A DNA stretch of 60,422 nt from an uncultured Planctomycetaceae bacterium (GTDB taxonomy: Bacteria; Planctomycetota; Planctomycetia; Planctomycetales; Planctomycetaceae). The stretch spans positions 1 through 60,422 of the forward strand of contig CAIQIE010000218.1 of NCBI GenBank assembly GCA_903871805.1, in the 5' to 3' direction. The translations under genes and the position numbers were made by a program. The notes below the pieces were generated by a model. It was not told the DNA's origin. It was given only the letters and a program-made list of their open reading frames with translations, and did no database searches. Positions 1 through 60,422 of this stretch are shown here, piece by piece (within the stretch, counting starts at the first letter, position 1; every line of letters starts with the position of its first letter).

Positions 1-901
1 ACCACCAGGCAAGCAGCGAAACCGTCAGCCATCCGGAAGCGGCGACGAACGCAGTGAGATGGATTCCAGTAATCGGCGGATCGTAGAGTACGCACTGCCC
101 CACGGGCCAAAGCAGCATCCGAAGATATTCCCAGAGAATCAGCGAGTCAGCCTCGAGGATTCTGAGCAGCCCAATTTCCATGTGCCCCCGAACACCCCCG
201 CCAATTGAATTCTGCGCCCCCATCGTCATTACGAGAAACAGAAACGCAATCTGGCCAGGGATGATGGAGGCTGCAATGGACTCAATCGGCCTGCGACGAG
301 TGATAAGCAGGTCGTAAAGCAGCACCACTGGCGGTAACACAACAGCATGCGCTTTGGCGAGTAACGCCAGAACGAGCAGCAAAAGATACCAGCCATCGTC
401 TCGTAGCGATCGATCAGGACGCATCCGAACATAGACGGCCCCAAGCATAAAGGCACTGCAGAGTAAGCCTTTTCGAGAGGAGATCCAGACTACACTTTCG
501 ACCTGAATCGGGTGCACCAGAAACAATCCCGCCGTTAGCCAGGCAGCAAACTGTCCTCCACAAAACCGTCGCATGACCGCAAAAACCAGCAGTCCATTCA
601 AACTGTGCAGCAGTAAGTTTGTCAGCCGGTAGCCCGCTGGATTCAGTCCCCAGAGTGTGTGATCCAACAGAAACGAGAAAATCGTCAGAGGCGCGTAATT
701 ACGCGTCACAACCTCTGTTGAAATGCCCTTCAGGTTATCTGGTGACCATCCTCGAATCAGCGGATTCTGAAGAACATATGCTTCGTCATCCCAATTCACG
801 AATCGATACGGCAGCGTATCTTTCCACATCAGCAGGGCTGCAATCATCAGCGTTACCCAGGGAAGCAGACCGCCGAAGGTCCTCAAAAGATCCCTTCGCA
901 T
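1..901 (-). CDS. TMTC-like polytopic membrane protein (partial, C-terminus beyond left edge)
   Basis: I translated the reverse strand: it stays open from an ATG at 899-901 to base 1, giving about 300 residues. The start is MRRDLLRTFGGLLPWV, a first membrane segment, then FVNWDDEAYVLQNP, then TRNYAPLTIFSFLLDHTLWG, LTNLLLHSLNGLLVF and HPIQVESVVWISSRKGLL. This series is characteristic of the TMTC/DUF1736-type membrane domain that often precedes TPR repeats in bacterial proteins related to protein O-mannosyltransferases. The WDDE acidic pair in the first periplasmic loop fits the GT-C fold. A GGAG about 11 bases upstream favours this ATG; an in-frame ATG 14 codons further upstream has no clear ribosome site. 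Any TPR region would lie outside the window. Substrate unknown. Confidence 0.7.
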   Translation of the reverse strand, partial: MRRDLLRTFGGLLPWVTLMIAALLMWKDTLPYRFVNWDDEAYVLQNPLIRGWSPDNLKGISTEVVTRNYAPLTIFSFLLDHTLWGLNPAGYRLTNLLLHSLNGLLVFAVMRRFCGGQFAAWLTAGLFLVHPIQVESVVWISSRKGLLCSAFMLGAVYVRMRPDRSLRDDGWYLLLLVLALLAKAHAVVLPPVVLLYDLLITRRRPIESIAASIIPGQIAFLFLVMTMGAQNSIGGGVRGHMEIGLLRILEADSLILWEYLRMLLWPVGQCVLYDPPITGIHLTAFVAASGWLTVSLLAWW

Positions 902-1197
902 TTGTCTCGGGTCTCCATTGCACAAACGATGCATGCATGTTTCACCCAACGGGGAAACCTATGGAGAACCTGGCTGCTGGCCCAAAAAAATCCCGGTGTA
1001 TTTTCGGGGACATCACGTTTTCCCGAAATAACCCGGATTGCATTACCGGCAATATCAACGCAACCCTGTCAATGCAAACGCGTGCCGCATTCGATACAAT
1101 GCGACCGACGGCTGTCTACCGCCTCCGACACGCTCTTCGTACGGGGCGGTGGCCTTCCTCACACCACTTCGCCATGACAATCCTACTGCAGAAACCC
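902..1197. other. Intergenic stretch without recognised gene
   Basis: This lies between the start of the TMTC-like gene and the stop of the next minus-strand gene. Open frames crossing it on the plus strand have no recognisable protein features and overlap the real minus genes. It should hold the promoter of the TMTC-like gene, but I do not see a convincing -35/-10 pair. Confidence 0.5.
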
Positions 1198-2274
1198 TCA
1201 GTTTTCGGGTGCAGCTGAGGCAGAGTCCAGAAGCGTTTCCTTCTGATTGCCAATGGATGTCAGAAGCGACTCTGCACCAAGTGCTCCAATCACAGTCTCA
1301 CTGTATCGGTACTCCCTGGAAATCATCAGGCCCCGCTTCATATCCAGTTGAAACTGCCCGGAAGGAGTTGCCTGGATCAACTGGGAGCGTACGGCAGAAC
1401 TGCGAATGGGCGTTCGTACGGAAGACCTGAATGTGACCGTGGCAATGTCCCCCGTCACGCTCTCCAGGCGATAGGTTCGCAGCACCACCACCTGCAGATT
1501 TAATTCCTGACTGCCTCTGACAGTCAAAGGAAACTCTTCCTTCCATGAATCCCCAGGTCGGACTGGATTCTCCGGAAGAAGCATCAGAAAGGACCCAGGA
1601 TCCTTCGACTTTGTTGACTCAGCCGTCGTGGCACTCACCGGCTGAATCTCTTTCTGCCCCAAACCGTCTGACTCCACAGGAGACTCGACGACGGCCGGAC
1701 GTACCTGCGATTCGTTGCCCTTCATCTGCGTTTCCTGGACGGCCTTTCCGGTTGACGTCAAGCGGAATGTCGGGGCATTGCCCCGCAGACTGTGGGCGAC
1801 TCCGCGGTAAACCTCCGGAATTTCCGATGCCTTCATCGTTGAATCAAATTCCACAGCAGCCTCATCATCGACCTGACGCTGCATCCAGACCTTCTCAAAT
1901 TGCATTGCCAGCGTACCCGCTCCGCTGGATTCGACAGTTTTCACTGTGAACAAACGGACCTGTCGAACCTGAGACACGTCAACGCGACGGTTTTCGCCAA
2001 CATGCGCTTCCAGCGTCATCTTTTGTTCCGACTGATAACGCAGTTGCTGTCCGGGCTCAAATCGATACCTCAGCGTCCAGGCACTTCCCGGATCCTGTGT
2101 CGCGTTCCCGTCGGCTGGCCCCGCAGGCATTGGTGCCGTGTTCGATGTCCCCGTTGCCAGCACATCCGCCTGCGTTTTGGCTCCAGTGGACTCGGCCGAG
2201 CCAGGACTTGGCTTATCAGCGAGGGGCACAATGATCGCCAGCAGGGGAACAATAAAAGAGAGATTGAATACCAT
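1198..2274 (-). CDS. Secreted conserved hypothetical protein
   Basis: About 358 residues from the chosen ATG. The N-terminus MVFNLSFIVPLLAIIVPL is a signal peptide or signal anchor, followed by a Ser/Thr/Ala/Pro linker. The body begins WTLRYRFEPGQQLRYQS and alternates beta-type segments (LFTVKTVESSGAGTLAMQFE, GDSWKEEFPLTV, ATVTFRSSV). It resembles exported beta-rich proteins common in planctomycetes whose function is unknown; I cannot name the family with certainty. The frame stays open to a GTG at 2391, which would put 39 residues ahead of the signal peptide, so 2274 is preferred although no strong ribosome site precedes it. It is transcribed in the same direction as its neighbours. Confidence 0.6.
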   Translation of the reverse strand: MVFNLSFIVPLLAIIVPLADKPSPGSAESTGAKTQADVLATGTSNTAPMPAGPADGNATQDPGSAWTLRYRFEPGQQLRYQSEQKMTLEAHVGENRRVDVSQVRQVRLFTVKTVESSGAGTLAMQFEKVWMQRQVDDEAAVEFDSTMKASEIPEVYRGVAHSLRGNAPTFRLTSTGKAVQETQMKGNESQVRPAVVESPVESDGLGQKEIQPVSATTAESTKSKDPGSFLMLLPENPVRPGDSWKEEFPLTVRGSQELNLQVVVLRTYRLESVTGDIATVTFRSSVRTPIRSSAVRSQLIQATPSGQFQLDMKRGLMISREYRYSETVIGALGAESLLTSIGNQKETLLDSASAAPEN

Positions 2275-2597
2275 GGAAGGTGTCTCAGCGTGAGGATGTC
2301 GTCGGCAGGCTGCAAGACTCCGGTTTGCTTCCTCCTCCCGATCCGCGAAAGCTATCACAGAAGTAACTTGAATCGCGAGGGGAGTTTTCACACGTCACCT
2401 GTGTCTCGCTGACACCGGGCAGGCCACGATTGGCCGTTTTTGCTGACGCCCGCCACTCTTCGGCAGATTTTGCCGAAGAATGGTTGTGTCAAATTCATTG
2501 GAGCGGCCGAAGCTCATGGCCTCCTCTGTGCTGCGTCGGTGCCCTCTGTGCTGCGTCGGTGCCCTCTATGCCAGTGCAGGCTCCGCAAGTCTGAAAA
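2275..2597. other. Intergenic region with short repeats and hairpins
   Basis: It holds possible upstream codons of the secreted protein (to 2391), a 9-bp-stem hairpin at 2457-2479 (TCTTCGGCA/TGCCGAAGA, loop GATTT) and a small GC hairpin at 2422-2435 followed by GTTTTT on the plus strand. No plus-strand gene precedes that hairpin. No gene is recognised. Confidence 0.45.
2524..2563. repeat. 20-bp tandem duplication
   Basis: The unit CTCTGTGCTGCGTCGGTGCC occurs twice head to tail, and a diverged third partial copy (CTCTATGCC) follows. It lies just past the 3' end of the minus-strand membrane protein gene, so it is most simply a replication-slippage duplication. Confidence 0.8.
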
Positions 2598-4310
2598 CTA
2601 CATTTGCAGGTATCCACTGACTCGCCCAGTTGTCATTGCACAGGCAAGGAACTGGCAAACCAGCAGTACCACCCAGCCACTTCTGCTCCCTGCAGATTTG
2701 ACCGACAGAATTCCGGTACCGGCCAGCAATATCAGCCACCAGGGTGTAATAAAACACCATAAGCGGGCCGCCTCACCCATGTTCTTTCCGGAAAACAACA
2801 GAAGTATCCAGATGCTGGCAAGCACTATGCCCAGCAAACTGAGGGCGGACTCATCGCTCCTGTGAGTTCCCGAAAAGGATTGCTCTGATCTGCCTCGCGG
2901 TATTCGTCTACTCGATTCGGCCAGAACCATGTTGCGCGTTGCGTTGTACTTACGAATCATTCCATAGATCGCAGCGATAGATACTGGCAGTCCCGCTGAA
3001 AACAGCATTTCAATCACGTTTACCGGCAGCCATTTCCACCAGGTGCGTGGAAACTGCGAGTAAAAGGCGGCATGGTTCAGGAGATTCCATCGCCACACTG
3101 TAAGCATGAAACAGCCCGTCCAGAGATTAAACAGGCAGAGGCTTAGAAGAAATGTGAAAATGACTGTGACACAAGGCAGAATATGATTCGTAAGGATGTT
3201 TACCTCAACGTCTCCGGTTGCTGATTTCATGTCTGTCGCCCTCGCAGATTTCTGCCGCTTCCATGTCATGAAAATCCGCAGAACAATCAATAAGCCGCTG
3301 GCCATTATTACTGGCAAATGAGCCAGACTAACGAGCAGACATGCGAATGACCAGACTCCCGCCAATACCCCCAGGATCAGCCTTCGCAGCATGGATCGGC
3401 TCTTCAGACTCATCATCAAAAGCAGCAGAAATACTGTTCCGGACTGTGCATACAAGACGTCTGAACGCGGCTGAAAGACGGAAATTGCCGGAATTGCTGC
3501 AGCCAGGACACCGACACGCCACGCGTCCTGATTTGATGTGAACTGAGAAATCAGTCCATAAACGACCGCAGGCAGGGTCGAACAAAACAAAACGGAAACC
3601 AGTGAGGTCAGTATCAGGGCCGCGAATTGATCGGGTTTCAGGGGAGCGGCCAGCGTTGCTTCAGCTTCCAGTCTGCGAAATGCGGACACAGTCTCCACAC
3701 TCACACAGTTCAGCAGCAGGCCACCTGGTCCGGGGTAGGTGGACGTAAACCATAACGCGGCTCTGTTGAAAAGAAAAAGACCCGGCGGGTGCGTCCCCTT
3801 ATGCAGAACATCTCCCTCGGACATTTCACGTTCATATTCCTGAAGGACCAGCCATGTCTCGCGAGGCTCTGTTAACGCCTGCAAGTAATAGCCAGTCGCA
3901 TATTTGTCGTAGAGGACCCACAGCGGTCTAAGTTCCCTGTGAGGGGAAGCTGCCGTCTGCAGGACGCTGGATTGCCAGAATACGGTCAAAGCGGTCAGAA
4001 CAAAAAGACAGCAGGAAACACCGCGCAGACGAAAACGGGATATCCGTCGATCTACCGTCAGGGCGAAAAATATCAGTAGGGTAGCCGACAGAAAAGCCGG
4101 GAGTCCGCGGTCAAGAAAACTGGCCAGATCCTCCGGAAGTGGCTGTCGCAGCCACACCCATTCATTGGGAACACCCAGCGGTAGAAAGTCGGATATCAGA
4201 ACAAACATCGTCAGCAGCACGGAAAGTATCGGCAAAATTGTGCTCAGCCCGATGAGCTTCACCATGCTGCGTCCGCCGCGAGAGCCGTTCTCCTCTCCGA
4301 ATTCATTCAT
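2598..4310 (-). CDS. Polytopic membrane protein, glycosyltransferase-like
   Basis: About 570 residues with a basic N-terminus (SRGGRSMVKLIGL) and roughly 10-12 hydrophobic segments spread to the C-terminus. A periplasmic-type loop near residue 190 contains HKGTHPPGLFLFNRAALW; a THPPG loop after early membrane helices is seen in GT-C-like mannosyl/arabinosyltransferase-related membrane proteins, so a lipid-linked sugar transferase role is an inference. No enzymatic motif can be proved by eye. ATG 4310 has GGAAG about nine bases upstream; a GTG five codons earlier (4325) with AAGGG upstream is an equally possible start. It lies between the secreted hypothetical and the symporter gene, same strand. 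Confidence 0.6.
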   Translation of the reverse strand: MNEFGEENGSRGGRSMVKLIGLSTILPILSVLLTMFVLISDFLPLGVPNEWVWLRQPLPEDLASFLDRGLPAFLSATLLIFFALTVDRRISRFRLRGVSCCLFVLTALTVFWQSSVLQTAASPHRELRPLWVLYDKYATGYYLQALTEPRETWLVLQEYEREMSEGDVLHKGTHPPGLFLFNRAALWFTSTYPGPGGLLLNCVSVETVSAFRRLEAEATLAAPLKPDQFAALILTSLVSVLFCSTLPAVVYGLISQFTSNQDAWRVGVLAAAIPAISVFQPRSDVLYAQSGTVFLLLLMMSLKSRSMLRRLILGVLAGVWSFACLLVSLAHLPVIMASGLLIVLRIFMTWKRQKSARATDMKSATGDVEVNILTNHILPCVTVIFTFLLSLCLFNLWTGCFMLTVWRWNLLNHAAFYSQFPRTWWKWLPVNVIEMLFSAGLPVSIAAIYGMIRKYNATRNMVLAESSRRIPRGRSEQSFSGTHRSDESALSLLGIVLASIWILLLFSGKNMGEAARLWCFITPWWLILLAGTGILSVKSAGSRSGWVVLLVCQFLACAMTTGRVSGYLQM

Positions 4311-4383
4311 AGATTTGTCTTCCACCGAGTTCCCTTGTCCAAACTGTTCACTCAGAATTCTGGCATCAACTGCCCGGGAAACC

Positions 4384-4424
4384 AGAAAAAAACAGCCCGG
4401 GTCAGTCGCCTGATCCGGGCTGCA
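4384..4424 (-). terminator. Rho-independent terminator of the symporter gene
   Basis: On the minus strand a long, nearly perfect stem (CAGCCCGGATCAG / CTGACCCGGGCTG, tetraloop GCGA) is followed directly by seven T residues. It sits about 60 bases past the stop of the minus-strand symporter and before the next minus-strand gene, which separates the two transcripts. Confidence 0.9.
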
Positions 4425-4485
4425 TGAATCCCGCGTTTGAACGAGCCATCAGTTGTGTCGAGCACTGCTGGTCACTTACGACCGC

Positions 4486-5838
4486 TCAGGACATCTCGCC
4501 CGATTTTTTCGGGGGATGGAAAAATAAGGCCAGCGCCAACGCTGCGACAATTGATGCGGCCATTGGCACCAGGAACAGGCCCCGGAAATCAGTGACACCC
4601 TCTTTGGTGTATACCGACTGCATCAACCACGGGCAGATAGAGTTGGCGGCAAGAGCACCCAGTCCCAGGATCATCACATTGAACAGTCCCTGTGCGCTCG
4701 TGCGAACATCCTTTGGAAAATACTCGTCAACAAAAATGTAAACGGTGGCGAAGAAGAATGCATAGCAGATTCCGTGAACAATCTGCACGAGGATGATCAA
4801 ATTCTGATCAGGCATAAATGCATAAACGGCAAATCGAAACGCATGCCCAAGGACTCCCACGATCATGGTGGTACGCCATCCAAGAGTCTTCAGTGTGGCC
4901 CCCAGAATCAGCATGGTAAGGATCTCAGCGATCTGACCGATGCTCATGACAGGCATCACCCAGTTGCCCTGAATTCCAACAGCCGGGGTCGTCAGGAACG
5001 TTCCCGTCCAGTTAAAGTAGCAGTTGTGTACAAAACTATCTATGAAGGCAACAATCCAGAGCACCAGCACGAACGGATGCTTCAGCAGTCGCAGTGCCTG
5101 CAACCATGCCTGCGACTCCGGACCGTTGCCAGAGGCCGCTGGTTTCGGAGGGGTATGAGGCAGCGTCAGGCTGTAGGCGGCCAGCAACAATGAGGCAATC
5201 CCGGCCACGACATAGGTCCAGCGGGTTGCACTTTGAAGTTCCGGGCCAGACAAACCACTGGCCAGAACCGTTCCCAGCCAGCTCACCAGACCATCAGGTT
5301 TGGCGGCATCAACCTTAGCCCAATCCACGAGGATAAAGGTGAAGGGCCATGCTGCACAAATCCAGCCGATCGTTCCACCAAGGCGAACAACCCCAAATTC
5401 GCTCTGAGCGTTCTTCATGTTCGCAAATGCGATCGAATTGGTGATCGAAATCGTTGGAACGTACAGGAGGCAGTGAATTGTCATCAGAAAAAAGAATGGC
5501 CAGAACGTCGTGGTAAAATACAGACCGACCATCGACAGGCCGCCCACCAAATGGCTGAAGGCAAGAAATCTCTGCGCCGAAAAATTGCGATCCGCAAACT
5601 GATTACTGAAGAACATACCGATGATCGACGCAATCGGAAACGCGTTCAAAATCAGCGACTGCTCAGAAAATAAATGAGCAATCTCACGCAACACGGGAAA
5701 CTGGAACATGTCTGCGAACAGTGCCGGGGGCAGTTCTGCAGAAAACTTCAATGCCGGCAAATATCCGAAGATCAATGGCAGCCAGGCGCCCCAAATAAAG
5801 AATTCCAGAAACATCATCACAAACAGGCGAGTCTTCAT
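4486..5838 (-). CDS. Nucleoside:H+ symporter family MFS transporter
   Basis: 450 residues with twelve expected membrane segments. The N-terminus MKTRLFVMMFLEFFIWGAW is the hallmark opening of the nucleoside:proton symporter (NupG/XapB-like) branch of the major facilitator superfamily. FFWGAW-type starts, an SIIGMFFSNQFADRNF loop between early helices, and FVDEYFPKDVRTSAQGLFN near the C-terminal half all fit. It should carry nucleosides or related small solutes inward with protons; the true substrate in planctomycetes, where many paralogues exist, is not shown by sequence. It ends HPPKKSGEMS. A strong terminator follows, so it is probably monocistronic. No clear ribosome site precedes the ATG. 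Confidence 0.85.
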   Translation of the reverse strand: MKTRLFVMMFLEFFIWGAWLPLIFGYLPALKFSAELPPALFADMFQFPVLREIAHLFSEQSLILNAFPIASIIGMFFSNQFADRNFSAQRFLAFSHLVGGLSMVGLYFTTTFWPFFFLMTIHCLLYVPTISITNSIAFANMKNAQSEFGVVRLGGTIGWICAAWPFTFILVDWAKVDAAKPDGLVSWLGTVLASGLSGPELQSATRWTYVVAGIASLLLAAYSLTLPHTPPKPAASGNGPESQAWLQALRLLKHPFVLVLWIVAFIDSFVHNCYFNWTGTFLTTPAVGIQGNWVMPVMSIGQIAEILTMLILGATLKTLGWRTTMIVGVLGHAFRFAVYAFMPDQNLIILVQIVHGICYAFFFATVYIFVDEYFPKDVRTSAQGLFNVMILGLGALAANSICPWLMQSVYTKEGVTDFRGLFLVPMAASIVAALALALFFHPPKKSGEMS

Positions 5839-6599
5839 GGCAGTAATCTGAAACCTTCTGAAATGAGGTGAAGCCTACTTCCTCCGTCGCAAAGCGACTT
5901 CAGGCGCCGCGGATCATGACAGCAGGAACAGTTTCCCACAACTCAAAGCACCCTCGTTCCTGCATCGCCCGGGAAAATCGGCGCGTCTTCGCCCATCGAT
6001 TGGCTTGTATTGTTCACTCATCGCAGCGATCTCGCCTTCACACGTACCCTCTGGCAGTAGAAATGCCAAAAAAGTGGCCGTGAAAAACGTCCGCCGTCCT
6101 GTTCATCTTACCACGGTGGCGCAGGGGCGCTGTCGCTTTTTCCTGATCATTGGCGGAAACTGGCCTGGCGTGTCGCAGGAAATCTGAAATTCGTCCGATC
6201 CACGTCCAGGATTGTGTTTGCCGTCTGGGGGGCGGCGAGTGATCATTGAAGTCTGTGACGGCATGTTCTTCAGGACCGTCCCGCGATTGATCACCTGTGG
6301 ATTTCGTTTTGGCCGACTGGCACTTGTCTCCCGGGCCGCCAATCCGGATCTGCGACTTACCATGCTTGTCAAACATGCGACCTTTTTAGTGATTTAATTC
6401 GCTCCTGCTGCGCGCAGTTCTTCCTTTACGGCTTGCCGCGACAATGGAATCAGAGTTTATGGTGAGCATTGGCTGACGGTTCTGTTGTTGAAATTGTTCT
6501 GCGGTATAGGTTGCTGCAGACGTCTTGATCTGCCGCTCTTTCGTCGATCTGTTTCCATGCCGACGCCCCTTTCTCGGATCTGCAGGCTGTCGCATAGTC
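5839..6599. other. Gene-poor region beside the IS remnant
   Basis: Both strands show only short open frames without recognisable domains or ribosome sites. It should contain the symporter promoter near 5839-5950. The 6400-6600 end may be 3' flank of the decayed IS1380 element, but I could not identify terminal inverted repeats. Confidence 0.5.
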
Positions 6600-6610
6600 G
6601 AAAGAACGCA

Positions 6611-7620
6611 GGCGTCAGATCGGGTCCAGTTCAGCAGGGCGATAAATCACCTTGTGAGCATACCGGATGATCTGACAGGGAACCTGAATCATCTGGTCCG
6701 GAAACGTACGAAACTCCATCGTCAGCAATCGGCCGCGATACGCCTTGTGCTTCTCCTGGTGTCGCGGTGAGATCGGCAGCAGTTGGGCTGCCCACGATTT
6801 CAGGGTGCATGCGAGCGAGGTCCTCAGCATGCAGGCCCCATTGCTCAGAACATTGTCTGTCGGTGCGTTCAGCGAGCGAACCCCGCTCTTCAATTGGGCA
6901 ATCAGGTTTTCCTGATCACACCGTTTGTCGCAGTTGCATACAACCTGCTCCGGCGTTAGAGATGGATCGTCGTTGCTGATGTAGAACAGATACCTGATCT
7001 CATCAAACAGAGCAGAATCCCCCGCTGTTCCTTCGAGATGTTCTTACAAACGACGATCATCGTGTAACCGCGGTGGCAAGCCGTGGGCTTGTACTCAAAC
7101 CCAGCAACATCTTCGTGTTCCAGATGGACATAGCCGCGCTGACGAATGATCTCGCTTTTCACGTTCACATGTTTGTCACGTTCAGTTGTCCTGATCGTCT
7201 GCTGGGATCGCTTCAGCGGTTTCCACGTCGTTTTTCGGAAGATCTTCAGACAAAGCCTCGAGATTTGCTGGGGTTTCATAGCCAAAATTGAACATCACGC
7301 CCAATTCATTCCAGCGATCCAGATACACAGTCTGACTGAACTTGCAGTCGCCTCACATGCGTATCTGTCGAAACTCGGCCTTCGTGCAGAAAGGAATCGC
7401 TTTGTCGAGTGGAACGGCGGCAGCGTCGGCACTGTGGATGCAGCCCGAGCGATTCGTGATTGCAAGCACCTCTTTCGTGTTTTCAAAACTGACCAGCTGT
7501 GGATGATAGCCCCAAAATCCCTTTTGAAAGAGATATCCATTCCGTCTATGCATGCACCTGTCGTCCCCACGATGACTCCATCAACATCAATTACAGCCTC
7601 GTTAAAACAATCGGAAGGTC
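6611..7620 (-). pseudogene. IS1380-family transposase remnant (frameshifted, N-terminally truncated)
   Basis: Read in minus-strand order, collinear fragments of an IS1380-type DDE transposase appear in several frames: EAVIDVDGVIVGTTG (catalytic DxDGT-like motif), GYHPQLVSFENTKEVL, PLDKAIPFCTKAEFRQI, then after a stop GDCKFSQTVYLDRWNELG and FNFGYETPANLEALSEDLP, later GFEYKPTACHRGYTMIVVCKNIS, then LKSGVRSLNAPTDNVLSN and the conserved tail RLLTMEFRTFPDQMIQVPCQIIR. At least four frame changes or stops interrupt it, and roughly the first 170 residues of a normal transposase are missing where it meets the FGE-domain remnant near 7620. It is therefore immobile. Confidence 0.85.
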
Positions 7621-7629
7621 GCTGATCCC

Positions 7630-8490
7630 GACGCTGGAGATTCTCCTTGATGACGAACGCCCCTCACCCGATCAGCCGATCAATGCGGCCATGGCACTCT
7701 GTGAGTATAGTGGCGAAGCTCTGCAACGGCTTACGCGGCTGATGACACGAGCCTCCGCCCGGTAAATGACGATTCTGTTTTCAGTGACTGAAAAGGAGAA
7801 AGTCGGGTTGGTGCGGAATGATTTGATCAAGGTGATTTGTGAGCAGTCTCGCGAGGATTTCCGTCAGCGGGATCGCGTGCGTCTGGGCCGTCGTCTGGGC
7901 CGTCGTCGCGCAATCGGCAATTGCCCTGCTGCGGCAGGGTGAACGCAGGGACTACTTTGAGATTTTTTCGGTTGCCAATACTCCGGAAACGCCCAGCCTG
8001 TTTGTTGCGCGGTGCCCGCAGTGGAGGCACCGTGGTCGATCTGCGACCAGAACGGGAAGGCTTTCGTATGCCAACAGAGTCAGAATGGGAGCTGGCAGCC
8101 CGTGGTGGACAAAGCACCGCCTATGCATTTGGTGGGGATGTCGAACTGCTGGTCGATTACGGATGGTACGATCGGAATGCAATGAAACGTCCCCACCCCA
8201 CCGCAAAAAAACGGCCCACAATTAGTGGCCTTTATGACGCTCACGGCAATCTTTACGAATGGACCTTTGATCGCATCGATCAGCCGCAGTTGCCATCGTT
8301 GCTCGTTGACTTCCTCGGCAGTGAAGTTGGCAACGGCCGCATCCTGCGGGGGGGCAGCTGGTCGTATGCCGCGGATCGATCTCGGTCGGCCTATCGTGAT
8401 GACGATGATCCATACAGCAGCGGTTCCAGTTTCGGCTTTCGGCTTGCACTGACCCCCTCTGAGCTCCCCGTGAGCATTAAGGGTGACTGA
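7630..8490 (+). pseudogene. Decayed formylglycine-generating-enzyme (FGE-sulfatase) domain gene
   Basis: Plus-strand fragments in different frames read as one broken large protein. PTLEILLDDERPSPDQPINA and AALCEYSGEALQRL-like helical repeat text ends at a TAA near 7763. SAIALLRQGERRDYFEIFSV follows at about 7908-7990. From about 8030 comes a continuous C-terminal FGE-sulfatase domain: GFRMPTESEWELAARGG, SGLYDAHGNLYEWTFDR, ILRGGSWSYAADRSRSAYRD and SSFGFRLAL. These match the C-terminal half of the FGE/SUMF1 fold as found at the end of large planctomycete kinase- or HEAT-like fusion proteins. The N-terminal half of the FGE domain is missing, so an internal deletion plus frameshifts is inferred. 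It probably makes no functional product. Confidence 0.7.
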
Positions 8491-8667
8491 TGCGGAATTC
8501 ACACGCAGCAGCCAGCATTCCGAAACTCGGACGTTCGCAAAAAAATGTGGCGTTCATTCATCGATCCGATACCTCGAAGCGACCGGGGTGGTCCAGACCT
8601 TCGGCAGATCCTCACGGCGTGCGACCGTGTCGTTCGGAAACCTGCGCGCGATGCCGGCTGGCCGGTT

Positions 8668-9807
8668 TTACCTGTGAAGAATCCCGGTGCGAGTCACCTT
8701 TGACCATTCGTGCTCCCACGTCATCTCGTCCCGCTGCATCATGGTCGTGGCATTACGAGACATCTGTTCCACAGCGTCTCGGTTCATCAGCAAATGCGTC
8801 ATGGCCGAGACCAGACTCTGTACATTCAAATCGTTCTCGATGATCAGACCAACGTGATTTTGTGAAATCTGATCCGGAAACTCACCGACATTCGTGGCAA
8901 TCACCGGCATACCCAGAGCGAAGTACTCATATAACTTCGTACAATTAGTACCGACCAGTTGATAACGCGGTGTCCCGGCCAGCATCGCCAGTCCCACGCA
9001 CTGTCGCTGCGAGGCAAACGTCCGAAAAAACTCGGGCGTGACCCCATTGTGGACAGCCACCCCTGAACGCTGCCGAAGGGATTCGATCAAAGCGGCATCA
9101 CCCTCACCAAAAATATGCAGCTCCGCCTGCTGCTGCAGTGACGGGGCCAGGTTCAGGAAGGCTTCTGCTGCAGCTCCGCAGCCTTTTTCGACGTACACAC
9201 CTCCGATGTAGACAAAGCAAAGCCGATCGGAGACAAGAGGCTGCCTGACTGTTTTCCGCCAGATTGAAGAAGGGTAGTTATGCATCTCCACCACAGCGGG
9301 CTGCCACCGCTGCAGATGTTTCAGCAGTGTCTGACGCCACTGATGGATACAGGTCACAAGCGTCACATGCGGGAGGCACAGGCGATGAATCCAGCGCACA
9401 ACGTTGCTGAACAGCCTGACCTTGAAGAGAGCTCCTGTGCCCTCCAGGGTATTCATTTCATAGTGGTCATGCTCATCGTACACGACAGGAATTCGGGATA
9501 GCCATCCTCGCACTATGGCCAGCGGAAGTACCGACCAGTGAAAACAGAAGACCGCAGTCAGGCGACTGTTCGATGTGTCGCCGATTTCCGCTGATGTTCG
9601 AGTTGTCTTCAGCACATTCAGTGGCCGCTCCGTCTTGTCCAGCACCCATCGATGCCTGGGTAGCGAAAATACACGAACACCGAAACCATCATCCTGAAGG
9701 CATTCCAGAAACATGGCCATCCGTTTGTTAACGATCCTTGACCCGTTCAGGCACAGCACGTATTTTCCGGTACCAGGACTGCCCTGCCCTGCGCCATTGT
9801 CATTCAT
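8668..9807 (-). CDS. Glycosyltransferase family 4 (GT-B fold)
   Basis: About 379 residues. The N-terminal half has a Rossmann-type opening YVLCLNGSRIVNKRMAMFLE, then RIPVVYDEHDHYEMNTLEG, the donor-side equivalent of GT4 proteins. The C-terminal half has the beta-alpha-beta series RLCFVYIGGVYVEKG, ELHIFGEGDAALIESLRQRS, VAVHNGVTPEFFRTFASQR and the nucleotide-sugar motif KLYEYFALGMPVIATNVGEF, with the expected Glu of the EX7E region. It transfers a sugar from an activated donor, probably to a surface polysaccharide or lipid acceptor. ATG 9807 has GGAG nine bases upstream; the frame stays open to 10080, but the extra codons look non-coding. It is downstream of, and co-directional with, the exosortase-TPR gene. 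Confidence 0.85.
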   Translation of the reverse strand: MNDNGAGQGSPGTGKYVLCLNGSRIVNKRMAMFLECLQDDGFGVRVFSLPRHRWVLDKTERPLNVLKTTRTSAEIGDTSNSRLTAVFCFHWSVLPLAIVRGWLSRIPVVYDEHDHYEMNTLEGTGALFKVRLFSNVVRWIHRLCLPHVTLVTCIHQWRQTLLKHLQRWQPAVVEMHNYPSSIWRKTVRQPLVSDRLCFVYIGGVYVEKGCGAAAEAFLNLAPSLQQQAELHIFGEGDAALIESLRQRSGVAVHNGVTPEFFRTFASQRQCVGLAMLAGTPRYQLVGTNCTKLYEYFALGMPVIATNVGEFPDQISQNHVGLIIENDLNVQSLVSAMTHLLMNRDAVEQMSRNATTMMQRDEMTWEHEWSKVTRTGILHR

Positions 9808-10150
9808 GCCACATCGCTCCGTCCCAGCCGCCACCTGAACAGCCCTGACTGCCACCAAACGAGGGTCGATTCCATCTTCGAAAGGCTGCACTGATTTCAC
9901 AGTGACCAGACAGGCACCTGTCAGGGAAATCCTGCCGCACCTGACCACGTCAATCACCCAGTCCGGACTCCATCTGTTATGCTGCAGGTTACCATTTGGA
10001 CGAGTACCTGCCAACCAACAGGGTCTGGGCAGTGGACGGCGGAAGTTCGCTGCAGGAAGAAGTCCTGGACACGCTGACATCTTCTGCTTTCATCTGTTTT
10101 CCTGGTCTGTCGGGATCGCTGCCGAGTTCCTGTCTGACCTTGTCGCTTTT
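9808..10150. other. Gap between exosortase-TPR and glycosyltransferase genes
   Basis: About 340 bases without a recognised gene. The glycosyltransferase frame remains open through most of it, but the encoded residues lack a domain. The region may hold a promoter for the glycosyltransferase; no clear terminator is visible after the exosortase-TPR stop. Confidence 0.4.
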
Positions 10151-13100
10151 TCATTTTTCAGCGTTCAGTGATGTCGCAAGCTCGCGATGTTCCTCCGCCT
10201 TCTGCTTCAACTTCAGTCTTTCATAAGCCTCCGCGATCAACAGGTGCGTCTGTGAATTTGACGAGTCTTCCCTGAGAGACTTCTGCAGTTCCGTAACCGC
10301 ATCGGCAGCTCGCCCCATAATCAGCAGAATTTCTCCCTGAGTCGCCAGCAGGTCCGGATGGTCTGGCACAAGTTCCAGGGCCTGCACGCTGCACTGAAGG
10401 GCTTTCCGCAGATCCCGTTCAGGAGCTTTCAGAATTGCCACGGCAAGATTGTTCAGAATCAGTGGATCCTTTCTCTCCGCGAGTACATTACCCATTTCGA
10501 GGTATTCAATAGCCTGCTGAGGCTGTTTTCTGAGCATTGCTTCCATGCCGGCGATATTAAGAACAGAAACGGCAAGGGTTCCTTCGCTTCGCAACTCCAG
10601 CATCAGAGCATCCGCTCGTCGTGCCAGCGGACCAGTCTCCATGGCCAGGCCACAGATCCGCTGAATGGCAGCGTCCCGTGTGGCCTCCGTTGTCGTCGCC
10701 GTTTTCAGCAGACTCATCAATTTCGGATAGTCTGCTCTTTCAACACCCTTCAACACGAACTCAGACATCGCGGGGGAACCGGGAATTGCTTTTTCGGGCG
10801 AATATCCCGTCTTCTGGTCAAACAACGCCAGACTTGCGCTGGCCCGCATGGATTTTAGTTTCGCGTTCCACTCCGGAGTGACAAGGGCAGAGTCCGGAGC
10901 AGCCCGAAGTTGCTGATTCAGATACAACAATGCCTCTTCGGAACGATGAATCATTATCAGGGAATCGACATAGACCTTCATTAATGACACATCCTCCGGT
11001 GCCACGGAAAGGACCTTCAGGCAGTCCGCGGCCAGAGCCGCAAGAACCTGCTCTGCATCCGACTGCTGTCCTGCCTGCAACTGGTACTGAGCCAGTTGAA
11101 AACGGAACCCCGGAGTCTGCTCAGCCACAGGCTTCAGTACCCGAATGGCTTCGGCAAAATCCCCGATCGCCGCCAATATCCTGCTGAGCAGGTAAGCAGA
11201 CTGAACATTCAGGACATTTGTTTCAAGGTTACTCCGGAGTGATGCGATCGTGGCTTCCACGTCAGCTGCCGAAAAACTCACACCGCCGGCATGGACCTGT
11301 AACAGCAGCTCCGCAGCCTCCTGATCTGCCGGCGTTCGACGCAGGGCACCCAATATAGTCCTCATCGCCGAAAGACCGGCAAGCGAGGAGACGCTCAACT
11401 TACGACGACAGTCAGCGATGTCCATGTTCGTCAGCATTTTCCGCAGACGCTCATCGTTGCTTTTGCCAAGTAATTTCGTCAGCAGATTTCGAGCTTCCGA
11501 TTCACGGTCTGCAAGAATCCATGCCTCGGCCAGCGCACAGACTCGGTCAATACTCAGTGGATCTTCTTCAAGCCTCTGCTCCAGTGCGGGAATGGATGCC
11601 AGCACACTGCTCTGGACAGTCTCCGGCGATCGATTCAGCTTTTTCTGAAGACGAGCCAGCACCAGATATTGTTCCGGCTGCGTCTCCACAACCTTCTGAA
11701 GCCATTTTTCTGCCAGGGCTCCCTCATTCTGCTGCTCATAAAACAGAGCCCTCAGTCGAAATTGATCCGAGCCCGATGGATTCTCGTCGTCGGCAAGACT
11801 CAACTGCCGGTAGATTTCCTCAGGATCAAGCCGGCAGTATGGCTTCTCTGACAGAGACTGCTCAACAAGCCAAAGACGCGCCGGGCCGTATCCTGTGCCC
11901 CGCTCCGAACTCAGCCCCCGCATAAGCTCCAGCCCCATCTGAATATCACCCATCCGAACAAGGAGCAATGCCTGCTGAAACCTCCGGCCCGGTGGATCGC
12001 CTTCCAATGAACTCAGGGCAGCCAGCAGTAATCGCTGCCTCTCCATATCACCTGCGTTTCGTGCTGTGATCAGAAGACTCTCCAGTTTGGCATGAATCTC
12101 TGTCTCCGTTAGCTGTGGAAACTTAAGCCCAGTAAGCAAAACACAGAAAAACGGTATCGCTGCCAGCAATTTCAGCAGTCGTCGTGAGAAATACCACTTC
12201 GTGAAAAAAGCTTTGACGGATCGCATGCAGGCCCTGAGCCGATTTCGCCTTCCCGAATTTGATGCAACGGTCTCACCATCGCCTGAACGCAGTGCCATGG
12301 CCGCCCTTTTTTCCCGGCGGTCCGCTGCCTTTCCTGATGTATGACCGAACAGCCAGTTCCAGAAATCAATCAGTGGATTCCGAACAACATCCTCAATCTT
12401 TCTTTCCCGAATCTCCGGAACCCTGTCTGTCAGAAAATCTCCGACACCGCAGACTGAGGCCAGCATAATCCAGCCTGCAAACATCCCGATGATTCCCCAG
12501 ATTCCATCAAGCCACGAATTCGGAGATGTCAGCGGACGGGGAGCCTGCAAAACCACGACCATCAGAATACGGACTACTGCCACCAGACGGCCGATCAAAA
12601 CGGCTGCCGGCAGATACCACAACAGGTTTCCCAGAGGCCTGCGATTCAAAACGAACAAAATTCCGCTGAACAGCACAAACATCTCTATGGAAGGAAATCG
12701 ATCAGATCCCGCGTAAAGAATCCCGCTCGACTCGCAGGACAAAAACATCCCATCAGCCCGATAATGTTCAATCCCAAGCCCAAACAACATCCGGCTCGCC
12801 GATGCCTCAGACTGGACCACCAGGCCCTGCATACGATTCTGCACGGATAGTTGGGTCAGCAGATATGCAAGGACCGGTACCAGCAACACATCTCGCAATG
12901 GGCGACTGCCTGTCTCTCTGCGCCAACGCCGATAAGTCACCAGCACTGCCGCAACAGAACTAATAGCCATCAGGCCTGGAAGTTTCACAAACGAACCAAC
13001 AGCCAGACACAACGCGATCAGCAATTCAATTCTGCCAATCGAAGCCATCGAACACTTTGCAGCATCATCACGCCGGATAAACAGCATTGCCAATGTGGCA

Positions 13101-13252
13101 AGAAGGCCAATCAATGGTACTGTAAGGCGAGAACCTGAGTACAACTGAAAAAGTAACTGCAGTACTACGGGAATCGACATGACCAACAGAACTGGCCCGA
13201 AAATTCCAGCAGACTGAATTCGAAGTGTTGCTGAAAATGGAAAAAGTTTCAT
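10151..13252 (-). CDS. Exosortase-like membrane protease fused to TPR domain
   Basis: About 1,033 residues. Residues 1-280 (from ATG 13252) form about eight membrane helices. The pattern GMFLSCESSGILYA, with a Cys at about 173, followed about 55 residues later by GRLVAVVRILMVVVLQ, with an Arg at about 228, matches the catalytic Cys and Arg blocks of exosortase/archaeosortase transpeptidases that process PEP-CTERM proteins. The third block reads SWLDGIWGIIGMFAGW, where the usual His appears to be Asp. A further hydrophobic segment (AAIPFFCVLLTGL) precedes a long helical TPR-like region up to the C-terminus (PLILNNLAVAILKAPERDLR, HPDLLATQGEILLIMGRAAD). ATG 13252 has GGGGA upstream; an ATG at 13333 is an alternative. 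The divergent neighbour encodes a PEP-CTERM protein, its likely substrate. Confidence 0.75.
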   Translation of the reverse strand: MKLFPFSATLRIQSAGIFGPVLLVMSIPVVLQLLFQLYSGSRLTVPLIGLLATLAMLFIRRDDAAKCSMASIGRIELLIALCLAVGSFVKLPGLMAISSVAAVLVTYRRWRRETGSRPLRDVLLVPVLAYLLTQLSVQNRMQGLVVQSEASASRMLFGLGIEHYRADGMFLSCESSGILYAGSDRFPSIEMFVLFSGILFVLNRRPLGNLLWYLPAAVLIGRLVAVVRILMVVVLQAPRPLTSPNSWLDGIWGIIGMFAGWIMLASVCGVGDFLTDRVPEIRERKIEDVVRNPLIDFWNWLFGHTSGKAADRREKRAAMALRSGDGETVASNSGRRNRLRACMRSVKAFFTKWYFSRRLLKLLAAIPFFCVLLTGLKFPQLTETEIHAKLESLLITARNAGDMERQRLLLAALSSLEGDPPGRRFQQALLLVRMGDIQMGLELMRGLSSERGTGYGPARLWLVEQSLSEKPYCRLDPEEIYRQLSLADDENPSGSDQFRLRALFYEQQNEGALAEKWLQKVVETQPEQYLVLARLQKKLNRSPETVQSSVLASIPALEQRLEEDPLSIDRVCALAEAWILADRESEARNLLTKLLGKSNDERLRKMLTNMDIADCRRKLSVSSLAGLSAMRTILGALRRTPADQEAAELLLQVHAGGVSFSAADVEATIASLRSNLETNVLNVQSAYLLSRILAAIGDFAEAIRVLKPVAEQTPGFRFQLAQYQLQAGQQSDAEQVLAALAADCLKVLSVAPEDVSLMKVYVDSLIMIHRSEEALLYLNQQLRAAPDSALVTPEWNAKLKSMRASASLALFDQKTGYSPEKAIPGSPAMSEFVLKGVERADYPKLMSLLKTATTTEATRDAAIQRICGLAMETGPLARRADALMLELRSEGTLAVSVLNIAGMEAMLRKQPQQAIEYLEMGNVLAERKDPLILNNLAVAILKAPERDLRKALQCSVQALELVPDHPDLLATQGEILLIMGRAADAVTELQKSLREDSSNSQTHLLIAEAYERLKLKQKAEEHRELATSLNAEK

Positions 13253-14040
13253 CGCAACGCTGTCCCCAAAACCATTTCGAAATGCAGCACCCTCGAGTCC
13301 CACAAACAAAATTTGCTCATCAACGCAGTCCATTTTCGCTGAAAAATTGACACTTTAGAGCAAACATAAAACGATCTTCGCTGTCCGGTGCAAATCGATA
13401 GTCATCGCTGCGCAGTTGGGGATCTCTGTTCGGTGTTCTCAAAAATCAAGGGATTCCCGCCTGCGTGGAAATGACGCTCCAGGGGTTGGCACAGCCAGCC
13501 GAAGTTTTTCAACAGGCTGTTCATGCACACGGGGCTTCCACCACATTTCAGTGCTCGATGTCGCCGCAGCGATTCCTGCAGATCCTGAATTACTGGAACC
13601 TGCATCAAATGCAATACTCCTACCCAATGCTCACTGGGTGATTTCACGAACTGTGCCCGGCACGCATCAGTACTGCAGTCTTGTTGCCAAAATGCGGCAG
13701 TGCGTTGTAGGGACCCCACAGTCCGGAAAGTACCGAGAGAACCCAAAAAACATCGCGATTGTTTTTCTGCGACGACGAAACGGCAAAATCATTGCAATCG
13801 TTAAAATCGCAATGCCGAAGGTGAGGGCTACAACGGTTCTGACGAACAGCGAAGTTAATACCGGACAACCGAAACAGATTCCTTAATCTTCGAGATTGCT
13901 ACAACTGTCGCACTCCATCTATATGAACGGCAAGCTACGGACGCGTTGCCTGCGGATTGGATCGCTGCAGAAAGCCACACGAAGTGTGTCTCGCGTCGTC
14001 GCGAAACGTTTTTTCTCCCCGGAAACGACGGCCCCGCAAC
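13253..14040. other. Divergent intergenic region between exosortase and PEP-CTERM genes
   Basis: About 790 bases that should hold both divergent promoters. Possible N-terminal codons of the exosortase gene extend to 13333, and a TTG-started extension of the PEP-CTERM frame to 13957. One REP-like hairpin lies inside. No other gene is supported: the short open frames on both strands have no recognised domain. Confidence 0.5.
13453..13472. repeat. Degenerate REP-like palindrome
   Basis: ATTCCCGC-CTGC-GTGGAAAT is an imperfect inverted repeat of the widespread type whose minus-strand translation gives FPRRRES, which is present here. GTTTTTCAACAGGCTGTT follows about 35 bases later, a sequence often near mobile-element ends. 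One copy is visible in this window. Confidence 0.55.
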
Positions 14041-15687
14041 ATGTCAGCATTACTCCAATTTCTCCGCCAGCGCACAAGAAGCAATTCGTCGCGTTTCAGA
14101 AGCGTTTTTGCTGCCCTGTTCGTTCTTTCCGGTCTGATCGATGCCAGCACTGCCAAAGCCGGCATCGTTATTCGGCAGTATTCCGCCCCGATAACTGGAG
14201 GTAATGCTTCGGCAATCATTCGAACGTCGCCGGGTGGCAATGCACCAGTGCTTGCCAAACCTATTTCTGCAACGGCGACTCCCTCGCTTCCCAAGCCAGA
14301 TCCCACCGGTACGACGCCTTCTCTTCCGAAACCAGAGCCCACCGGTACGACTCCTTCTCTTCCCAAACCAGAGCCCACCGGTACGACTCCTTCTCTTCCC
14401 AAACCAGATCCCACCGGCACGACTCCCTCTCTTCCGAAGCCAGAGCCCATCGGCACGACTCCCTCTCTTCCGAAACCAGATCCCACCGGCACGACTCCCT
14501 CTCTTCCGAAACCAGAGCCCACCGGCACGACTCCCTCTCTTCCGAAACCAGATCCCACCGGCACGACTCCCTCTCTTCCGAAACCAGAGCCCACCGGCAC
14601 GACTCCATCTCTTCCGAAACCAGATCCCACCGGCACGACTCCTTCTCTTCCGAAACCAGAGCCCACCGGTACGACGCCTTCTCTTCCGAAGCCAGACACC
14701 AATCCGGCGCCAAACACGTCACTGACGGATCCCCTCGAAGAAATTGGGGCCGACCAGCCGATTATCCCCGTTCCTGACGCTGGTCCAACGGCCCCAGAGA
14801 GCATCGTCTCTGCTGGCAGCCAGGGCGGCGACTCGGGAAAGAACGTCAACGACTTATCGTATGGAGATAACGGCACGATAGCATCCGGCAGTCCTGTCAA
14901 CGAAGCAGCACCAGTTGATCATACGAACAGTGGCAGCTCAAACGTCGCAGCAGAGCCCGACAACAGCGGCAGTTCGGGAAAGAACAACGACGAAGCTACC
15001 TACGGTGACAACGGTACGGAACCATCCGACATCCCTGTCAACGAAGCAGCACCAGTTGATCATACGAGCAGTGGCAGCTCAAACGTCGCAGCAGAGCCCG
15101 ACAGCAGCGGCAGTTCGGGAAAGAACGACGACGGAGCTACCTACGGTGACAACGGTACGGAACCACCCGGCGATCTGGGTGACGTGGGGGATACTGGAGG
15201 TTACGGGGGGCTGGGTGATGGTTCGGTGAGTGGTAGCGCCGACGATGCTGCGGAGACCTACTACGGGGATGACGACGACGGTAAAAGTAACAGTGGCAGT
15301 GGAAAGGGTGACTACATCGGTGATCTGTTCTCTGACTACAACGGCAGCTATGACGTCATCTACAGTCCCGGGACAGATTTTACGAATTACCCAACCTACG
15401 ATGATGACCCGGGCGAAGGCGATGAGTATTCGGATTCCTACCTGTCGGGCACAACGTACTACGGCACGAAGCCAGCCGGTGTTCTTGACCTTTATTCGGA
15501 ACTCGAAGAACTGAAGGGCAATGGATATAAGTCCGGTAACTATGCAATGGGCTATTCAACCTACGCAACACCAGTCCCAGAGCCCTCGCTGCACATGGCG
15601 ACGGTCCTTGCATTACTCGGATTGGGGATTGAGCGAATCAGGCGTCGGCTGAGAAACCATTCAATGGTTGAAATGAGACCGGCATAG
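14041..15687 (+). CDS. Repeat-rich secreted protein with PEP-CTERM sorting signal
   Basis: 548 residues. The order is: a basic N-terminus and signal peptide (FRSVFAALFVLSGLIDASTA, cleavage probably after AKA near residue 40); a short domain; eleven full copies and one partial copy of a 12-residue Pro-rich repeat (PSLPKPDPTGTT / PSLPKPEPTGTT); an acidic Gly/Ser region with about 2.7 copies of a 47-residue repeat; a Gly/Asp/Tyr-rich stretch; then the C-terminal signal PVPEPSLHMATVLALLGLG followed by the basic tail IERIRRRLRN. That VPEP-helix-Arg tripartite end is the PEP-CTERM motif cleaved by exosortases. No enzymatic domain is seen, so an extended surface or matrix protein is inferred. ATG 14041 starts the signal peptide directly; an upstream TTG at 13957 is less likely. 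It is divergent from the exosortase-TPR gene. Confidence 0.85.
   Translation: MSALLQFLRQRTRSNSSRFRSVFAALFVLSGLIDASTAKAGIVIRQYSAPITGGNASAIIRTSPGGNAPVLAKPISATATPSLPKPDPTGTTPSLPKPEPTGTTPSLPKPEPTGTTPSLPKPDPTGTTPSLPKPEPIGTTPSLPKPDPTGTTPSLPKPEPTGTTPSLPKPDPTGTTPSLPKPEPTGTTPSLPKPDPTGTTPSLPKPEPTGTTPSLPKPDTNPAPNTSLTDPLEEIGADQPIIPVPDAGPTAPESIVSAGSQGGDSGKNVNDLSYGDNGTIASGSPVNEAAPVDHTNSGSSNVAAEPDNSGSSGKNNDEATYGDNGTEPSDIPVNEAAPVDHTSSGSSNVAAEPDSSGSSGKNDDGATYGDNGTEPPGDLGDVGDTGGYGGLGDGSVSGSADDAAETYYGDDDDGKSNSGSGKGDYIGDLFSDYNGSYDVIYSPGTDFTNYPTYDDDPGEGDEYSDSYLSGTTYYGTKPAGVLDLYSELEELKGNGYKSGNYAMGYSTYATPVPEPSLHMATVLALLGLGIERIRRRLRNHSMVEMRPA
14281..14697 (+). repeat. 36-bp coding tandem repeat (11 full units plus one partial)
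   Basis: Each unit encodes PSLPKP(D/E)PTGTT. Counted from 14281, the Asp/Glu position runs D,E,E,D,E,D,E,D,E,D,E and then a partial D unit. From the fourth unit the alternation makes a 72-bp higher-order repeat. The high identity leaves open frames on all other strands and frames, which are artefacts. Confidence 0.95.
14833..15160 (+). repeat. 141-bp coding repeat (about 2.3-2.7 copies)
   Basis: The anchor TCGGGAAAGAAC recurs at about 14833, 14974 and 15115, exactly 141 bases (47 codons) apart. The protein unit includes YGDNGT, PVNEAAPVDHT, SGSSNVAAEPD and SGSSGKN. The third copy decays after EPPG. Confidence 0.9.
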
Positions 15688-16288
15688 CGGGCGATAGGGA
15701 GCAATTGGTTTGGGTAACTCTTTGGGACGGCCGTCAGCCGACGTCTCTGTTGCCTCTCACCCGACGTACTTCTGCGTCTTGTGGAGCCTGGTTTGTGGTG
15801 CAGGCGACGGCAGCTCAGGACGTTGGATTCGAAGGCTCCTGGCACCGATGCGTTTGCTTTTCCTGCCATGGACTTCTGGCATCGCAAGACAGTTCGCCGT
15901 GCATCTTCCTGAAGATGCTGCATCAGGTTGGAACGGGACGCTGCTCGTTGGTAAGAACAGGCGGCGTCAACTTGAGTGTTGATTTCATACTGCCGTTGCG
16001 GAAAACGGCCGATGGACCTTGAAATCAACCCCAAATCCACCGAAAAAAGTGTCCACCAAACCGCTGACCGTTTCCCCGGACGCATAGCGGACTGTAGACT
16101 GCCCACTGACATGCTGCCCCTCGTGAACCATTTTCCGGAGCTTCCGGGAAATGTTTTCTCATGGCAAACATCAGAAACAGACCGGTCGCCTTGATGGACC
16201 GGGACGTAATTGCTGATGTCTTGATCGGCGAACTGCGTTGCTTTCAGTCCCTGGATCAGCAGATAAAACGGTTACGGGAATTCAGAAG
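15688..16288. other. Intergenic region without recognised gene
   Basis: About 600 bases after the PEP-CTERM gene. A 183-codon minus-strand frame crosses it into the PEP-CTERM coding end, but its composition (Ser/Arg-rich, no domain, no ribosome site) argues against a gene. No terminator is obvious. It should contain the promoter of the following lipoprotein gene. Confidence 0.45.
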
Positions 16289-17452
16289 ATGCTATCTGAA
16301 AAATCATTTCCGGCCCCTATTGGGCGGCTGACGTTTTCTTTGGCGACATTTTGTGTGGCATTGATCGGCTGCGGTAAAAGCGAGCTGTCTGAAGAGACTG
16401 CTGTGTCCACTTCGCAACCTGCCGCTCACGACGAGTCTGCGGCTGGACCATCAGAGACACCGGTTGTCGCTGCCGGGAAAAGACGGGCACGCGACGAAGT
16501 ATGGGAGGACGAAAAGGGGCAGAAATGGTTCGGAAACGTCCCCATGGACGTGTTTTTTGATCGGCCGGATGAAGTGGCCGCGAATATGACAGCCATCGGC
16601 GATCAACCCGTGGCCGTTGCGCAGTCCGAAGCTACGATGCCTGCTGAGGCAGAAAAACCTGCTGGTGCTCCCGGAACGGTTGAGTCGCCGCCAACGGAGG
16701 CAACACCCGAGCCGGAGAAAACAGCGATGGAGGTTGCCTCAGACGCACCAGCGGCTGATGCCTGGGAATCTCTGATACCCACGCCAATTCTGGAAGAAGA
16801 AGTAAAGAGTATTCGCAATTTCCTTCAGGAAACTGTCAACTCTGTCGGCAACTACAATTCTTCGATGATGATGATTCCTCCGAAAGTTGCTACGCTTGCA
16901 GCACTCGCTGAAGTTGCCCGACAACAGAAAGAATCTGTCTCGTGGAAAGCAGACGCAAATTATGTCAGAGATCTCGCCGGAAAAATGAACTCCAGCCCAC
17001 TGCAGCGTGGAGCCAAAGATCAGAAGCGATTGCAGGAGTTGTTCGAGAGCATTGCCGACATTCTGAATCGCTCCAAACCCGCAGGCCTCGAAGCACCTCC
17101 GGAAACTGATTCCTTCGCGGAAACCGCAGAGATGCGTTCGCTGATGAAACGCATGGAGGAGGCCGAGAAACTGATGAAGACAGAGATAGCTTCAGCGGAC
17201 GCCCTGGGCAGCAGGAAAGCTATGGTGGCCCACGAAGCATCAGTCCTGGGGGTCCTCGCGAAGATTGTAACTCAACCCGGGTATGGGTACGAGGAGGATG
17301 CGGAATTCAAAGGCTATGCCAACGGAATTGTCCAGGCCACACAGAATCTGAAGAACGCATCGGAAGGGGGAGACTTTTCGGGGTTTGAAGCCGCCATGTC
17401 CGGCATCGCCACCAATTGTCAGAACTGCCATTCAAAGTACAAGAATGACTGA
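16289..17452 (+). CDS. Lipoprotein with C-terminal c-type haem site
   Basis: 387 residues. A signal peptide ends in the lipobox VALIGC (lipidated Cys about 28), then a Glu/Ala/Pro-rich disordered linker to about residue 165. An alpha-helical domain follows, ending in NCQNCHSKYK with CxxCH at about 377-381, four residues from the stop region. A four-helix domain with a single CxxCH at the extreme C-terminus is the arrangement of cytochrome c-prime-like proteins, so this is probably a periplasm-facing, membrane-anchored monohaem cytochrome. WEDEKGQKWFGNVPMDVFFD near residue 75 is a distinctive conserved-looking block of unknown role. The in-frame TTG at 16238 is less likely than this ATG. Redox partner unknown. 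Confidence 0.7.
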   Translation: MLSEKSFPAPIGRLTFSLATFCVALIGCGKSELSEETAVSTSQPAAHDESAAGPSETPVVAAGKRRARDEVWEDEKGQKWFGNVPMDVFFDRPDEVAANMTAIGDQPVAVAQSEATMPAEAEKPAGAPGTVESPPTEATPEPEKTAMEVASDAPAADAWESLIPTPILEEEVKSIRNFLQETVNSVGNYNSSMMMIPPKVATLAALAEVARQQKESVSWKADANYVRDLAGKMNSSPLQRGAKDQKRLQELFESIADILNRSKPAGLEAPPETDSFAETAEMRSLMKRMEEAEKLMKTEIASADALGSRKAMVAHEASVLGVLAKIVTQPGYGYEEDAEFKGYANGIVQATQNLKNASEGGDFSGFEAAMSGIATNCQNCHSKYKND

Positions 17453-17648
17453 TGTCAGTTCCCCGGGGTATTGTAGTGTCTTCCACATAGCCCCGGCACT
17501 GCGTGTTCACAGGTGACCTCCATCGGCTCGCTGCATTGCCGAGTGATTGCCTTTGAAGTAAATCCACAGAAATCAGACGCGTGGCAGCGATGCGTAATTG
17601 ATTGCCTCGCGATCTTAATAAAACCTCCTTCCCGAAAGCGTCCGTCCA

Positions 17649-18455
17649 ATGACCGTTGATATGCCTGATGTTGATCCAGCCACACTGCCCGGAATTGATT
17701 TATTCCGCATGCCGGGCCAGGTCGCGATCGTGACCGGTGGATCCCGTGGCCTTGGTACCGTCATTGCCGCAGCCCTCGCATCAGCGGGGGCCACCACGGT
17801 GATTGCCAGCCGAACTGCTTCCGAATCTGAAGAAGTGGCTGCCAGAATTTCCGCCGCCTGGGGAACTCCGTGTCTTCCGGTCGCCTGTGATGTCACCTGC
17901 CCCGACAGTGTCGAGGCGATGGTAAAAACGGTCATCGAGCAAATGGGACGGGTGGATATTCTCGTGAATAGTGCCGGAATCAATATCCGCGGGAGTATCA
18001 CAGACCTGACACTGGAACAGTTTCAGCAGGTTCAGAAAACCAACGTAGAAGGGACGTGGCTGACCTGCCGCGCGGTCATCCCGCATATGATCAAAGCCGG
18101 CTATGGCCGTATTTGCAATATTGCCAGTGCTCTGGGACTTGTCGGGCTGGCCAACAGGACACCATATACAACCAGCAAAGGCGCGGTCGTGCAGATGACT
18201 CGCGCTTTGGGGCTGGAGCTTGCAAAGACGGGGGTCACCTGCAACGCCATTTGCCCGGGGCCATTCCTGACTCCCATGAACATCCCGATTGCCGATACGG
18301 AAGAAGCCAGGGTCCACATCATCGGTGCCACGGCAATGGAACGATGGGGGAAAATGCATGAAATTCAGGGAGCCGCTCTGCTGCTTTGCAGCCCGGCGGC
18401 CAGTTATATGACAGGAAGTCTGGTGACTGTTGATGCCGGCTGGACGGCCCGTTAG
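17649..18455 (+). CDS. Short-chain dehydrogenase/reductase (SDR)
   Basis: 268 residues, the classical SDR length. It carries the NAD(P) Gly motif TGGSRGLG (29-36), DV at about 81 for adenine contact, NSAG (107-110), the catalytic Ser in NIASALGL (about 160) and the YTTSK motif (Tyr173, Lys177), then CPGPFLTPM and a C-terminal SLVTVDAGW. It resembles gluconate 5-dehydrogenase/3-oxoacyl-reductase-like SDRs that oxidise a secondary alcohol of a sugar or sugar acid; the substrate is not determined by sequence. It lies 196 bases after the cytochrome-type lipoprotein gene and about 65 bases ahead of the sulfatase, which suggests a carbohydrate-catabolic unit. No strong ribosome site precedes ATG 17649. 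Confidence 0.85.
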   Translation: MTVDMPDVDPATLPGIDLFRMPGQVAIVTGGSRGLGTVIAAALASAGATTVIASRTASESEEVAARISAAWGTPCLPVACDVTCPDSVEAMVKTVIEQMGRVDILVNSAGINIRGSITDLTLEQFQQVQKTNVEGTWLTCRAVIPHMIKAGYGRICNIASALGLVGLANRTPYTTSKGAVVQMTRALGLELAKTGVTCNAICPGPFLTPMNIPIADTEEARVHIIGATAMERWGKMHEIQGAALLLCSPAASYMTGSLVTVDAGWTAR

Positions 18456-18519
18456 GCACATCCAGAATCAGGCTGACCAGGCAGAGTCTTTTGCAGCTCG
18501 ACGAAAATTGGACCTCCTT

Positions 18520-20046
18520 ATGAAGACCCCGTTAAGCATCCTGTTACTGTGCCTTGCAGCGGGTATTGGCGTTTTTTCCCCGGCCTGCGAGAGGGTGCTG
18601 TACTCTGCAGAGTCGCAATCGGAACGGCCGAATATCGTTCTTGTGATCACTGACGATCAGGGATACCCACCGGTCGGTCGCCACGGGCATCCATGGATTC
18701 GTACGCCGAACCTGGATGCCATGTACGACGCCTCAACTCGATTCACCCGGTTCCTCGTTTCACCAACCTGCAGTCCGACACGTTCCGCTCTGATGACCGG
18801 ACGCCATTCGATGCGAAATGGGGTCACACATACGATTCTTGAGCGAGAGCGACTGCGGCTGGATGCCGTTACCCTGCCACAGATTCTGAAGTCCGCTGGA
18901 TATACAACCGGGATCTTTGGGAAATGGCACCTGGGTGACGAAGAAGACTATCAGCCGCATCGTCGCGGGTTTGATGAAGCTTTCATACACGGAGCCGGTG
19001 GAATTGGCCAGTCGTATGACTGCAGTTGTGCCGACGTTCCGGGCAATTCGTACATCGACCCTGTTGTGCGTCATAATGGTGTGTTCCAGCAGACGCGCGG
19101 GTTCTGCACGGATGTGTTCTTCTCTGCGGCACTGGACTGGATCCATCAGAAGGCAGAATCGAAGCAGCCTTTCTTTGCGTACATCGCACCAAATGCGCCG
19201 CATGCGCCGTATGTCGCTCCAACGGATTGGAAACAGAGATTTCTGGACAGAGGATTTGGCAGCGAACAGGCAGCGTATTATGGCATGATCGAGAACATCG
19301 ATCAGAACTTCGGAAGGCTGATGCATCTGCTGCATGACGAAGATCTGATGAAGAACACGATTGTAATTTTCATGTCCGACAATGGGATGACGCCGGGGGG
19401 CTCAGGAAAGACCGGAGAATCCCTTGGAACCGACACGGATAAAAAGCCCATGGCCTTTTTTAATGCCGGCATGAAAGGTCTGAAGAATTCTCCGGACGAA
19501 GGGGGGCTTCGCGTACCATTTTTCCTGCGATGGGATGGTCACTGGCCTGCGGGACGTGACGTCGATCGTATTGCCGGAGATATTGACATTTTTCCAACAA
19601 TTGCGGCACTTGCCGCCGTTGCTCAGCCTCAGGGTCAGGTGGAGGGACGTAACCTCGTACCGCTGCTGGAAGATCCCCAAAGATCGTGGACCGATCGCTA
19701 CCTTTTCACCCATATCGGGCGATGGCCAACGGGCAGTGAACCCAATGATTATCAATGGAAAACATTCTCTATTCGCAGCCAGAAGTATCGGCTTGTCAAC
19801 AACAATCAGCTGTTTGACATGGAAGCGGATCCGGGGCAGACAACAAACGTGATCGAGCAGCACCCGGAGATCGTGGAGCAGATGCGAACGGCATGGCAGG
19901 AATGGTGGACGGTCACTCGTCCGATGATGGTCAATGAGGCGGCGCCGATGTCGCCAACTCGCCCGTTTCATGAACTTTACAATGCACAATTCAGAGCCGG
20001 AGGAATTCCGGAATGGGCACCGAAGTGGTCAGGCGAGAATCGATGA
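18520..20046 (+). CDS. Secreted Cys-type sulfatase
   Basis: 508 residues with the signal peptide [19 protein letters not shown]. The alkaline-phosphatase-fold sulfatase domain starts [21 protein letters not shown] (Asp45/Asp46 metal ligands). The sulfatase signature [13 protein letters not shown] carries CxPxR at 84-88, in which Cys becomes formylglycine by an FGE. Further core motifs are [18 protein letters not shown] and [11 protein letters not shown] with the metal-binding Asp-Asn. It hydrolyses sulfate esters, probably of an algal polysaccharide or glycoconjugate outside the cytoplasm. Its stop overlaps the next start as ATGA, so it is translationally coupled to bioA. The in-frame start at 18430 would precede the signal peptide and is rejected. 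Confidence 0.92.
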
Positions 20047-21446
20047 AGGCAGACTTTCTTGCGGCCGACGTGCCGCTGCGTGATTGGGACAATTCGTGTG
20101 TCTGGCATCCATTTACACCGATGTCAGCCTGGAAGGACGAATCAGCCCCGATTATCCAGAGGGCTCAGGGATTTTACCTGATCGACACAGACGGTCGTGA
20201 ATATCTGGATGGCATTTCTTCCCTGTGGTGCAACGTGCACGGGCACACTGTGCCTGAAATTGACAATGCCGTGCGGGAGCAATTGCAGAAGGTTGCGCAT
20301 TCCACGCTGCTGGGGCTTGCCTCGGAGCCCTCGATCCGACTTGCCAAAGCCCTCACTGATCGTGCCCCAACCGGACTGACTCGTGTCTTTTATTCGGACA
20401 GTGGCGCCACCACCGTGGAAGTCGCCCTGAAGATGGCCTACCAGTTTCACCGCCAGAAACCAGAAGGACGGTCCGAGGAACGCGATACGTTTCTCTGCAT
20501 TGGAAACGCCTACCACGGTGACACGCTGGGAACCGTCAGCGTCGGTGGAATTGACCTTTTTCATCGCTGCTATAAGCATCTGCTTTTCCCGACATTGACG
20601 GTGCCATCGCCGGTTGCGCTGCGCGTCCCGGATGGCTACACCAGAGAAACCTGGATTCAGAGATGTTTTGACGAGGTCTCTGAACGCATCCGAACGCATC
20701 ACCATCGCTTAGCCGCGGTCGTGATGGAACCAATTGTTCAGGGAGCCGCCGGCATCCTGGTTCATCCACCTGGATATCTCAGGCATGTTCGCAATCTCTG
20801 CACAGAATTTGACGTCCTGTTGATTGCTGATGAAGTGGCTGTCGGTTTTGGACGTACAGGGACATTGTTTGCGTGTGAGCGCGAAGATGTTAGTCCGGAC
20901 TTTTTGTGTCTGGCCAAAGGGATTTCCGGCGGCTACCTGCCTCTCGGAGCGACTCTGGCCACAGAGCGAATCTTTGAAGCCTTTCTCGGTGATCCGTGGC
21001 AGGGACGTACATTTTTCCACGGACACACGTATACTGGAAATGCGCTGGGGTGCGCGGCCGGTCTGGCATCACTGCAGTTGTTTGAGCAGCGGCAGGTCAC
21101 CGACAATGTGGAACAATGTTCCGGAAGAATTGCACAGAAACTCTCGGTACTTCTGAAGCATCCCAACGTGGCAGAAATTCGTCAGTGCGGCATGATGGTG
21201 GGCATCGAACTGGTTCAGGATCGCGAAACACTGACCCCATTTCCCGTGGAATTTCGGCTTGGACATCAGGTCACCCTTGCCGCACGTCGCCGGGGAGTAA
21301 TCCTGCGTCCGTTGGGTGATGTCATTGTGCTGATGCCAGCTCCAGGGATGAACTATGAAAACGTGGAGAAAATCTGTGATGTGGCGATTGAGAGTATTCA
21401 GGAGGTGACGGACGACGCTGTGCGGCGGGTGACGCGATCGGGCTGA
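20043..21446 (+). CDS. bioA: Adenosylmethionine-8-amino-7-oxononanoate aminotransferase
   Basis: 467 residues, PLP fold-type I class III aminotransferase. BioA-typical text includes [14 protein letters not shown] (15-30), [13 protein letters not shown] (56-68), [20 protein letters not shown] (115-134), [14 protein letters not shown], the PLP-binding [11 protein letters not shown] (263-273) and the Schiff-base lysine in [14 protein letters not shown] (Lys292). It makes 7,8-diaminopelargonate from KAPA using SAM as amino donor, a biotin step in the cytoplasm. Start ATG 20043 overlaps the sulfatase stop (ATGA), and AGGCGAG lies about six bases before it. No other bio gene is visible in the window, so its placement with a sulfatase is unusual. 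Confidence 0.9.
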
Positions 21447-22135
21447 TGGCACACATTTTCCCCAATCCAGGAGGAGACATGCGGAAGTGTCTGAAAGTAG
21501 GTTCACCGACCCGATAGCAGCATCAGCAAGTGACGCGTCCTGCAGCCGGAACAATTGCGGAAAGGTCGACGGAGGTCCCAATTTCCAAAAGAATTCCGGA
21601 ATTCCGGGAACAATGGCACAAATTCAGACGTCAAAATGGCGGACAAAAAGAGTTTTCCCTGTAAAACCCGGTGCAGCAGACCCGGGAATTGCTGGGATGG
21701 CTCAGAAATGGTTGACGAGACAGCAAACGGGCTGGTAACGTTGCCGGCGGTCGGTTTTACGGAAAAGTCCGACGGCGACAATTTGCTCGGTTTGCTCGGT
21801 TTGGCAGGGATAATTGAAACGTTGGCGTGGATTAGGGGCCAGTCGGATTGAAACTGCAAAGCCAGGTGCTCTGGATCATTGGGCGCAACTGGCGTCGATG
21901 CGAGGCGGAATTGGAAAATCTATCGCGTTGGCGTAGTGCCAAATGTCGACAGAAATTGCTGATAAGAAGTTGTGTGCGTAAACTGCGGGACCACCCGCTT
22001 TAGCACCAGGATGTTGGTATTGATGTTGGTATCAGAAATCTGAACCGTAGGAACTGTCCTACAGAGGCAGTTTGGACGGGTTGTTACAAATAAGTGGTTT
22101 CAGGGGATCCTGCGGCAGGCTGACTGGGGATAAAC
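21447..22135. other. Intergenic region upstream of the pilus-like operon
   Basis: About 690 bases. It holds a 12-codon frame with a near-perfect ribosome site (see separate entry), a TTTGCTCGG tandem at about 21782-21807 and an imperfect 12-base repeat GATGTTGGTATT near 22011-22034. It must contain the promoter of the downstream operon; I see no sure -35/-10. A 52-codon TTG-started frame (21848-22006) is open but unsupported. Confidence 0.45.
21479..21517 (+). CDS. Possible leader-like mini-ORF with strong ribosome site
   Basis: AGGAGGAGAC stands directly before ATG 21479, one of the strongest Shine-Dalgarno matches in the window, yet the frame (MRKCLKVGSPTR) stops at TAG after 12 codons. 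It lies 32 bases after bioA. It may be a leader peptide, the start of a degraded gene, or chance. Confidence 0.25.
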   Translation: MRKCLKVGSPTR

Positions 22136-24499
22136 ATGGCGGAAGCAAAGAGTGCCTGGGGTATTGAAATTGGTCAGGCGGGATTGAAAGCGATCAGACT
22201 TCGTTCCGCTGATAACGGGCAAAAAGTCTTTGCGGTTGCGTTTGATTACATTCCGCACCCGAAAATTCTCAGCCAGCCAGACGCAATACCGGAAGAGTTG
22301 ATTCGGGAAGCGATGAAAACGTTCCTTGAACGGAACAAGGTGGACGGCGACCTGATCGCGATCAGCGTCCCCAGTCAGAATTCCCTGGCAAAATTCATCA
22401 AACTCCCACCCGTCGAAGCCAGTAAAGTGGCGGAGATTGTGCGGTATGAAGCGCGACAGCAGATTCCGTTTGATCTGAATGACGTGATCTGGGACTACCA
22501 ACCAGTTGGTGGTGGTGTTGAAGAGAGCGGATTCATGCTGGAGGCCGAAGTGGGCCTTTTCGCCATGAAACGCGAACTGGTCTATGACGCGATGAAGCCC
22601 TTTACCAGCAACGGTAAAGAAGTGGAAATCGTCCAGATCGCTCCTCTGGCACTTTATAACTACCTTTCGTATGACGTTCTGGGATTCCGCAAAACGGCAG
22701 AAACGCCAGAACCTCCGGCTCAGGAAGACTACCATATCATTCTGGACATGGGAGCAGACAACTCCACAATGCTGGTGTCCAATGGACGAAGCATCTGGAT
22801 TCGTAACGTACCAATCGGGGGTAATCATTTCACGCGTGCCCTGACGCGAGAGATGAAATTGACATTTGCAAAAGCCGAGCACCTCAAGTGTAACGCCACG
22901 AAAGCGCCGGATCCGAAGGCAGTGTTCCAGGCGATGCGTCCAGTCTTTAATGACTTTGTATCAGAGATACAGCGTACAATTGGCTATTTTGGCAGCACCA
23001 ATCGCTCGGCAAAAATCAAAAAGATTATTGGTGTCGGAAATGGATTTCGTCTCGCGGGTCTGCAGCGGTTCCTTGAGCAGAACCTTCAGCAGTATACCGT
23101 AGAACGCCTCGAAACTCTGAGTGGAGTTTCTGGAGACACGGTCCTGACGGATCCGTTGTTCTCTGAGAATATCATGACTTTCGCAGTGCCTTATGGGCTT
23201 GCGCTTCAGGCAATTGGGAAAACCCGGATTCGAACCACGTTGCTTCCGCCAGAGATCGCAGTGGATCGCCGGATTCGCAGCAAGAAGCCCTGGGCGATCG
23301 CAGCTGCTGCCGGGTTGCTGTTGTGTATGGGAGTGGGCACGATCGGCAGCGCTGGTGTGTTGACTTCGTGGAGCGAGAAGAAATGGGATGACTCGCAGAA
23401 ATATGTGGCTGGTGTTCAGGGTGAGATTGGGCAGCAAAAAACGCAGTACGACGCAGAGGATGCGACGCATAAGAAAATCCTTGACGACATCGCACAACTT
23501 GTTGCCCCCCTGGAAAAACGATCACTCTGGCTGGAGTTATTCAAGGCGATCAACGAGTGTCTGCCGGCGGACGAAGGTAATGCCCTGGATGAAACCGACC
23601 TGATGAAGCAGAAGAAAATTCGCCTGACTTCAATTACGACGAAAAAAGTGGCAGACGTGGCCGAATGGCACAAACGTTTTGTAGATGCCCAGCGAGTCGA
23701 GGATTTTCCGACGGCCGACCAGACCCCACCAACGTCAGCCCCCGGTTATATCGTGACGTTAAAAGGTTTTCATTTCTACAATCACAAAGAGCTGAGGTTT
23801 GAGGATACTGACCGCCGCTTCCTTGAAAACAATTTTGTTGTCAATCTTCGTAAGTGGGTTCTCAATACAGGGGGGATGGAAGTCCCGGTTGGGAAGATAG
23901 GAATCTCCTACCCAGTGGTGGCCTTCAGCCTGAAGAGCCAGCAGCAGTACGATCCCAATCGTCCACAGGGAAATGGCGGAATGTCATCTGGCGCAGCAGG
24001 AGGCATGATGTCTGGTGGGGCCGCGCTCGGCGGTGAAATGGCGGGCGGAGATCTGGCGTCTTCACCGGGAATAGGTCTGGCTCCAGGCTCAGGGGGCTCG
24101 GGCATGGGGCTGTCGGGCAGCGGCGCTGCGATGATGGCAGGTGGGGCAGCGGGCGGGATGCGAGGTCCTGGAGGCATGCGTGGGCCCGGAGGAAAGTCCG
24201 GGAGCGGCATGATGGGTGCTGGTGGAATGATGGGGGCTGGCGGCATGATGAGCGAGGGCGGAGTCCCCGGACAAGCCGGCGGGAACGCAGGCGAGGTCTC
24301 CGGAACGCAAGGTCCTATTTTTCAGCAGCAGGAACAGAAAGAGATTCAGATCCTGGACAGGACCGACTTCGTCGTTCAGTTCATTTGGACACCAACGATT
24401 GAACGAGATCGAAAGCTTGAAGACCCGCGAGCGGCCGCGGCGACTGATCCAAACGCCGCATCCGCAGATTCTTCGGCGGTTCCGGTAACAACCCCCTGA
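22136..24499 (+). CDS. PilM-PilN fusion, type IV pilus-like assembly protein
   Basis: 787 residues. Residues 1-350 are an actin-like PilM domain: SAWGIEIGQAGLKAIRL (first phosphate loop), EIVRYEARQQIPFDLNDVIW, the second phosphate loop HIILDMGADNSTMLVSNGR and the adenosine motif GVGNGFRLAGLQRFLEQ. A membrane helix (WAIAAAAGLLLCMGVGTIG, about 385-405) and a coiled, periplasmic PilN-like segment (LFKAINECLP, IRLTSITTKK) follow. A Gly/Met-rich low-complexity insert (about 611-730) and a short C-terminal region (EIQILDRTDFVVQFIW) complete it. In canonical pili, ATP-bound PilM binds the PilN tail at the inner membrane; here both are one chain. GGGGATAAAC gives the ribosome site. First gene of a three-gene operon. 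Confidence 0.85.
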   Translation: MAEAKSAWGIEIGQAGLKAIRLRSADNGQKVFAVAFDYIPHPKILSQPDAIPEELIREAMKTFLERNKVDGDLIAISVPSQNSLAKFIKLPPVEASKVAEIVRYEARQQIPFDLNDVIWDYQPVGGGVEESGFMLEAEVGLFAMKRELVYDAMKPFTSNGKEVEIVQIAPLALYNYLSYDVLGFRKTAETPEPPAQEDYHIILDMGADNSTMLVSNGRSIWIRNVPIGGNHFTRALTREMKLTFAKAEHLKCNATKAPDPKAVFQAMRPVFNDFVSEIQRTIGYFGSTNRSAKIKKIIGVGNGFRLAGLQRFLEQNLQQYTVERLETLSGVSGDTVLTDPLFSENIMTFAVPYGLALQAIGKTRIRTTLLPPEIAVDRRIRSKKPWAIAAAAGLLLCMGVGTIGSAGVLTSWSEKKWDDSQKYVAGVQGEIGQQKTQYDAEDATHKKILDDIAQLVAPLEKRSLWLELFKAINECLPADEGNALDETDLMKQKKIRLTSITTKKVADVAEWHKRFVDAQRVEDFPTADQTPPTSAPGYIVTLKGFHFYNHKELRFEDTDRRFLENNFVVNLRKWVLNTGGMEVPVGKIGISYPVVAFSLKSQQQYDPNRPQGNGGMSSGAAGGMMSGGAALGGEMAGGDLASSPGIGLAPGSGGSGMGLSGSGAAMMAGGAAGGMRGPGGMRGPGGKSGSGMMGAGGMMGAGGMMSEGGVPGQAGGNAGEVSGTQGPIFQQQEQKEIQILDRTDFVVQFIWTPTIERDRKLEDPRAAAATDPNAASADSSAVPVTTP

Positions 24500-24591
24500 G
24501 TGTTTCCTGGGGAACCATAATCAGTGGAGCCAACGGGCGGATTTCTGCACACACGAAAACATTTCGCGCACAGCACTCGGGATAATTGATC

Positions 24592-26538
24592 ATGGATAAG
24601 CTTCAGCCGCTGATAAAGCACCGCTACTGGATCTGCTTTGGGTTCGCTCTGATTTTTGCCGTCGTCGGCTGGTTCATGGCCAACGGCGCGCTGGCAGAAG
24701 CGATCGATGCCCGTTCAAAACTTGTCACTGCGTCGTTTGATCAGGCGAAGCAGGGAGCTACCAACCCAAATCAGAATTGGGTGGAAGCGGCAAAGAAGAA
24801 AAATGAGACGGACGCGCTTTCCTATAAAAACGCGGCGACTTCGCTGCGTGAGCGGCAGAAGAACGCTCGGCAGTGGCCCGAATTGATCCGAGAAGAAATG
24901 CAGGGGATCGCCTACCAGGACCAGATCAAGAATCAGCTGACCCGTGAAAAGTGGGCTGCGAATTACAGCGATGAAGTGGAAGGACTGCTCGAGATTGTCC
25001 GTCCTTATCGCAATGGTGAAGGTCTCGTGGTTGTCGACTCAAATCGTATTACTCACAAGCCTTACAATTCCTGGCAGACACGGGCTGCCCAGTCCAGAGA
25101 AGTCTGGGACGCTCAGGAAGACATCTGGTTACTCCGGTCGCTGCTCAATTCAATAGCGTCCGTGAACGGCGAAGCGGACCGAATTGGCGAAGCCTCAGTA
25201 CGGGAAATTTACCGACTGACTTTGCGCGGCGGTGATCGAAATGCAACTCCCGCTGCTGCAGGAGCAGGTGGTGGAATGGCTGGAGGCATGGGTGGGCTTG
25301 AAGGCACTGCCGGGATGATGGGCGGTGGTCTTGCTGGTGCTGCCAGTGGCGGAGCGGGGGCTGGCGCTTCGTACCCCGGAAAAGATTTTGAGGGCTCCGC
25401 AGGCTCAGACATACTCGGAGAAGAATTTGGCGCTGATACCTCCGCTGGTGCCGCCGCTGGCGGTGGTGGTGGGATGGGTTCTGGCAAGGGATCCATGGGC
25501 TCCATGATGAGTGCCATGGGCGGGATGTCTGAAATGGGTGCCATGGGCGTTGGCGGCGGCGCAGAAGCTGGTGCTGCACCCGCCGAAGAAGAACGTTATG
25601 TCGACAAGGTTGAGGACTCTTATAAAACCCGTGGCTTCCTCCTGGATGTCAGGGTTCGTGATGACAAACTGCCAGAACTATTGGCGGCTCTGACAGATTC
25701 TGATTTCCCCGTGGAGATTGTTCGAGTCGAAATCAGCACAGAAGGTGGAGCTGCATCAGGTGGCATGACCGGAGGTGGACTGGGAGGCAGTGATGATCTT
25801 GCAGGTGGCTCAGGTCTGGCGCCCAGCGGCATGGCAGGGAAATCCGGCATGTCTGGCATGAGTGGGCCACCAGGTATGGGAGCGGGCCGCGGTGCAGGTA
25901 TGGCCCCACCTGCGATGGCGGGTGGCGCTGGCGGATTGTCATCGGGAATGGGATCTGCAATGCCCGGTCAGCTTGGGGCTCCCGGCGGCTCTGATCTTGG
26001 CGACTCATCAATGGGTGGCATGGGTGGCGGAATGTCGTCGGGCAGTGGTGACCCATTGCAGAATGCACTGTCAGATCCTTTGTTAATTACAGTGAAGATC
26101 GGCGGCTTGATGACTCTTTACCAGTCAGCACAGGAATCCAACGCCGCTGCCGCGACGGAAGCGGCGGGTGCCACAGAACAATCAAACGCGGCACCGCCTG
26201 CGATCACACCAGATCCAGCAGCATCTTCAGCAGAAAACCCAGCGGCCGATCCCAACGCTGCACCTGTGGTTCCGTCAGAAGGGACGGCCCCAACAGAGGA
26301 ACCGCCAGCTTCAGCCAACCCGGGAAATACGCCTCCAGATGCAGGTGTCGCACCAGGCAGCAGTTCAGCGGAAGCAGCGCCGGCATCGACGGTAGATCCC
26401 CCACAGTCCGCGGATGCTCCGGCAACGGCGGATCCGTCCCAAAATCCGGCCGGCAATGGCGAACCAAATCCGCCAGCTCCATCGGAACCTGGGCAGCAAC
26501 CGGCGGCCGGAAGTAGTGACCCGGCAGCGCCGCAGTAG
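24592..26538 (+). CDS. PilO-like inner-membrane protein with Gly-rich and Pro/Ala-rich regions
   Basis: 648 residues. One N-terminal membrane helix (YWICFGFALIFAVVGWFMA, about 12-31) is followed by a helical, coiled-coil-prone stretch to about 205, then Gly/Met/Ala low complexity. A compact domain KTRGFLLDVRVRDDKLPELL...FPVEIVRVEIS (about 345-400) resembles the ferredoxin-like fold of PilO. More Gly-rich sequence and a Pro/Ala/Ser-rich tail (about 520-648) end the protein. Position after the PilM-PilN fusion and the single-pass topology suggest the PilO role, forming the periplasmic alignment complex; this is inferred, since sequence identity is weak. ATG 24592 is preferred over a TTG two codons earlier. 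Confidence 0.65.
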   Translation: MDKLQPLIKHRYWICFGFALIFAVVGWFMANGALAEAIDARSKLVTASFDQAKQGATNPNQNWVEAAKKKNETDALSYKNAATSLRERQKNARQWPELIREEMQGIAYQDQIKNQLTREKWAANYSDEVEGLLEIVRPYRNGEGLVVVDSNRITHKPYNSWQTRAAQSREVWDAQEDIWLLRSLLNSIASVNGEADRIGEASVREIYRLTLRGGDRNATPAAAGAGGGMAGGMGGLEGTAGMMGGGLAGAASGGAGAGASYPGKDFEGSAGSDILGEEFGADTSAGAAAGGGGGMGSGKGSMGSMMSAMGGMSEMGAMGVGGGAEAGAAPAEEERYVDKVEDSYKTRGFLLDVRVRDDKLPELLAALTDSDFPVEIVRVEISTEGGAASGGMTGGGLGGSDDLAGGSGLAPSGMAGKSGMSGMSGPPGMGAGRGAGMAPPAMAGGAGGLSSGMGSAMPGQLGAPGGSDLGDSSMGGMGGGMSSGSGDPLQNALSDPLLITVKIGGLMTLYQSAQESNAAAATEAAGATEQSNAAPPAITPDPAASSAENPAADPNAAPVVPSEGTAPTEEPPASANPGNTPPDAGVAPGSSSAEAAPASTVDPPQSADAPATADPSQNPAGNGEPNPPAPSEPGQQPAAGSSDPAAPQ

Positions 26539-26720
26539 AAGTATCGAGCCACCTGAAGTTGCACAGCATCCCATAGCCCAGTAAACCAAAATTCGCACAA
26601 CACTCAGAACGACAGAAACGAATGAGGTAGCGTCTGCCTCAGGCCTTTTAGCCACAGCGTTTCACATTATCTCTCTGAATCAGTGCTCGTATTATCAGTC
26701 AGTGGAACAGGAGAATCGAC

Positions 26721-29186
26721 ATGGCAAAGATGAAGGGTCTCGACTTCAAGGCGTTGCTGCTGAATCATGGTGAGAAACTTGGAGCCGGAATCGTAGCCCT
26801 GCTGGGGTTGACGGGACTGGCAACGGCCACATGGTCCTCCTGCAAGTTGGATCCGCTGCAACTCAAGGCGGATGCGGATAAGACCAAAACGCAGTGGCTC
26901 GCAAGCATCTGGCCGGAAGAAAACCGAATGGCGTATGCCAGCACCCCGGCTGTTGAGGAGAGCGCAAAGAAAATGGTGGAATCCAACGAAGAGGCTGGGA
27001 AGTTTGCAACCAGCCGCCGTTGGAATGACCCGATCAGCAAATCCCGTGAGAAACTTGAGAGCGTTGCCGTGCTGGCACCTCAGGTTCCTGAGGCTTCACT
27101 GGTTATTTTCCCCCTTGTTGAGCGTGATGACGAACCGGAAACAAAGGACGCAGAACTCGATTCCGAGAAAAAGACGCCTGGGAAAAAGGCGAAAAAGGAA
27201 GAGAACACAAAAGATCTTGAGGAATTGTTTGGCAGCACATCGCCTCAGAATGCAGTCGGTGGCGGAGATATTGGTTCGGGACTCGCAACGGGCACCGATG
27301 GTCTCTCGGGCGCCGGTGGTTTGGCTGGTCCGGGTGGTCTCCCCGGGGGACTCAGTGGTCCCGGCGGACTTGCAGGTCCCGGCGGACTTGCAGGCCCCGG
27401 CGGACTTGCAGGCCCCGGTGGACTCGCAGGCCCCGGTGGACGCATGGGGCAGGCGGGACGCGGACGTGGGGGCATGTCTGGTCCTCCCGGACGAGGCGGA
27501 TCTCCTGGTATGGGGATGCCCGGCATGGGAGGCGCGGGTGGCAAGGGAAGTATGGGGGCGCTGGGCGATGTTGAGGGCGGAATGGGTCTTGGTTCGTCTG
27601 ACGGCTACGGCGGTGTCGGGCTTGGCGTTGTTGAAACCAAGAAGGTTCGGTCTCACGCCGGCGTGTCTGTTCGCTACATCTTTGATATGTATAAGCAGGC
27701 ACAGCAGCTTGCAGAAGCTCTCAACCTCTCAGGAGGCGATGCTCGAAATTACATTGACTTCGTGAATTTGCAGATCGAGCGAAAACGGGAAATTCCCGGG
27801 GCGGATCCATGGGCTGGTGAGTGGGAGTCTCTGTCGCTGGATGCAATCGGGGAGATCCTTGAAAAATCACTCGCCTTCGACATGGATATTGTAAATATGT
27901 CCGTGGTGAGGACAGAAATCGCAATGCCGTTGCCTCGCCGGGCCGCCGGTCGCTGGACTCCTGCAGATGCCTCTCACAAGCTGCTGGAAGACTTTCAGCT
28001 TTCGGAAGATGAGCAGAAAATTATCAATCGTCTTAACGAGAAACTGCGAGAAGAGGCGGACAAACTGAAGGCCCAACTTCCGCCTGAGCAGGCGCGCAGC
28101 GAGGGCTTCCGCAGGTTCTCTTTCGATAGTAACGACCTGTTAAGCGGTCTGAACAACGCAGGCTTTGGAGGTGGAGAATCCTCCGGCATGCTTGACGACC
28201 TGTATTCTGAAATGGGCAACAAAGAAAAGAATGGCTCGGACAACGAAAAGGATGCAAAGAAGTCCAGGGAAGACTTTGACAAGCAACTGAGAAACTCCAT
28301 GGTTGCCGGGCGATTGCTGCTGGTCCGCTTCATGGATTTCACCTGCGATCGGGGTACGGCCTATCGGTACCGTGTTCGTCTGGAAATGAGGAATCCCAAC
28401 TTCAACAGGCCAATTGATGAGTTGGTCGACCCGGAGACCGCATCTCAGAAGACGGTGTTCTCGGAGTGGAGTGAGCAGACTGAGCCGGTGTTCGTACCCA
28501 ATGGTTATCGCTATTACGCAGATAAGGTTGAATCCAGACCGAGGGCAGACGAGTATGCGGCCCTGTCGATGTATTATGAGCACGAGACGGCAGGTACTCC
28601 TGTGATGAGCACGCTCAGGGTTCCTGTGGGAACGCGAATTGGTGGCAAGCAATCTGTTGACGTGGTGGACCTTGGAAAAAATTCGCTGGAGTTAACGGAA
28701 ATAGAGTTGAAATCTCTGGACTACCTGGCTTCAGTCACGGAAGCTCCAAAAATTGTTAAAAATGACTTCCCTGAACTGAAGTCACTCTTCGAATCCCTCG
28801 GTGCGGCAAAGCCGGTAGGCGACCGTATCACCGTCGTGGATTCCAACGGAGCAATCGTTAGTCGCTTTGTTGGTGATTCGGTTTCAACGGGTAGCAGAGA
28901 GATTTCCAAGGCTGATGACGTACGTCTTGCATCTTACGTTCTGAAGACCTACGAGAACCTTCGGCCGGCCAAAGAGGGCGAATCTACGTCGCCCTATGGT
29001 GAGGGAGACCTCGGTACGAAGGGCGGAGATATGTCCGGAGGAGGCGGATCGGGAATGTTGGGTCCTGGGTCCGGAATGAACTTCTCCGGTGGCATGGGAC
29101 AGGGCAGCGCACTGTCTGGTTCAGGTGGCGGTGCCGGCCGACGCGGAAGCGGAAGACAGCGTGGAAGTGCCGGAGGCATGAGATAG
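26721..29186 (+). CDS. Single-pass membrane protein of the pilus-like operon, Gly-rich
   Basis: 821 residues with AGGAGAATCGAC as ribosome site. One N-terminal helix (LGAGIVALLGLTGLATATW, about 20-38) precedes a charged region, a (GGLAGP)n-type Gly-rich tract (about 190-290) and a large helical/mixed body with MYKQAQQLAEALNLSGGDA, FVNLQIERKREIPG, GRLLLVRFMDFTCDRGTAYR and YRVRLEMRNPNFNRPIDEL. A final Gly/Ser/Met-rich and Arg-rich tail ends it. I do not recognise a named family. Operon position suggests a structural partner of the PilM/N/O-like proteins, perhaps in the PilP position, but no PilP domain is visible. A strong terminator follows 60 bases after the stop. Confidence 0.65.
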   Translation: MAKMKGLDFKALLLNHGEKLGAGIVALLGLTGLATATWSSCKLDPLQLKADADKTKTQWLASIWPEENRMAYASTPAVEESAKKMVESNEEAGKFATSRRWNDPISKSREKLESVAVLAPQVPEASLVIFPLVERDDEPETKDAELDSEKKTPGKKAKKEENTKDLEELFGSTSPQNAVGGGDIGSGLATGTDGLSGAGGLAGPGGLPGGLSGPGGLAGPGGLAGPGGLAGPGGLAGPGGRMGQAGRGRGGMSGPPGRGGSPGMGMPGMGGAGGKGSMGALGDVEGGMGLGSSDGYGGVGLGVVETKKVRSHAGVSVRYIFDMYKQAQQLAEALNLSGGDARNYIDFVNLQIERKREIPGADPWAGEWESLSLDAIGEILEKSLAFDMDIVNMSVVRTEIAMPLPRRAAGRWTPADASHKLLEDFQLSEDEQKIINRLNEKLREEADKLKAQLPPEQARSEGFRRFSFDSNDLLSGLNNAGFGGGESSGMLDDLYSEMGNKEKNGSDNEKDAKKSREDFDKQLRNSMVAGRLLLVRFMDFTCDRGTAYRYRVRLEMRNPNFNRPIDELVDPETASQKTVFSEWSEQTEPVFVPNGYRYYADKVESRPRADEYAALSMYYEHETAGTPVMSTLRVPVGTRIGGKQSVDVVDLGKNSLELTEIELKSLDYLASVTEAPKIVKNDFPELKSLFESLGAAKPVGDRITVVDSNGAIVSRFVGDSVSTGSREISKADDVRLASYVLKTYENLRPAKEGESTSPYGEGDLGTKGGDMSGGGGSGMLGPGSGMNFSGGMGQGSALSGSGGGAGRRGSGRQRGSAGGMR
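27346..27432 (+). repeat. 18-bp coding tandem repeat (GGLAGP)
   Basis: About five near-identical 18-base units (GGCGGACTTGCAGGYCCC type) encode GGLAGPGGLAGP within the Gly-rich tract of the third pilus-like gene. Slippage could change copy number without altering the frame. Confidence 0.85.
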
Positions 29187-29247
29187 CGCAACAGAGAACG
29201 TCGTGTGGTGGGGCCTGCATGTGGGCCTCAAATAACTGAAGCTAACT

Positions 29248-29293
29248 GGCCGGCCCTGCGAAGATTCCTGCAGGGCCGGCCTTTTTTTATTTT
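29248..29293 (+). terminator. Rho-independent terminator of the pilus-like operon
   Basis: A perfect 12-bp stem, GGCCGGCCCTGC / GCAGGGCCGGCC (29248-29259 with 29270-29281), has a 10-base loop and is followed by TTTTTTTATTTTT. It lies about 60 bases past the operon's last stop. Confidence 0.95.
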
Positions 29294-29391
29294 TGGGCGT
29301 GGCAACCTGCAATCGCGATCCGAGGCATCCCCTTGAAGACGCATTTGTAGGGAAATTCTGCACTGGTTTCGCCCATTCGATAGGCGGTCCG

Positions 29392-31737
29392 ATGAATACG
29401 AACGATCCAACACAATACCAACGACCTCCGGAAACAGTGCTCAGCCTGCTGCATACCCCTCCGATTCCTTCGGTTTCCATTAGTCCCAATCGTCAGTTTT
29501 TACTGATGGCCGAGCGGCTCAGTTATCCTCCGGTTTCTGAAATGGCCATCCCCGTTCTGAAATTGGCAGGCCTCCGAATCAACCCCGCGAATCGAGGACC
29601 ATGGCAGCAGCCAAGGATTACCGGACTGCGTTTACGAGTGATTCCCGATGGCCCTGAATCTGCCATTGAATTGCCACCGGATGTTCGCATTGGCCTGATT
29701 GGATGGTCTCCCGACAGTCGCTACTACGCCTTCACAATTGTTCGATTGGACGTAATTGAACTTTGGATTCTTGACACGCACGACGCTTCAGCTCGACCCC
29801 TCGGGAACAATATTCAGCTGAACATGACCTATGGTGTGCCTGCACAATGGACCTCCGATTCACTTGCATTATTAGTGCAGTTGCCTGCGTTCCGGGAGCA
29901 CCAGAAACCAATCGCTCCGCTCGCGCCTTTCGGCCCGGTTGCAGAAGAGGCGTCGGGAAAATCAGGACCAGTGCGGACATGGACGGATCTGCTCCGGTCC
30001 TCTTTTGACGAAACACTGTTTGAATTCTACTGCACATCACAGCTGGCATTGATTTCCGTAAACACAGGTCAATCCACTCTGATTGGCTCGCCGGCAATCT
30101 TCAGCGACATCGATCCCTCACCTGAGGGTGATCAGATTCTTGTTGTTCGTCATGAAAAGCCCTGGTCATTTTCCCTGCCGTGCGGACGATTTCCGCGACG
30201 GATTGAAATCTGGAACCACGCCGGCATCATTGTACACACGCTGGCTGTTCGTCCGCTGGAGGACAGGATCCCTATTGAAGGCGTCCCGGAAGGGCCACGT
30301 TCGGCCGGATGGCACCCGGCAGCCCCTGCGACTCTCATCTGGCTTGAAGCACTCGATGGCGGTGATCCGAATCGCGAGGCGGAATTTCGGGACGCGCTGA
30401 TGGCACACGCCGCTCCATTTACCGCTTCAGCAGTTGAGATGATTCGATCTCGCCACCGTTGCATGGGTGTGCATTGGGGGGAAACAGGATATCTGGCATT
30501 ACTGAAGGAGTTCGATCGGGATCGACGCTGGACAACAACGTGGAGATTTGATCCCACGAAGCCGGACACCAATCCGCAATTACTCTGGGATCGATCTGTC
30601 AATGATCGCTATGGAGATCCGGGAAGTCCGCTGCTGAAAGTGCTTCCAAACGGACGTCGCGTCCTGCGACTGCATGATGACTGTCTGTTCCTGGAAGGCC
30701 ACGGAGCCACTCCGCATGGGGATCGTCCCTTCCTGAATCGATTCAATCTCCGAACAGGGGAAACCCAATCACTTTTTAACTGTGATGACTCCGCAATGGA
30801 ATCTGTGGTCGCATTGCTTGATGAAGATGGCAGCCGATTTTTGACACAGATGGAAACCCCCACAAGTCCGCCAAACTATCGGATTCGCTCATTAACGAAA
30901 GAGCCACAGGCTGTCACAACCTTCTCCGATCCTGTCCCCCACCTGCGAAACGTTCATCGGGAAATCGTTTCTTATCAGCGATCCGACGGTGTTACACTGT
31001 CGTTTACGCTTTACCTGCCACACAATGCGATCCCAGGAAAACCACTGCCGACGCTTTTGTGGGCCTATCCCAGAGAATTCAATGATCCGGAAACAGCCGG
31101 TCAAATCAGTGGATCCACCAAACGCTTTACCTCATTCCTCGGCGCATCTCATCTGTTTCTGCTGACTCAGGGTTATGCCATTTTGGATAACGCAACGATG
31201 CCCGTCGTTGGTACTCCTGATGTGGCCAACAACACGTTTATAAGTCAGATCGTGGACAGTGCCAAAGCTGCTATCCGGAAAGCGGCCGACATGGGGGTTA
31301 CCGACCCGGAACGTGTTGCCGTCGGTGGACATAGTTACGGGGCCTTTATGGCGGTGAACCTGCTGGCCCACAGCAAACTCTTTCGGGCAGGAATTGCCCG
31401 GAGCGGCGCCTACAATCGCACTCTGACGCCGTTTGGTTTTCAAAACGAAAGACGGACATTCTGGGAAGCCCCCGATGTTTATATGCAGCTTTCCCCTTTT
31501 GCCTCCGCTCATAAAATCAAATCGCCTCTGCTGCTGATCCACGGTGAAGAAGACAACAATCCCGGAACGTTTCCCATGCAAAGCGAACGGCTATACCAGG
31601 CAATTCGGGGCAATGGAGGGACCGTACGATACGTCTCGCTGCCCCACGAATCACACAACTACACAGCACGCGAATCCGTAGAACACACTCTCTGGGAAAT
31701 GATCCAGTGGCTGAATAAGCATGTCGCCACTCCATAA
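29392..31737 (+). CDS. S9-family prolyl-oligopeptidase-like serine peptidase
   Basis: 781 residues. The N-terminal half is a beta-propeller-like domain (PPIPSVSISPNRQFLLMAER, IGLIGWSPDSRYYAFTI, DIDPSPEGDQILVV). The C-terminal alpha/beta-hydrolase domain begins about LPTLLWAYPREFNDP and has the nucleophile elbow GGHSYGAFMA (Ser about 648), the acid in LLLIHGEEDNNPGT (Asp about 721) and His in LPHESHNY (about 755). Length and WAYPREF-type text resemble the glutamyl-endopeptidase-like branch of S9 (related to plastid GEP). No signal peptide is present with ATG 29392, so it is probably cytoplasmic, although related proteins are often exported; an in-frame start at 29293 would overlap the upstream terminator. 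Convergent with the EF-hand gene. Confidence 0.85.
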   Translation: MNTNDPTQYQRPPETVLSLLHTPPIPSVSISPNRQFLLMAERLSYPPVSEMAIPVLKLAGLRINPANRGPWQQPRITGLRLRVIPDGPESAIELPPDVRIGLIGWSPDSRYYAFTIVRLDVIELWILDTHDASARPLGNNIQLNMTYGVPAQWTSDSLALLVQLPAFREHQKPIAPLAPFGPVAEEASGKSGPVRTWTDLLRSSFDETLFEFYCTSQLALISVNTGQSTLIGSPAIFSDIDPSPEGDQILVVRHEKPWSFSLPCGRFPRRIEIWNHAGIIVHTLAVRPLEDRIPIEGVPEGPRSAGWHPAAPATLIWLEALDGGDPNREAEFRDALMAHAAPFTASAVEMIRSRHRCMGVHWGETGYLALLKEFDRDRRWTTTWRFDPTKPDTNPQLLWDRSVNDRYGDPGSPLLKVLPNGRRVLRLHDDCLFLEGHGATPHGDRPFLNRFNLRTGETQSLFNCDDSAMESVVALLDEDGSRFLTQMETPTSPPNYRIRSLTKEPQAVTTFSDPVPHLRNVHREIVSYQRSDGVTLSFTLYLPHNAIPGKPLPTLLWAYPREFNDPETAGQISGSTKRFTSFLGASHLFLLTQGYAILDNATMPVVGTPDVANNTFISQIVDSAKAAIRKAADMGVTDPERVAVGGHSYGAFMAVNLLAHSKLFRAGIARSGAYNRTLTPFGFQNERRTFWEAPDVYMQLSPFASAHKIKSPLLLIHGEEDNNPGTFPMQSERLYQAIRGNGGTVRYVSLPHESHNYTARESVEHTLWEMIQWLNKHVATP

Positions 31738-31764
31738 ACCGCAGGCAGCCCGTCTTGATGCAGA

Positions 31765-33450
31765 TCACTGTCCTGATACTCTATCGGAATCTGACACAGT
31801 CTCAGCCTCCCCGACGCTGATCAACTGATCTTTGTCCCTGTCAAGTTGCTGAAACTGAACGGCAGTTCCCGGAAATTCTCTTCGGGAAACATCACCATCC
31901 TGATTACGATCCATAAGCCGAAACCAGTTGGGCCCTGCCAGACCATCGCGTCCTGGAAGAATTGCATCACCTGTTGGCATCATTGCCATTCCTGCCATCT
32001 GGCCGCTGTCGTCCATACGCCTTAGCTCAGAACGCCCCAGCCCAATTGTCAGAACATATTCTGTTCCAAGTTCCACGTCAGAATACGCTCCATCAAGATT
32101 GATATCGTATTCCGTCAGCCTGTCACGCCCCTTCAGAATCTCCCGTTTCGTAAGCCGGCGATCACCATTGGAATCCAGCAGACTGAACATCGTCCTGCCA
32201 CTTTGCTCAACAGTCACCTCGACCCTCGACGCTGTCGCAGCCTGCTCTTTGTCAGCGAATCGAAACAACTCCTGTCTGGTCATCTGCAGATCCTCATCCA
32301 GATCAATCTGATGAAAATCAACTTCAGTTCCGGCTTTTACCAACGCCGCCTTTAGTCCCTCAAACTCCATCTCGTCCAGTGACTGACTGCGATCTGCGTC
32401 CATGATCGAAAATTCCTGGCCCAGATATCCGCGTGTCACCATGCGATTGTTAGCCCCACCACCGCGAGCGACAAGTGAGAGCTTCATTCCGTCTATCACA
32501 AGATTCAAACGACCTCGCTCTGCTGAAACTACCTGAAGGAAGGCAGATGCCGACTTCTGAATCTCAACCTTCACATCGCTGAGATTTGCTTTGTCCGAAA
32601 GTTGAAACTGAAGCCCGGCATGAAACTCCGGAGACTTCAGATACTCGGAAAGTAGACTACGATCCAGAGAATTTGACGCGGTCTTTTGATCCGATACACG
32701 AAGACTTCGCCATTCCAGTTTTCCTTCCCGACCATATCGCTCCAGCAGACGACCAGCCACAATATTCAGAGAATCTTCATCGGTGATGTGAAAGAATGGC
32801 AGACTGACAACATCAGGCGTCACCGCCACGTTGCGACTTCGAGGATCCCGATACGGAACTAACTCAGAGATTGTAAAGGTTTCATCGTTATCCAGATCAC
32901 GAAATCGTAAAGCTTTCGCTGCATTGGATAGTTCCTCGTCGGAAACAGCAGCGTCTGAATTCTCGTCCAGAAGCCCGGCCAATCGCACGGCGTCATCAGC
33001 TGGCTTTGGCTGCGCGATCAGGTCAAACATTTTGGGAAGGCGGGCATTGAACCATTGAATAAACTCTTCCGAGGATACATCTGCCGCCTCCGAACCCTCG
33101 GAGATCTCTCGAATGATGTCCTGTGGATCTGCACTCTTGGCAAACGCCAGAATTCGACGTGGTATCAGCGATAGCTCCGCACGACTTAGACGCCTGTTGC
33201 CATCGCCATCCAGCACCCGCGACAGATAACGCCCAGTCCACCTGCGATAACTCTCACCACCGACGGAAATCTGAAGTTCCAGAAATGCCGGGCCGGACGG
33301 CGCCAGGATCACCAGAGTAGAAACATCGTCTGAATTAAGCGGGACATTCAGAGATTGCGCAAATGCTCCGGAACATGTCGCCGAGAACACGCCCCAGACA
33401 ATTACGATCCCCCTGCAAACCAGCCCCAGCCTCGTATTCCTGATACTCAT
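31765..33450 (-). CDS. Secreted multi-EF-hand protein
   Basis: 561 residues. A basic N-terminus and signal peptide (GLVCRGIVIVWGVFSATCSG, cleavage near AFA-Q). I count nine 12-residue EF-hand-type calcium loops with acidic positions 1, 3, 5 and 12: DGDGNRRLSRAE, DENSDAAVSDEE, DLDNDETFTISE, DADRSQSLDEME, DLDEDLQMTRQE, DSNGDRRLTKRE, DINLDGAYSDVE, DRNQDGDVSRRE and DRDKDQLISVGE. Some lack the central Gly and may bind weakly. A non-EF segment (about 215-330, with LEWRSLRVSDQ and DVKVEIQKSASAFLQVV) separates the early and late groups. Calcium-dependent structural or regulatory role outside the cytoplasm is inferred; no catalytic domain is seen. Convergent with the S9 peptidase; 27 bases separate the stops. 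Confidence 0.85.
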   Translation of the reverse strand: MSIRNTRLGLVCRGIVIVWGVFSATCSGAFAQSLNVPLNSDDVSTLVILAPSGPAFLELQISVGGESYRRWTGRYLSRVLDGDGNRRLSRAELSLIPRRILAFAKSADPQDIIREISEGSEAADVSSEEFIQWFNARLPKMFDLIAQPKPADDAVRLAGLLDENSDAAVSDEELSNAAKALRFRDLDNDETFTISELVPYRDPRSRNVAVTPDVVSLPFFHITDEDSLNIVAGRLLERYGREGKLEWRSLRVSDQKTASNSLDRSLLSEYLKSPEFHAGLQFQLSDKANLSDVKVEIQKSASAFLQVVSAERGRLNLVIDGMKLSLVARGGGANNRMVTRGYLGQEFSIMDADRSQSLDEMEFEGLKAALVKAGTEVDFHQIDLDEDLQMTRQELFRFADKEQAATASRVEVTVEQSGRTMFSLLDSNGDRRLTKREILKGRDRLTEYDINLDGAYSDVELGTEYVLTIGLGRSELRRMDDSGQMAGMAMMPTGDAILPGRDGLAGPNWFRLMDRNQDGDVSRREFPGTAVQFQQLDRDKDQLISVGEAETVSDSDRVSGQ

Positions 33451-33625
33451 AGATCACCGGACCTCGCTTTATGAGGAACCATTCAGGCTTCCAGGTCACA
33501 GCTATGAAACCATCGCAAATTCAGGCAGTCCTGGAGGCGGTTGATAAAAAAACGTTCCACAGATCCGGCCCGATCACCGAAAAACAGGGAGTTCCCAACG
33601 TCATTGAAACCTGACAGCGATGGGC

Positions 33626-34426
33626 TCAGTGTTCCCTGCCAGCCCGGCGTGATGCAATCATCCCGGCAACATACCCTCCCTTGAATCCGGCATCAATGTT
33701 GACGCACACCACATTTGAGGCGCAACATGTCAGCATGGAAAACATAGCAGTCAAACCGCCAAGTGACGCCCCGTAACCCACTGAAGTCGGAACACCAATT
33801 ACCGGACATGGCACATAGCCTCCCAAAACCGATGGCAAGGCTGCCTCCATTCCGGCGACACATACGATCACCTCGGCGTCACGCAGTCGCGGAATATGCT
33901 GAATCAGCCGATGCGGCCCGGCTACTCCCACATCCTGTATCAACTCACAGGGTACACGCATCCATTGCAGCGTTTCAACCGCCTCCTCCGCCACTGGCCG
34001 GTCACTACTCCCTGCCGTCACAACAAATACTTTCCCCGAACACCGCTCATCCACCTCACCACACTGCAGACGGAGCGTGCGAGCCAAAGGATTATAACGA
34101 GTCTCCGGTAAAGCCCTTAGAACTGCCTCCGCCTGGTCCGGACTCACTCGCGTCACAAGAGAATCCTGCCCACTTCGCTGCTGACGCCTCAGAATCTCTA
34201 CAATCAAGTCAGACGACTTTCCTGAACCATATACCACTTCCGGAAAACCACAGCGATCCCTGCGAAGAAGATCCACGTCGCTTTCAATGGAAGCGTCCAG
34301 GGACTGCGTCTGCTCAAGCCCCAGACTCCTCAGCCCCGCAATAGCTCGTTCCAGCAGGACTGGATCGCTGTAAAGTAATTGTAAAGATTCTCGAAGCTTT
34401 AATTCACTGGGAATCAATGATGTCAC
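33626..34426 (-). CDS. larB: Nickel-pincer cofactor biosynthesis protein LarB
   Basis: 266 residues, the family length. The N-terminal part includes DLLRRDRCGFPEVVYGSGKS; the C-terminal PurE/AIRC-like domain has VFVVTAGSSDRPVAEEAVET, DVGVAGPHRLIQHI, VCVAGMEAALPSVLGG and the diagnostic PVIGVPTSVGYGASLGGLTA then NIDAGFKGGY. LarB carboxylates the pyridinium ring of nicotinic acid adenine dinucleotide and releases AMP, the first step to the Ni-pincer nucleotide of lactate racemase and relatives. GTG start at 34426 with a G-rich run upstream. No larC, larE or larA is visible in the window. 39 bases after trpD on the same strand, so probably co-transcribed. Confidence 0.92.
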   Translation of the reverse strand: MTSLIPSELKLRESLQLLYSDPVLLERAIAGLRSLGLEQTQSLDASIESDVDLLRRDRCGFPEVVYGSGKSSDLIVEILRRQQRSGQDSLVTRVSPDQAEAVLRALPETRYNPLARTLRLQCGEVDERCSGKVFVVTAGSSDRPVAEEAVETLQWMRVPCELIQDVGVAGPHRLIQHIPRLRDAEVIVCVAGMEAALPSVLGGYVPCPVIGVPTSVGYGASLGGLTAMFSMLTCCASNVVCVNIDAGFKGGYVAGMIASRRAGREH

Positions 34427-34465
34427 CCCCGATACCCCCCACCGAAAAATCTCAGAGATTACAGA

Positions 34466-35494
34466 CTAACAAGCCTCCGCCGATGTCCACTCCTTCAATT
34501 TCTCCAGGGTCCTCTTCGCCTCGCCAGAGCTCAGAGCGGAACGAGCCATGGCGACTCCACTGCGAAGGTCTTCTACCACACCGGAAACAAACAGGGCTGC
34601 CGCCGTGTTTGCCGTCACAATATCCGCGGCCGCTCCTGAACTACCCCCAAGTACCGCCTCAATAATCGCAGCACTTTCCTTCGCAGATGCAACCCGCAGC
34701 GAACTCACGTCACACTCCGGAAGTCCAAAACTTTCGGCTGTCCAGAATTCTTCCATCACAGCACTATCTCGGACCGCATATACAGTTGTCGTCCCCCACA
34801 GCGAAACTTCGTCCAACTCACCATTGCCACACACGACACAGCCATGCTTTACACCAAGTGAAGCAAGAGATTGAGCAAGTAACTCAGCTCGCACAGTCGT
34901 CGATGCCCCAACCAATTGATACTCAGCCCCCGCAGGATTTGTTAATGGCCCAAGCAGGTTGAAAATCGTCGGAAATCCAAGGTGCTTCCGCACAGGCGCC
35001 GCATGCCTCATAGCTCCATGCATCAGTGGAGCAAAGCAAAATGCCAGCCCCAGCTCGTCCAGACATCGCCCGGCAGACTCCGCCGTCAAACTGATATTCA
35101 CGCCCAGTGCCTCCAGGACATCCGCGGAACCACTGGAACTGGAAACACTTCTGTTCCCATGTTTTGCAACGGCTATCCCACACGCAGATGCCACCAGAGC
35201 CGTGGCTGTGCTGATATTGAATGTATGCAGTCTGTCACCCCCCGTTCCGCATGTGTCCAGCAGTGGATGACGCAATGTCCGAATACGGGTGGCCCGTCGA
35301 CGCATCGCCTGCGCTGCCCCCGTCACCTCCGCAGAGACCACTCCCTTCATTGACATCGCTGTCAGAAATACAGCGATATCAACAAACTCACACTGGCCGT
35401 CCATGATGCAGCCAATCACCTCAGAACACCCCTCGGCCGTAAGATCTCTCCCGGCCTGCAGCTGGAGAACCGCCTCCTTCAGTAACTCATTCAT
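34466..35494 (-). CDS. trpD: Anthranilate phosphoribosyltransferase
   Basis: 342 residues, typical for the enzyme. It has the helical N-domain (MNELLKEAVLQLQAGRDLT), the PRPP/Mg motif DTCGTGGDRLHTFNIST (about 80-96), KHGNRSVSSSSGSADVLEAL (about 108-127, the KHGN anthranilate/PRPP site), HAAPVRKHLGFPTIFNLLGPLTNP and VCGNGELDEVS. It transfers the phosphoribosyl group of PRPP to anthranilate in tryptophan synthesis in the cytoplasm. ATG 35494 follows GAGGAGCGTAAGGAG; the frame continues to 35602 without domain support. Other trp genes are absent nearby. Divergent from bpt and directly upstream of larB. Confidence 0.95.
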   Translation of the reverse strand: MNELLKEAVLQLQAGRDLTAEGCSEVIGCIMDGQCEFVDIAVFLTAMSMKGVVSAEVTGAAQAMRRRATRIRTLRHPLLDTCGTGGDRLHTFNISTATALVASACGIAVAKHGNRSVSSSSGSADVLEALGVNISLTAESAGRCLDELGLAFCFAPLMHGAMRHAAPVRKHLGFPTIFNLLGPLTNPAGAEYQLVGASTTVRAELLAQSLASLGVKHGCVVCGNGELDEVSLWGTTTVYAVRDSAVMEEFWTAESFGLPECDVSSLRVASAKESAAIIEAVLGGSSGAAADIVTANTAAALFVSGVVEDLRSGVAMARSALSSGEAKRTLEKLKEWTSAEAC

Positions 35495-35664
35495 CTCCTT
35501 ACGCTCCTCAGCCAAAATCATATTCAACGGAGAATTCGCCCGGTTTTTCTGCGACGCAGTGGATTCACGGCAAATTCCAACACAGAATGACTGTCTGTGC
35601 ACACCAATCTGCCCATCTATCCATCAATGCATCCAGACAAACTCAAGACCCCTGGAATCTTACT

Positions 35665-36459
35665 ATGTCTGACGACACGTGCACACAGGATGGGAGCCCG
35701 GACGAAATCGAAATTGGCGGATCAATTGATCCCTGCTCCTATCTTCCCGGGCAGTCCGCCCGAATGACCTATCGAATTGCCGAACAACTCTCAGAGCAAC
35801 GCTACCAACAACTGCTGGAACGTGGATGGAGACGGTTCGGCAAAGTACTGTTTCGTCCAAATTGCCCCGTCTGCAGTGCCTGCACCGGAATCAGAGTCCC
35901 CATCTCAACTTTTTATCCATCCAAAAGTCAAAGACGTTGCCTGAAAACATTCGCTGATATCACGAATCTGACACTGACTGTCAGCAATCCAACCCTCTCC
36001 CGGGAGCACATCCAACTCCACAACAACTATCACCAGGATATGCACCACAGAAAACAGTGGCCGTTCAGGAAAATTACCTCTCGCGAATACGCCGAAGCGT
36101 TTCTCGACGGTCAGTTTCCGTTTTCCAGGGAGTTCCAATACCGACACAACGGCCAACTCATTGGCCTGGCACTCGTTGACATCACCCCCAATTCACTCTC
36201 CAGCATCTACTTCTTCCATGATCCGGTATGGCGCGATCTCGGACTCGGCACCTATTCCATCCTTCAGGAGATTGAAACCGGTCGGCAACTTGCAAAAGAC
36301 TGGCTCTACCTCGGCTACTACATCAGGGACTGCTCGTCCATGAACTACAAGAACAACTATCGCCCACACCAACTGCTAACCACATTCCCCAATGACGACC
36401 AATCCTCGTTATGGCATTCTCCGGCGCAACAAACACAAGAGCCGCCCGCCGCCAGTTAA
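35665..36459 (+). CDS. bpt: Aspartate/glutamate leucyltransferase (arginyltransferase family)
   Basis: 264 residues, close to the bacterial Bpt size. The N-terminal Cys-rich region has DPCSYLPGQSARMTYRIAEQ, GWRRFGKVLFRPNCPVCSAC and TGIRVPISTFYPSKSQRRCL; the C-terminal GNAT-like ATE domain has GLALVDITPNSLSSIYFFHD, LGTYSILQEIE and LYLGYYIRDCSSMNYKNNYR. The enzyme adds Leu from Leu-tRNA to N-terminal Asp/Glu (Bpt) or Arg in relatives, marking substrates for the N-degron pathway through ClpS/ClpAP. Sequence alone does not settle Leu versus Arg specificity. ATG 35665 has only a weak ribosome site (GGAA). Divergent from trpD with a 170-base shared promoter region. Confidence 0.9.
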   Translation: MSDDTCTQDGSPDEIEIGGSIDPCSYLPGQSARMTYRIAEQLSEQRYQQLLERGWRRFGKVLFRPNCPVCSACTGIRVPISTFYPSKSQRRCLKTFADITNLTLTVSNPTLSREHIQLHNNYHQDMHHRKQWPFRKITSREYAEAFLDGQFPFSREFQYRHNGQLIGLALVDITPNSLSSIYFFHDPVWRDLGLGTYSILQEIETGRQLAKDWLYLGYYIRDCSSMNYKNNYRPHQLLTTFPNDDQSSLWHSPAQQTQEPPAAS

Positions 36460-36540
36460 TGTTCATTCCCGCCTGCAACTACTTCCGTCACTTTCAAGCC
36501 CCTCCGATAAATGTCAACACGACGAATCACAGCCGCCAAC

Positions 36541-36574
36541 GAAAACAGAGTAGCCAAAACTGGCTACTCTGTCA
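36541..36574 (-). terminator. Terminator-like hairpin at the end of the respiratory cluster
   Basis: A perfect 12-bp inverted repeat, ACAGAGTAGCCA / TGGCTACTCTGT with loop AAAC (36545-36572), is followed on the minus strand by TTTTC. It is about 50 bases past the last respiratory gene and about 85 bases past bpt, so it can end the minus-strand transcript. The T run is short, which leaves the strength uncertain. Confidence 0.7.
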
Positions 36575-36622
36575 TTCATCAACCGGCCGGAAGTCTGCTC
36601 AACAGCCCCGAAACATTCCTGT

Positions 36623-37060
36623 TCACTTTTCTTCCGACGTGACTGTCTCAGTCGGGTTTTCAACTTCCCCAGCCGCCTCACCATGCTGCTCCGCATTCGC
36701 TGATTCCGCATGATGCTTCTCATACTCCGCTACCTCGTCCGCCCAGACACCAACCTGAGGGGCCGCGTTGATGTAGTAGGAAGAACCAATATCCGGGAAC
36801 AGGGCAATCGGAAGCCCAATCGCCAGAATTGTCGTCGGAGCCAGCAACACGTATTTCCAGTTGCCCTCAAATTTCAAATGCATGAAGAACATCATCACGC
36901 ACAATGCCTTGGCACACGCCACAGCCAGCACTAACACCATCGTTACCGGCTTTGAAAACGACAATACGTCAAAAAGTACCGACAATGCAGTACAGCCACA
37001 AAGAACGAAAAAGATCATCAGATAGTTGACGTGATGACCGGAATGCGTGTCGTGCGACAT
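36623..37060 (-). CDS. coxD: Cytochrome c oxidase subunit IV (CoxD/CyoD-like)
   Basis: 144 residues. After an N-terminal SHDTHSGHH there are three membrane helices (NYLMIFFVLCGCTALSVLF, VTMVLVLAVACAKALCVMMF, and YVLLAPTTILAIGLPIALF) with the prokaryotic subunit IV signature CAKALCVMMFFMHLKFEG between helices two and three. An acidic, His/Glu-rich C-terminal tail follows. It is an accessory, non-redox subunit that stabilises the oxidase. The ATG at 37060 is preferred over an in-frame start 12 codons earlier because it opens with the usual His-rich leader. Last gene of the respiratory cluster, 109 bases after coxC. Confidence 0.85.
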   Translation of the reverse strand: MSHDTHSGHHVNYLMIFFVLCGCTALSVLFDVLSFSKPVTMVLVLAVACAKALCVMMFFMHLKFEGNWKYVLLAPTTILAIGLPIALFPDIGSSYYINAAPQVGVWADEVAEYEKHHAESANAEQHGEAAGEVENPTETVTSEEK

Positions 37061-37169
37061 AAAGCCTGCCAGTTTCAATTCAGAAAAACTCTTCAAAGTA
37101 CTTCCAGACCCTCAACGGTCCGACCGATCACACACACCCTGGGAATCTCAAATTGCCCAAAGCACGCCA

Positions 37170-38234
37170 CTAAATGATGTACAGCATCGGAAACAGAAAA
37201 ATCCACACCAGGTCAACAAAGTGCCAGTACAAACCACTGTTCTCAACGAAGTCAGTCCATTTCTCGTTCAGTGAACTTCCCTGCTTCAATACGGCGGCAA
37301 ATAGTATCATCCCCACAATCACATGTATCGCGTGAAACCCAGTCATAATGAAGTATGAAGAGGCGAAAATGTTGCCGTAAACGATCGGGTGAGGGTCAAA
37401 GACGCGAGCAGAAACCAAAGCTGCCTGTGGCCCCGACTTCTTCATGTCGGTGAGATATACCTTCACCTCGTCCAATGTCAATTCCGGAGGCTTCTCGCCA
37501 TCCTTCAATGTGGCACGCTTTTCCATGTATTCCAGAGGAAGCGCCGGCCACGAAAGAGAAACATTTGCAACAATATGCTTTTGCAGATTGTCCCATTTTT
37601 CATACAGGGCGTAATCCGCTTTTGCTGAACTTGTGTACCCGGCAAACTCGGCGTTCGTTAAATCTGCCGGACGCTCAGTATCCGGCAACGCCTGCACCAG
37701 CGGCGCAATCGCCAGGATGTCCTCAGGGCGATCTACCTTGATCAAAGCCCCAGGCTCGTTTGTGTAGACCGCAAAACGCTCACGCACCAGTTCCTGTAAC
37801 TGATCAGCAACCTTGCTGACTGCCTGACTGGAAGTCTCAGGAATACGTCCTGGAAGAATGTCGTTATCAATCTTCCCTTTGTATTCAAGTCCCTTAATCC
37901 CAAGAAACAAAACCGCCAGAAGCAGTGTGACCGAAAGAAAGCGACGCGCTCGCGTAAAGTTTTTCTGAGCCATTGCCTCATGCGCAACAACTACACAGTA
38001 GCTGGACACAATCAAAACAAAGGTGTTGACGCCACCCAGCAGTACGTTGATATGAGTATCCTCATAACGCGTCGGCCAGCCATTGGATCCGAGACGAAGC
38101 ACAATGTATGAGCCAATAAAGGCCGTGAAAAACATAATCTCAGTACCAAGGAACAACCACATCCCGAGTTTTGAATTCGGAATGGGAATTCCCATCCTGA
38201 GAGCAGGTGCTTTTGCAGAGTGAGACATATTCAT
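37170..38234 (-). CDS. coxC: Cytochrome c oxidase subunit III with large insertion
   Basis: 354 residues. The N-terminal helices carry [20 protein letters not shown] (with the conserved Glu32), [20 protein letters not shown] and [20 protein letters not shown]. The C-terminal helices carry [20 protein letters not shown] and [20 protein letters not shown], both diagnostic of CoxC. Between them (about 122-284) is a soluble insertion of roughly 150 residues, rich in charged residues ([36 protein letters not shown]), where most bacterial CoxC proteins have a short loop. It should face the periplasm or cytoplasm between two helices. Function of the insert unknown. 38 bases after ctaB. Confidence 0.9.
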
Positions 38235-38271
38235 TCACAACCGTTTAAAGACAAGTTGACAAGCCCGCCAC

Positions 38272-39189
38272 TCAGGCTGTCAGCCGCAGAAAATCCAACA
38301 GGAGACAACCCAACAGTATCGGCAGGCAAATCAGTGAACCAGCCATTAATTGCCTCGCCCTGCGGTCTGATCGCTCAATAAAAAACCGCAGAGTCAGCCA
38401 CAAATAACCCAACGACAGAATCAACGACGCAGCAAGGTATCCCTCCCCAGCCAATCCCGCCAACCGTGGTAACCACGTGACCGGAACAAAAGCCAGTGCA
38501 TACACCAGGGCGATCTGTGAAGTTCTGCGGCCACCATCATGGAAGGACGGCAACATCTTCAATCCCGCTGCCTCGTACTCATCACGGTAAATCCAGCCAA
38601 TGGCAAGGAAATGAGGAAACTGCCAGACGAAAAACACAGCGAACAATGCCAGACACTCAATCCCGGGTTGTCCACCAGCGGCAAACCAACCCAACACCGG
38701 CGGCATCGCTCCTGGAATTGCACCCACAGTTGTACAGAACGCTGTCCAACGCTTCATCGGCGTGTAAACGCAGACGTACGTCAACATCGTTAGCAACGCA
38801 GAAATGCTTGTGATTGGATTGGCACAATACCAAAGCGCCCATGCGCCCAATCCAGAAAGAAGACATCCAAGAAAAATGCCTTCCACAGCAGACACGCGCC
38901 CGCTGGCCAGCGGGCGTCCGACAGTGCGTCTCATGAACCTGTCGCTGCCAGCTTCCCACACCTGATTCAAAACACTGGACGCTGCAACCAGAAAACAAAT
39001 CGCCGGAACACTCACCGCCGCCCTCGCCCAGTCGACTCGCTCAGTTGATGCAAGTACAAATCCGGACACAATGGCCGCGGCCGACATCACGATAATTCTG
39101 GGACGAACCATCTGGGAATAATCAGCAATACGCCCACAAACGATCCCTGTTGTGGAATGCTCTATCTCACTAGCAGTCGCTGCACTCAC
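38272..39189 (-). CDS. ctaB: Protohaem IX farnesyltransferase (haem O synthase)
   Basis: 305 residues, UbiA-type prenyltransferase with about nine helices. MVRPRIIVMSAAAIVSGFVL opens the core. The first prenyl-diphosphate site is NQVWEAGSDRFMRRT, so the usual NxxxDxxxD reads NxxxExxxD. YTPMKRWTAFCTTVGAIPGAMPP-type text (about 140-165) and WQFPHFLAIGWIYRDEYEAAG are the family hallmarks. It farnesylates haem B to haem O in the inner membrane, the first step to haem A. The GTG start overlaps the ctaA stop as GTGA, so the two haem A genes are translationally coupled. Confidence 0.93.
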   Translation of the reverse strand: MSAATASEIEHSTTGIVCGRIADYSQMVRPRIIVMSAAAIVSGFVLASTERVDWARAAVSVPAICFLVAASSVLNQVWEAGSDRFMRRTVGRPLASGRVSAVEGIFLGCLLSGLGAWALWYCANPITSISALLTMLTYVCVYTPMKRWTAFCTTVGAIPGAMPPVLGWFAAGGQPGIECLALFAVFFVWQFPHFLAIGWIYRDEYEAAGLKMLPSFHDGGRRTSQIALVYALAFVPVTWLPRLAGLAGEGYLAASLILSLGYLWLTLRFFIERSDRRARQLMAGSLICLPILLGCLLLDFLRLTA

Positions 39190-40148
39190 GCGACACTCTC
39201 CCCCAGGATCGGTTCCTGTTCAGAAAGACGGGTTGAAGCGATCAATCCATGACTATGAAACCTGAGCACCAAAACACTGCAACAACAACATGTTGCCAGC
39301 AAAAACATTCCCGCAACCGTATGCAGGCTGCAAATGATCGACTGCTCCAGTGATCCCGACACCGCCACGTAACCAATGGCTTTAAATCCAAACCGGGTCA
39401 CAAGGGAACCAATTCCGAGTGAAAACTGTAAACCAATCGCTGCGGCAGTTCCAACACCAGCCAGACGCAGAATTCGCAGACTGCTTCCAAGCAACAGCAG
39501 CGAACTCGCAAGGCAGCAAGACAAAGTCAGAATCGCACCGATGACATGCTCTGTCCTCATGCCGTGAAGATGGCGTAACACACCGCCTAAGGCATACTGC
39601 CCAACAACAACAACTGGCAACATGAATGCTAAAATTGCACCAGTCGTTGCGAGACGAGTCTCAGATCGCGATAGCCAACACCGCCAACCATCGCACAGAA
39701 GAAACCGAAACAGAACACACGTCGAAAAGAAGAGCGCTCCGGTAATGCTGTGAGTCATGGCAAGCACTTGAGCACTCATCAGGACTCTCGCACCGCCCAG
39801 TAGCCCTTGCCCTATCACTGCCACGAGGATGAAGCTCGTCCAGCGTCTGATCCATGTCACCTGAGACACATGCCCGGCAATCGCAAGAAGAATCGCCACG
39901 AAACCAATCAGCATGCCAGCCAATCGATGACCATGCTCGACAAATTTCTCCGTGTTCACCGCGAAGTCGCTGAACCACGGGTAGAGAAACATGTTTTGGC
40001 CGTCTGAAGATGGCCAATCCGCAAAGGCCATCCCTGCCTTCAACGTAGTCACAACGGACCCCATGCCTATGGGCAGCAATGCAACGACACACGTCGCTGT
40101 TGCCAGCCCACGAAGGACAGGGGATATGTTGTGACTACCAGAGTTCAA
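39186..40148 (-). CDS. ctaA: Haem A synthase
   Basis: 320 residues, eight membrane helices in two four-helix halves. Haem-binding His motifs are EHGHRLAGMLIGF (first pair), MTHSITGALFF, MRTEHVIGAILTL and SLHTVAGMFLLATC. It oxidises the C8 methyl of haem O to the formyl group of haem A in the inner membrane. The start codon is TTG at 40148 with GAGGC seven bases upstream. The stop overlaps the ctaB start. It lies 28 bases downstream of coxA, so haem A synthesis is expressed together with the oxidase. A cluster of four Cys near the C-terminus (ATCCCCSVL) is unusual but not in a known functional site. Confidence 0.92.
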   Translation of the reverse strand: MNSGSHNISPVLRGLATATCVVALLPIGMGSVVTTLKAGMAFADWPSSDGQNMFLYPWFSDFAVNTEKFVEHGHRLAGMLIGFVAILLAIAGHVSQVTWIRRWTSFILVAVIGQGLLGGARVLMSAQVLAMTHSITGALFFSTCVLFRFLLCDGWRCWLSRSETRLATTGAILAFMLPVVVVGQYALGGVLRHLHGMRTEHVIGAILTLSCCLASSLLLLGSSLRILRLAGVGTAAAIGLQFSLGIGSLVTRFGFKAIGYVAVSGSLEQSIICSLHTVAGMFLLATCCCCSVLVLRFHSHGLIASTRLSEQEPILGESVA

Positions 40149-40176
40149 GGGTCTGCCTCAGCGGTATGTTCGACAC

Positions 40177-42027
40177 TCAGTGATGGACCGCAGTACGCTT
40201 CACACCTGCCGGCGGAGCAGTTGTCTGTAAAATGAAGTCCTGACCTAACGCCTCCGCTTCAGGCGAAGAATACTCGTAGGGCCCACGATAGCACACTGGC
40301 GGAACATCGAAGTTCCCATGTCCCGGAGGAGATGGCGCACTCCACTCAAGTCCGTTCGCATTCCACGGATTGCGGCCAGCCTTTTTACCGTAGAAAATAC
40401 TCAGGAAAAAGTTGCCCAAAAGCAGAAACTGGGCAAATCCCATGATGATGGCAGAGATCGTCATAAACTGGTTCATGGGCAGCAGGTGTTCCAGATAACC
40501 ATGCAGATATGGGTCCGCGTACCGACGCGGCATGCCCGCTATCCCCAGAAGGTGCATTGGAAAGAACGTCCCATTCATTCCAATAAAGGTCAGCACAAAG
40601 TGGACCTTGGCCACCTTGTCATTCATCAGACGACCAAACATCTTCGGAAACCAGAACTGAATTCCCGCAAACACTCCAAACAAAGTTGCTCCGAAGAGAA
40701 CGTAGTGGAAGTGAGCCACGATGAAATAAGTATCATGGAAGTAAATATCCACCGGTACAGCTGCCATGAAAATTCCACTCAATCCACCAACAATGAACAA
40801 CGCAACAAAGGCAGCACAGTTCAAAAACACCGCATTGAACTGAATGTTTCCGTCCCAGATCGTCCCAATCCAGTTGAATACCTTGATCGCTGAAGGAAGC
40901 GCGATCATCATCGTTGAGGTCATGAATGTCATTCCAAGCGCCGGATTCATACCGCTGGTAAACATGTGATGTCCCCAGACAATAAACCCGAGCCCAGCGA
41001 TTGCTGCCATCGAGTACACCATTGGCTTGTACCCAAACACTGGCTTACGCGACATGCAGGCCAGCATGTCGGAGACCATTCCCATCGCCGGCAGCAGCAT
41101 GATGTACACTGCTGGGTGCGAATAGAACCAAAACAAGTGCTGCCACAGCAAAGGCTGACCACCGCCCACTGTCGGAGCAGCGTTATTGACAATAATGCCA
41201 GCAGGCACGAAGAATACGGAATGAATCGTAGTTGGCAGAAGTTGACTCAATCGATCGAACACCAACATGAATCCCGCAGCAGTCAAAACTGGCAGGGCGA
41301 AAGACTGCAGAATTGCTGTAATGAACATAGACCAGATCGTCAACGGCATTCGGAACAATGTCATGCCTGGTGCCCGCATGTTAATGATGGTCGTCATGTA
41401 ATTGACTGAACCCATCATTGACGACACGCCAACAAGTGTTAGCCCAAACAGCCACCACGTCTGTGCCGCACCTGAACTTGGTGATGCTGTGGCAAGGTCG
41501 CTCAAAACCGGATAGGAGGTCCAGCCATTCCCCGGACCAGCGGTCGGACCACTTGCAACGAAACTCACTGCAAAACAGAACATTGCCGGCCACATGAACC
41601 AATAACTCAGCATATTCAGGACCGGAAATGCCATGTCGTCCGCACCAATTTGCAACGGGATCAAAAAGTTCCCGAACGCACCGGCGAGAATTGGGATGAT
41701 CACCAAAAAGATCATCACCGAAGCATGCATTGTGAACAACATTGTGTAGAACTCAGGACTGATCTGGCCGCCTTCGCCATGAAACAGACCGAAGACTTTG
41801 CCGATGACCGGCATGCTCTCCCACGGGAACGCCAATTGCCAGCGAACCGCAAGTGCAAGCGCACCGCCAACCATCAGCATCAGAACTGTCGTAATCAGAA
41901 ACTGAATCCCGATTACCTTGTGGTCGGTCGAGAAGACGTACTTCTGAATAAACGTCTGCTCATGATGACCATGACCATCCGCATGGGAATGATCATGAGT
42001 CTCAAGGGCTGGTGTTATAGTTGCCAT
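40177..42027 (-). CDS. coxA: Cytochrome c oxidase subunit I, A2-type
   Basis: 616 residues, about 12 core helices. The His-rich leader ETHDHSHADGHGHHEQTF is followed by the catalytic core: MHASVMIFLVIIPILAGAFG (low-spin haem a His), FWFYSHPAVYIMLLPAMG (CuB His and cross-linked Tyr), WGHHMFTSGMNPALG (CuB His pair) and YFIVAHFHYVLFGATLFG (haem a3 and haem a His). The motif YSHPAVY, not GHPEVY, lacks the D-channel Glu and marks the A2 subfamily of haem-copper oxidases. It reduces O2 to water with proton pumping. ATG 42027 has AGGCGG upstream; an in-frame start nine codons earlier is less likely. 58 bases after coxB. Confidence 0.96.
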   Translation of the reverse strand: MATITPALETHDHSHADGHGHHEQTFIQKYVFSTDHKVIGIQFLITTVLMLMVGGALALAVRWQLAFPWESMPVIGKVFGLFHGEGGQISPEFYTMLFTMHASVMIFLVIIPILAGAFGNFLIPLQIGADDMAFPVLNMLSYWFMWPAMFCFAVSFVASGPTAGPGNGWTSYPVLSDLATASPSSGAAQTWWLFGLTLVGVSSMMGSVNYMTTIINMRAPGMTLFRMPLTIWSMFITAILQSFALPVLTAAGFMLVFDRLSQLLPTTIHSVFFVPAGIIVNNAAPTVGGGQPLLWQHLFWFYSHPAVYIMLLPAMGMVSDMLACMSRKPVFGYKPMVYSMAAIAGLGFIVWGHHMFTSGMNPALGMTFMTSTMMIALPSAIKVFNWIGTIWDGNIQFNAVFLNCAAFVALFIVGGLSGIFMAAVPVDIYFHDTYFIVAHFHYVLFGATLFGVFAGIQFWFPKMFGRLMNDKVAKVHFVLTFIGMNGTFFPMHLLGIAGMPRRYADPYLHGYLEHLLPMNQFMTISAIIMGFAQFLLLGNFFLSIFYGKKAGRNPWNANGLEWSAPSPPGHGNFDVPPVCYRGPYEYSSPEAEALGQDFILQTTAPPAGVKRTAVHH

Positions 42028-42085
42028 CGTGTTTACCGCCTGAAATCCAACCAATGCAGAAAAACTAAAACCCGCTCAATCCACT

Positions 42086-42892
42086 TCACTGTTCTTTGGA
42101 GGCATCAACCTCTGCAACACCATCTTCGTTCTGCTCTTGTTCAAGACGAGTCAGGTACTCAGAAACCCCTTTCGGTGAATCTGCGATAATGCGAGCCTTC
42201 ATCTTATAATGACCCCAACCACACAGCTCTGCACACAGTAGCTCATACTCCCCGGCCTTCTCGATCTCAAACCATACCGGAATAATCAACCCCGGTACTG
42301 CATCCTGCTTGACTCGAAGGCGGGGAACAAAAAATGCGTGCTGCACATCCTGCGTTCGCAAATTAATCATTGTCGGGATGGCAGCCGGTACGTGCACCTC
42401 ATTCACAAAATAAAGGTCACCAGGCTGCGGAACGTTCATCAACTGCTGTCCAGGTTTCGGATATCGAATACGCCATTCAAATTGCCGTGCCATCACCTCA
42501 GCAACCGGTGCATTTCTAACCGAATCCGGAAATTTCGAGATGACCCGAATCTCTGCCAGAACGTCCAGCTGCGTCAACGAAATAAAAACCAAAATAAACG
42601 CCGGCACAATGGTCCAGATTATCTCAAGCTTGTGGCTTCCATGCGAGAACCACGCCTTCTGTGTGCTTCCTTTGGTGGCCCCTTTCCAAAGGGCGTATCC
42701 CAACGCCGCCTGCGTGCCAACGAAAGTCACCGTCACAATAATCAGAATCAGGTAGAATAAACCATCAATCTGATGTCCCAGTGTTGATAGAGGCGCACTT
42801 GGAAACCACCACCCTCGGGAAGGTGCAACGGCACACACGAGGATGGCAACAAGCGGCCAAAACCAGAAAAACAATGCCCAGAATTTTTTCAC
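42086..42892 (-). CDS. coxB: Cytochrome c oxidase subunit II (CuA)
   Basis: 268 residues from GTG 42892. Two N-terminal helices (FWALFFWFWPLVAILVCAVA and LFYLILIIVTVTFVGTQAAL), a further hydrophobic stretch (LEIIWTIVPAFILVFISL), then the periplasmic cupredoxin domain. The CuA ligands are all visible: QHAFFVPRLRVKQD (His) and CAELCGWGHYKM (Cys, Glu, Cys, His, Met). It receives electrons from cytochrome c and passes them to haem a. No C-terminal haem domain is fused, so a separate cytochrome is needed; the dihaem lipoprotein next door is the obvious donor. GTG 42892 has GGAG about eight bases upstream; ATG 42913 is a possible alternative. Confidence 0.95.
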   Translation of the reverse strand: MKKFWALFFWFWPLVAILVCAVAPSRGWWFPSAPLSTLGHQIDGLFYLILIIVTVTFVGTQAALGYALWKGATKGSTQKAWFSHGSHKLEIIWTIVPAFILVFISLTQLDVLAEIRVISKFPDSVRNAPVAEVMARQFEWRIRYPKPGQQLMNVPQPGDLYFVNEVHVPAAIPTMINLRTQDVQHAFFVPRLRVKQDAVPGLIIPVWFEIEKAGEYELLCAELCGWGHYKMKARIIADSPKGVSEYLTRLEQEQNEDGVAEVDASKEQ

Positions 42893-42964
42893 GGATCTAT
42901 TCTCCAACCACAACCGACCAGCAGCGCCGGAAAAATTGACTTGCCTGAGCGAATTCTCGCTTGA

Positions 42965-44374
42965 TCACTCACCCGTCTCCGAAGGAGCAACCGATTTAGC
43001 GGCGATCGTCCCTGGATCCGATTCAAACTGCAGACTCAGCAGATAGTTAACAATGTGCCAGATGTCCTCATGAGGAGTGTTCTTGAATGAAGGCATCCTT
43101 GAACCCTTGATTCCAGCATGAATCCGGCAAAACAGGTCAATCGGACGACGACCACCACGGAAGATACCCCGCTGAAGGTTTCTTGGCTGATTCGGGTTGT
43201 CCCATACGTCGTGCAACCCCGCCTCAGGATACAGCTCATTCGTCACCGGATTCTTTTCGAAGGCAACAGTCTGAGGTCCATTTCCCGCTCCATCGATCCC
43301 ATGACAATCCGCACAGTTCAACGTCTTGCTGAGGTAAAGTTCTCGCCCACGCTGCCGAGACTCAGCACTGTCTTCGACACGAGCAACCGTTGGTAGAATC
43401 TTTGCGTCTTCTGTATCAGCCGATGTCCAAATCTCGGCCAAATCATCGCCCAGCGTTTCAGCGGTGGCCGGAAACTCGTCCTTCAGGAAAGACTGCAACT
43501 CCTCGACGATGTCAGATGCTTTTTCGCTCGCTAAACGGTCCGAAACTGCGGTCTCCGAATAATCCGAAGCCAACTCATTCACAAGCCTCCGCTCGTACTC
43601 ACCACGCATCGACAGAAACCGAACGTACTCAACAATCGCATGCAACTCGTCTTCCTTCATCAGCAGGAAGGAAGGCATGTAAGTTCCCGGAATACCATAC
43701 TTCAGTACTCGCAGTAAGTCGTTGCGACTTACTTTCGATTGATCGTTCGTCGAAGTGAACTTGAATACGCCGTGGCGGTAGTCACGCGGCTTCGGAATCA
43801 TGTACTGAGCCGTTGGACCATTTCCGTCCCCAGCAGCGCCATGGCAATGGCTGCAGTGACGCATGTACAGCACCCGGCCCGACTTCAGTGTTGATCCACC
43901 GTCGATGACGCACAAATCACCAGAAACCGGCGTTTTGTCAGGAACGCCGGCAAGGACCGCTTCCCCTGTCTTTTCGTCCCATGCGGTCAACGCAATGCTC
44001 TGCCCGGCTCCCTCTCCAGTCACAAACTGCACACTGGATGCCACTGCCGGCAAAGTTACTCCCTCTTGAGCAACAAACTTGATCCGCGCTTCCGTATCGC
44101 TGGCAGCGAAGGATTCTACAGAGGCGGCGGAACCACCCCATTCAACCGGAAGTTTCATCCACGCTTTAAGTTGCTGTGGGTTGCCAAACCGGGTGTCGAG
44201 AGTCTGTTTCACCCCTGGCCCGCCCTCAGAACCATTCTGAGCCTCTTTAATCAGCGACTGCGTTCTCTGACTGTATGCGAACGAGGAATCTCCGTCGGAG
44301 CAGCCACTGACTGACAGCGCCAGCAGTCCTAAAAGGACCTGATTCTTCAGTGTTATCTTGATTGACGTTTCCAT
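42965..44374 (-). CDS. Dihaem cytochrome c lipoprotein
   Basis: 469 residues. Signal peptide with lipobox LALSVSGC (lipidated Cys about 25), then a unique region of about 140 residues. The first class I cytochrome domain has MRHCSHCHGAAGDGNGP and PGTYMPSFLLMKEDELHAIV (Met ligand); a helical linker follows; the second domain has LNCADCHGIDGAGNGP and SRMPSFKNTPHEDIWHIVNY. Both domains follow the cytochrome c/cbb3-FixP-like pattern HGxxGxGNGP. It is a membrane-tethered periplasmic carrier, most simply between the bc complex and CuA. ATG 44374 is preferred over a GTG two codons earlier. Placed between the cupredoxin lipoprotein and coxB. Confidence 0.88.
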   Translation of the reverse strand: METSIKITLKNQVLLGLLALSVSGCSDGDSSFAYSQRTQSLIKEAQNGSEGGPGVKQTLDTRFGNPQQLKAWMKLPVEWGGSAASVESFAASDTEARIKFVAQEGVTLPAVASSVQFVTGEGAGQSIALTAWDEKTGEAVLAGVPDKTPVSGDLCVIDGGSTLKSGRVLYMRHCSHCHGAAGDGNGPTAQYMIPKPRDYRHGVFKFTSTNDQSKVSRNDLLRVLKYGIPGTYMPSFLLMKEDELHAIVEYVRFLSMRGEYERRLVNELASDYSETAVSDRLASEKASDIVEELQSFLKDEFPATAETLGDDLAEIWTSADTEDAKILPTVARVEDSAESRQRGRELYLSKTLNCADCHGIDGAGNGPQTVAFEKNPVTNELYPEAGLHDVWDNPNQPRNLQRGIFRGGRRPIDLFCRIHAGIKGSRMPSFKNTPHEDIWHIVNYLLSLQFESDPGTIAAKSVAPSETGE

Positions 44375-44416
44375 TGACACAATCCAGAAGTTGAAAGAAA
44401 AACTCTGATTGCAAAT

Positions 44417-45280
44417 TTACAGCTTCAACAGATCTACCGGGTACTCAATCTTCAGGTCGGTCTCTTCGCCAGGTTTGATCTCAACAGCAAGTTTGCGCTG
44501 CACAAAATTTCCGTTTGCGGCTTCATGCCAGACAACAAACGTGTGCTGCCCAGCCGGAAGGTCCGGGATCGAAAACCCACCGTTTTCGTCTGTAACGCAA
44601 GCGTATGGATGATCAAGTGGAAGGTGCCACGCGTTCATCCAGGCGTGATAGTCACACTTGACCGCCAGCGGAACAGATTCAGACTTCCTGTAAACAATCT
44701 CCAGCTTCCCGTCCCGATCCATCGGTGCGACACCCGAATTCACAGATTGATTTTTGGCAGGATAAGTGTGGGTATTGTGGGCAACAGAGTCGTTGCTCAG
44801 AACACGGACGACTGTATTAACGGGCAGTACAACACTGTGCGGGAAAAATCTGCAGTTTTTCTGATCGAACATGAAGGGGTCCGCAGCAGATGCCGGGGGC
44901 TTACCGCCCTTCGGCGCCTTCGAAAGATAAACAAAGGCGTTTGCAACTCCCCCGTCAGCACTGACGACAAGCCGTTCGTCCGGTACATCAACGGCCGCAC
45001 AAACTTCCTTGTCTTTGATCTCCGCACCCTGTTTCACAATTAAAGGAAGTGCCGACACAGGCGCTGTCAGCACAACTCTGCCCGTGAATGAGCCATACGC
45101 AGTAGCACCCGCCTCGGCAGAATCCCCACCACTATCGCTGGTTTCCTCTGCCCCGGCAGGAATAAACGTGACATCGGGTACAACACCTGCCCCACCACCA
45201 ACCTTGCCACAGCCAACTGCTGTCAGCAGGATCGCCGATGACGCCAACAAATGAAACTTTTGTCTGCGGGTAATCTTCAT
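44417..45280 (-). CDS. Cupredoxin-like lipoprotein
   Basis: 287 residues. Signal peptide with lipobox LLTAVGC (Cys24). An acidic Gly-rich linker precedes a beta-domain from about residue 63. The likely copper site is spread over LSNDSVAHNTHTY (His168/His171) and VKCDYHAWMNAWH (Cys209, His212, Met215), the His/Cys/His/Met set of type 1 copper proteins, although spacing in the Cys-His-Met loop is short. A C-terminal segment (ACVTDENGGFSIPDLPAGQH) resembles carboxypeptidase-regulatory-like beta sandwiches. It may carry electrons in the bc-oxidase branch or be structural; loss of copper binding cannot be excluded. The gene starts one base after the octahaem gene's stop, with GGAGGA inside that gene's end as ribosome site. 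Confidence 0.75.
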   Translation of the reverse strand: MKITRRQKFHLLASSAILLTAVGCGKVGGGAGVVPDVTFIPAGAEETSDSGGDSAEAGATAYGSFTGRVVLTAPVSALPLIVKQGAEIKDKEVCAAVDVPDERLVVSADGGVANAFVYLSKAPKGGKPPASAADPFMFDQKNCRFFPHSVVLPVNTVVRVLSNDSVAHNTHTYPAKNQSVNSGVAPMDRDGKLEIVYRKSESVPLAVKCDYHAWMNAWHLPLDHPYACVTDENGGFSIPDLPAGQHTFVVWHEAANGNFVQRKLAVEIKPGEETDLKIEYPVDLLKL

Positions 45281-45281
45281 G

Positions 45282-48200
45282 TTACTCGTCTCCTCCTGCG
45301 GCCGGGGCCGCCGACGGACTCACCGCCCCAGGGGGCTCATACACGGTCGGACCAACATTCTCAAGAAGTCTTGAGTAATTCATGAGTGCATCGCGTACGC
45401 CAATGACATGTGCATCCGGGTCACCCTTGAACTTGTCCGGAAATTGCGTGGCATTCTTTGCGAAGTTAACCGGCATCGAAGTGTAGGGGGTAACCCACGC
45501 TGGCTTGTACAGCCATAGTTTCACCCAATCCGAACGCAACCGATTCTGAACGTCAATCAAGTTTGGACCCTGAATGTCCTTCGCTGGATCAGAAGCCTTG
45601 AACCTGCGACCCCCGACCGAGTGACATTTCACACAGAGAGGACCGTTTAACAACGACCAGGAGTCGTTGAGGTAATCCTGGCTGTGCAGAAGCCCCCCAG
45701 CCGCAACCATCTCAGCTCCACGCTCGGTCAAATAGTCAGAGTCCGTGGGCCCCTGCTCTTCGTACGGAAACTCTGCGCCATCAACCGCCGCAAAGTAATT
45801 TGCCAACGTCCTCGCTTCTGCCTGACTCAAGTTAAACCGAGGCATTCGCAAAACTGTCGTGTAACGAATCTTCCCAGGCTCCAGAAGGAATGAGTAGAGC
45901 CATGACGTCTGTACCTTCACTCCTTCCTGATACAGCGGAGGCGGAGAAGCCTGCCAAGCGAGTTTTCTTTGGTCAAATCGGTAAGTCAGAAGCCTGTCCA
46001 CAAGCAGCTCAGCAAAACGACCTCCACGAGCCTCCTCATAGTTGACCAGACGCGACTCGGCAAAGCTGACCGGAGCACCCGGTAATAGTCTCTTAACTCC
46101 CTCGCCGGTGCCAAACTCAACTGGCTCCCAAACCTCGAATCCATATTCACGAAGCTCGGGATCTTCCTCTTCGATATCTGGCTTTGCCGCCAGCATGCCA
46201 TGGAAGCTTGCCAATGGCAATGAAACCTTCTGGTCCTCGACGACGTACTCTTTGGTAGCTCCGGTTAAGCCCTGACGCGGCGGACGAACCTTCAACAGCA
46301 TCTCCAACGCTGCCGGATGATCTCCAGCGTCCAGTGGTGTGGAGTCAATCGCAGCAAGGTCCGCTGCAAATGTGATCTTTGGCAACTCGACAATATGACA
46401 GCCGGTACAGTTATACTTCGCTAGTAAAAATTCGCCTTCAATGCGAGTCTTCGCACGATCATCCGGCTGATACACATATTCTTCTGCCGGTGGCTCCGCT
46501 ACAAGACCCAGTACGAAAGTTGCAATCGCCTCAATTTCGTCCTCTTTCAGAGGAAATCTTGGCATTCGCAGACGCTCGTCGTAGCCTTTTGTCTCAGTCT
46601 TTTCGTAGTCGTAGGTTCTTGGTGCACGCAACTTCTGCCAAATAAATCCCGGCCGACCATGACGCTGCAGACTGTCGTAAAAGAAGTTCGCAGCCATCTC
46701 AGTCACTTCCTCTTCAGGCGTAAACTGTCCCATGGCAGCACCACCAGCGATAGCTTTCTTCCTCGCTGTGATGATTCGCTCACTCGTCGACTTAAACTCT
46801 GAGCCCGCAGGTTCACCATGGTGATGCAGGTACTCCTCAATGTGCTCAAACCCGAGTTTGCTTGTGTCTTTACGACCCCAATCCTGCAAGGCCACGCCGA
46901 TTGGTCTGGCCTCTTCGTATCCGGGCATGTCGTGACAGGCATAACAACCGTAGCGAGAAATTGTCTTCTTTCCCACATACTGCAGTTTCATATCTCGCCA
47001 CGCGGCAGCGTCGTTCACCGCAGCGGCGTCATCGGTGGCCAGTACTGCCTCATCCCCAATCACGTCCGCCTTCTTCTGTGGAAACTTCATCGATGAGATG
47101 ATTTCCCTGGCAGCGTCTTCTCCAAAACGACTCTTTTTCAAGTACAATGCTACAAGCTTATCAAGCTCTGCATCTTCCACAGCGACAACCGGAAACTGCT
47201 CAGGCTCGCCCTGGGAAAGCAGAAATGCTGTGATGTCCGCTGCAGGGTCCACCTCTGTCGCCCCATCAACATCCATGTAAGAATCCAAATACAGATTTGG
47301 CATGCGTGTTCTTGCATGGTATCGCTCAGGTTCGCGAATCCAGGTGTACAACCAATCGCTGAAGGAAGCGTCGTCCGGGTTTCTCTTCAGCTTCCTGTGA
47401 ATGTCGCTTATGTTCGGACCGAAGTCCGCTTTCGATTCAGGAACAGCAGCGTGCGCGTGGCAAGCCAGACAGCCACGTTCCGTAAACAACTTCGCCCCGC
47501 GCTCGACGTCCGGCTTGTAGCCGTCCTTCGGAGACAACAGGTCAATTGGCTCTGAAGACTGCAATAGTACGCGAGCGATGCCCTCCAGCTCCGCGGCCTC
47601 GAACTTCTTTGTCTGGGTCTCGTCCGTCGCAGACAAGTGATCGGTCAGGCTGAAGAACTGTGGCATCTTGGTGCTGGGACGGTACCTTGACGGAATCTCC
47701 GTCCAGTACTGCAGAAAGTCCTGATTGGTCTTGGAAGCAACGTGCCGCAGGCTGGGTCCGACCTTCCGGAACTTACCTGCATGCTGGGTGGGATCCGCAG
47801 CGATCCGATCGGCATCTTCCTTTGTCTGGGGTTCAGTACGCCGATCAGGCCCAATAGCGACACCGGCATCATATCCATGAATTTCGTGACAGCCGTAGCA
47901 CCCATATTTCTGAAGTAACTGGTCACCCTTGAAGACTTTCGGTGCCGTTGCACCAAACTTCGGATTGACCCCCAGCTCAGTCACATCGTGATGGCACTTG
48001 ATACAGGAAGACTCGACGAAGCGAGCCGGCTGCATCGGGTACTCCCAAAAGTGGTTGGGATGGAAACCGTACTCATGATGCCATTCATCGGAAATGTGAG
48101 GATCGTTTGGAGTGTGCTCGGAGTTGCCAAAGCTGGTCCCGGAGCCCTGCCCGTCGTGACAGATTGTGCATCCAAATGTTGCCACTGGATGTGGGCTTGA

Positions 48201-49133
48201 GGCTGAACAATAAAGTGCCGTGTTGGGATGCGTAGAGTAGGGCTGCGGGAATGCTTCCTGCTTAACCCAGTCAGTCACGTCACCGCTCTCGGGATGCCCC
48301 GGAGGAAATGCCGGGAGCCCACCGGTCGCGGTTTTATCAATGTTCTGATGACAGGTTCGACATCTATCGAATCGCGCTATCTTGGCCATGCCGAGCGTAA
48401 TTTTGAGACGTGGTACCCAGTCCTGAACGATTTTCAGGTGTGAGTTGAAGCCGTCAATGATGGGCAATTCCATCATCGATCGCTTCCAGGCGGAAATTTT
48501 TGACGAGGGCTTTATGTTTTCCAACGCTGCCCTGACTCGTTCCGCTTCCGCTGTCAGTTTCTTCAGGGAACCTTCCAGCTCGTCGTACTTAGCCGAAACG
48601 GTTTTTGACTGTGCAACGAGCAGTTCAAGTTCCTTCTTTGCGGAATCCAACTCTCGCTGACCTTCTGCACAGCGGGCCTGACGTTCGTTGAACGCCTCCA
48701 GCCGCGCCTTCAGAAGTTCCTCTGGCAACGCATCTCTGACCGCAAGGTCGAAGTTCGCCCTTGCCTCATCACGATCAGAATTTCGAAACTTCAGGCTTCC
48801 TTCGAGTGACTCAACCTGACGCTCCCGCTCCTTCAGATCGGCAAACAGTTTCGCCTGTTCAGATCGTTGCGTCTCTAAGTCAGACGCAGCGTCCGCCAGC
48901 TGTTTCTCCAAGTCGGTGCGCTTGGCCAGAAACTCTGTATTTTGCACGCGATTCAGCTCTTTTTCTCGAACCGCCGCTTCGATCTGGAAAACATTCCGCT
49001 GAATGGCACGCCACTCATCGGCCTGGTCCTGTTTCAGCATGGAATAAACCGACAGCAGCAGCACAACGCTGCTGACAGCGAACACTGCATGCAGTGTTTT
49101 TTGATTCCAACGAAAGTCATCTGTGGCTGGCAT
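45282..49133 (-). CDS. Giant octahaem cytochrome c with membrane anchor and coiled coil
   Basis: 1,283 residues. One membrane helix (LHAVFAVSSVVLLLSVYSML, 14-33) and a long charged coiled coil (about 40-205) precede the haem region. Eight CxxCH motifs are visible: CRTCH 258, CTICH 322, CIKCH 377, CYGCH 412, CLACH 555, CYACH 730, CTGCH 909 and CVKCH 1167. RMP-type Met candidates for axial ligation recur (TKMPQFF, TRMPNLY, LRMPRFP, LRMPRFN, TSMPVNF), which suggests repeated class I-like modules. It sits where a cytochrome c1 gene would be, right after the split cytochrome b, so it probably takes electrons from the Rieske centre and wires them outward. No homologue can be named with certainty from here. 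Start ATG 49133 has a weak ribosome site. Confidence 0.85.
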   Translation of the reverse strand: MPATDDFRWNQKTLHAVFAVSSVVLLLSVYSMLKQDQADEWRAIQRNVFQIEAAVREKELNRVQNTEFLAKRTDLEKQLADAASDLETQRSEQAKLFADLKERERQVESLEGSLKFRNSDRDEARANFDLAVRDALPEELLKARLEAFNERQARCAEGQRELDSAKKELELLVAQSKTVSAKYDELEGSLKKLTAEAERVRAALENIKPSSKISAWKRSMMELPIIDGFNSHLKIVQDWVPRLKITLGMAKIARFDRCRTCHQNIDKTATGGLPAFPPGHPESGDVTDWVKQEAFPQPYSTHPNTALYCSASSPHPVATFGCTICHDGQGSGTSFGNSEHTPNDPHISDEWHHEYGFHPNHFWEYPMQPARFVESSCIKCHHDVTELGVNPKFGATAPKVFKGDQLLQKYGCYGCHEIHGYDAGVAIGPDRRTEPQTKEDADRIAADPTQHAGKFRKVGPSLRHVASKTNQDFLQYWTEIPSRYRPSTKMPQFFSLTDHLSATDETQTKKFEAAELEGIARVLLQSSEPIDLLSPKDGYKPDVERGAKLFTERGCLACHAHAAVPESKADFGPNISDIHRKLKRNPDDASFSDWLYTWIREPERYHARTRMPNLYLDSYMDVDGATEVDPAADITAFLLSQGEPEQFPVVAVEDAELDKLVALYLKKSRFGEDAAREIISSMKFPQKKADVIGDEAVLATDDAAAVNDAAAWRDMKLQYVGKKTISRYGCYACHDMPGYEEARPIGVALQDWGRKDTSKLGFEHIEEYLHHHGEPAGSEFKSTSERIITARKKAIAGGAAMGQFTPEEEVTEMAANFFYDSLQRHGRPGFIWQKLRAPRTYDYEKTETKGYDERLRMPRFPLKEDEIEAIATFVLGLVAEPPAEEYVYQPDDRAKTRIEGEFLLAKYNCTGCHIVELPKITFAADLAAIDSTPLDAGDHPAALEMLLKVRPPRQGLTGATKEYVVEDQKVSLPLASFHGMLAAKPDIEEEDPELREYGFEVWEPVEFGTGEGVKRLLPGAPVSFAESRLVNYEEARGGRFAELLVDRLLTYRFDQRKLAWQASPPPLYQEGVKVQTSWLYSFLLEPGKIRYTTVLRMPRFNLSQAEARTLANYFAAVDGAEFPYEEQGPTDSDYLTERGAEMVAAGGLLHSQDYLNDSWSLLNGPLCVKCHSVGGRRFKASDPAKDIQGPNLIDVQNRLRSDWVKLWLYKPAWVTPYTSMPVNFAKNATQFPDKFKGDPDAHVIGVRDALMNYSRLLENVGPTVYEPPGAVSPSAAPAAGGDE

Positions 49134-49215
49134 AGCTCTGGCTGGGCCTTCCGCCCTTTGTCAGCGGGGTTTTTAAAACAAACCAAAACTCATTGAATAT
49201 AAACCGCAGGGCTCT

Positions 49216-50544
49216 TTAGATATTAAAGAACCATTCTGGAATTCCCACGATGTACTTCAGCGAGAACGCCCACCTCAGTAACATCTTGATAGGGAGAATT
49301 GCCATCCAGAGGATCAAATTCGAGAACACAAGGAATCTCAACACTCCCATTCGCACAAAATAGGTTCGTAGCACAGAGATCCCCAAAATGGGAGGCAGTA
49401 CCATAAAGTAGCCTAAGATCAGCAGAATTCCCGGTGCCTCACGCAAGAGAATCGTATTGAGTCCACTTCCCTTGGGCAGTCCTTTCCCAAGGCCGTTCCA
49501 GAAAAACTCACTCAGGTTGATGTTGTTGGCAGCTTCCACCTTGTGCACGTCCCAGTACTCATAGATCCCAAAGAAGTTCCAGTTCGGCCCTCTCAGAAAT
49601 GTTCCCAGGACGATCAGCGCGACCCACAGTGGCAGAAACCCGAACAGAAATGTCGTGATGGCAAACGATCGCTGCTTGAAGGTGTAGTAACCATTCCCAA
49701 GCTTATTGAAATCGATGTACGGAACTGCCATCAAACCACCCAGAATAATGCTGGGAAGAACTACCCCGGCAAGCCAGGGGTCAAAGTAAACCAGCATCTC
49801 CTGCAAACCCAGAAAATACCAGGGGGCTTTTGATGGATTAGGTGTCTTAACCGAAGATCCGGGTTCTTCCAAAGGTGCCTTCAGAGCAATGCCCCAGAAT
49901 ATCAGGACAGCGGTCAGCACGACCATGCAGATCAACTCTGTGTAAACAAGGTCCGGCCAAACCAGAACCTTCTCATTGTCTTCCTGCTCGAACAGTGGTC
50001 GACCTTCTGCAATACGACGATCATTGTCTACCGCACGACGGAAGGAAATCCATGTGCAGAACGCCAGAATGAACAACATCGCCACAATAGGAACGTTGTC
50101 GGGCTTTCCGACAATCTGACGAAAGTCGAAGTCAGTCAGGCTAAGTCCCATGAACAACAACGAAGCGTTTAACAGGACAAATGACACCTTTGGCTTTGTC
50201 CACCACTCTCGCAGTGCGATGAGTGCCCACAGTCCGACGATCGTCAGGAAGAAGTAAAGAACTGGATTGGAGAAGTACCTGTCGAATGGCGCCTTGAATG
50301 CCTCGGGCAGCGAGATCAGAAAGCCCTCAGGTGGGTACGTGAAGTGATAAGCCGACATCATCATCAGAATTGATGAATACGTGGCCCAGCCAGTGGCCCT
50401 CGGTAGACCGTTCGCGTATTCGCCGTCTTCCCGGTAACTTCTGATGGTCCAGACGAAATTCATCAGGAACAAAAGCAAGTAGTACCAGCCAAGACCGATC
50501 AAAACGCTGGATGTCAGATCGGGATGAGCATTCAACATGGACAA
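49216..50544 (-). CDS. Cytochrome b C-terminal domain (subunit IV-like) with N-terminal membrane extension
   Basis: 442 residues. The first 190 residues contain about five hydrophobic segments (VLIGLGWYYLLLFLMNFVW, ATYSSILMMMSAYHF, PVLYFFLTIVGLWALIAL, VSFVLLNASLLFMGL, VPIVAMLFILAFCTWISF) not found in ordinary subunit IV. Then comes the cytochrome b C-terminal domain: VWPDLVYTELICMVVLTAVL, the quinol-site motif APWY (240-243; canonical PEWY) in NPSKAPWYFLGLQEM, FDPWLAGVVLPSIILGGLMA and a further set of helices to the end. Together with the upstream gene it rebuilds the quinol-oxidising Qo site. 89 bases after the N-terminal cytochrome b gene. High confidence on domain, low on the extension's role. 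Confidence 0.9.
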   Translation of the reverse strand: MSMLNAHPDLTSSVLIGLGWYYLLLFLMNFVWTIRSYREDGEYANGLPRATGWATYSSILMMMSAYHFTYPPEGFLISLPEAFKAPFDRYFSNPVLYFFLTIVGLWALIALREWWTKPKVSFVLLNASLLFMGLSLTDFDFRQIVGKPDNVPIVAMLFILAFCTWISFRRAVDNDRRIAEGRPLFEQEDNEKVLVWPDLVYTELICMVVLTAVLIFWGIALKAPLEEPGSSVKTPNPSKAPWYFLGLQEMLVYFDPWLAGVVLPSIILGGLMAVPYIDFNKLGNGYYTFKQRSFAITTFLFGFLPLWVALIVLGTFLRGPNWNFFGIYEYWDVHKVEAANNINLSEFFWNGLGKGLPKGSGLNTILLREAPGILLILGYFMVLPPILGISVLRTYFVRMGVLRFLVFSNLILWMAILPIKMLLRWAFSLKYIVGIPEWFFNI

Positions 50545-50633
50545 CCACCCGGCTTACAGATTGCTGAGACCAGTTTAAACACAGGAGAAGTCGGGAACAG
50601 TATTCCCGCACCACAGATCGCCCTCGCAGGCGA

Positions 50634-51407
50634 TTACAACGGTTGACTAATACCGCCGTCTTTGCGTATTCGCCAAAAGTGAATCGCTGTCAGACCACTG
50701 ACGACAATGGGAATCGCCACACAGTGAAGGATGTAAAAGCGATTTAGCGTCGCTTCGCCTACGAACCGACCACCCAGTAGCAGGAACTTTGCATCAGACG
50801 CGTTGGTAATCAGTTCGTAGCCGCTCGTGTTGAATACCTGAAAGCCGGGGCCTTCCACGCCAAGAAAAGGTGTGGCCTTTGCCATGTTTGATCCCACCGT
50901 GATTGCCCAGATTGCCAATTGGTCCCAAGGCAACAGGTATCCGGTGAACGACAAGAGCAAAGTCAGTACGAGCAGCAACACGCCGATGACCCAATTGAAT
51001 TCCCTTGGTGGCTTGTAGCTTCCCGTCAGAAAGACTCGGTACATGTGCAGCCAGACAGTGATCACCATCGCATGTGCACCCCAACGATGTATTTCTCGCA
51101 TGATGCCGAGCGTCTGCACATCGCGAAGCGCCTGAATGTCGTAGAATGCCCATTCCAACGTAGGCCGATAGTAGAACATCAGCAGAACGCCGGTAATGGC
51201 CTCTACAAGAAACAGAAAGAAGGTAATCCCGCCCATACACCAGGTGTATGAAAGAGCAATTCCCTGCTGCTTGATCGAAACCGGGTGCAGATGCAGAAAG
51301 AAGTTGGTGAGCATCACCACCACACGGTTTCGACGGTCTGTCGGAGCCGGATGTCGGAAAACGCTCTTCCAAATCTGCGAGTTACGAATGTATTCGCCTA
51401 CAGACAC
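50634..51407 (-). CDS. petB: Cytochrome b N-terminal domain (b6-like)
   Basis: 257 residues, four membrane helices. Haem b ligands are complete: His107 and His121 (REIHRWGAHAMVITVWLHMY, spacing x13) and His228 and His243 (YILHCVAIPIVVSGLTAIHF, spacing x14). The x14 spacing in the second pair is the b6f-type arrangement, and the protein ends right after the fourth helix, as in split cytochrome b6. LLSFTGYLLPWDQLAIWAIT is the family's Qo-side motif. It binds two b haems in the inner membrane and forms the quinol-oxidising core with the next gene product. The symbol is given by analogy. 83 bases after the Rieske gene. Confidence 0.93.
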   Translation of the reverse strand: MSVGEYIRNSQIWKSVFRHPAPTDRRNRVVVMLTNFFLHLHPVSIKQQGIALSYTWCMGGITFFLFLVEAITGVLLMFYYRPTLEWAFYDIQALRDVQTLGIMREIHRWGAHAMVITVWLHMYRVFLTGSYKPPREFNWVIGVLLLVLTLLLSFTGYLLPWDQLAIWAITVGSNMAKATPFLGVEGPGFQVFNTSGYELITNASDAKFLLLGGRFVGEATLNRFYILHCVAIPIVVSGLTAIHFWRIRKDGGISQPL

Positions 51408-51490
51408 GTGAAGCCCTCGGTTTGCCTGTTTTTCTCTTTACGCCCCGTCAAGTCGGCAACACACTCCGACTGACACGTAGTGGCTAATCT

Positions 51491-52591
51491 TTAACCAACA
51501 CCGACGAACGATGAAGAATTAGTCCACTGACCCAGTTCTCGCTGGAACTTGACACTCTTGTCCACTTCCAGCATCCCATCTTCGGAGAGCCGCAAACCCA
51601 CCCGCTCTAGCGGACGTGGTGCGGGACCTTCGAAGTTGATCCCCGACTTGTAAAAGCCTGAACCGTGACATGGGCACTTAAATTTCTGTTCGCCTTCCAG
51701 CCAATTCGGTGTGCAACCAAGATGTGTGCATACGGTGCTGAGTGCATAAATTGCCCGAACACCATCAACTTCTGAGTTGACGACCCAGATGTTAAACTGA
51801 GCCTGCCACTTTGTCGAAACTGTGCCCGGTGCGTAATCCGTAGTTGGCCCGATCTTGAATTTTGTCGGTGGCTCCACAAGCACATTGGGCATCATAAATC
51901 GGGCTAAACCCAATCCCGCCGCACCAAGTGCCCCGAGAAATGATGCCCACGCAACAACGACTGGCGCGAAGACGACTGCCAGCAGATCAGACAGAACCGA
52001 GCGTCGTGGAACATCAGCAACCGCTTTGCCGACTGCGGTTTTTCCGGGCAGCGGCTTTGATGGAAGCACAACCTTCGGTGTCACCGCTTCACCGGTACCT
52101 GCCGTTCTTGCAGCCCGGATCATTTCTGCGGGAGACAATCCGGCAACTGCCGCGAGTGGCTTGGTCGCCTTGTCCGCAACTACTGGAGCGACTGCGGCCG
52201 GAGCGGCTGTTGCCGCCGCTGCAGCAACGCCTCCCTTGGCCCGGATCGCAGCCATAATGTCGGCAGGCTTTCCGGGAGTGGCCGCAGGTGCCGCAACGGC
52301 ACCCTGCTTTTTCACCGCAGCCATAATACCAGCCGTTCCTGCTGGTGGCGTCGCTACCGGCGGTGCCGCCGCAGGTGCGGCACTTGCCTTTGCCCGAGCA
52401 GCCGCAAGGATGTCAGCAGTCGACTTTGGAGCGGATGTTGCAGCTGGAGCCTCGGCTGCGGCGGGCTTTGCGCCAAGAGCAGGTGCAGAGCCTGGCACAG
52501 ATGCCACCGGAGCAGCCTCCGTTGAGGCGGCACTTTTTGCGGCCCGGATCTTGGAAAGAATATCGTTGGTAGAGGGCGTAGGATCAGTCAT
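51491..52591 (-). CDS. Rieske iron-sulfur protein with long Ala-rich repeat N-terminus
   Basis: 366 residues, against about 150-200 for usual bacterial Rieske subunits. Residues 1-190 are Ala/Pro-rich with five spaced helical motifs (NDILSKIRAAKSA at 9, ADILAAARAKASA at 59, AGIMAAVKKQGA at 87, ADIMAAIRAKGG at 110, AEMIRAARTAG at 155). A basic stretch (PRRS) and membrane anchor (about 199-232) follow. The 2Fe-2S domain has box I CTHLGC (Cys288, His290 ligands; Cys293 disulfide) and box II CPCHGSGF (Cys306, His309 ligands; Cys308 disulfide). It moves electrons from quinol to the haem subunit. The repeat arm should be cytoplasmic if the anchor has the normal N-in topology. First gene of the 12-gene cluster. 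Confidence 0.93.
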   Translation of the reverse strand: MTDPTPSTNDILSKIRAAKSAASTEAAPVASVPGSAPALGAKPAAAEAPAATSAPKSTADILAAARAKASAAPAAAPPVATPPAGTAGIMAAVKKQGAVAAPAATPGKPADIMAAIRAKGGVAAAAATAAPAAVAPVVADKATKPLAAVAGLSPAEMIRAARTAGTGEAVTPKVVLPSKPLPGKTAVGKAVADVPRRSVLSDLLAVVFAPVVVAWASFLGALGAAGLGLARFMMPNVLVEPPTKFKIGPTTDYAPGTVSTKWQAQFNIWVVNSEVDGVRAIYALSTVCTHLGCTPNWLEGEQKFKCPCHGSGFYKSGINFEGPAPRPLERVGLRLSEDGMLEVDKSVKFQRELGQWTNSSSFVGVG

Positions 52592-53114
52592 TCAACCCCG
52601 CCATAACGTCAAAGAAAGGGAAATTGGAACATTGAAAACTGTTCCGGAGTCTTGCACACATTCCCGGTTCGTGTCGAGCAGATTACGAACGAACCGGCAA
52701 CTGAGTGATTCTGTGTGTGCTGTTTCGGACTGACAAGCCGGTCAAAACAAGCCCCATTTCTTTTCTCAGAGGCAGGAAGCTTAGTACTGTAGTTCCCCGG
52801 AGTCGGGAAGGCAAAATTTTCGGAATATGGCAGTTTCGGTCGATTCGAGCCTGTTGCTCCCCTTTTTGCCGACCTGCACAGGAAGCCGGATTTTCGGCGT
52901 AATCCGAACCATCGGCGACTTAGGAGTGCAATCTTGTCGGCACGCCTGCGGCGGAATCGTTGTCCTGGAGGCTCGACCGCCCTGCATTTGATGGCCCAGC
53001 GAATGCCTGTGGTTTGGATCGGTTCGCCCCCGGCTTTTCTGTTCGACGAGATCCCCAAACCTGCGAATACATAGGGCCGGGAGGCTTCAACCGGTCGCAA
53101 AATGGCGATAACGC
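52592..53114. other. Upstream region of the respiratory cluster
   Basis: About 520 bases between the nnrD stop and the Rieske start, which must hold the cluster's promoter. A 183-codon minus frame covers most of it but is Arg/Ser-rich, has no domain and ends inside the promoter position. No clear promoter boxes or operator palindromes were found by eye. Confidence 0.45.
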
Positions 53115-54020
53115 CTACGGCCGAAAATCTACCCTCTGTCCGCCACGAGTTTCTTCGCAATCACTCCATGCATGCGGCAAAAAGCGAATCAAATCCGAGG
53201 CAATCATTCCGCGTTCAGTCAGCGCGTCCGCCGCAAGGTCCCCGGCCAGGCCATGCACATGTACGGCAATGCAGGCTGCGTCAAACGCCGCAATTCCCTG
53301 CCCCAGTAGCGACGTGATGATTCCCGATAACACGTCCCCACTGCCGCCGGTCGCCATTCCGGAGTTGCCTGTGGTATTTCTGTACATCCGCTGACCGTCC
53401 GTTACCACGGTCCCAGGGCCCTTCAGGACGACAATGATTCCGTGCCTGTTCGCGTAAGAAATTGCCTGCCTTTCCCGCTCATTTCTTGTTTCGGGAATGG
53501 GTGTCCCGGTGAGCCTCGAGAACTCGCCGGGATGCGGAGTGACAATGCAGGTCCCCGCACGCGGTCGCTCCAGCAGTTTCTGCATCGCAGCCACATTCAG
53601 GGCGTCGGCATCCAGCACCAATGGACACGTCGCAACCTCCAGAAGATCGCTCACAATGCCCACAGTGCTCGCAGACACCCCAAGGCCAGGACCACAGCAG
53701 ACCGCGTGGCGGCCGTCCAGAATTTCCGCAAGTATCTTCGGGGAGATCCTTTGAAGCTGTTGATTTTCATCGACAAGACCGCGTGTCATGATGCAGGGTT
53801 CATGCCCGGCAACGATTGCCTGGATCGAGTGGGGAACTACCGCTGTCACAAGACCGGAACCGCTCCGAAGGGCAGCCATGGCAGCAAGGCAGACTGCCCC
53901 ACTCATGCCTCCCGAGCCGCCAATAATCGCAATTCTGCCAAATGTGCCTTTATGCCCGTCAACTGGTCTCGTCGGAAGTGCTGGCAGTGTGCATGTCTGC
54001 ACGACAGGAACATTCACCAT
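53115..54020 (-). CDS. nnrD: ADP-dependent NAD(P)H-hydrate dehydratase
   Basis: 301 residues, ribokinase-like fold. It has HKGTFGRIAIIGGSGGMSGAV-type opening (about 24-44; GSxxxxGA), AALRSGSGLVTAVVP, CGPGLGVS, LVLDADALNVAA (catalytic Asp region), VTPHPGEFSRLTG and NTTGNSGMATGGSGDVLSGI, the family's nucleotide-binding GxGDVLxG end. It repairs hydrated NAD(P)H (NAD(P)HX) in an ADP-dependent way. The NnrE epimerase domain found fused in many bacteria is absent. ATG 54020 has AAGGGGGAA five bases upstream; the open frame to 54245 overlaps the preceding flavoprotein gene and is rejected. Same strand as the flavoprotein, 184 bases apart. Confidence 0.9.
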   Translation of the reverse strand: MVNVPVVQTCTLPALPTRPVDGHKGTFGRIAIIGGSGGMSGAVCLAAMAALRSGSGLVTAVVPHSIQAIVAGHEPCIMTRGLVDENQQLQRISPKILAEILDGRHAVCCGPGLGVSASTVGIVSDLLEVATCPLVLDADALNVAAMQKLLERPRAGTCIVTPHPGEFSRLTGTPIPETRNERERQAISYANRHGIIVVLKGPGTVVTDGQRMYRNTTGNSGMATGGSGDVLSGIITSLLGQGIAAFDAACIAVHVHGLAGDLAADALTERGMIASDLIRFLPHAWSDCEETRGGQRVDFRP

Positions 54021-54204
54021 CAGAATTCCCCCTTCGCTGAACACTGTTTGACCAGAAGCTGCCAGGTTGCAGCCGGCGGTGCCTGGCAACATTTCTGATC
54101 GCTCTTCCGCCAGCGACAAAATGTTTCCTGCCGTTCCGACAAATCTCGCTCTATTCGGTCTTCCCGCAAGTACCGATTTGCCAGCCAATTTGCCCGTTCT
54201 TCTT

Positions 54205-55881
54205 TCAATTCTCCGGAAAGATTCGTCGCCGCAGAGTTGCTCCACCCGTGAGATTTACAACTCGGCGAAATCCACTCTGACGCAGAATTCGCTGAGCCAC
54301 ATGTCCTCGAATGCCAACTCCGCAACTGACGACCGTCGGCTGCTCCGGGTTCAGCTCCCCAAGGCGATCGCGGAGTTCATCCACGGGGATTGCAATGACA
54401 CTGGCGCAACCAGTCAATGGCGTCGCCGAGATCTCCTTTGACGTTCGTACATCCACCACCTGCCAGCCGGAAAGGTCGGCATCAGCATCCAGCATCTCAC
54501 CAAAGCCGTCCATCTCATTGATCGCCGTAAATGCCGCCTGATGAATAGGGTCTTTAGCCGAACCAAATGGCGGTGCGTAAGCCAGATCCAGGCCAGCCAG
54601 GTCCCGAACCGTCGCGCCGAATGCCATCGCTGTGGCGATGACATCGATTCGTTTATCACTCCCGTCCTGCCCGACAGCCTGCGCTCCCAACACGCGACCG
54701 CTCGTCGGACAATACACCAGCTTCAGAGTCAATGGCTGTGCGTTTGGATAATATCCGGCATGCTGTCCCGCAATCACGGTCACACTGCGACACACAATCC
54801 CTGCGAATCTGGCGGATTTCACAGTCATACCGGTCATAGCGGCCGTCTGCTCAAACACACGAACGATCGCCGTTCCCAGGACCGGAGCCATGGCAGAACT
54901 GTGGCCGAGGGCTGCGTGCTCACCAGCAAGTCGCCCCGCACGATTCGCAGGGCCGGCCAGCGCAATGCGCATCGACTGTCCGGTCGGCCGGAACACATAC
55001 TCAACTGCGTCTCCGACGGCATAAATTTCCGGATCGGATGTCTGCTGGAATGCATTCGTCGCGATGCCGCCAGTTTTGCCCATCGTCAGACCGGCGTCCT
55101 GCGCCAGCTTCGTGTTCGGGCGGACTCCCATACCCAGAATCACCAGACTTCCCTCAAGTTGCTGGCCATTGTCCAGTTCGACGCCAGTCGTGTTTCCATT
55201 CTGAGTGAGAATCCGCTTCAGCCCACTGCCACAATACACATCGACCTTCGCTTGTTTCAGTTGCTGCGTCAGTGTCGTCACCATCTCGGGGTCCATTTGC
55301 GGCAAAACCTGCGTCTGCAGTTCCACCAGCGAGACCCGAAACTCGCGTTTGACAAGCTGCTCAACCATTTCAAGGCCGATATATCCCGCGCCGATCACAA
55401 TCGCACGACGGCTGGGCCCCGCGGTTGCCCCAACGGCCAGACAGATACGATCCATATCCGCAATGCTGCGCAGAGAATAAACGCCCGACGCATCCACGCC
55501 TTCAACCCGAGGCACAATCGGTGCTGCTCCGGGCGAAAGAATCAACCGGTCATAAGGAATGTCATACTCTTTTTCCCCGGCGTGAGATCGCACTCGCACA
55601 ATTTTGGCGGCCCGATCAATACGGATCGCTTCCGTGCGTTCCCGCACATCCAGCCGAAATCTTTTCCGGAGCATCTGTGCTGTCGCCACCAGGAGTCGGG
55701 ACCGTTCAGTAATTTCCCCCCCAATGTGGTATGGCATTCCGCAGTTGGCAAAAGAAACGTATTCGTCCTTTTCAAGGAGAATGATTTCTGCATGCTCGTT
55801 GCAGCGACGCGCTCTGGTTGCAGCCGACGCACCCCCCGCAACGCCGCCAACAATCACAATCCGAAGTCGCGTTTCTGACAT
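54205..55881 (-). CDS. CoA-disulfide-reductase-like flavoprotein with rhodanese domain
   Basis: 558 residues. FAD dinucleotide fold RIVIVGGVAGGASAATRARR; the redox Cys in YVSFANCGMPYHIGG (about 43), as in CoA-disulfide reductase/NADH oxidase; NAD-binding AIVIGAGYIGLEMVEQLV; FAD site EIYAVGDAVE. The dimerisation domain has GTAIVRVFEQTAAMTGMT and PTSGRVLGAQAVG. A C-terminal rhodanese module (about 460-558) has the active loop CGVGIRG, with a Cys as sulfur acceptor. Such fusions reduce CoA disulfides, persulfides or polysulfides; which one is not shown here. ATG 55881 has AAGGACG upstream; an in-frame start 29 codons earlier is unlikely. It precedes nnrD and follows the ABC genes on the same strand. 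Confidence 0.88.
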   Translation of the reverse strand: MSETRLRIVIVGGVAGGASAATRARRCNEHAEIILLEKDEYVSFANCGMPYHIGGEITERSRLLVATAQMLRKRFRLDVRERTEAIRIDRAAKIVRVRSHAGEKEYDIPYDRLILSPGAAPIVPRVEGVDASGVYSLRSIADMDRICLAVGATAGPSRRAIVIGAGYIGLEMVEQLVKREFRVSLVELQTQVLPQMDPEMVTTLTQQLKQAKVDVYCGSGLKRILTQNGNTTGVELDNGQQLEGSLVILGMGVRPNTKLAQDAGLTMGKTGGIATNAFQQTSDPEIYAVGDAVEYVFRPTGQSMRIALAGPANRAGRLAGEHAALGHSSAMAPVLGTAIVRVFEQTAAMTGMTVKSARFAGIVCRSVTVIAGQHAGYYPNAQPLTLKLVYCPTSGRVLGAQAVGQDGSDKRIDVIATAMAFGATVRDLAGLDLAYAPPFGSAKDPIHQAAFTAINEMDGFGEMLDADADLSGWQVVDVRTSKEISATPLTGCASVIAIPVDELRDRLGELNPEQPTVVSCGVGIRGHVAQRILRQSGFRRVVNLTGGATLRRRIFPEN

Positions 55882-56006
55882 CTTTTCGTCCTTACGATTC
55901 TTTGGCCCCAGCACGAACTTTGCCTCGCGGCCACCGCCCGGACCGTGGAAATCCCGGTTGACGGGCACCGCACTCCACGTTCTTCCGCAGTTCTCATACC
56001 GAATCT

Positions 56007-57812
56007 TTACTGCCGCAGGAATCGTGCATAAAGTCCCGCGTAAACACGGCCCAGCCGAAGCAGCTGCGAATGCGTCCCGCTCTCAACGATCTTTCCATGA
56101 TCCAGTACCAGCACCAGATCCGCAGTTCGAATCGTGCTCAGTCGATGCGCGACGACAAATGCCGTTCTTCCCGAGAGCAGTACCTCCAGCGCCGTCTGAA
56201 GTCTGTCTTCCGTGGCACTGTCAATGCTGCTTGTTGCTTCGTCCAGCACAAGAATCGCAGGATCAGCCAGCATCGCACGGGCAAAACAGATTACCTGCCT
56301 CTGCCCCGCACTGATGGAAGCTCCTCCTTCGCCAACCCGAGTCTGCAAGCCGTCCGGCAGCCTCGCCAGGATGTCCTCACAATCCAGTTTCTGAAGCACC
56401 GCGAGAATTTCCGCATCATCGGCTTCCGGCTTTGAAAAACGAATATTGTCCGCAACCGTGCCGCTGAAAAGAAAGTTCTGCTGCTGGACAATCCCCATCC
56501 GGCGATGCAGGGAATGTTCCTCAATCTCCCGAATATCGTGACCATCAATCAAGACACGTCCCGAACTGGCGAGGTAGAACTTTGCCACAAGATTGATTAT
56601 CGAAGATTTACCGCTGCCTGTGTGTCCGGCCAGTGCAATCATCTGGCCCGGACGCACTTCAAAAGAAACATTTCGCAGCACCGGCTTGTCCGGATCATAG
56701 CCGAACGTGACGTTGCGAAATTCCACATGTCCCCGAACATGCTTCAGACGCACAGGATCCGGGACATCCTGCCATTCCGGAACGGTATCCAGCAGCCGAT
56801 ACAGCCTCTCTGCCCCGGCCATCGCTGTCATTGCCTGGTTGTACTGGTTACCCAGAACGGAAATGGGTGCAAAAAAAAGATTGGCCATGAAAAAGAAGCC
56901 GACTACGTCCCCGATATCTGTTGTAAATCCGGGGGTCAGCACCCGATACCCACCGACCAGCAACAGTACCGACATAAAGATCTGACTGTTCATTTCCAGC
57001 AGTGGAAGAAACATTCCCTGAATGTTCAGTACCTTCGTGTTGAACACAGAATGATCGGTCGCCAGATCTGCAAAGATCCTTGAGTTTTCGTGCTGACGCA
57101 CAAACCCCTGAGTCACCCGAATGCCCACGACAGATTCCACCAGCGTCGCGGTCACACGACTGAATGACTCCCGCATATTCCTCAGCGAAGTGCTCATCTG
57201 CCGATGAAAGTGCCGATTGATACCCCAGATTACCGGCACAAGCCCCAGCACAATCAGGAACAGCGACCAGTCGTACCAGATCATCGCCGCAGCCGCGATT
57301 CCCATCTGGATAAACTGCACCAGGGTCACATAAAACACTTCCTGGACGCCAATTCGAATGTCTTCCATATCGGATGTCATGCGACTGATGACACGCCCGA
57401 TTCGATTTGTATGAAACCATCGCATCGGCATCTGCTGCATATGGCGAAATAACCGAGACCGCAGGTCACCAACCACAGCTTCACCCAGTTCCAGTGCCAG
57501 CTTCTGCCGATAGTGCATGACAATCTGTGTCGAGACCGCCAGCGCTGCAAATCCCAATGCCCCCTGGATCACTCCGGTCAGATCGTGCCGAGCCACAGGC
57601 CCCCGAATCACGGCCGCGAGAACCCACGTCAGTGCCGGTAACTGTATGGCCCGCAGAATCACACAAATCAGCAGCCAGAAGCGTCTCCCGCTGTACGCCC
57701 GTGTTGACTCAAACAGTCGAGCGATCAGACGAAATTCGAGGGGCCGCTGACGCACTTCCTCGCGTTCAATGTGCCGGGTCAGCGTTCTCTTCAGTACTGC
57801 AGCGTCTGACAT
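56007..57812 (-). CDS. ABC exporter half-transporter (consensus Walker B subunit)
   Basis: 601 residues: a six-helix exporter transmembrane domain (about 45-325; MPMRWFHTNRIGRVISRMTS is the first coupling region) and an ATPase domain. Walker A is GHTGSGKSS, the Q-loop region IVQQQNFLFSGTVADNIRF, the ABC signature SISAGQRQ (degenerate against LSGGQ), Walker B AILVLDEATSSID with the catalytic Glu, and the H-loop VAHRLST. It exports an unknown lipid, peptide or drug. The degenerate signature fits a partner whose Walker B is altered, as in the neighbouring gene. 158 bases after that gene, same strand. Confidence 0.93.
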   Translation of the reverse strand: MSDAAVLKRTLTRHIEREEVRQRPLEFRLIARLFESTRAYSGRRFWLLICVILRAIQLPALTWVLAAVIRGPVARHDLTGVIQGALGFAALAVSTQIVMHYRQKLALELGEAVVGDLRSRLFRHMQQMPMRWFHTNRIGRVISRMTSDMEDIRIGVQEVFYVTLVQFIQMGIAAAAMIWYDWSLFLIVLGLVPVIWGINRHFHRQMSTSLRNMRESFSRVTATLVESVVGIRVTQGFVRQHENSRIFADLATDHSVFNTKVLNIQGMFLPLLEMNSQIFMSVLLLVGGYRVLTPGFTTDIGDVVGFFFMANLFFAPISVLGNQYNQAMTAMAGAERLYRLLDTVPEWQDVPDPVRLKHVRGHVEFRNVTFGYDPDKPVLRNVSFEVRPGQMIALAGHTGSGKSSIINLVAKFYLASSGRVLIDGHDIREIEEHSLHRRMGIVQQQNFLFSGTVADNIRFSKPEADDAEILAVLQKLDCEDILARLPDGLQTRVGEGGASISAGQRQVICFARAMLADPAILVLDEATSSIDSATEDRLQTALEVLLSGRTAFVVAHRLSTIRTADLVLVLDHGKIVESGTHSQLLRLGRVYAGLYARFLRQ

Positions 57813-57970
57813 GATGTCCAGTTTACTCCCTCAGCCCGTGGATTACGGTCCTGACAACTTAACGTCAGCATCACGACATCGATCAGCCGGTATCAGAAAA
57901 ACGCCTCTGTATCTCATGTACCAAACATCGAAGTCGCCATGCCTTTTGCTCCCCGGCGACTTATCCAGCG

Positions 57971-59875
57971 TCATTCAGAACTGTGCAGCAGCTCTGCTTG
58001 TTCGCTGACCGTAAAGTCCTGACACTGTTCCTCCGAATGCTGACCCTGAAGCCTCGCCAGGTGTCTGTAGTACTCACAGTCGTCCAGCAGCTCTTCATGG
58101 GTTCCCACGGCAGCAATCTGGCCGTCGTTCAGAACAACAATCCGATCTGTTTGCCTCAGTGTGCTCAGTCGGTTCGACACGATGACCGTGGTTCGCCCAC
58201 GCATGGCCTGCTCCATGGCTGACCGTATCTCATATTCTGTTTCCGGATCCACGGCCGATGTCGCATCATCTAGCAGTAAAACGGATGGATCAGTGATCAG
58301 CGCTCTTGCCAGTGCCAGTCTTTGACGCTGCCCCCCGGAAAGATTACTGCCATGCTCGCCAACCATCGATTCGTATCCATCGGGCATCTCCCGTATGAAC
58401 ACGTCGGCCGATGCAATTCGCGCCGCTCGTTCTACCTGTTCCATCGTGGCATCGGAAACACCGAATGCGATGTTTGCGGCGACCGTATTACTGAACAGGA
58501 AACTGTCCTGAAAAACGATCCCCGAGGCTCGGCGAACATCATCCAGTTTCAGTGTCCGAATATCATGTCCGTCAAAAAGTATTTCGCCCGCACTAATGTC
58601 ATAGAATCTTTTCAGCAGGCTGATCAGCGTGGTCTTTCCCGATCCCGTCGGCCCAGTGATTCCAAGACACTCTCCAGCAGAAATCTTCAGCGTCACGTCA
58701 TTCAGAACCAGCCTTGCCGGGGAATAGCCAAAGCTGACTCGATCCAGCTCGATGCCGGAAAAAACTCCGGAAAGCCCCCGAGCGTTATCCGAACTGATAA
58801 TCTCTACCGGCTCATCCAGTACTTCAAAAACCCGCTCTGCACTTGAAAGACTCGTCTGAATACTGTTGACAATATTCGTAATATGAGCGACCTGCGTCGC
58901 GAACTCCTGCAACAGATTGGCGAATACAAACAGACCTGCGCCAAGTGATAACTCCCCACGCACCACCAGCTTGCCACCGTAGCCAATCAGAATCAGCATG
59001 TTCATCTGCGTCAGCAATCCCATGGCCGGCTGAAACGCAGACAGCCTGAAGAAGATCGAATTCTTCAGATTTCGAATGTTCGAATTGGCAGCCTCAAACT
59101 GAATCGCCTGCTCATTCTCACGGGCGAAACCCTTCACCACCTGAATCCCCTGCAGGTTTTCAACCAGTGTGCGGATCATCACGTCCCCAAGTTCACTGGC
59201 ACGACGATACGCAGGCTGCACAACGCGTGAGAACAGAATTGCACTGCCCCAGAGCAAAGGTGTGGATGCAAGACAGGCAATGGTCAATCCGGGATGTACC
59301 TGAACCATGTAAAGAACATAGACAACCAGCGTCAGCCCCGTCGTGAGGACACGTATAATGACTCCATCCACAAAATTGCGGACATTATTCGCGTCGCCCG
59401 CAGCCCGATTGATGATCGAACTACTCTCTCCGGCATCATAAAACCGAAAACTCAGCGACTGCAGCTTCTCGTAAATCTGAGTCCGCAGCCGTATCAGAAT
59501 TCGCTGCGAGAGTGCGGCGGAAGCTACGGAGCCCAGATACTTTAATCCAGCAGAAAGAATTGCCGCCAGAAAAACACCCGCCGACAGGCCTGTTATCACC
59601 GATAGCGACGACCAGCCTGCAGGTGGAGAAAGCCCGAGCGGCCAGCCCGGTGCCTCGGTTGGCTTCAGCACGGACCATTGAAGGTAGTCAATTCCCAGCC
59701 CGGTCAGCCCAAGAGTCGCCAGATTTAAAACGACCAGCAGCGTCTGCATACCTACCACTGCCGCACACGGTCGACGGTATTCAATCGCCAGCAACAGTAA
59801 TCGTCGAAGTAGTGCTGCCCGGGATGCTGTGGACTTCCCGCCGCTGTTCGCCGATGCATCCATTCCTTTGGACAC
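57971..59875 (-). CDS. ABC exporter half-transporter (degenerate Walker B subunit)
   Basis: 634 residues: a six-helix exporter domain (SLSFRFYDAGESSSIINRAA near the first coupling helix) and an ATPase domain. Walker A is GPTGSGKTT, the signature LSGGQRQRLALARAL is canonical, but Walker B reads VLLLDDATSAVD (Asp in place of the catalytic Glu) and the H-loop reads VSNRLST (Asn in place of His). These two changes are the classic marks of the non-hydrolysing site of a heterodimeric exporter, complementing the partner 56007-57812. GTG 59875 has AAGGA eight bases upstream; ATG 59863 is an alternative. Substrate unknown. Confidence 0.93.
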   Translation of the reverse strand: MSKGMDASANSGGKSTASRAALLRRLLLLAIEYRRPCAAVVGMQTLLVVLNLATLGLTGLGIDYLQWSVLKPTEAPGWPLGLSPPAGWSSLSVITGLSAGVFLAAILSAGLKYLGSVASAALSQRILIRLRTQIYEKLQSLSFRFYDAGESSSIINRAAGDANNVRNFVDGVIIRVLTTGLTLVVYVLYMVQVHPGLTIACLASTPLLWGSAILFSRVVQPAYRRASELGDVMIRTLVENLQGIQVVKGFARENEQAIQFEAANSNIRNLKNSIFFRLSAFQPAMGLLTQMNMLILIGYGGKLVVRGELSLGAGLFVFANLLQEFATQVAHITNIVNSIQTSLSSAERVFEVLDEPVEIISSDNARGLSGVFSGIELDRVSFGYSPARLVLNDVTLKISAGECLGITGPTGSGKTTLISLLKRFYDISAGEILFDGHDIRTLKLDDVRRASGIVFQDSFLFSNTVAANIAFGVSDATMEQVERAARIASADVFIREMPDGYESMVGEHGSNLSGGQRQRLALARALITDPSVLLLDDATSAVDPETEYEIRSAMEQAMRGRTTVIVSNRLSTLRQTDRIVVLNDGQIAAVGTHEELLDDCEYYRHLARLQGQHSEEQCQDFTVSEQAELLHSSE

Positions 59876-60262
59876 CGTTCATTTCCTTCATTCGAGCATT
59901 CAGGAATACACTCCACCAACAGCGCGAAACTCAGCCCCGTCGGTCAACATCCCTGCACACTCTTTCCGCTGCGTACACACAACTCGCCCTGCCCTGACGT
60001 GCGATTCCTGGCGTCTGCAAAACGCAGGAACACTCCACGGCCCGACCGCTTGCGCGGGGTGTTCTATCCGGAACAACTACGCGTCACCAGACGAAGTTTT
60101 TGCTCTGGCAGAAACGGCCGGTCAACACCTCCGGATTCCACTTTCATGCAGCATGCAATTCTGCAATTCCTGCAGAAAAAGACGCTCACACGCAGCTGCT
60201 TACAGCACGCTATCGCGAATTGACAGCCGGCCGACATTCAGCGGAAAAGTGTACGATTCACC
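59876..60262. other. Intergenic region before the right-edge gene
   Basis: About 390 bases with no recognised gene. Plus-strand frames crossing it lack domains. It must hold the promoter for the ABC gene unless that is read through from the edge gene. Confidence 0.4.
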
Positions 60263-60422
60263 TCAGGCAGCACGCGTTTCCCGACACAGGTCGGCTACAC
60301 GCTGTGACTCTGTAATCCGAGTCATCAGCAGTTCCGCGACTCGCCTGCTGGCACCGGGCTGAGCGGCCTTCGCGGCGAGATCTCGCATGGCCTGTGCGCG
60401 AGCCGCCAGAATCGACGGATCA
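60263..60422 (-). CDS. C-terminal end of an unidentified protein (partial)
   Basis: The minus strand is open from the right edge to TGA at 60263-60265, 52 residues (DPSILAARAQAMRDLAAKAA, ASRRVAELLMTRITESQR and so on). The Ala/Arg-rich helical end resembles the last helix of MurG-like GT28 glycosyltransferases, but this short piece cannot prove it. The N-terminus lies outside the window. Confidence 0.45.
   Translation of the reverse strand, partial: DPSILAARAQAMRDLAAKAAQPGASRRVAELLMTRITESQRVADLCRETRAA

Follow-up and report, generated by a model that had tools for sequence, protein, structure and literature searches.

Introduction

Exosortases (the EpsH family; PF09721, TIGR02602 and TIGR04178) are defined (PMC1569441) by an invariant Cys/Arg/His set in which the Cys lies in a Cys-X-Gly motif. 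The protein described here is encoded in a 60,422-nt stretch of DNA from an uncultured Planctomycetaceae bacterium, referred to as the window, and resembles exosortases in its multi-pass membrane domain, which has significant profile similarity to canonical exosortases from the same planctomycete family, in the Arg of N-x-x-R and in an adjoining PEP-CTERM gene. It differs from them in that the CxG Cys is Ser, the HxxxG His is Asp and the Asn is lost, and it falls below the library cut-offs.

Two other described systems combine, or can be connected with, exosortases and tetratricopeptide repeat (TPR) proteins. Exosortase U (XrtU, NF033780) is related through a TPR-linked canonical relative, L051 of genome G022, which scores 121.9 bits in the XrtU C-terminal model (cut-off 40); however, NF033780 was absent from the matches of the window fusion and from the 14 matches of L038, the canonical enzyme of the window's genome. 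PrsT (TIGR02917), of the XrtA/PEP-CTERM system, is likewise a TPR protein associated with exosortase-based sorting, but the window TPR domain is fused to a membrane domain, and TIGR02917, although the top NCBIfam match of the fusion, gave 51.2 bits, far below its cut-off of 312.2. iRhoms, which are derived from rhomboids, and other pseudoproteases are inactive members of intramembrane protease families that persist next to active members and bind their substrates; their fold is unrelated to that of the fusion, and they serve here as an analogy only.

Results

A sequence-only reading of this DNA had described a minus-strand gene for a membrane domain with a long TPR region, a divergent repeat-rich protein ending in VPEP, a helix and Arg, and a GT4 glycosyltransferase gene next door. 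Both frames and the GT4 gene were found (Table 1), and a GT4 orthologue, 72% identical, adjoins the unit in genome G016. The probable start of the fusion gene is Met28, at base 13252. The C-terminal ~690 residues of the product matched TPR families, and the TPR domain, with topology judged by hydropathy only, is probably periplasmic.

Table 1. Features of the fusion gene and its neighbours, in window positions.
Feature	Position	Strand	Basis or remark
GT4 glycosyltransferase adjoining the fusion	8668..10080	-	Pfam Glycos_transf_1, 3.3e-14
Exosortase-like membrane domain and TPR domain, fused	10151..13333	-	1060-aa ORF, single open frame
Extra TM segment (WYFSRR...LLAAIPFFCVLL), then TPR domain	10154..12226	-	
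Exosortase-like membrane domain, residues 28-340	12314..13252	-	profile homology, alignment
Asp276, at the His position	12506-12508	-	alignment
Arg255, retained	12569-12571	-	alignment
Ser210, at the catalytic Cys position	12704-12706	-	alignment
Cys200, extra conserved Cys	12734-12736	-	alignment
Divergent PEP-CTERM protein, Pro-rich 12-aa repeats	13957..15687	+	576-aa ORF; likely start 14041
36-bp tandem repeat encoding TTPSLPKP(D/E)PTG (12 aa), 11.7 copies	14276..14696	+	
PEP-CTERM tail (PVPEP followed by a hydrophobic helix and an end rich in Arg)	15571..15684	+	

The description of this gene as an exosortase-TPR fusion holds in the sense of homology. Comparison of the membrane domain with exosortases in hhalign gave a probability of 99.1% (E 1e-18, 289 columns), and a profile of 23 canonical domains scored it at 54.7 bits, the highest score among 47 reversed decoys being 4.7 bits. 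The exosortase models of the public libraries, which the same reading had proposed to search, picked up the domain faintly at best: the match of the fusion to TIGR04178 was weak (E 0.0077, 16.5 bits, cut-off 23) and Pfam EpsH (PF09721) gave no match. Of the other two orthologues, L033 barely reaches TIGR04178 (23.4 bits) and L032 remains below it (18.9 bits). On these comparisons the membrane domain is homologous to exosortases without being a standard exosortase. It retains its full length and the Arg, and it carries the NPxxxxWN-type motif that is present in 22 of 23 canonical and 23 of 47 non-canonical units (defined below). AlphaFold2 models, built with three sequences each, had a mean pLDDT of 53.3 for the full protein and 40.9 for the membrane domain, which was mostly below 50 in both.

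Exosortase-type Cys and Arg blocks had been reported for the membrane domain; the Arg is present, but the catalytic position of the supposed Cys block is Ser. Ser/Arg/Asp replaces Cys/Arg/His in all three orthologues (the window and two others). Within the motifs, the Gly of CxG is lost as well as the Cys; the Arg of Asn-X-X-Arg is kept in 3/3, with Asn in two orthologues and Ala in the window; and Asp stands for the His of His-X-X-X-Gly in 3/3, with the Gly retained. Since the HY-to-RR segment spans 43 residues in each of eight chosen rows, the three proteins of the window clade and five canonical units, these align without gaps and place Ser at the Cys position, and one run of a gap-placing profile alignment put the window's Ser there again. 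The Cys of SCESSG was considered as the catalytic Cys and rejected, because it sits 10 residues upstream of the catalytic position, which is Ser. Although the window membrane domain is only 37-38% identical to those of the other two orthologues, the Ser, Arg, Asp and upstream Cys are still invariant. No shared replacement at the Cys position was seen in other non-canonical groups, and the Arg was kept in only seven of the 45 non-canonical units of one comparison set, the three window-clade proteins included. Judged by these residues, the fusion appears to have lost what is needed for cutting, and the Cys-to-Ser and His-to-Asp replacements in all three orthologues leave its earlier description as a protease without support.

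Three genomes with the unit were found, and synteny at the locus is conserved among them. As the sequence-only reading had anticipated, the divergent pair is conserved: it is complete in the window and in G003, and G016 holds an N-terminal fragment of the partner. Between G003 and G016, the membrane domain of the fusion had a dN/dS of 0.316 and its TPR domain one of 0.134; the corresponding values for the canonical unit of these two genomes, at similar dS, were 0.056 and 0.061. These ratios show purifying selection on the fusion between the G003 and G016 orthologues, which are close to each other. A decaying pseudogene was rejected, as the frame is open in 3/3 orthologues and dN/dS is well below 1.

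The family to which the fusion belongs consists of exosortase+TPR units whose TPR domain is either fused or encoded in an adjacent gene. A dedicated enzyme-substrate pair whose protease carries its own TPR scaffold had been expected to be distinctive; in this exosortase group a TPR partner, adjacent or fused, is instead the rule. Seventy units were compared (61, six from a second set and three with an overlapping upstream gene), of which 23 keep Cys/Arg/His and are called canonical and 47 have an incomplete set and are called non-canonical. L107|1029, whose TPR match proved false, was removed from the second set, the pair of TPR genes at L040 was excluded as a more distant group, and weaker or partial matches are not among the 70. 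The family search scored up to 6 candidates per genome and the phylum search up to 2, and counts from both are to be read as "at least". The partner could not be read for eight TPR matches, four of the first set (L070, L073, L078 and L101) and four of the second (L103, L109, L110 and L114|11238); most of them are at contig edges, but the 3.7 kb upstream of L103 holds no exosortase gene. The non-canonical units are open genes conserved across species. In a tree of 67 units (quick method, no bootstrap, three short rows left out), at least four changes of the catalytic set fell on branches with SH-aLRT of at least 95. In the window's genome (G000) a single canonical unit is accompanied by six non-canonical ones, and a canonical unit is present in 10 of the 11 genomes that have non-canonical units.

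That most of the compared units have lost the catalytic set is what stands out in this group. Exosortases are counted in genomes as sorting enzymes, yet 47/70 of these TPR-linked members lack the set, and a library model would name some of the look-alikes exosortase anyway: the L039 partner scores above the Pfam EpsH cut-off although its Cys, Arg and His are all missing. The accessible portions of the mostly open-access literature on exosortases and PEP-CTERM proteins that was consulted, including PMC1569441 and PMC4343526, contained nothing on dead exosortases.

The divergent partner begins with a signal-peptide-like segment, by a crude rule, and ends in PVPEPSLHMATVLALLGLGIERIRRRLRN. Its frame is the only complete one in the window to pass a similarly crude tail rule made for this analysis (PEP, a 14-residue helix and a basic tail). 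TIGR02595 gave no match to the window tail, and scored the tail of the G003 orthologue at 18.7 and 22.5 bits in two runs (cut-off 16). In the window's genome a PEP-CTERM gene lies within 6 kb of four of the seven units, three of them non-canonical and one canonical. With one tail rule applied to both sides, four PEP-CTERM genes were found in 68,288 flank bases of this genome and none in 596,271 control bases (P 1.1e-4; the same formula gives ~6e-4 when the gene in the window, from which the search started, is left out). Across the family such a gene lies within 6 kb of 6/47 non-canonical and 6/23 canonical units, many of the scanned flanks ending at contig ends. The non-canonical units with such a gene within 6 kb by the tail rule are all from G000 and G003, G016 having only the fragment, so that docking to an adjacent partner is not general. 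Searched over G000, TIGR02595 gave 16 matches at E up to 10; none is one of the four tails beside TPR-linked units, and the link with the units is therefore not seen in G000 by this model. Of its 19 matches over G003, three fall within the flanks of units (one in C452, two in C245). The tail rule flags 0/2 of the TIGR02595 matches in control contigs C115 and C155; rule and model thus disagree, each missing tails that the other finds.

Discussion

The best explanation, to which we assign a probability of roughly one half, is that the fusion represents a pseudo-exosortase, homologous to exosortases but non-catalytic, on a TPR scaffold, and that it docks the PEP-CTERM partner, cutting being left to a canonical enzyme. 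Such a protein would descend from a cutting enzyme, and the TM segment before the TPR domain would put the latter outside the cytoplasm. For the docking role, we infer that membrane and TPR domains bind the partner without cleavage; the partner may then be held at the membrane or passed to the canonical exosortase+TPR unit encoded elsewhere in the genome, which would perform the cleavage.

Against this explanation stand the scarcity of PEP-CTERM neighbours among non-canonical units (6/47), the low confidence of the AlphaFold2 models, a topology taken from hydropathy and the quick method of the tree. In addition, the invariant Ser/Arg/Asp could be a rewired active site, and the faster-evolving membrane domain also fits a plain anchor. 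A rewired enzyme would still cut PEP-CTERM tails, through a Ser210 nucleophile with Arg255/Asp276 or through the relocated Cys200. The invariance of Ser, Arg, Asp and the upstream Cys in three orthologues despite the 37-38% identity of the window's domain fits such an enzyme, as does retention of the linked PEP-CTERM partner; but the sequences are just three, two of them close to each other, other non-canonical groups share no replacement at the Cys, Arg is kept in only 7/45 and the CxG Gly is gone, and the placement of Cys200 lacks a confident model (low-pLDDT AlphaFold2). Cleavage by this route seems improbable to us. The alternative of a mere anchor, in which a relic exosortase fold tethers a TPR scaffold serving polysaccharide or surface assembly with the GT4 enzyme while the canonical enzyme sorts the neighbour alone, is rather doubtful. 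It draws on the higher dN/dS of the membrane domain (0.316 against 0.134 for TPR), on the GT4 gene kept beside the unit in G016 and on the lack of a visible PEP-CTERM neighbour for most non-canonical units. However, the membrane domain is still complete in length and retains the Arg together with an NPxxxxWN-type motif, which occurs in 22/23 canonical though in just 23/47 non-canonical units, and an inert anchor would have no need to remain close to PEP-CTERM genes in several groups of paralogues. An ordinary active exosortase-TPR fusion, as first proposed for this gene, has precedents in the sister-species fusions L034, L035, L036 and L037, whose catalytic sets are intact, but Ser and Asp occupy the Cys and His positions in 3/3 orthologues and make this very hard to credit.

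If the look-alikes bind PEP-CTERM tails, recognition would be split from cleavage, and nature would have supplied catalytically dead controls for enzymes whose mechanism is difficult to investigate. By analogy, and tentatively, a planctomycete lineage may have one cutting TPR-linked exosortase and up to six conserved non-cutting paralogues, each with its own client, in several cases a linked PEP-CTERM protein, acting as dedicated membrane receptors or as regulators of the active enzyme. A protease family would then have been turned into a set of membrane receptors or regulators, much as rhomboids gave rise to iRhoms.

The canonical fusions L034-L037 were also considered as syntenic ancestors of the window locus and rejected, as their neighbours differ. 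The lone shared neighbour type is a sulfatase (~23% identity), which is encoded near L034 and L035.

The fusion gene and its divergent neighbour

The fusion reads as a single frame with a likely start at Met28 (base 13252). Residues 28-340 are hydrophobic; a crude hydropathy rule predicted seven transmembrane (TM) segments in this domain, and eight in that of the orthologue in G003, which with G016 is one of two genomes found to hold orthologues of the window protein. One more TM segment follows (WYFSRR then LLAAIPFFCVLL), and TPRs then run to the end of the 1060-residue frame, as the sequence-only reading had described; the GT4 glycosyltransferase that it placed next door was also found. The divergent product, which has a signal-peptide-like segment, contains a 12-residue repeat, which comes from 11.7 tandem copies of a 36-bp unit, and its frame also holds two copies of a 141-bp repeat. 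It is the sole complete frame within the 60 kb window that satisfies a fixed PEP-CTERM rule (PEP, then a 14-residue hydrophobic stretch, then at least three basic residues), and the earlier description of a repeat-rich neighbour with a sorting tail was borne out. An antisense frame of 321 aa (13935-14900, minus strand) mirrors the 36-bp repeat and is probably not a gene. The intergenic stretch 13416-13470 encodes an SRDSRLRGND-like peptide, which may be reminiscent of dispersed palindromic repeats.

Coordinates of the fusion gene and its neighbours in the window
Feature	Position	Strand	Remarks
GT4 gene	8668-10080		beside fusion
Exosortase-like + TPR fusion	10151-13333	minus	single frame, 1060 residues
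PEP-CTERM protein, divergent from fusion	13957-15687 (likely start 14041)	plus	VPEP-helix-Arg tail

Homology and catalytic positions of the membrane domain

As judged by profile comparison, the membrane domain is an exosortase by homology. Among library models TIGR04178 matched the window protein weakly (E 0.0077, below the model cut-off) and Pfam EpsH did not match it, whereas a profile of 23 exosortase domains from TPR-linked units with Cys, Arg and His all kept (canonical units) gave 54.7 bits (E 1.6e-17 in a set of 50 sequences) against 4.7 bits for the best of 47 reversed decoys. Alignment by hhalign of the three window-clade domains (the window protein and its orthologues) with 14 canonical domains gave a probability of 99.1% (E 1e-18, 289 columns). 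The proposed kinship with exosortases was supported as homology.

The exosortase family is defined, in PMC1569441, by Cys-X-Gly, Asn-X-X-Arg and His-X-X-X-Gly; Cys, Arg and His are likewise named in PMC4343526. The segment from the conserved H(Y/F/L) to RR is 43 residues long and gapless in the three window-clade and five canonical proteins compared. The Cys position is Ser210 in the window protein and Ser in both orthologues, the His position is Asp276 and likewise Asp in both, and Arg255 is retained in all three, so that the window-clade set is Ser/Arg/Asp, invariant on a thin base of three sequences, two of them closely related. The Arg block noted earlier is thus present, while the Cys taken for catalytic was Cys200, conserved in all three proteins ten residues upstream of the catalytic position. 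On these alignments the window protein is not a standard exosortase in its catalytic residues.

A family of canonical and non-canonical units

The TPR domain alignment A2, used as query, matched 17 of 18 genomes of the genus at E 1e-20, those in G001 and G014 being weak; at least 23 of 170 genomes and at least 5 of 58 genera of the family at E 1e-80; and, among 392 genomes drawn evenly from the phylum, at least two at E 1e-60, namely the window's genome and G071, which belong to the same family, these genome and genus counts being lower bounds because few candidates were scored per genome. Seventy-eight matches were read as units. In 70 of them an exosortase-like domain is either fused ahead of the TPRs or encoded directly upstream; for the remaining eight, most of which lie at contig edges, a partner could not be read, and locus L103 is likely a real exception to exosortase partnering.

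Cys, Arg and His are all kept in 23 units (7 fused, 16 adjacent), and the set is incomplete in 47 (24 fused, 23 adjacent), 46 of which score higher against the canonical profile than any of the reversed decoys. Non-canonical units carry Ser, Thr, Gln, Phe, Leu, Val, Arg, His or Ala at the Cys position, and some retain Cys there but lack other members of the set; Arg is kept in 7 of the 45 counted. A tree of 67 TPR domains requires at least four canonical/non-canonical changes, presumably towards loss, on branches with SH-aLRT ≥95. The window clade does not join the other non-canonical clades there, but falls in a group with canonical units among its members. One degenerate partner in the window's genome (L039 8500-9831, contig C136) passes the Pfam EpsH cut-off (30.6 vs 25.7 bits) with none of the three catalytic residues.

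The window's genome holds one canonical unit (contig C311) and six non-canonical ones, a set that recurs group by group in G003 and G016 in the tree. A canonical unit is present in 10 of the 11 genomes having non-canonical units; in the exception, G002, another unit is truncated by the edge of its contig. Two additional canonical exosortases adjoin TPR genes on contig C246, so exosortase-TPR proximity recurs in the window's genome; they lie at L040 9723-10886 and 13802-15247, and the TPR genes nearby are shorter (569 and 590 aa). At L049 8372-17298 in G003, a canonical and a non-canonical unit are oppositely oriented with one PEP-CTERM gene in between, which suggests that this group arose by a local duplication.

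Linkage to PEP-CTERM genes

The divergent pair is complete in G003 (CAIYBH010000452.1), where the neighbour passes TIGR02595 and gene order matches that of the window across the 16.5 kb read, from the unit through its neighbour into the genes that follow, the contig stopping before any GT4 gene. G016 (JALQWE010000125.1) has the fusion and the GT4 gene, but its copy of the neighbour is an N-terminal fragment of 166 residues. In the window's genome the PEP-CTERM rule finds a gene within 6 kb of four of seven units: four genes in 68,288 flank bases versus none in 596,271 control bases (60 contigs chosen by number; P 1.1e-4). Among the four are the canonical unit and the window's own gene; leaving out the latter gives P ~6e-4 by the same formula. 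None of the four tails matched TIGR02595. Across all 70 units the rule finds a gene near six of the 23 canonical units and six of the 47 non-canonical ones, and outside the window's genome and G003 it finds no link at any non-canonical unit. Of the six paralogue groups common to these two genomes and G016, three thus have a firm link; it was not seen for the remaining groups. Very large frames with a repeat-rich surface-protein look adjoin two non-canonical units (L091 1-4150, at least 1383 residues; L094 1-2617, at least 872 residues), both running off the end of the stretch; these are possible clients without a PEP-CTERM tail.

Proposed role and selection

Basic residues precede the TM segment ahead of the TPR domain, and on hydropathy that domain should lie outside the cytoplasm. 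Exosortase catalytic residues are thought to face the same way (PMC1569441), and PEP-CTERM proteins would arrive on the TPR side. In the likeliest reading, the canonical unit would be the one to recognise and cut the tail; the window protein, its fold kept and its Cys and His gone, would recognise and hold its neighbour, or present it to the canonical unit. The sequences show the homology, the missing catalytic residues, the conservation and the linkage, whereas the direction of change, the topology, the binding and the hand-over are inferred. Exosortases, PEP-CTERM proteins, TPR partners (PrsT) and XrtU have been described; no report of dead exosortase paralogues was found in the literature searched, within the limits of the collection covered.

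Rival readings are a rewired enzyme using Ser or Cys, and a membrane domain that is a bare anchor for the TPR scaffold. Between G003 and G016, dN/dS for the window-type protein was 0.316 in the membrane domain (dS 0.43) and 0.134 in the TPRs; for the canonical unit it was 0.056 (dS 0.41) and 0.061 (dS 0.44), respectively. Comparisons with the window itself, rough at dS >1.3, gave 0.40-0.47 for the membrane domain and 0.14-0.17 for the TPRs. For five other non-canonical pairs the ratio was 0.12-0.28, and for a second canonical pair (G007/G008) it was 0.095; the non-canonical genes are thus kept, yet evolve faster than the canonical unit.
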